Origin: Bacillota bacterium
GTDB lineage: Bacteria > Bacillota > Dehalobacteriia > UBA4068
Reading direction: 5' to 3'
Length of the DNA stretch: 15,756 bases
Assembly: GCA_017439615.1 (NCBI GenBank)
Contig: JAFSIU010000167.1
Span: forward strand, 1 to 15,756
The notes under the pieces were generated by a model. The model was not told the origin of the DNA. It saw only the letters and a list, made by a program, of their open reading frames with translations, and made no database searches. Shown one piece after another: positions 1 to 15,756 of the stretch. Position 1 is the first letter of the stretch, and every line of letters begins with the position of its first letter. A program made the translations under genes and the position numbers.

Positions 1-434
1 AGAGTTGCGCAGAGCAGATTGATCCAGCCGATATTCAAAGGATGGAAGGTATTGGCAAGACCGATTAAAAGATTTGCGACACCCACAATAGCCAGCACCT
101 TGCCTACCTTATCCAAATGCTTGAGTTTGGAATCGATATCGTGAAAAAGCCCGAAATCGCCAAGCTCGGCCTTGCGGCGAAAATATATCCATTGCGCCAT
201 TCGGCCGATATATTCCGCATCCAGTTCCTGCATAAAGCTGAGATAATCAGCATCATGCTTATGCATTTCAAGGCGTACTATATATTCTCCCGGTTGACAG
301 GGCACAAAATAATATGTACAGAAACCGATTTTGTCGAGCAGCCAGCCGGATTGCGCCATTTGATTGAGCCATTGCTCCTCTTTTTCATATTCCCATACCC
401 AGAACACCTTGCGGATCTTTTTTCTTGCAAGCAT
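1..434 (-). CDS. DUF2812 domain membrane protein, 3' part cut by window edge
   Basis: This open frame starts with ATG at 434 and runs off the left edge, giving about 144 residues without a stop. The N-terminus (MLARKKIRKVFWVWEYEKEE, then a run with WLNQMAQSGWLL and YYFVPCQPGEY) matches what I know of DUF2812, a domain of unknown function in Bacillota membrane proteins. The last visible residues (VGKVLAIVGVANLLIGLANT) look like the first membrane helix. The start lies 2 nt beyond the TGA of padR, and its GGAGG is formed by the last padR codons, so the two are translationally coupled. PadR-DUF2812 pairs are a common arrangement; PadR presumably represses this membrane protein along with itself. 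The substrate or role is unknown. Confidence in the gene is high, and in the family assignment fairly high. Confidence 0.82.
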   Translation of the reverse strand, partial: MLARKKIRKVFWVWEYEKEEQWLNQMAQSGWLLDKIGFCTYYFVPCQPGEYIVRLEMHKHDADYLSFMQELDAEYIGRMAQWIYFRRKAELGDFGLFHDIDSKLKHLDKVGKVLAIVGVANLLIGLANTFHPLNIGWINLLCAT

Positions 435-436
435 TT

Positions 437-751
437 TCAATCCTCCTCTAAAATCGATTCACCGTTTGCTACCAACTGACGCAGACGGTCAAGCTCATTT
501 CGCAAAATCTGCAAGCCTTTGGCTGTCAGCTGATATTCCTTTTTGCGGCTTTCTGCCTGAACCGGCAGAGGTACTATCCACTCCTTTTCACAAAGAGCAT
601 TCAATGCGCCATAAAGCGTTCCTGCTGCCAATCTGATCCTGCCGCCTGACAGCTGCTCTGTCTGCTGCATGATGCCATAGCCGTGCTGCGGCTTGTAAAG
701 CGAAAGCATAATATAATATGTTGCTTCAGTCAATACGATATTATCGTTCAA
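437..751 (-). CDS. PadR family transcriptional regulator
   Basis: A 104-residue winged-helix repressor. The hallmark PadR pattern is visible: ILSLYKP-like helix 1, HGYGIMQQ (about residues 23-30), then GGRIRLAAGTLYGALNALCE, the recognition helix region that ends in the wing, followed by RKKEYQLTAKGLQIL. The length of about 105 residues is that of the short subfamily 1. The start is TTG at 751, preceded by AGGGAGGG about 6 nt upstream. A nearby ATG at 755 is in another frame and stops after four codons, so TTG is needed. The gene sits between a 30-aa membrane peptide (upstream) and a DUF2812 gene (downstream, 2-nt gap) in one minus-strand unit. The promoter at 993-1021 carries palindromes likely bound by this protein, suggesting autorepression. 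The effector ligand cannot be read from sequence. Confidence 0.93.
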   Translation of the reverse strand: MNDNIVLTEATYYIMLSLYKPQHGYGIMQQTEQLSGGRIRLAAGTLYGALNALCEKEWIVPLPVQAESRKKEYQLTAKGLQILRNELDRLRQLVANGESILEED

Positions 752-796
752 GCATATCCCTCCCTGTTTGGAGAATCGAATATTAACACAAAAGAA

Positions 797-889
797 TTAT
801 TTTTGGTTTTTGTTCATAAGCACGCAGCTAACCGCTACAAAGAAACCTAAAATGATCCATGGAAGCGCTGCTTTAAAAAATTCGTGCAT
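797..889 (-). CDS. 30-residue single-pass membrane micropeptide
   Basis: A very short frame with an excellent start: GGAGGGG lies 6 nt before ATG at 889, and TAA is at 799-797. The product has an N-terminal amphipathic stretch (MHEFFKAALPW), one hydrophobic segment (about residues 9-26, IILGFFVAVSCVLM) and a short charged tail (NKNQK). It lies between the PadR-type promoter/operator and padR itself, so it is the first gene of that operon. A ribosome binding site this good, a plausible membrane helix and the operon position argue that it is translated. I recall similar tiny membrane peptides in PadR/DUF2812 loci of Bacillota but cannot name a family. It may modulate the downstream membrane protein (inference). 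The alternative is a translated leader that only couples expression to padR. Confidence 0.68.
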   Translation of the reverse strand: MHEFFKAALPWIILGFFVAVSCVLMNKNQK

Positions 890-961
890 ATTCTTCCCCT
901 CCGACAAAAGATTTTTCAATCGGCAAAGCCGTCAGTTGTTCGCCGAGCGATTGGTATTCTT

Positions 962-1013
962 GATATATCGTCATTCGATATATCGTAATCATATTATATC
1001 GTCTGACGATATA
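962..1013. promoter_or_regulatory. Paired PadR-type operators
   Basis: Operator 1 is TATATCGT-CTG-ACGATATA (995-1013), a perfect 8-bp inverted repeat lying in the promoter spacer. Operator 2 at 964-982 has the same layout (TATATCGT-CAT-TCGATATA, one mismatch); read differently it is a perfect 9-bp repeat (962-970/976-984). Their centres are 31 bp apart, about three helical turns. A further half-site TATATCGT lies at 979-986. The placement across the promoter and start site indicates repression. Binding by the neighbouring PadR protein is inference. Confidence 0.75.
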
Positions 1014-1021
1014 TTTGTCAA
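993..1021 (-). promoter_or_regulatory. Consensus sigma-A promoter of the padR operon
   Basis: On the minus strand TTGACA (1021-1016) and TATAAT (998-993) are separated by exactly 17 nt. Both hexamers match the housekeeping consensus perfectly. The expected start of transcription is near 986, about 100 nt before the micropeptide start. So strong a promoter must normally be held down, which fits the palindrome inside its spacer. Confidence 0.88.
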
Positions 1022-1025
1022 CAAA

Positions 1026-1054
1026 AAAAGCAATGTTTCAAAAACATTGCTTTT
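1026..1054 (-). terminator. Intrinsic terminator of the MOSC gene
   Basis: The 13-bp arms AAAAGCAATGTTT (1026-1038) and its complement (1042-1054) flank a 3-nt loop. Read on the minus strand the stem is followed by a T run that ends at the TTGACA of the padR promoter. It lies 20 nt past the stop of the MOSC gene. Confidence 0.9.
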
Positions 1055-1073
1055 GCTCACAACAGCAAGTATA

Positions 1074-1514
1074 TTACTCAACTATATGAAATTCGCAGCC
1101 GACAGTCAAAGTGCCGCCTTCTAAAACTCTGCAGAAAATGCCCTCGCGCGGCATCACACAATCTCCCACAAGCTGCTTGATTGCACAGCCATTATGACAA
1201 GTTTTGCCGATTTGGCTGACCTCCATAAGAACACGATTATCAAACAAAAGCTTGGTACCGATAGGCAAAGAAAAAAGCTCAATGCCTTCTGTGGTAATGT
1301 TCTCAGCGAAGCGACCGTTTACAATACCGGGGATCTTATCGCGGATCTTGTCAGCACTTTCAGAGGCAAGCAGACTCACCTGGCGCAAACCTCCCTGCTC
1401 GTCCAAGTGAGCATCGTTTTCCATTCCCTTGTCCGCAAGAAAATTAACTGTTTCAATCTCATTTTTTGGCATACCTTTTGCCGTACTGATATTAAATGCA
1501 ATAACGCGTGCTAT
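1074..1514 (-). CDS. MOSC domain protein, apparently non-AUG start
   Basis: A MOSC (molybdenum cofactor sulfurase C-terminal) domain protein of about 146 residues. Members bind or transfer sulfur or cofactor groups through a conserved Cys; here the candidate is in GKTCHNGC, followed by MPREGIFCRVLEGG near the C-terminus. Homologues usually begin just before a xxVIAFNIS strand. The frame is open up to an ATG at 1622, but that ATG lies upstream of a strong promoter (1566-1594) and has no ribosome binding site. A perfect AAGGAGG (1529-1523) is followed 8 nt later by ATA (1514-1512), or 5 nt later by ATT (1517-1515), then ARVIAFNIS. I therefore place the start at ATA, where homologues would have ATG. 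It is the last gene after moaC, with its own promoter and operator-like repeat. The exact start is uncertain; the family is not. Confidence 0.85.
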   Translation of the reverse strand: MARVIAFNISTAKGMPKNEIETVNFLADKGMENDAHLDEQGGLRQVSLLASESADKIRDKIPGIVNGRFAENITTEGIELFSLPIGTKLLFDNRVLMEVSQIGKTCHNGCAIKQLVGDCVMPREGIFCRVLEGGTLTVGCEFHIVE

Positions 1515-1539
1515 AATAAACACCTCCTTAAAACAAATA

Positions 1540-1587
1540 ATTCCTACTGAATTACTATGCAATAAATCATAGCAATTCGGTAGGAAT
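1540..1587. repeat. Long inverted repeat over the MOSC promoter
   Basis: Two 20-bp arms (1540-1559 and 1568-1587; left arm ATTCCTACTGAATTACTATG) differ at two positions and are separated by 8 bp. The repeat covers the -10 box, the spacer and the expected start of transcription. This makes a DNA operator more likely than an RNA element for transcripts from this promoter. For read-through transcripts from moaC it could fold as an attenuator, since a short T-rich stretch follows. I do not recognise the regulator; an Rrf2-type protein is only a guess. Confidence 0.7.
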
Positions 1588-1594
1588 TTGTCAA
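1566..1594 (-). promoter_or_regulatory. Promoter of the MOSC gene
   Basis: On the minus strand TTGACA (1594-1589), a 17-nt spacer, and TATGAT (1571-1566) preceded by TG-C, an extended -10. Transcription would start near 1559, giving a leader of about 45 nt before the MOSC start. The promoter lies inside the frame extension that begins at the ATG at 1622, so it argues against that start. Confidence 0.8.
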
Positions 1595-1627
1595 CAGTTA
1601 TATATTGCCTGTTATTTTGCAAGAGAA

Positions 1628-2116
1628 TTAATATTCTTTTGCAGGATCGCGGTCGAAAACACCGCTTTTGCCGCCTGATTTGTGCAGGAGCTTGATATCG
1701 CCGATGACCATATATTTATCAACGGCTTTGCACATATCATAAATTGTCAGACCTGCAACGGAAACAGCTGTGAGTGCCTCCATTTCAATACCGGTCTTGG
1801 CAGAATTGACAGCCTGCGCTTCGATGAGGATCATAGAATTCTCTTCATCGAGCTGCAAATCAACAACCACACTCTCCAGTGAGAGCGGATGACAAAGCGG
1901 AATAAGCTCACCGGTACGTTTTGCAGCCAGAATACCAGCAACACGGGCAACTGCCAGAACATCGCCTTTTTTCACCTCACCCTGTTTGATAAGAGCGAGA
2001 GTTTCGGGTGCGACCTTGACATAGCCGGAAGCAATGGCAACACGCTTTGTGATTGCTTTTTCAGAGACATCGACCATTCTGGCCTTGCCTGTTTCATCAA
2101 TATGAGTTAATTCCAT
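1628..2116 (-). CDS. moaC: Cyclic pyranopterin monophosphate synthase accessory enzyme MoaC
   Basis: MoaC turns the MoaA product (3',8-cyclo-dihydro-GTP) into cyclic pyranopterin monophosphate in the cytoplasm, the second half of step one of molybdenum cofactor synthesis. The family signatures run through all 162 residues: [14 protein letters not shown] at the N-terminus, [19 protein letters not shown] and LIPLCHPL in the middle, [20 protein letters not shown] with the catalytic-region lysine, MCKAVDK, and the glycine-rich tail HKSGGKSG. The length is typical. It starts with ATG, 4 nt after the moaA stop. Its GGAGG is provided by the last two glycine codons of moaA, so translation is coupled. 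The last four genes of the unit stand in biosynthetic context: moeA, moeA-PBP, moaA, moaC. Confidence 0.97.
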
Positions 2117-2120
2117 TTTC

Positions 2121-3056
2121 TCAACCTCCGATATTACCCATTTTACGCTTGGTGCTGAAGCCTGAGCAGAAGCCTTTTTCAGGCTTTGCTTTGATGATTC
2201 TGCTCAATTCAGCCTTCAGTTCTTCCTTGGGAAGATAAAAGAAAGGAGCCAGATCATTTTCAAAATCCTTGCCCAAGCACATTCTGACCTTGAGATCGTG
2301 AGTTACACGAATGCGGTTGCAGTTATCACAGAAGGAAGAAGAAATAGGCGTGATGAAGCCGACCTTACCCTTGAAGCCATCACCTGTATAAAGAGTAGCA
2401 ACGGATTTTTTATCAGCATTGTCAATGGGATAAAGCTCGGGATGAGCAGCCAAAACCTCATCGGCTTTGATAACCTTTGCCTTTTCATATTTATCGCCCA
2501 TAGGCATATATTCAATGAAACGGACTTCAATAGGCTCATTTTTGGCATATTCGATAAAGGTTTCGATATCCCTGTCATTTTCGCCGCGCATCAGAACAGT
2601 ATTGAATTTGATTTTTTCAAAACCTGCTTCTTTGGCAGCTTCAATGCCGGCAAGAACTTCGGGCAGCTTACCAAAGCGTGCCATATTTTTGAAAGTGTCA
2701 TAGTCCAAGGTATTAAGACTTATGTTCAGGCGATGCAAGCCTGCATCTTTCAAATCTTTGGCATATTTGGTTAATAAAATGGCATTTGTTGTCATTGCCA
2801 GATCGGTAATGCCGGGAATTGATGCGATGGTTTTTGTGATCTCCACAATATCATCACGCATCAGCGGTTCACCACCGGTCAGGCGTACCTTATTGATGCC
2901 AAGCTCTGCCAGGGCTTCGACCAGATTTTTGATTTCTTCGAGAGAAATATCCGGTCTGCCGACGGGATCACGCTTGCAATAGATGCAATTAAGATTGCAG
3001 CGGCCCGTAAGAGAAAGTCTTAAATAATTTATCTCGCGACTATAGCTATCTTTCAA
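2121..3056 (-). CDS. moaA: GTP 3',8-cyclase MoaA (radical SAM)
   Basis: MoaA rearranges GTP using S-adenosylmethionine and two 4Fe-4S clusters, the first committed step of molybdopterin synthesis. The N-terminal cluster motif CNLNCIYC (CX3CX2C, about residues 20-27) and the downstream LTGGEPLMR of the SAM fold are present. The C-terminal cluster motif is CDNCNRIRV plus the later cysteine in VRMCLG. The protein ends in GNIGG; the terminal Gly-Gly is functionally important in the family. At 311 residues it is slightly short, with a compact N-terminus. The start is TTG at 3056, overlapping the TGA of the preceding gene by 4 nt, with GGGAGG 9 nt upstream inside that gene. The first ATG-type alternative would cut off the conserved [13 protein letters not shown] strand, so TTG is preferred. 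It is followed by moaC after 4 nt. Confidence 0.97.
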
Positions 3057-4933
3057 AATGTATAACCTCCCATTTCGGTAACAAATTCTTTAAACTCATC
3101 GCTGTGCAGAATTTCCAGGAATTCCTTGACCAACGGATTGTCCATGCAGTCATTGCGGACAACCAGATCATATTCCTCGCTGAAGAGAGGAATGAAATCA
3201 AGATCATAGAGCTTTGCTGCGGAATAAACACCCAGACCGCAATCTGCATTTCCGCAGGCAACCTGAGTTGCAACAGCGGTATGAGTATACATTTCATTGT
3301 CATAGCCGCAAATCTGCTCGGAGGTGATACCATTCTTTTCCATAAGATAATCGAGCAGAACACGGGTGCCTGCACCCTTCTGGCGATTGACAAAGGTGAT
3401 GTCTTCTCTGGTTAAATCATTGATATCCTTGAGGTTTTTGGGATTGCCCTTGGGGATGAAAAGCCCCTGCTGACGTTTGACACCCTTGACAAGAGTTACA
3501 TCACAGTCAGAAAGATATTTATTGACTGCAGCAACATTATAAACACCGGTTGCACCATCCAAAAGATGGATAGGAGCAATCATGCATTCGCCCTTCATGA
3601 TGGCAGTAATACCACCCATAGAGCCTGTATGAGAAGAAGAGATGAATGCCTGATAGTCCTTCTTGCGCAGGAAATCACCGATAACATCAATGATCGGATC
3701 ATGAGAGCCATTGATAACAAGAGTGTTTTCTAGCTGATGTAAAGGTTTATAAAGATCGATCTCAACGACATCGCCTGCTTCCATACCTTCATTGGCAAGA
3801 GGCAGGGTCAGCATACCGTCTGCATGAGAAAGTGAGGAAATAAGACCTGCGCCGCGAGGAAGCGGGATAGCAATGAATTTGCCGCCGATACGGCCGAGCT
3901 TGACGCGGACATATTCCTGATATTTGAGTTCGGAAACAATACGGCGTCCGAGCACTGCCTCAATTTTGGGAGGACGAGCTGCAAAGCTGTGCTGCAGATA
4001 TTCAACAACAGGGAATACGCAGTTTTCCATAACAACAGCAGCAGAAACGGGATAGCCGGGCAGACCCATAACTGCGGCCTTGTCGACAACACCCATGATG
4101 GCGGGCTTGCCGGGACGGATAGCGATACCGTGAGCAAAGAGCTTGCCGCTGGTTTCGACAGCACGGGAGCTATAGTCATCACGACCTGCGGAAGAACCTG
4201 CATTGACAATTACCAAATCATATTTTGCTGCCAGCTCTTTTACCTTGTCGGTGAGATTCTGCAGATTGTCCTTCAAAATAGGCTCAACATCAACTTCGCA
4301 ATCGAAATCAGAAAGCATAGCAGAGAAAATAACGGAGTTAAACTCAGTGATTTCGCCCTTAGCAGGAAGCTTGTCGGCAGAAACGATCTCATCACCTGTG
4401 GGCAAAATAACTGCTTTTACCTTTTTCAGAACCTTGATCTCGCGGATGCCGCCTGCGATCAAAGAACCGAGATGGGAGGCAGAAATGCGGGAATAGCTTG
4501 GAATGATCATATCGCCCTGACAGATATCCTCACCAACCTGACGGACATGGGCCCAGGGAGCAGAAGAGCTGTCCAAACGAACAGAACCGTCTTCCTGCCA
4601 GACAACATCCTCGATCATAACAACTGCATCATAGCCATCGGGGATGGGATCACCTGTATCAACGATTTCAAAGCTGCCCTTCTGCAGATAGACGGGAGTA
4701 GTAGAAGTTGCACCGAAAGTTTCACGGGAATGAATTGCGATGCCGTCCATTGCGGAGCAATTATAGTGCGGAGACGGAATCAGTGCATAGCTTGCCTCAG
4801 CGGTGATGCGGCGATATGCCTTACTGACGGGGATAACCTCAGTTTCTACACCGACACCTTCCTGTTTTAAAAACTCAACATAACCTGTGACTGCCTCTTC
4901 CAAAGGCATAACCTTACCATAACGATAATCCAT
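3053..4933 (-). CDS. MoeA-like molybdotransferase fused to a periplasmic-binding-protein-like domain
   Basis: A 626-residue two-part protein. Residues 1 to about 400 are MoeA-like: CSAMDGIA (metal/AMP site aspartate), GYDAVVMIEDV, LPTGDEIV, NAGSSAGRDDYSS, and HGIAIRPGKPAIMG followed by GLPGYPVSA. MoeA inserts molybdate into molybdopterin-AMP. Residues of about 400-626 form a PBP-like domain (VINGSHDPIIDVIGDFLRKK, SSHTGSMGGITAIMKGE, RQKGAGTRVLLDYLM, ACGNADCGLGVYSAAK), as in substrate-binding proteins, but with no signal peptide, so it is cytoplasmic. In known cases such fusions are thought to sense or deliver oxyanion or cofactor; that role is inferred here. The start is ATG at 4933, 9 nt after GGAGG; a TTG at 4942 in frame abuts the GGAGG and is rejected. 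It overlaps moaA by 4 nt and follows a second, single-domain moeA by 18 nt. Confidence 0.93.
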   Translation of the reverse strand: MDYRYGKVMPLEEAVTGYVEFLKQEGVGVETEVIPVSKAYRRITAEASYALIPSPHYNCSAMDGIAIHSRETFGATSTTPVYLQKGSFEIVDTGDPIPDGYDAVVMIEDVVWQEDGSVRLDSSSAPWAHVRQVGEDICQGDMIIPSYSRISASHLGSLIAGGIREIKVLKKVKAVILPTGDEIVSADKLPAKGEITEFNSVIFSAMLSDFDCEVDVEPILKDNLQNLTDKVKELAAKYDLVIVNAGSSAGRDDYSSRAVETSGKLFAHGIAIRPGKPAIMGVVDKAAVMGLPGYPVSAAVVMENCVFPVVEYLQHSFAARPPKIEAVLGRRIVSELKYQEYVRVKLGRIGGKFIAIPLPRGAGLISSLSHADGMLTLPLANEGMEAGDVVEIDLYKPLHQLENTLVINGSHDPIIDVIGDFLRKKDYQAFISSSHTGSMGGITAIMKGECMIAPIHLLDGATGVYNVAAVNKYLSDCDVTLVKGVKRQQGLFIPKGNPKNLKDINDLTREDITFVNRQKGAGTRVLLDYLMEKNGITSEQICGYDNEMYTHTAVATQVACGNADCGLGVYSAAKLYDLDFIPLFSEEYDLVVRNDCMDNPLVKEFLEILHSDEFKEFVTEMGGYTF

Positions 4934-4951
4934 AGCTGTCAACCTCCACTG

Positions 4952-6166
4952 TTAATATTGATAAACCAAAACTTCTTCATCTTTATTAATACCTTCGCTG
5001 TCCTTGCCGATACGGATATAGCCGTTGCTGGCAGAAAGCAAGGTTATCAATCCTGATTTGACGGGAACGGGACGGAAAACCCCGTTTTCGATTTTTCCTG
5101 CGACAAAATCATCGCGTCCATTGTTGGAAGGAATCTTTTCTGCTGTTTTTGCGACAAAATATGCTTTTTCAGGTGCTTTGATCCCTAACAGGCTGTAGAA
5201 AATCTGATAAACGATAGCCTGCAAAATGAAATATGCTGAAACGGGATGGCCCGGAAGACCGATAACAGCCTTGCGCCCTGCACGTGCAAGAATTGTGGGC
5301 TTGCCGGGCTTGATAGCCAAACCGTGAGTAAGGAACTCTGCACCGGGCAAAGATTCAATAACCTTCATGGAATTGTCTTTTATACCTGCGCTGGAGCCGC
5401 CGGACATAATAACAACATCACATTCTGCCAATGCTTTTTCAGCTGCGGCACGAATCTGTGCCTCATCATCCTTGACAATTGCAATGAAACGAGGCACACC
5501 ACCCCATTGAGTGATAAGAGAAGACACAAGATAGCGATTGACATCGCGCATCTGTGCTTTTTCAGGATCAAAGGGTGTTGCACTGTCAACGATTTCATTG
5601 CCGGTGGAAATGATGCCGACAACAGGACGGCACAAAACCTTGACTTCAGCAAAACCAAGCGCACTCAGAGTACCGATTTCCTTTGCTCCGAGCAAAGTGC
5701 CTTTGGGAACGATAACCTGATTTTCTTTGGCATCATCACCGCGAAAAACCATACTTGCGCCGGGAGAAACCGGTTTATACACAAGCAGTTCGTCCTTCAG
5801 GACTTCGCAGAATTCTATCATAACGACCGCATCTGCACCTTCAGGCACCCAACCACCGGTAGGAACATAGCAAGCCTTTTCTTTTTCAACACAAACGGCA
5901 GGTTTCTTGCCCATTTCCACCTCGCCGCCAATTTTCAAAATAGCGGGGAAAGCATCGCTGGCCCCAAAGGTGTCAGCAGCCTTGACAGCCCAGCCATCAA
6001 CGGTAGAACGGCAAAAATGTGGGATATCCTCCCCTGCACATGCATCCTCTGCCAAAACTCTGCCGAGTGCAGCTTCAATTGTGACAGTTTCTGTCTGCAA
6101 GGGCAATTCTTTATAAAATTCAGGAATCTCGCGAATCGCTTCATCGTAGCTTTTTACAATCAGCAT
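4952..6166 (-). CDS. moeA: Molybdopterin molybdotransferase MoeA
   Basis: A single-domain MoeA of 404 residues, the usual length. It catalyses metal insertion into adenylylated molybdopterin in the cytoplasm. Visible signatures are CRSTVDGWAVKAADT (about 52-66), VPTGGWVPEGADAVVMIE (about 101-118), GAKEIGTLSALG, GIISTGNEIV, MSGGSSAGIKDNS and HGLAIKPGKPTI with GLPGHPVSAYF. The C-terminal domain IV ends in IRIGKDSEGINKDEEVLVYQY. It starts with ATG at 6166 after AGGAGA. It is the first gene of the molybdenum cofactor unit and lies behind the promoter at 6234-6261. Two MoeA copies in one operon could divide labour, for example molybdate versus tungstate, or catalysis versus sensing by the PBP fusion. 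The sequence does not show which. Confidence 0.95.
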   Translation of the reverse strand: MLIVKSYDEAIREIPEFYKELPLQTETVTIEAALGRVLAEDACAGEDIPHFCRSTVDGWAVKAADTFGASDAFPAILKIGGEVEMGKKPAVCVEKEKACYVPTGGWVPEGADAVVMIEFCEVLKDELLVYKPVSPGASMVFRGDDAKENQVIVPKGTLLGAKEIGTLSALGFAEVKVLCRPVVGIISTGNEIVDSATPFDPEKAQMRDVNRYLVSSLITQWGGVPRFIAIVKDDEAQIRAAAEKALAECDVVIMSGGSSAGIKDNSMKVIESLPGAEFLTHGLAIKPGKPTILARAGRKAVIGLPGHPVSAYFILQAIVYQIFYSLLGIKAPEKAYFVAKTAEKIPSNNGRDDFVAGKIENGVFRPVPVKSGLITLLSASNGYIRIGKDSEGINKDEEVLVYQY

Positions 6167-6233
6167 AACATTCTCCTATAAAAATAAATTTAAAATGCAG
6201 ATAATTATAGTAGTTTAGCATTCTAATAATATG

Positions 6234-6261
6234 ATTATAACATATTTCCCGAGAAATGCAA
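6234..6261 (-). promoter_or_regulatory. Promoter of the molybdenum cofactor operon
   Basis: On the minus strand TTGCAT (6261-6256), a 16-nt spacer, and TATAAT (6239-6234) with TGT directly before it (extended -10). Transcription would start near 6227, leaving a leader of about 60 nt before moeA. That is too short and AT-rich for a Moco riboswitch. Confidence 0.7.
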
Positions 6262-6319
6262 TTAAAATGTCTTTTTTGACAGAAAGTCGCTCAAAATACA
6301 AGATTTGTCTCACAAGTTT

Positions 6320-6331
6320 TTTGGTACCAAA
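6320..6331. promoter_or_regulatory. 12-bp palindrome upstream of the moeA promoter
   Basis: TTTGGTACCAAA is a perfect palindrome about 60 bp upstream of the -35 box of the moeA promoter, in the otherwise featureless AT-rich gap between rpoD and moeA. It could bind an activator, but nothing identifies one and chance is not excluded. Confidence 0.25.
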
Positions 6332-6355
6332 TATATAAAATATCTTTTATAAAAC

Positions 6356-6386
6356 AAAAAAGAGAGAATTGACATTCTCTCTTTTT
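6356..6386. terminator. Intrinsic terminator after rpoD
   Basis: The arms AGAGAGAAT (6361-6369) and ATTCTCTCT (6374-6382) with loop TGAC are flanked by A and T runs that extend the stem. On the minus strand it ends in a T run, 9 nt after the rpoD stop. The flanking tracts would let it work in either direction. Confidence 0.92.
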
Positions 6387-6394
6387 CAGCTTGG

Positions 6395-7510
6395 TTAATC
6401 AAGAAAATCCTTGAGTTTTCTGCTGCGGCTGGGGTGTTTGAGCTTACGCAGAGCTTTTGCTTCTATCTGGCGGATACGCTCACGGGTAACGCCGAAATAC
6501 TGACCTACCTCTTCCAAAGTGCGGCTTCTGCCATCTTCGAGACCGAAACGCAGCTTCAGCACCTTTTCTTCTCTGGGCGTAAGGGTATTCAAAACATCCT
6601 CAAGCTGTTCACGCATAAGCAGGAAGGAGGCAGCTTCCGCAGGGGCGGGAGCTTCTTCATCTTCGATAAAATCACCGAGATGGCTGTCTTCTTCTTCGCC
6701 GATAGGAGTTTCCAAGGAAACGGGCTCCTGCGATATCTTCAGGATTTCGCGGACTCTTTCAACAGGGATATCCATATCTTTGGCAATTTCCTCGGGCAAG
6801 GGATCGCGACCGAGCTCCTGAATCAGCTGACGCTGAACACGGGTCAGCTTGTTGATGGTTTCGACCATATGCACAGGGATACGAATGGTACGTGCCTGAT
6901 CTGCAATAGCGCGGGTTATAGCCTGACGGATCCACCAAGTGGCATAAGTTGAAAACTTGTAGCCTTTATGGTAGTCAAATTTTTCAACTGCCTTGATAAG
7001 ACCGAGATTACCTTCCTGAATCAAATCGAGGAAAAGCATACCTCTGCCGACATAACGTTTTGCAATACTGACGACCAAACGGAGATTTGCTTCGGCAAGC
7101 TGTTTGCGTGCTTCTTCATCGCCATCTTCCATTTTCTGAGCAAGAACGATTTCTTCCTCAGCAGTCAGCAAGGGCACACGACCGATTTCCTTGAGATACA
7201 TACGGACAGGATCATCGATAGCAACTCCTTTGGGCACAGAAAGATCCAGATCCAAAGGTTCAGCTTCGGCCTCTGCTTCTTCTGCCAAAATAGCATTGTC
7301 ATCAGGCTCAAGTGTGTCAAGGCTATCTTCAGCAGGACCGCTAACGGCAATTCCCATTTGCGCAAGCTGCTCATAGACCTCCTCGATCTGATCGGGAGTG
7401 AGATCGACCTCAGACAATGAATCCATGATATCACCATATGAGGTTTGCCCTTTTTGCTTCACGGACTCTATAAAATTTTTCACTGCATCGGGCTTGTTAT
7501 TCTCTACCAA
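6395..7510 (-). CDS. rpoD: Housekeeping RNA polymerase sigma factor RpoD/SigA
   Basis: The primary sigma factor, 371 residues, the usual length for Bacillota. Region 1.1 is the N-terminal 60 residues ([16 protein letters not shown]). An acidic linker (about 60-92) follows, and then region 1.2 with [20 protein letters not shown]. Region 2 shows [35 protein letters not shown] and the -10 recognition helix [13 protein letters not shown]. Region 3 has [13 protein letters not shown]. Region 4.2, which reads the -35 box, is [20 protein letters not shown] with [19 protein letters not shown] at the end. The start is TTG at 7510 with GAGAGG 8 nt upstream; the region 1.1 homology begins right there. 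It follows dnaG by 16 nt in a macromolecular-synthesis type operon and is closed by a terminator. Confidence 0.98.
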
Positions 7511-7526
7511 AAAAGAAACCTCTCTT

Positions 7527-9374
7527 TCAATTCCCTGTTCTTCGCAGGGCTTGCATCTGTTTTTGACTTTCTGTCAATGCGCTCAAAAGCTCAGGATCTG
7601 CTTCGCCGTTTTTGAGACGTTCAAGCATATTATTGATTTCCTGCTGAATAATTGCAATCTTCACTCCTCGGATATATTCATCCGCCAAACGCAAATTATT
7701 GTCCTCGGGAAATTCCTTGCTTAATAATTTCAACAAAAATTGCTTTATACCTTCATTTTGAACAGATTTTCTTGTATTTTCTTCTTTAATATTAGCTAAA
7801 TCTTGCGGATTTCCTGCTTGCATTTCATCAATTTTCTCCAAAAGTGTTGCAGGCTGCCAATTATAGTCAGAATAGTTGGCTTTTACAACAGCTGCAAGCA
7901 GACATTCTGCTTTTGTGTTCCAGAAATCGAGTCCAAGTTCTGCTTCCACCTTATCGAAAACCTTTTTGTTCTCGATCGCAATACGCAAAAGCGGCGCGGT
8001 CTTGCTGCTGAGATTTATATTAAGCGGAGCAGCTTTAGCCGCAGCAGCTTTGGGCGCTGCGATTTTCAAGCCGCTTTTACGCAGATCTGCATAAACAGTC
8101 TCTGGAAGCACTCCGAGCTTATCCGCCATAAGACGAATGAAGCTGTCTCTTTCAACAACACTTTGCGTATTGGCAATGGCAGGCAAAAGTTCTGATACGA
8201 TACTGCTTTTGCCATGAACGCTTTGCTTGTCGAATTTCTGCAGTGCCGCATTCAGCAAAAACTCAAGCACTCCCAAAGAATTATGTGCGACATAATTATC
8301 CCAGCCTTCCTTGCCTTCTTTTTTGAGAAAATCATCCGGATCCATTCCATTCGGAAGAGTTATCAGCTTGATATCAAAATTGGCAGCACGCAAAATCTCA
8401 ATACCTCTCAATGAGGCTTTTTGACCTGCGTTGTCACCATCATAGGCAAGCAGCACCTTATCGGTATAGCGGCGCAGCAGCTGAGCCTGCTCTTTGGTCA
8501 GAGCTGTTCCAAGTGAGGCAACGGCATTATTAACACCATAGCGATGCGCCATGAGCACATCCATATAGCCCTCCATGATCACGGCCCGATCGAGCTTGCG
8601 TATATTGCTTCCTGCCTGATGCAGACCAAAAAGATTGGCAGATTTATTATAAATAGGGGTTTCGGTGGAATTAAGATATTTCGGAGTTCCATCCCCGATT
8701 ATCCTGCCGCCAAAAGCAATCACTTGTCCTTTATAATCAGAAATCGGGAAAATGAGTCTTGAATGGAATTTGTCATAAAGCTTGCCTGTTTTGGCACTTT
8801 TGCCACCAAGACCAGCTTTTTCTATCAAGGCATAGCTATAGCCTTTTTTCTGCAAATGTCGGCAAAGCGCTTCCCAATCATTGTCGGGGGCATAACCAAG
8901 CATAAAGCTTTTGGCAAGCTCTTGTGGGATATCTCGCTTTTTCATATATTCGATTGCGATTCTTGAATTTGCGTTATTGGCAAGCTGCGCGGCATAAAAT
9001 TCCGCTGCCAGCTTATGCATATTGAAAATCTGATTGCGTTCCTGACGTTTTTTTTCCTCCTGAGGAGAAAGAGCTTTTTCGGGGATAACAATACCAAGCT
9101 CCGCTGCCAGCTTTCTGGCTGCTTCGACAAAGCTCAGGTTTTCGATCTCCATCAGAAAATTGATTGGCCCTCCACCCTTTTGACATCCAAAGCAATAACA
9201 TATCTGCTTATCCGGAGTAACAGTAAAAGATGGAGTATCCTCATTATGAAAAGGGCACAGACCGATATAATTTCTGCCTGTCCGGCGCAAAGAAACATAG
9301 CGGCCGACAAGATCAAGAATATCGACTCTGCGATTGATTTCTTCAATGATCTCTTGCGGTATCAATCCTGCCAA
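7527..9374 (-). CDS. dnaG: DNA primase DnaG
   Basis: DnaG makes RNA primers at the replication fork. It has 615 residues, typical length. The N-terminal CHC2 zinc domain has C40, H43, C61 and C64 ([18 protein letters not shown], then CYCFGC). The RNA polymerase/TOPRIM core contains [20 protein letters not shown], the catalytic glutamate in [13 protein letters not shown], and the metal-binding DGD in [13 protein letters not shown]. The C-terminal third (after about residue 430) is the poorly conserved helicase-binding region, starting after an alanine-rich linker. The start is TTG at 9374, 7 nt after GGGAG, and the sequence matches the usual xxIPxExIxEI start. It is the first gene of the dnaG-rpoD unit. 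I could not pick out a convincing promoter between 9375 and 9500. Confidence 0.98.
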
Positions 9375-9474
9375 ACAGACACTCCCTTTCCTGAAAAGTT
9401 TTGCTTTCTAAATTCGCTAAAAATAGCATTTTTCCTTCTTTTGTAGCACTTTTGCTTAAATAAGCACAAAGAAA

Positions 9475-9496
9475 AAGCGTGCATTGATTCACGCTT
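9475..9496 (-). terminator. Hairpin with T run on the minus strand
   Basis: The arms AAGCGTG (9475-9481) and CACGCTT (9490-9496) have an 8-nt loop. On the minus strand the stem ends in CGCTTTTTC, as an intrinsic terminator would. It lies between the structured RNA locus and dnaG, so it could stop transcripts coming from the SLH-protein gene and shield dnaG. In the plus direction the same stem is followed by AGATTTTT. Confidence 0.55.
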
Positions 9497-9513
9497 AGAT
9501 TTTTCCCAAAATG

Positions 9514-9522
9514 TGGCATAAT
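9514..9522 (+). promoter_or_regulatory. Extended -10 promoter for the structured RNA
   Basis: TG-G-CATAAT at 9514-9522 on the plus strand is a good extended -10 element. The -35 region 16-17 nt upstream is weak (TTAGAT or CTTAGA). Transcription would start near 9529, about 20 nt before the first helix of the RNA. A second TATAAT at 9541-9546 has no matching -35. Confidence 0.5.
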
Positions 9523-9528
9523 ATACTA

Positions 9529-9746
9529 AAGCTCAATGGATATAATAGCAACGAGAAGGATTCTGACCGTGCCTGCGGTATTTCGCCCGCAGGATAGCTG
9601 ATGAAAAAGCGGATAAGTCGGAATAGTCTTCTCTTGAACAAAGCGGGGCTATTTCATTAAGCTAAAAGAAGCAAAAACAACGATCGCAGCTACGGTCTTA
9701 TAGTTGTTTAGGATTCTTTATTCAAAGCTTATCCGCCCCGCTTTTG
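9529..9746 (+). ncRNA. Structured non-coding RNA with crossing long-range helices (family not assigned)
   Basis: This is in a 378-nt stretch without a gene. Helices read by eye on the plus strand: 9549-9567 with 9617-9636 (CAA-GAGAAG then ATTCTGAC, with one bulge and an AG internal loop); a GC-rich hairpin CCTGCGG/CCGCAGG (9572-9578/9587-9593); TAGCT plus GATGAAA (9595-9606) with 9652-9664; GCGGATAAG (9609-9617) with 9728-9736; AAAGCGGGGC (9640-9649) with 9735-9744; and AAACAAC-GATCG with CGGTC-GTTGTTT (9675-9686/9693-9709). Several cross each other, so the RNA is pseudoknotted or switches between folds. Four pairs are G-U on the plus strand (9559/9627, 9564/9620, 9600/9658, 9684/9695) and would be A-C on the minus, which fixes the strand. 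The 3' end is GCCCCGCTTTT, terminator-like. The size and pseudoknots recall the raiA RNA of Bacillota, a low-confidence guess. 6S, tmRNA, RNase P and SRP RNA do not fit. Confidence 0.72.
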
Positions 9747-9752
9747 ATTGCT

Positions 9753-11297
9753 TTAGTTTGCACCGCGATATTTAAGAGCACGGTTGATAAAGGCTGCCAT
9801 TTCTGCTCTTGTCAACTCGGCATCGGGAGCAAAAACTGTATCGGAATAGCCTGCAATCAAGCCTGCATTATAAAGAGAACTGACAGCTCCTGCTGCCCAA
9901 TGTGAAGCATCAATATCCTTAAACGGCAATTTATCATCAGTCTCCGGCAAGGCAAGCAGCCTGCACAAAATAGCCGCCATTTCGGCACGGGTCAAATTTG
10001 CTTCAGGACGGAATAAGCCATCCGAACCTACCATCAAGCCTCCCTGAGCAACATTTGCAATATATGGCGCATACCATGCATTTGCATCAATATCACTGAA
10101 ACCGTGATATGCAGGGGTTTCGGGCTTCAGAATACGGTGCAGCAAAACTGCCATTTCGGCACGGGTAACCTTTTGTTCAGGGGCAAAGATATAATCTGAC
10201 ACACCGACCAGCAAATTGCTTTCATAAAGAGCATTGATATCTGCTGCCGCCCAATGGCCTATTGTATCATTGAAATGAGAATAGGAAACATTGATATAAA
10301 GCTTCGGCTGAACACTGACTGTTATATCAGCCCCCATATATTCATACTTAATATCATCAATATTGGCAGTACTGCTGAAATATAAATATCTGCGAGCAGG
10401 AGAGATATTGGCAAAATAATCCCAATCCACCAATTTCTGTTCATTGCCGAGAATATTGATGGTATAGGAAAAAGTGGGATCTGCAATTATCCAGCCTGCT
10501 TCGGGAATATAAAACTCAACCCAAGTATGCGCAAGCATAGATAAATCGATATAACCCTCTTCGATATTAACATAGGGATCTGATGTATGCATTGCCGGCT
10601 CATAAACATAGCCTGTTTGCAGTCGTGCGGGAATTCCCATTGCACGCAACACCGCTGCATAAAGCTGAGAATAATCCACACAGGTGCCTCTGCCTGTTTG
10701 CAATGCCGCCAATGCTCCCGTACGGTCATCATCACGCTCTTCATAGGTCATATACAAATTGACATCAGCGAAAGCTTTTTTCGCCAGACTGTAAAGATTC
10801 TTGTCACCGCTTTGCAGAAATTCTGCGCCATAGCGCATGATATCGCTGCTATCACTTTCTATGCCCTGTTCCGGCATAATATATTTGGGATCAACAGCAG
10901 ATACATCATGCGAGGAAAGACTTTTGGCATCGATATTATACTTCAAGGAGCTGTTCTCAATAAAATAGTCCACATTGATTTCCTTGCTGCTTTGCGGAGC
11001 AAGGCTTGCGATATTAAACAAGGCAAACAGCTGATGTTCTTTGTTGGTAAAGACCATCAGCGGCTCAGTGCTATACCTTTGTCCGAGAATATGCTGATAT
11101 ACAGGTTGTTCTTCATTTATAAGCGGTACTGTAACATAAATATTACGGGCAAAGGTATCTGTGTCATTACTGACCGTTATGCTGTGCCTTATCTGATAGG
11201 TTGATGGTGAGCTAAGCTCATAGGCAAAGGTTTTTTGTGCACAAAAAAAGAGGAGTATGAACATGAGCAGAAGCACGGGGCTTGTTCTTTTTATCAT
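9753..11297 (-). CDS. Secreted transglutaminase-like protein with three SLH repeats
   Basis: A 514-residue cell-surface protein. Residues 1-25 form a signal peptide (charged MIKRTS, hydrophobic LLLMFILLFF, likely cut after TFA). Residues of about 30-140 are a beta-rich region of unknown type. Residues of about 150-280 are a transglutaminase-like core with the triad C206 (GRGTCVDYSQ), H257 (AHTWVEFYI) and D273 (GWIIADPTF). Three SLH repeats follow at about 341-390, 399-448 and 459-508, each with the TRAEM motif and a FxDI/W start; they anchor proteins to cell-wall polymers or peptidoglycan. The catalytic residues are intact, so it may be a protease or cross-linking enzyme acting at the envelope; the substrate is unknown. 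ATG at 11297 follows GAGGAGG by 6 nt. It lies 56 nt after coaD, without an obvious terminator between them. It converges with the structured RNA. Confidence 0.93.
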   Translation of the reverse strand: MIKRTSPVLLLMFILLFFCAQKTFAYELSSPSTYQIRHSITVSNDTDTFARNIYVTVPLINEEQPVYQHILGQRYSTEPLMVFTNKEHQLFALFNIASLAPQSSKEINVDYFIENSSLKYNIDAKSLSSHDVSAVDPKYIMPEQGIESDSSDIMRYGAEFLQSGDKNLYSLAKKAFADVNLYMTYEERDDDRTGALAALQTGRGTCVDYSQLYAAVLRAMGIPARLQTGYVYEPAMHTSDPYVNIEEGYIDLSMLAHTWVEFYIPEAGWIIADPTFSYTINILGNEQKLVDWDYFANISPARRYLYFSSTANIDDIKYEYMGADITVSVQPKLYINVSYSHFNDTIGHWAAADINALYESNLLVGVSDYIFAPEQKVTRAEMAVLLHRILKPETPAYHGFSDIDANAWYAPYIANVAQGGLMVGSDGLFRPEANLTRAEMAAILCRLLALPETDDKLPFKDIDASHWAAGAVSSLYNAGLIAGYSDTVFAPDAELTRAEMAAFINRALKYRGAN

Positions 11298-11353
11298 GAT
11301 TTACCTCCTCTTGATAATATTTGATATGGACGCTTTTAAAAAGCATTTTGTTC

Positions 11354-11836
11354 CTAAATCTGAGAAAGTTTTTTTTCTAATGCCAAAAGTACTCTTTCGG
11401 GCACCAGACGCGAGATATCTCCCTGCAGGGATGCGACATTTTTGATAATGCTGGAGCTGATGAAAAGATATTGCGGAGATGTGGGAAGGAACACAGTTTC
11501 GAGATCCGCTGCCATTTCCTTATTCATAAGCGCCATCTGCAATTCGATATCAAAATCGGAAACTGCCCGTAGGCCACGAACGATGGTGTTTGCTCCGATT
11601 TTATGTGCAAAATCGACCAGTAAGCCATCAAAAGAAACAACTTCAATATTTGCCACACCACTTAATTCCTGACGGATAAGCTGGACTCTTTCTTCCAAAG
11701 AAAAGAGTGTATTCTTGCCGGTTTCCTGTGCAACCGCAACATAAAGCTTGTCAAACAAGCCTGCTGCGCGAACAGCTATATCAAGATGTCCATTTGTTAC
11801 AGGATCAAAAGTTCCCGCATAAACGGCGATAGTCAT
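11354..11836 (-). CDS. coaD: Pantetheine-phosphate adenylyltransferase CoaD
   Basis: CoaD joins ATP and 4'-phosphopantetheine to form dephospho-CoA, the next-to-last step of coenzyme A synthesis, in the cytoplasm. It has 160 residues, the usual length. The nucleotidyltransferase signature is complete: GTFDPVTNGH (residues 8-17, the T/HxGH motif), RGLRAVSDFDIELQMALMN (87-105), and ISSSIIK (126-132, equivalent to ISSTxVR). ATG at 11836 comes 7 nt after GGAGG. It is transcribed from its own promoter at 11871-11899, divergent from dgt. The common partner gene rsmD is not upstream, so its usual neighbourhood is broken here. Confidence 0.98.
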   Translation of the reverse strand: MTIAVYAGTFDPVTNGHLDIAVRAAGLFDKLYVAVAQETGKNTLFSLEERVQLIRQELSGVANIEVVSFDGLLVDFAHKIGANTIVRGLRAVSDFDIELQMALMNKEMAADLETVFLPTSPQYLFISSSIIKNVASLQGDISRLVPERVLLALEKKLSQI

Positions 11837-11852
11837 AAAAATGCCTCCGAAC

Positions 11853-11890
11853 GAACTGAATTATTTATTAAGTATATAATATTTCAGTTC
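11853..11890. repeat. Spaced inverted repeat in the coaD/dgt intergenic region
   Basis: GAACTGAA (11853-11860) and its exact complement TTCAGTTC (11883-11890) are 30 bp apart, about three helical turns, and bracket the -10 and spacer of the coaD promoter. This could be a split operator for a dimeric or looping regulator. At 8 bp per arm it could also be chance. Confidence 0.4.
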
Positions 11891-11899
11891 AATTTACAA
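11871..11899 (-). promoter_or_regulatory. Promoter of coaD
   Basis: On the minus strand TTGTAA (11899-11894), a 17-nt spacer, and TATACT (11876-11871). The leader before coaD would be about 28 nt. Confidence 0.65.
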
Positions 11900-11914
11900 G
11901 TAGTGAGGCGCATC

Positions 11915-11943
11915 TTGTAATATATTCCGCTTTATGTTAAAAT
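11915..11943 (+). promoter_or_regulatory. Promoter of dgt
   Basis: On the plus strand TTGTAA (11915-11920), a 17-nt spacer, and TAAAAT (11938-11943) preceded by TGT (extended -10). Transcription would start near 11950, only about 15 nt before dgt. The two divergent promoters of this gap do not overlap. Confidence 0.68.
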
Positions 11944-11964
11944 TTTTGTATAAGGAGAAATGCT

Positions 11965-12933
11965 ATGAGAATTGATTGGGAGAAAAAAGAATATCTGCTT
12001 CTCAGCGAAAAGGCAATGCACGCGGACAAGAGCCGCGGCAGAAGCATACCTGAAGAAGAATGTCCGATGCGTACCTGCTATCAGCGGGACAGAGACAGGA
12101 TAATTCACAGCAAGTCCTTCCGCCGACTGAAGCATAAAACGCAGGTTTTTGTTGCACCCAAGGGTGATCATTTCCGTACCAGAATGACACATACGCTGGA
12201 GGTTATGCAAATCGCGCGCACCATTGCAAGAGCACTCTCGCTGAATGAGGATCTGACAGAGGCGATAGCCTTCGGTCATGACCTTGGGCATACTCCCTTC
12301 GGGCATGCGGGTGAACGCACCCTTCAGCTGATGAATAACAGCTTCAGCCATAACAGCCAGAGTATCCGAGTGGTTGAGCTTTTGGAAAGAGATGGGCAAG
12401 GACTGAATCTGACCGCCGAGGTCAAGGATGGAATTCTCAATCACACGGGCGATGGTCTCCCCTTCACTCTTGAGGGACAGATCGTGCGAATTGCCGACCG
12501 CATCGGCTATGTCAATCATGATATTGATGATGCTTTACGCGCAGGGCTTATCACCATTAATTCCCTGCCGAAAAAGCCCCTGCAGCTTTTTGGCGAGCGC
12601 AACAGCGAGCGTATCAATGCCATGGTGTTGGACATGATCAAAACCAGCGAGAAAACAGGCAAAATCGGTATGTCTGAGCAAGCCTTTGCCGCATTGATGG
12701 AGCTCAGAGATTATCTTTTCAAGAATGTCTATCTGCGTGAAGAGGCAATGGAAGAGGAAGGCAATATACGCGAAAAGATTTTGCAGATGTATGCCTATTT
12801 CAAGGAAAATCCGCAGGAAATGCGGCTTGATTATCGTGATGCAAACCTCGATTTAGCAGTTTGCGATTATATCTCCGGTATGACGGATAATTATGCCTTT
12901 GATGAATATGAAAGGCTGAAAGAAAAGTTTTAA
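11965..12933 (+). CDS. dgt: Deoxyguanosinetriphosphate triphosphohydrolase-like HD protein
   Basis: An HD-domain dNTP triphosphohydrolase, 322 residues, which splits dNTPs to nucleoside and tripolyphosphate and so trims nucleotide pools. Metal ligands can be placed: H76 (RMTHTLEVMQIAR), H105-D106 (AFGHDLGHTPFGHAG) and D178 (QIVRIADRIGYVNHDIDDAL). SKSFRRLKHKTQVF near residue 50 is also typical. The short form without long insertions is usual in Bacillota. ATG at 11965 is 7 nt after AAGGAG. It is the only protein gene on the plus strand here. In many Bacillota a dgt-like gene sits directly before dnaG-rpoD; here it is separated from them by coaD, the SLH gene and the structured RNA and points the other way, which suggests local rearrangement. 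Strict specificity for dGTP is not shown. Confidence 0.95.
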   Translation: MRIDWEKKEYLLLSEKAMHADKSRGRSIPEEECPMRTCYQRDRDRIIHSKSFRRLKHKTQVFVAPKGDHFRTRMTHTLEVMQIARTIARALSLNEDLTEAIAFGHDLGHTPFGHAGERTLQLMNNSFSHNSQSIRVVELLERDGQGLNLTAEVKDGILNHTGDGLPFTLEGQIVRIADRIGYVNHDIDDALRAGLITINSLPKKPLQLFGERNSERINAMVLDMIKTSEKTGKIGMSEQAFAALMELRDYLFKNVYLREEAMEEEGNIREKILQMYAYFKENPQEMRLDYRDANLDLAVCDYISGMTDNYAFDEYERLKEKF

Positions 12934-12948
12934 TCAACAAAATTTTAA

Positions 12949-12980
12949 CAAATAAAGCAGGCTTTTGCCTGCTTTATTTG
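12949..12980. terminator. Bidirectional terminator between dgt and the amidase gene
   Basis: Perfect 14-bp arms (12949-12962 and 12967-12980; core AAAGCAGGC/GCCTGCTTT) around a TTTT loop. It serves dgt on the plus strand. On the minus strand it lies over the end of the amidase gene, whose TAA is inside the stem. Confidence 0.9.
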
Positions 12981-13714
12981 TTATCGGTTTCCGTATTTAT
13001 AATATCATCCACAGTCCCCTGCTCTGCTGATGAATAATAATGACAAAGCGCCACATATATCGCCCATGCCATTTTGTGCTGATATTCGGGATTCATAAGA
13101 TTTGCCTCTTCCTCGCGATTGGAGAGAAAGCCCATTTCGATGATCACAGCGGGGATTTGCAGATTTTTCAATATATAAGTTGTGTCATGGGCAAGGGCGG
13201 CACGATCTGTGTTCTGCAGACTGCTTTGGAGGCTTTTTTGTATTTCCTCTGCCAAAGCAAGAGCCGCCTCACTTTTGGAATGATAGAAGCATTGCGCCCC
13301 CTGCCATGGAGAATCCTTTTCAAAGGCATTGCAATGAAGGGCGAGATATATTTCGCCTTCGGATTCGTGGGCAATTTTGACTCTCTCGGCCAAATCCTCC
13401 TGCTTGGTTTCGGCGAGTGCTTTGTCGCTCTCACGCAACAGCACCACATGGGCGCCACCTTCACGCAGGAATTGGGCAAGCAGCTTTGATACCTGCAGAT
13501 TGATGTCCTTTTCTTTACTGCCCGTACAGCCGAGCACACCGGGATCAAAACCGCCGTGGCCGGGATCAATGACTATTGTTCTTCCTGCCAGGGCATAGGA
13601 AGTTGCCTCCAGCGCAGGCACCTGCAGCAGAGCATTCACAACCGCAAAGGCGATAACAAGAGCACAAAGAGCATATATCCATTTGGGGATTTTCATACAA
13701 AAAAGAAAAGGCAT
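12974..13714 (-). CDS. CwlD-like N-acetylmuramoyl-L-alanine amidase
   Basis: A membrane-anchored or secreted zinc amidase of 246 residues that cuts the bond between muramic acid and L-alanine in peptidoglycan. Residues of about 8-30 are an N-terminal hydrophobic segment (IPKWIYALCALVIAFAVVNA). The Amidase_3 catalytic domain spans about 45-232: zinc ligands H53 (VIDPGHGGFDPG), E68 (GSKEKDINL) and H127 (YLALHCNAF), and the catalytic glutamate E193 (VIIEMGFLSN). No extra cell-wall-binding domain is present, as in CwlD. In Bacillota cwlD often lies near rplM-rpsI, as here. ATG at 13714 has GGAGG 7 nt upstream; a second ATG at codon 7 has no ribosome binding site. Start codon and ribosome binding site lie in a strong hairpin (13708-13743) whose T run is within codons 2-6, an unusual arrangement. 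A role in spore cortex is not shown. Confidence 0.93.
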   Translation of the reverse strand: MPFLFCMKIPKWIYALCALVIAFAVVNALLQVPALEATSYALAGRTIVIDPGHGGFDPGVLGCTGSKEKDINLQVSKLLAQFLREGGAHVVLLRESDKALAETKQEDLAERVKIAHESEGEIYLALHCNAFEKDSPWQGAQCFYHSKSEAALALAEEIQKSLQSSLQNTDRAALAHDTTYILKNLQIPAVIIEMGFLSNREEEANLMNPEYQHKMAWAIYVALCHYYSSAEQGTVDDIINTETDNK

Positions 13715-13743
13715 AAGCTCACCTCCGTGAAAGCTTATGCCTT
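13708..13743 (-). terminator. Terminator-like hairpin overlapping the amidase translation start
   Basis: On the minus strand AAGGCATAAGCT (13743-13732) pairs perfectly over 12 bp with AGCTTATGCCTT (13719-13708), followed by TTCTTTTTTG. This is a textbook terminator for the VTT gene, which ends 8 nt before it. But the loop holds the GGAGG of the amidase gene and the 3' arm holds its ATG. The element may therefore attenuate amidase transcription, control its translation, or both. Confidence 0.75.
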
Positions 13744-13750
13744 GTTTATG

Positions 13751-14464
13751 TTATTTATTACTCAATTTGTCCTTCATTCTGTCGACCAATGTGAACAGCT
13801 TTTCTCTGAAAATGACACAGACAACAAATATCACGCAAACGATGGCAGCAAAGATGATAAGGGTAGTGAATTCTCTGTCCTGAAGCAGAGTACCCATAAT
13901 CATTGAGCCGACAAGTGCGGGGATTCTGCCCAGCATAGAGAGGATATAAAAACGCTTTTCATTCATACCTGAAAGACCTGCGACATAGACCAGCAAATCC
14001 TTGGGCATACCGGGAATAAGGAAAAGTGCGAAAATGGTTGCACCGCCTTTTTTACCCTGAAAATAGTGCTCGACCTTGGCAACATCCTTTTCCTTAAAGA
14101 AAAGGCAAACAGCATCACGACCGAGGAAGCGGGAAACACGGAAGGCAAGGAAGGAGCCGATGGTAATACCAACGAGAGAAAGCAGCACGCCGCCCCAAAC
14201 GCCATAAACATAACCGCCTGCGATCTGCACTACCTCGCCGGGGATGATGGCGATGACGACCTGCAAGATCTGTGCCGCGATATAGATGAAAATGCCCTTG
14301 CCGGCATTTTCCATCAGCATGGCATCGAATTCCTCTACATTATTCAGATAATAGGAAACAGTCGGCACCAGTTTGTAAATCAAAAAGGGCACACCGGCAA
14401 CCACCAGCACAAGAGCCAAAAACTTCAGCAGGGCTATTACTTTCTTTTTCTTTTCAAAATCCAT
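13751..14464 (-). CDS. VTT/TVP38-TMEM64 (DedA-superfamily) membrane protein
   Basis: An integral membrane protein of 237 residues with about five hydrophobic segments (residues of about 8-30, 47-65, 69-102, 136-155, 190-215). Family signatures include IPGEVVQIAGGYVYGVWGG (a re-entrant loop region with the conserved G-G-x-x-x-G pattern) and LIPGMPKDLLVYVAGLSG. Relatives are linked to lipid scrambling or transport and envelope homeostasis; the role here is inferred. I start at ATG 14464, which has AAGGA 7 nt upstream. The longer frame to 14503 adds 13 residues, and neither of its start codons has a ribosome binding site. The promoter at 14518-14526 serves it. The amidase gene follows after 36 nt, separated by the overlapping hairpin. 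Confidence 0.9.
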   Translation of the reverse strand: MDFEKKKKVIALLKFLALVLVVAGVPFLIYKLVPTVSYYLNNVEEFDAMLMENAGKGIFIYIAAQILQVVIAIIPGEVVQIAGGYVYGVWGGVLLSLVGITIGSFLAFRVSRFLGRDAVCLFFKEKDVAKVEHYFQGKKGGATIFALFLIPGMPKDLLVYVAGLSGMNEKRFYILSMLGRIPALVGSMIMGTLLQDREFTTLIIFAAIVCVIFVVCVIFREKLFTLVDRMKDKLSNK

Positions 14465-14517
14465 TTTCTTTTCCTTCATCACAGAGAATGATTTGCCATG
14501 CAATGCATAGCAGATTG

Positions 14518-14526
14518 ATTATAACA
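14518..14526 (-). promoter_or_regulatory. Extended -10 promoter of the VTT gene
   Basis: On the minus strand TG-T-TATAAT (14526-14518) lies about 55 nt before the VTT start. The -35 region is poor (TTAAAT at 17 nt), so the TG extension must do the work. Confidence 0.6.
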
Positions 14527-14578
14527 TAATAGCGAAAAAAATTTAACTCTTTTTTAAGCAGAAGATAATAAATTTGTT

Positions 14579-14621
14579 AAAAGATAAAGTGGTATATTAC
14601 ATATATACCACTTTATCTTTT
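14579..14621. terminator. Perfect 19-bp hairpin
   Basis: The arms 14579-14597 and 14603-14621 are exact complements (core AAAGTGGTATAT) with a 5-nt loop. T-rich flanks exist on both sides but are modest on the minus strand. It directly follows the stop of the start-less ORF at 14621, and probably ended that gene when it was intact. Confidence 0.6.
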
Positions 14622-14842
14622 TATTTGTCTTTTAATTCTTGTAAAAGTTTAATAATCTCTGCAAACCCGTATAGCATAGTTCCTTGAACAAATGCTTCTA
14701 TCCACAATGTCAATGCCGCGCTAAAAGAAAACTCATAATAAGATACTTTACCTGCAATGACACCTAAAATAAATCCACATAAAAAAGATTTTGAGCAAAG
14801 AAAAAACCCTGCAATAAAATTGCAGGGTTTTTGATAAGCAAA
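14621..14842 (-). pseudogene. Start-less small membrane-protein ORF, probable gene remnant
   Basis: The frame is open for 73 codons directly after, and in the same frame as, the rpsI stop, ending in TAA at 14623-14621. It has no ATG, GTG or TTG before codon 44. The sequence looks like a real protein: two hydrophobic stretches (CGFILGVIAGKVSYYEF and ALTLWIEAFVQGTMLYGFAE) and an amphipathic tail EIIKLLQELKDK, as in small Bacillota membrane proteins I have seen but cannot name. Its first codons coincide with the rpsI terminator, so the true 5' end appears to have been lost. An ATG at 14773 is in another frame and stops after 10 codons. Alternatives are a chance open frame, or a product from a rare start codon such as ATT. 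The stretch 14504-14578 holds only the VTT promoter. Confidence 0.45.
14802..14832 (-). terminator. Intrinsic terminator after rpsI
   Basis: The arms AAAAACCCTGCAA (14802-14814) and its complement (14820-14832) close over a short A/T loop, and on the minus strand end in a T run. It lies 10 nt after the rpsI stop. Confidence 0.93.
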
Positions 14843-15244
14843 TTATCTCTTGGAGAACTGGCTTGCTTTGCGGGCTTTTTTCAAGCCGTACTTGCGTCTT
14901 TCCTTCATTCTGGGGTCACGGGTCATGAAGCCTGCGGCCTTCAAAGCGGGACGAAGTTCTGCATCGGCAGCAACGAGTGCACGAGCGATACCGTGACGGA
15001 CTGCACCGGCCTGACCGGAGATACCGCCGCCCTTGACGGTTGCGATAACATCATATTTATCAAGGTTTTCGGTCAATTCGAGGGGCTGTCTTACGATCAT
15101 GGTAAGAGTCTTTTTGCAGAAATAGGTTTCTACATCCTTGTCATTGACAACAATATTGCCTTTGCCGGGCATAACCCAAACTCTGGCGATAGCGTTTTTG
15201 CGACGGCCTGTGCCGTAGAATTTAACAGTTTCTTTCTTAGCCAC
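14843..15244 (-). CDS. rpsI: 30S ribosomal protein S9
   Basis: S9 binds 16S rRNA in the head of the small subunit; its C-terminal tail reaches the P-site tRNA. The 133 residues show the family patterns [21 protein letters not shown] at the N-terminus, [19 protein letters not shown] in the centre and [24 protein letters not shown] at the end, with the terminal SKR that contacts tRNA. The start is GTG at 15244 with GGAGG 8 nt upstream; an ATG lies within the spacing but is followed directly by TAA. It follows rplM by 16 nt, the nearly universal rplM-rpsI order, and is closed by a terminator. Confidence 0.99.
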
Positions 15245-15260
15245 TTACATATCCTCCCTT

Positions 15261-15689
15261 CTAAAATTCCCAAACTTCGGGTTTCTGTGCGGCATGAACA
15301 TGTTCAGGACCTGCAAAGACCTTGAGCTTGGAGGCCATCTGGCGACCTAAGGTATTGTGAGGAAGCATGCCCTTGACAGCCTTTTCAACTGCGAAGGTGG
15401 GCTTTGTTGCCATCAAAGTGGCATAATTGGTTTCTTTCAAACCACCGGGATAACCGGAATGACGATAATACATTTTCTGTTCCAATTTTTTGCCGGTGAG
15501 AAGAGCTTTCTCAGCATTGATGATGATAACGAAATCACCGGTGTCAACATGGGGAGTGAAGATCGGCTTATGCTTGCCGCGAAGAATTCTGGCCGCTTCG
15601 GTTGCCAAACGACCAAGGGGTTTATCGGTTGCATCGAGAATATACCATTTTCTCTGCACTTCCGAGGCTTTTGCCATAAAAGTACCCAC
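15261..15689 (-). CDS. rplM: 50S ribosomal protein L13
   Basis: L13 is an early assembly protein of the large subunit. The 142 residues align along their whole length with the family: [80 protein letters not shown] and [17 protein letters not shown]. The start is GTG at 15689 with AAGGAGG 8 nt upstream. A later ATG at 15677 would remove the conserved xxTFxAK start and is too far from the ribosome binding site. GTG lies 2 nt after the stop of an upstream frame that also encodes the GGAGG, which suggests one operon. Confidence 0.99.
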
Positions 15690-15691
15690 AA

Positions 15692-15756
15692 TCAGTACCT
15701 CCTTAAAATTTCAAGTAGTTTTTGCACCTTCTCATTGGCAACGGGGCAGAAGACAA
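15692..15756 (-). CDS. C-terminal end of an upstream gene (partial)
   Basis: The last 20 codons of a frame that enters from the right edge and stops with TGA at 15694-15692, 2 nt before rplM. The residues [16 protein letters not shown] look like a charged amphipathic helix. Its AGG-AGG codons form the rplM ribosome binding site, typical of a tightly coupled gene. TruA is the common neighbour of rplM in this phylum, but the tail does not look like TruA. Too short to identify. Confidence 0.45.

Follow-up and report, generated by a model that had tools for sequence, protein, structure and literature searches.

The plus strand of the window (the whole stretch of 15,756 nt analysed here, from a genome of the Bacillota class Dehalobacteriia) carries an element between dnaG and a surface-protein gene that is best explained as a stand-alone small RNA gene, a diverged member of an RNA family of about 73 nt. 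Comparison of the sequences makes it very probable that this is a real family of forespore-type RNAs and that the window belongs to it. The family appears to be new, since no description of it was found among the open-licence papers listed and Rfam scans gave no gathering-level match to it. In relatives the consensus consists of the first strand of helix P1, CUG, hairpin P2 (loop GUC), AUAG, hairpin P3 (loop UGACC), GAAGAG and the second strand of P1 (P1'), mostly followed by U-rich sequence.

The element (9529-9746) is flanked by dnaG (7527-9374, minus strand) and a gene for a protein with SLH and transglutaminase domains (9753-11297, minus strand), so that its downstream neighbour lies on the opposite strand and no same-strand gene directly follows. 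A first-pass annotation had described a structured RNA here, and helices are indeed present in excess of shuffled expectation. There are three exact stems of at least 8 bp (shuffle mean 0.46; 2 of 200 shuffles reach this number) and five of at least 7 bp (mean 1.51; 4 of 200). Three of the helices are perfect (9572-9578/9587-9593, 7 bp; 9609-9617/9728-9736, 9 bp; 9640-9649/9735-9744, 10 bp) and positions 9735-9736 are, as it said, shared by two of them, but 9595-9606/9652-9664 proved, by hand from the letters, to be an interrupted pairing only. An extra, rival 8-bp stem is formed by 9605-9612/9738-9745. The plus strand folds with -67.7 kcal/mol (z = -3.4; equalled by none of 200 shuffles). Folding alone leaves the strand undecided, as the minus strand also folds well (z = -2.8; equalled by 3 of 200 shuffles).

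The unguided minimum-energy fold combines a 5' three-way junction (9553-9633) with a long 3' hairpin (9640-9744; Table 1). Complementarity between the 5' and 3' parts of this fold accounts for the pseudoknots that had been proposed. A pseudoknot of another sort, with the P2 and P3 loops in contact, is plausible, but those originally listed need a 3' half that was seen in no relative. As for the suggested two alternative folds, forcing the competing fold through 9609/9736 gave -56.0 rather than -67.5 kcal/mol, a cost of about 11 kcal/mol (one fold forced, with pseudoknot energies outside the calculation), and a balance between two folds is thus unsupported. The terminator-like end of the 3' hairpin is a perfect 10-bp helix, but only a short U-run follows it; it is likely, judging from the modelled fold, that this hairpin serves as a substitute terminator. 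Between dnaG and the RNA there is another hairpin (AAGCGTGCATTGATTCACGCTT, 9475-9496), followed by T-rich sequence on both strands, which by its letters is terminator-like in both directions. A hammerhead-like CUGAUGA in the window was dropped as a candidate, being absent from relatives by eye.

Table 1. Features of the window's element and its upstream region (window coordinates).
Feature	Positions	Strand	Basis and detail
-35-like element	9516-9523	+	Promoter pattern search; GCATA at 9516-9520, spacer 17 nt
Alternative reading of -35 element	9516-9523	+	By eye; TAATA at 9519-9523, 4/5 letters, usual 14-nt spacer
-10 element, forespore sigma type, GGATATAATA	9538-9547	+	GGNNANAHTR, 10/10; ends 7 nt before the model match
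Three-way-junction-like RNA, putative diverged family member	9553-9633	+	R1 and R3 matches; unguided fold agrees
P1, 5' strand	9553-9567	+	Fold; partners 9617-9624 and 9627-9633
P2 hairpin CCUGCGG/CCGCAGG	9572-9593	+	R3 match and fold; loop 9579-9586
AUAG, junction element invariant in the family	9594-9597	+	Alignments
P3 hairpin GCU/AGC	9597-9610	+	R3 match and fold; loop 9600-9607
Possible loop-loop contact	9581-9606	+	Alignment, suggestive only; UUUCG 9581-9585 with UGAAA 9602-9606
P1, 3' strand	9617-9633	+	Fold and U-rich test; no U-run after it
3' hairpin, terminator-like ends	9640-9746	+	Fold; ends 9640-9649/9735-9744; absent from relatives examined

A motif of about 75 nt is conserved upstream of dnaG in five relatives from the same taxonomic family, and its strand with respect to dnaG is that of the window's element; the five were drawn from 19 genomes in which dnaG was found, the window's own included. 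When a covariance model of these five relatives without the window (R1) was run on 43 genomes of the class, it matched 16, with E-values no higher than 3.9e-6 in 15. One R1 match (L042, E = 0.007) had no dnaG or dgt found nearby and no P2 hairpin; it is likely due to chance and was left out of the counts. A second model (R2), made from 15 class members plus the window, matched 59 of 398 genomes of the phylum with one match per genome. Seven of these genomes, counting the window's own, belong to the class; the other 52 fall in 13 families outside it, and of their loci 24 were examined further and 28 left out. Within the order R2 matched 12 of 35 genomes, again including the window's own, and the other 23 gave no match. 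A weak second R2 match (E = 0.033) was seen in genome G009, where purine-rich repeats of the GGACGGAAG/GGAGGACAGA type lie beside the RNA locus (L004, at about 160-260 of the stretch upstream of dnaG).

Model R3, built from 40 members without the window (its training rows having been aligned with R2), matched 61 of 398 genomes in nearly the same phylum sample. It also matched six of 31 genomes from named records (31 of the 44 loci listed): Ca. Formimonas warabiya DCMF, which is the one named strain among them, and five MAGs, four of Peptococcaceae and one of Clostridia. The Formimonas genome (G041) is related to the window at the level of class. No R3 match was found in the other 25 of the 31, which include Pelotomaculum, Alkaliphilus, Bacillus, Virgibacillus and Planococcus; the Bacilli were sampled through three named genomes, none of which R3 matched.

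Both models made without the window recover its copy at 9555-9631 with filters off: R1 scored 26.8 bits (E = 4.7e-5; next best 14.9) and R3 31.5 bits (E = 2.1e-6; next best 13.8). With default filters R1 missed it. In a control on the dnaG loci of 13 RNA-less genomes of the same taxonomic family (up to about 1.5 kb on each side) the best score was 15.9 bits, for a plain hairpin. The position and strand of the match relative to dnaG are also those seen in relatives. The score of 51.3 bits given by R2 proves nothing about membership, because R2 was built with the window inside it, and the window's place among the 59 and the 12 genomes is likewise not evidence; R1 and R3 are what count. A DNA search of 61 genomes with the window's region returned only the region itself and one 26-nt match, by eye in a coding region.

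The fold is strongly supported in relatives. In a model-fitted alignment of the 40 members without the window, 93.1% of paired cells can pair, against 64.6% after shuffling. The covariation score was 0.789, compared with 0.232 for shuffled alignments and at most 0.170 for slid partners, and both-side changes occupied 333 cells, against 99.6 when shuffled; none of 500 shuffles reached any of these three values. Two measures were weaker: 8 of 500 shuffles had both-side changes in at least as many pairs as observed (23 of 27), and 7 of 500 attained the observed number of pair types. RNAalifold was also run on a plain MAFFT alignment of 26 members, the near-duplicates and divergent ones among the 40 (including L030, L039, L041, L094 and L116) having been left out. 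It recovered P1 and P2, and 18 of their 21 pairs showed both-side changes. In a MAFFT alignment of 16 sequences, the beginning of L041 and the 3' parts of both the window and L030 were set in the wrong columns. P3 was not predicted by RNAalifold among the 26 members, where CUG paired with UAG instead. The second pair of P3 does covary (C-G in 32 members, U-A in seven, U-G in one), and in 15 of 38 cells the third pair cannot form. A contact between the P2 and P3 loops (GUC with GAC) is plausible. Its three core pairs are near-invariant (identical in 38, 37 and 37 of 38 cells) and barely vary, so covariation leaves the contact unproven. Covariation among relatives thus upholds P1 and P2 strongly, but the helices of the 3' half of the window's element were seen in no relative.

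All 15 strong members in the class adjoin dnaG and/or dgt, with the RNA on the opposite strand: 12 have both genes, flanking the RNA, two have dnaG only and one, near a contig end, has dgt only. In the window dgt (11965-12933) is inverted and moved away from dnaG. Of the 25 other members examined, 19 adjoin dnaG and/or dgt. This association might suggest a purely cis-acting role on dnaG or dgt, through antisense pairing, transcriptional collision or termination. Such a role is improbable, as the RNA lies on the same strand as dnaG/dgt at four loci (L091, L092, L100 and L105) and neither gene was found at six of the 25, which instead have genes of the MgtC family (L095, L097, L107, L110 and L113) or GalT family (L097, L110 and L115). 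All ten exceptional loci carry the promoter-like sequence described below. The RNA looks like a gene of its own, because its strand and neighbours vary among loci.

Upstream of P1 most members have sequences resembling GHATR and either GGNNANAHTR or CATNHTA, which we take to be the promoter letters of the forespore sigma factors F and G. A strict criterion demanded GHATR and, after a gap of 13 to 16 nt, either GGNNANAHTR (at least 9 of 10 letters) or CATNHTA, with no more than 13 nt left between its end and P1. Such a promoter-like sequence is present in 34 of 40 members (13 of 15 in the class and 21 of 25 others) and ends 1 to 13 nt before P1; the patterns were first applied to class members and the thresholds set after the upstream sequences of other members had been examined. 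The misses are L034, L040 (with 32 nt of upstream sequence only), L102, L104, L106 and L111. The pattern occurred in 143 of 32,675 control segments from other parts of these loci, mostly coding sequence, and in 55 of 8,000 random sequences that keep the local composition (0.4 to 0.7%).

A U-rich stretch (at least five of eight letters) follows P1 in 35 of 40 members, compared with 16% of random places. Among the five members that lack this stretch, L030 shows a separate hairpin and a T-run farther along. The evidence for termination is modest, since the mirror test on the opposite strand gave as much as 55%. P1 can double as a terminator, as a U-rich stretch follows it, and the family transcript would comprise the folded core and a U tail with little more. 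The same-strand promoter-like sequence and U-rich end in most members, the covariation in relatives and the varying orientation and neighbourhood support the earlier view of the element as a stand-alone plus-strand RNA.

The RNA is presumably made in the developing spore. The sporulation gene spoIVA was found in 58 of 59 RNA-bearing genomes and in 278 of 339 other genomes of the phylum (Fisher's test P = 3.7e-4, the genome lists being matched by eye and the test ignoring shared ancestry); the RNA-bearing genome G160, 80% complete, has no spoIVA. In the class it is present in 40 of 43 genomes, counting a fragment in the window's own, and of the 23 genomes of the order without an RNA match 20 carry it, so sporulation in general does not require the RNA. 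A search for sigG was non-discriminating, as other sigma factors matched too. The window's genome, which is incomplete, contains a spoIVA fragment at a contig end (C65:6-680) and a sigG-like fragment (C198:4224-4715), from which it is probably a spore former.

The window holds the lowest-scoring and most divergent copy. This copy departs from the consensus at CUG, in the GUC loop and at UGACC: the GUC/GAC of the family is replaced by UUC and GAA, and in the alignment UUUCG/UGAAA takes the place of the relatives' GUCA/UGAC. This is possibly a compensated loop change in which the pairs are kept; by estimate, a chance match between two 8-nt loops is not rare. Its -10 element is perfect and stands where most relatives have theirs, but the strict criterion fails on the -35 element, which lies at a spacing of 17 nt or, read by eye with one mismatch, at 14. 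The U-rich test directly after P1 also fails, as it does in five of the 40 other members, and the 3' hairpin stands there instead. Loss of consensus letters, the odd promoter spacing and the missing U-run would all suit a decaying remnant that no longer functions, whatever the family does; this is rather unlikely, given the length and near-perfect pairing of P1 and P2, the retention of AUAG and the fact that the loops can still pair together. If the copy is instead functional, the longer 3' hairpin would replace the usual termination site and give a predicted RNA of about 195 nt.

The family was compared with known RNAs. No Rfam 15 family matched the window at gathering level, and none matched the RNA in 35 RNA-bearing loci (5, 10 and 20 scanned), among them 20 of the 24 loci fetched from outside the class; in the first five loci only four tRNAs were found, all elsewhere. 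Permissive scans gave three weak, unrelated matches in 9375-9800 of the window and three matches in five family loci, none of which overlapped the RNA. RaiA RNA, about 200 nt long, had been the first-pass annotation's best guess, in favour of which are the length and structured appearance of the full 200 nt. It is unsupported because no gathering-level match exists in the window: the raiA and 6S RNA models, which we take to be in Rfam 15, matched the window neither at gathering level nor in the permissive scan of 9375-9800. That the element is raiA or another Rfam RNA is therefore scarcely credible. RaiA (ModT) is described as a structured noncoding RNA of Bacillota (PMC11706538), a likeness to the present family, which differs in its core of about 73 nt and in having no Rfam match. 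Among the open-licence PMC papers listed, judged from titles and abstract openings, none gave an account of an RNA like that described here.

Relocation of the forespore RNA CsfG could also be considered, since the promoter is of the same type and the window has coaD, presumably csfG's neighbour in Bacillus, at a distance of about 1.6 kb. This is very improbable. RF00516 (ylbH, the opposite strand of CsfG) gave no match in the window region, in five family loci (the window's included) or in the window's genome, yet it matched separate loci in three RNA-bearing genomes below the gathering score of 50 bits (G041, 41.1; G035, 30.2; G039, 29.9). By its sequence, then, CsfG is a different RNA. A fourth sub-threshold match, in G011, looks like a repeat. 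The CsfG/ylbH-like sequences below the Rfam cut-off (L087 1501-1648 in G041, L089 1501-1639 in G035 and L090 1501-1633 in G039) are probable unannotated CsfG genes; L087 and L089 both contain GAGAGGAGAAACCGGAGGAAGAGCUCAUGGGG, much of which is also in the RF00516 model. CsfG is described as a small stand-alone RNA that is controlled by forespore sigma-F/G and conserved among spore-forming bacteria (PMC3574147, PMC9147052), with CU-rich conserved stretches (PMC3574147). The present family resembles it in probably being stand-alone and in the letters of its putative promoter (34 of 40 members, the window not among them), but differs in sequence, fold and gene neighbourhood.

A further likeness is to the purine and 2'-deoxyguanosine riboswitches, whose fold has three helices and two hairpin loops in contact. 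The core letters of the family are unlike those of these riboswitches, there is no Rfam match, and in the window no same-strand gene lies directly after the RNA.

The near-invariant letters of the family (CUG, GUC, AUAG, UGAC and GAAGAG) lie in the junctions and the two loops and not in a free tail. The RNA may thus depend for its action on its three-dimensional fold and bind a protein or ligand in trans, which seems likelier than pairing with one mRNA; we would give such shape-based action an even chance. The main competitor, a forespore small RNA whose loops and U tail pair with mRNAs, with or without Hfq, is the less favoured reading. It fits a stand-alone gene with a forespore-type promoter and a U-rich tail in most members, but the conserved letters that lie outside helices are complementary to one another (GUC with GAC) and occupy junctions, and hardly any free 5' end is left in the predicted transcript. 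For CsfG, an account from 2022 names no mRNA target as identified by then (PMC9147052), and the introduction of a paper from 2025 has it regulating mRNAs (PMC12456014). More tentatively still than shape-based action in general, the RNA may be carried into the spore and bind a protein or ligand through its fold, the window's lineage having swapped the loop contact and gained a 3' domain that could invade P3 and P1 and so make the RNA switchable.

Few forespore-specific RNAs are known to us. If the present interpretation is correct, the family would be a second forespore-type RNA, unrelated to CsfG, with a compact conserved fold, present in 13 families outside the window's class. It would offer a direct handle on the role of RNA in spore formation, and its conserved core marks the letters to test.
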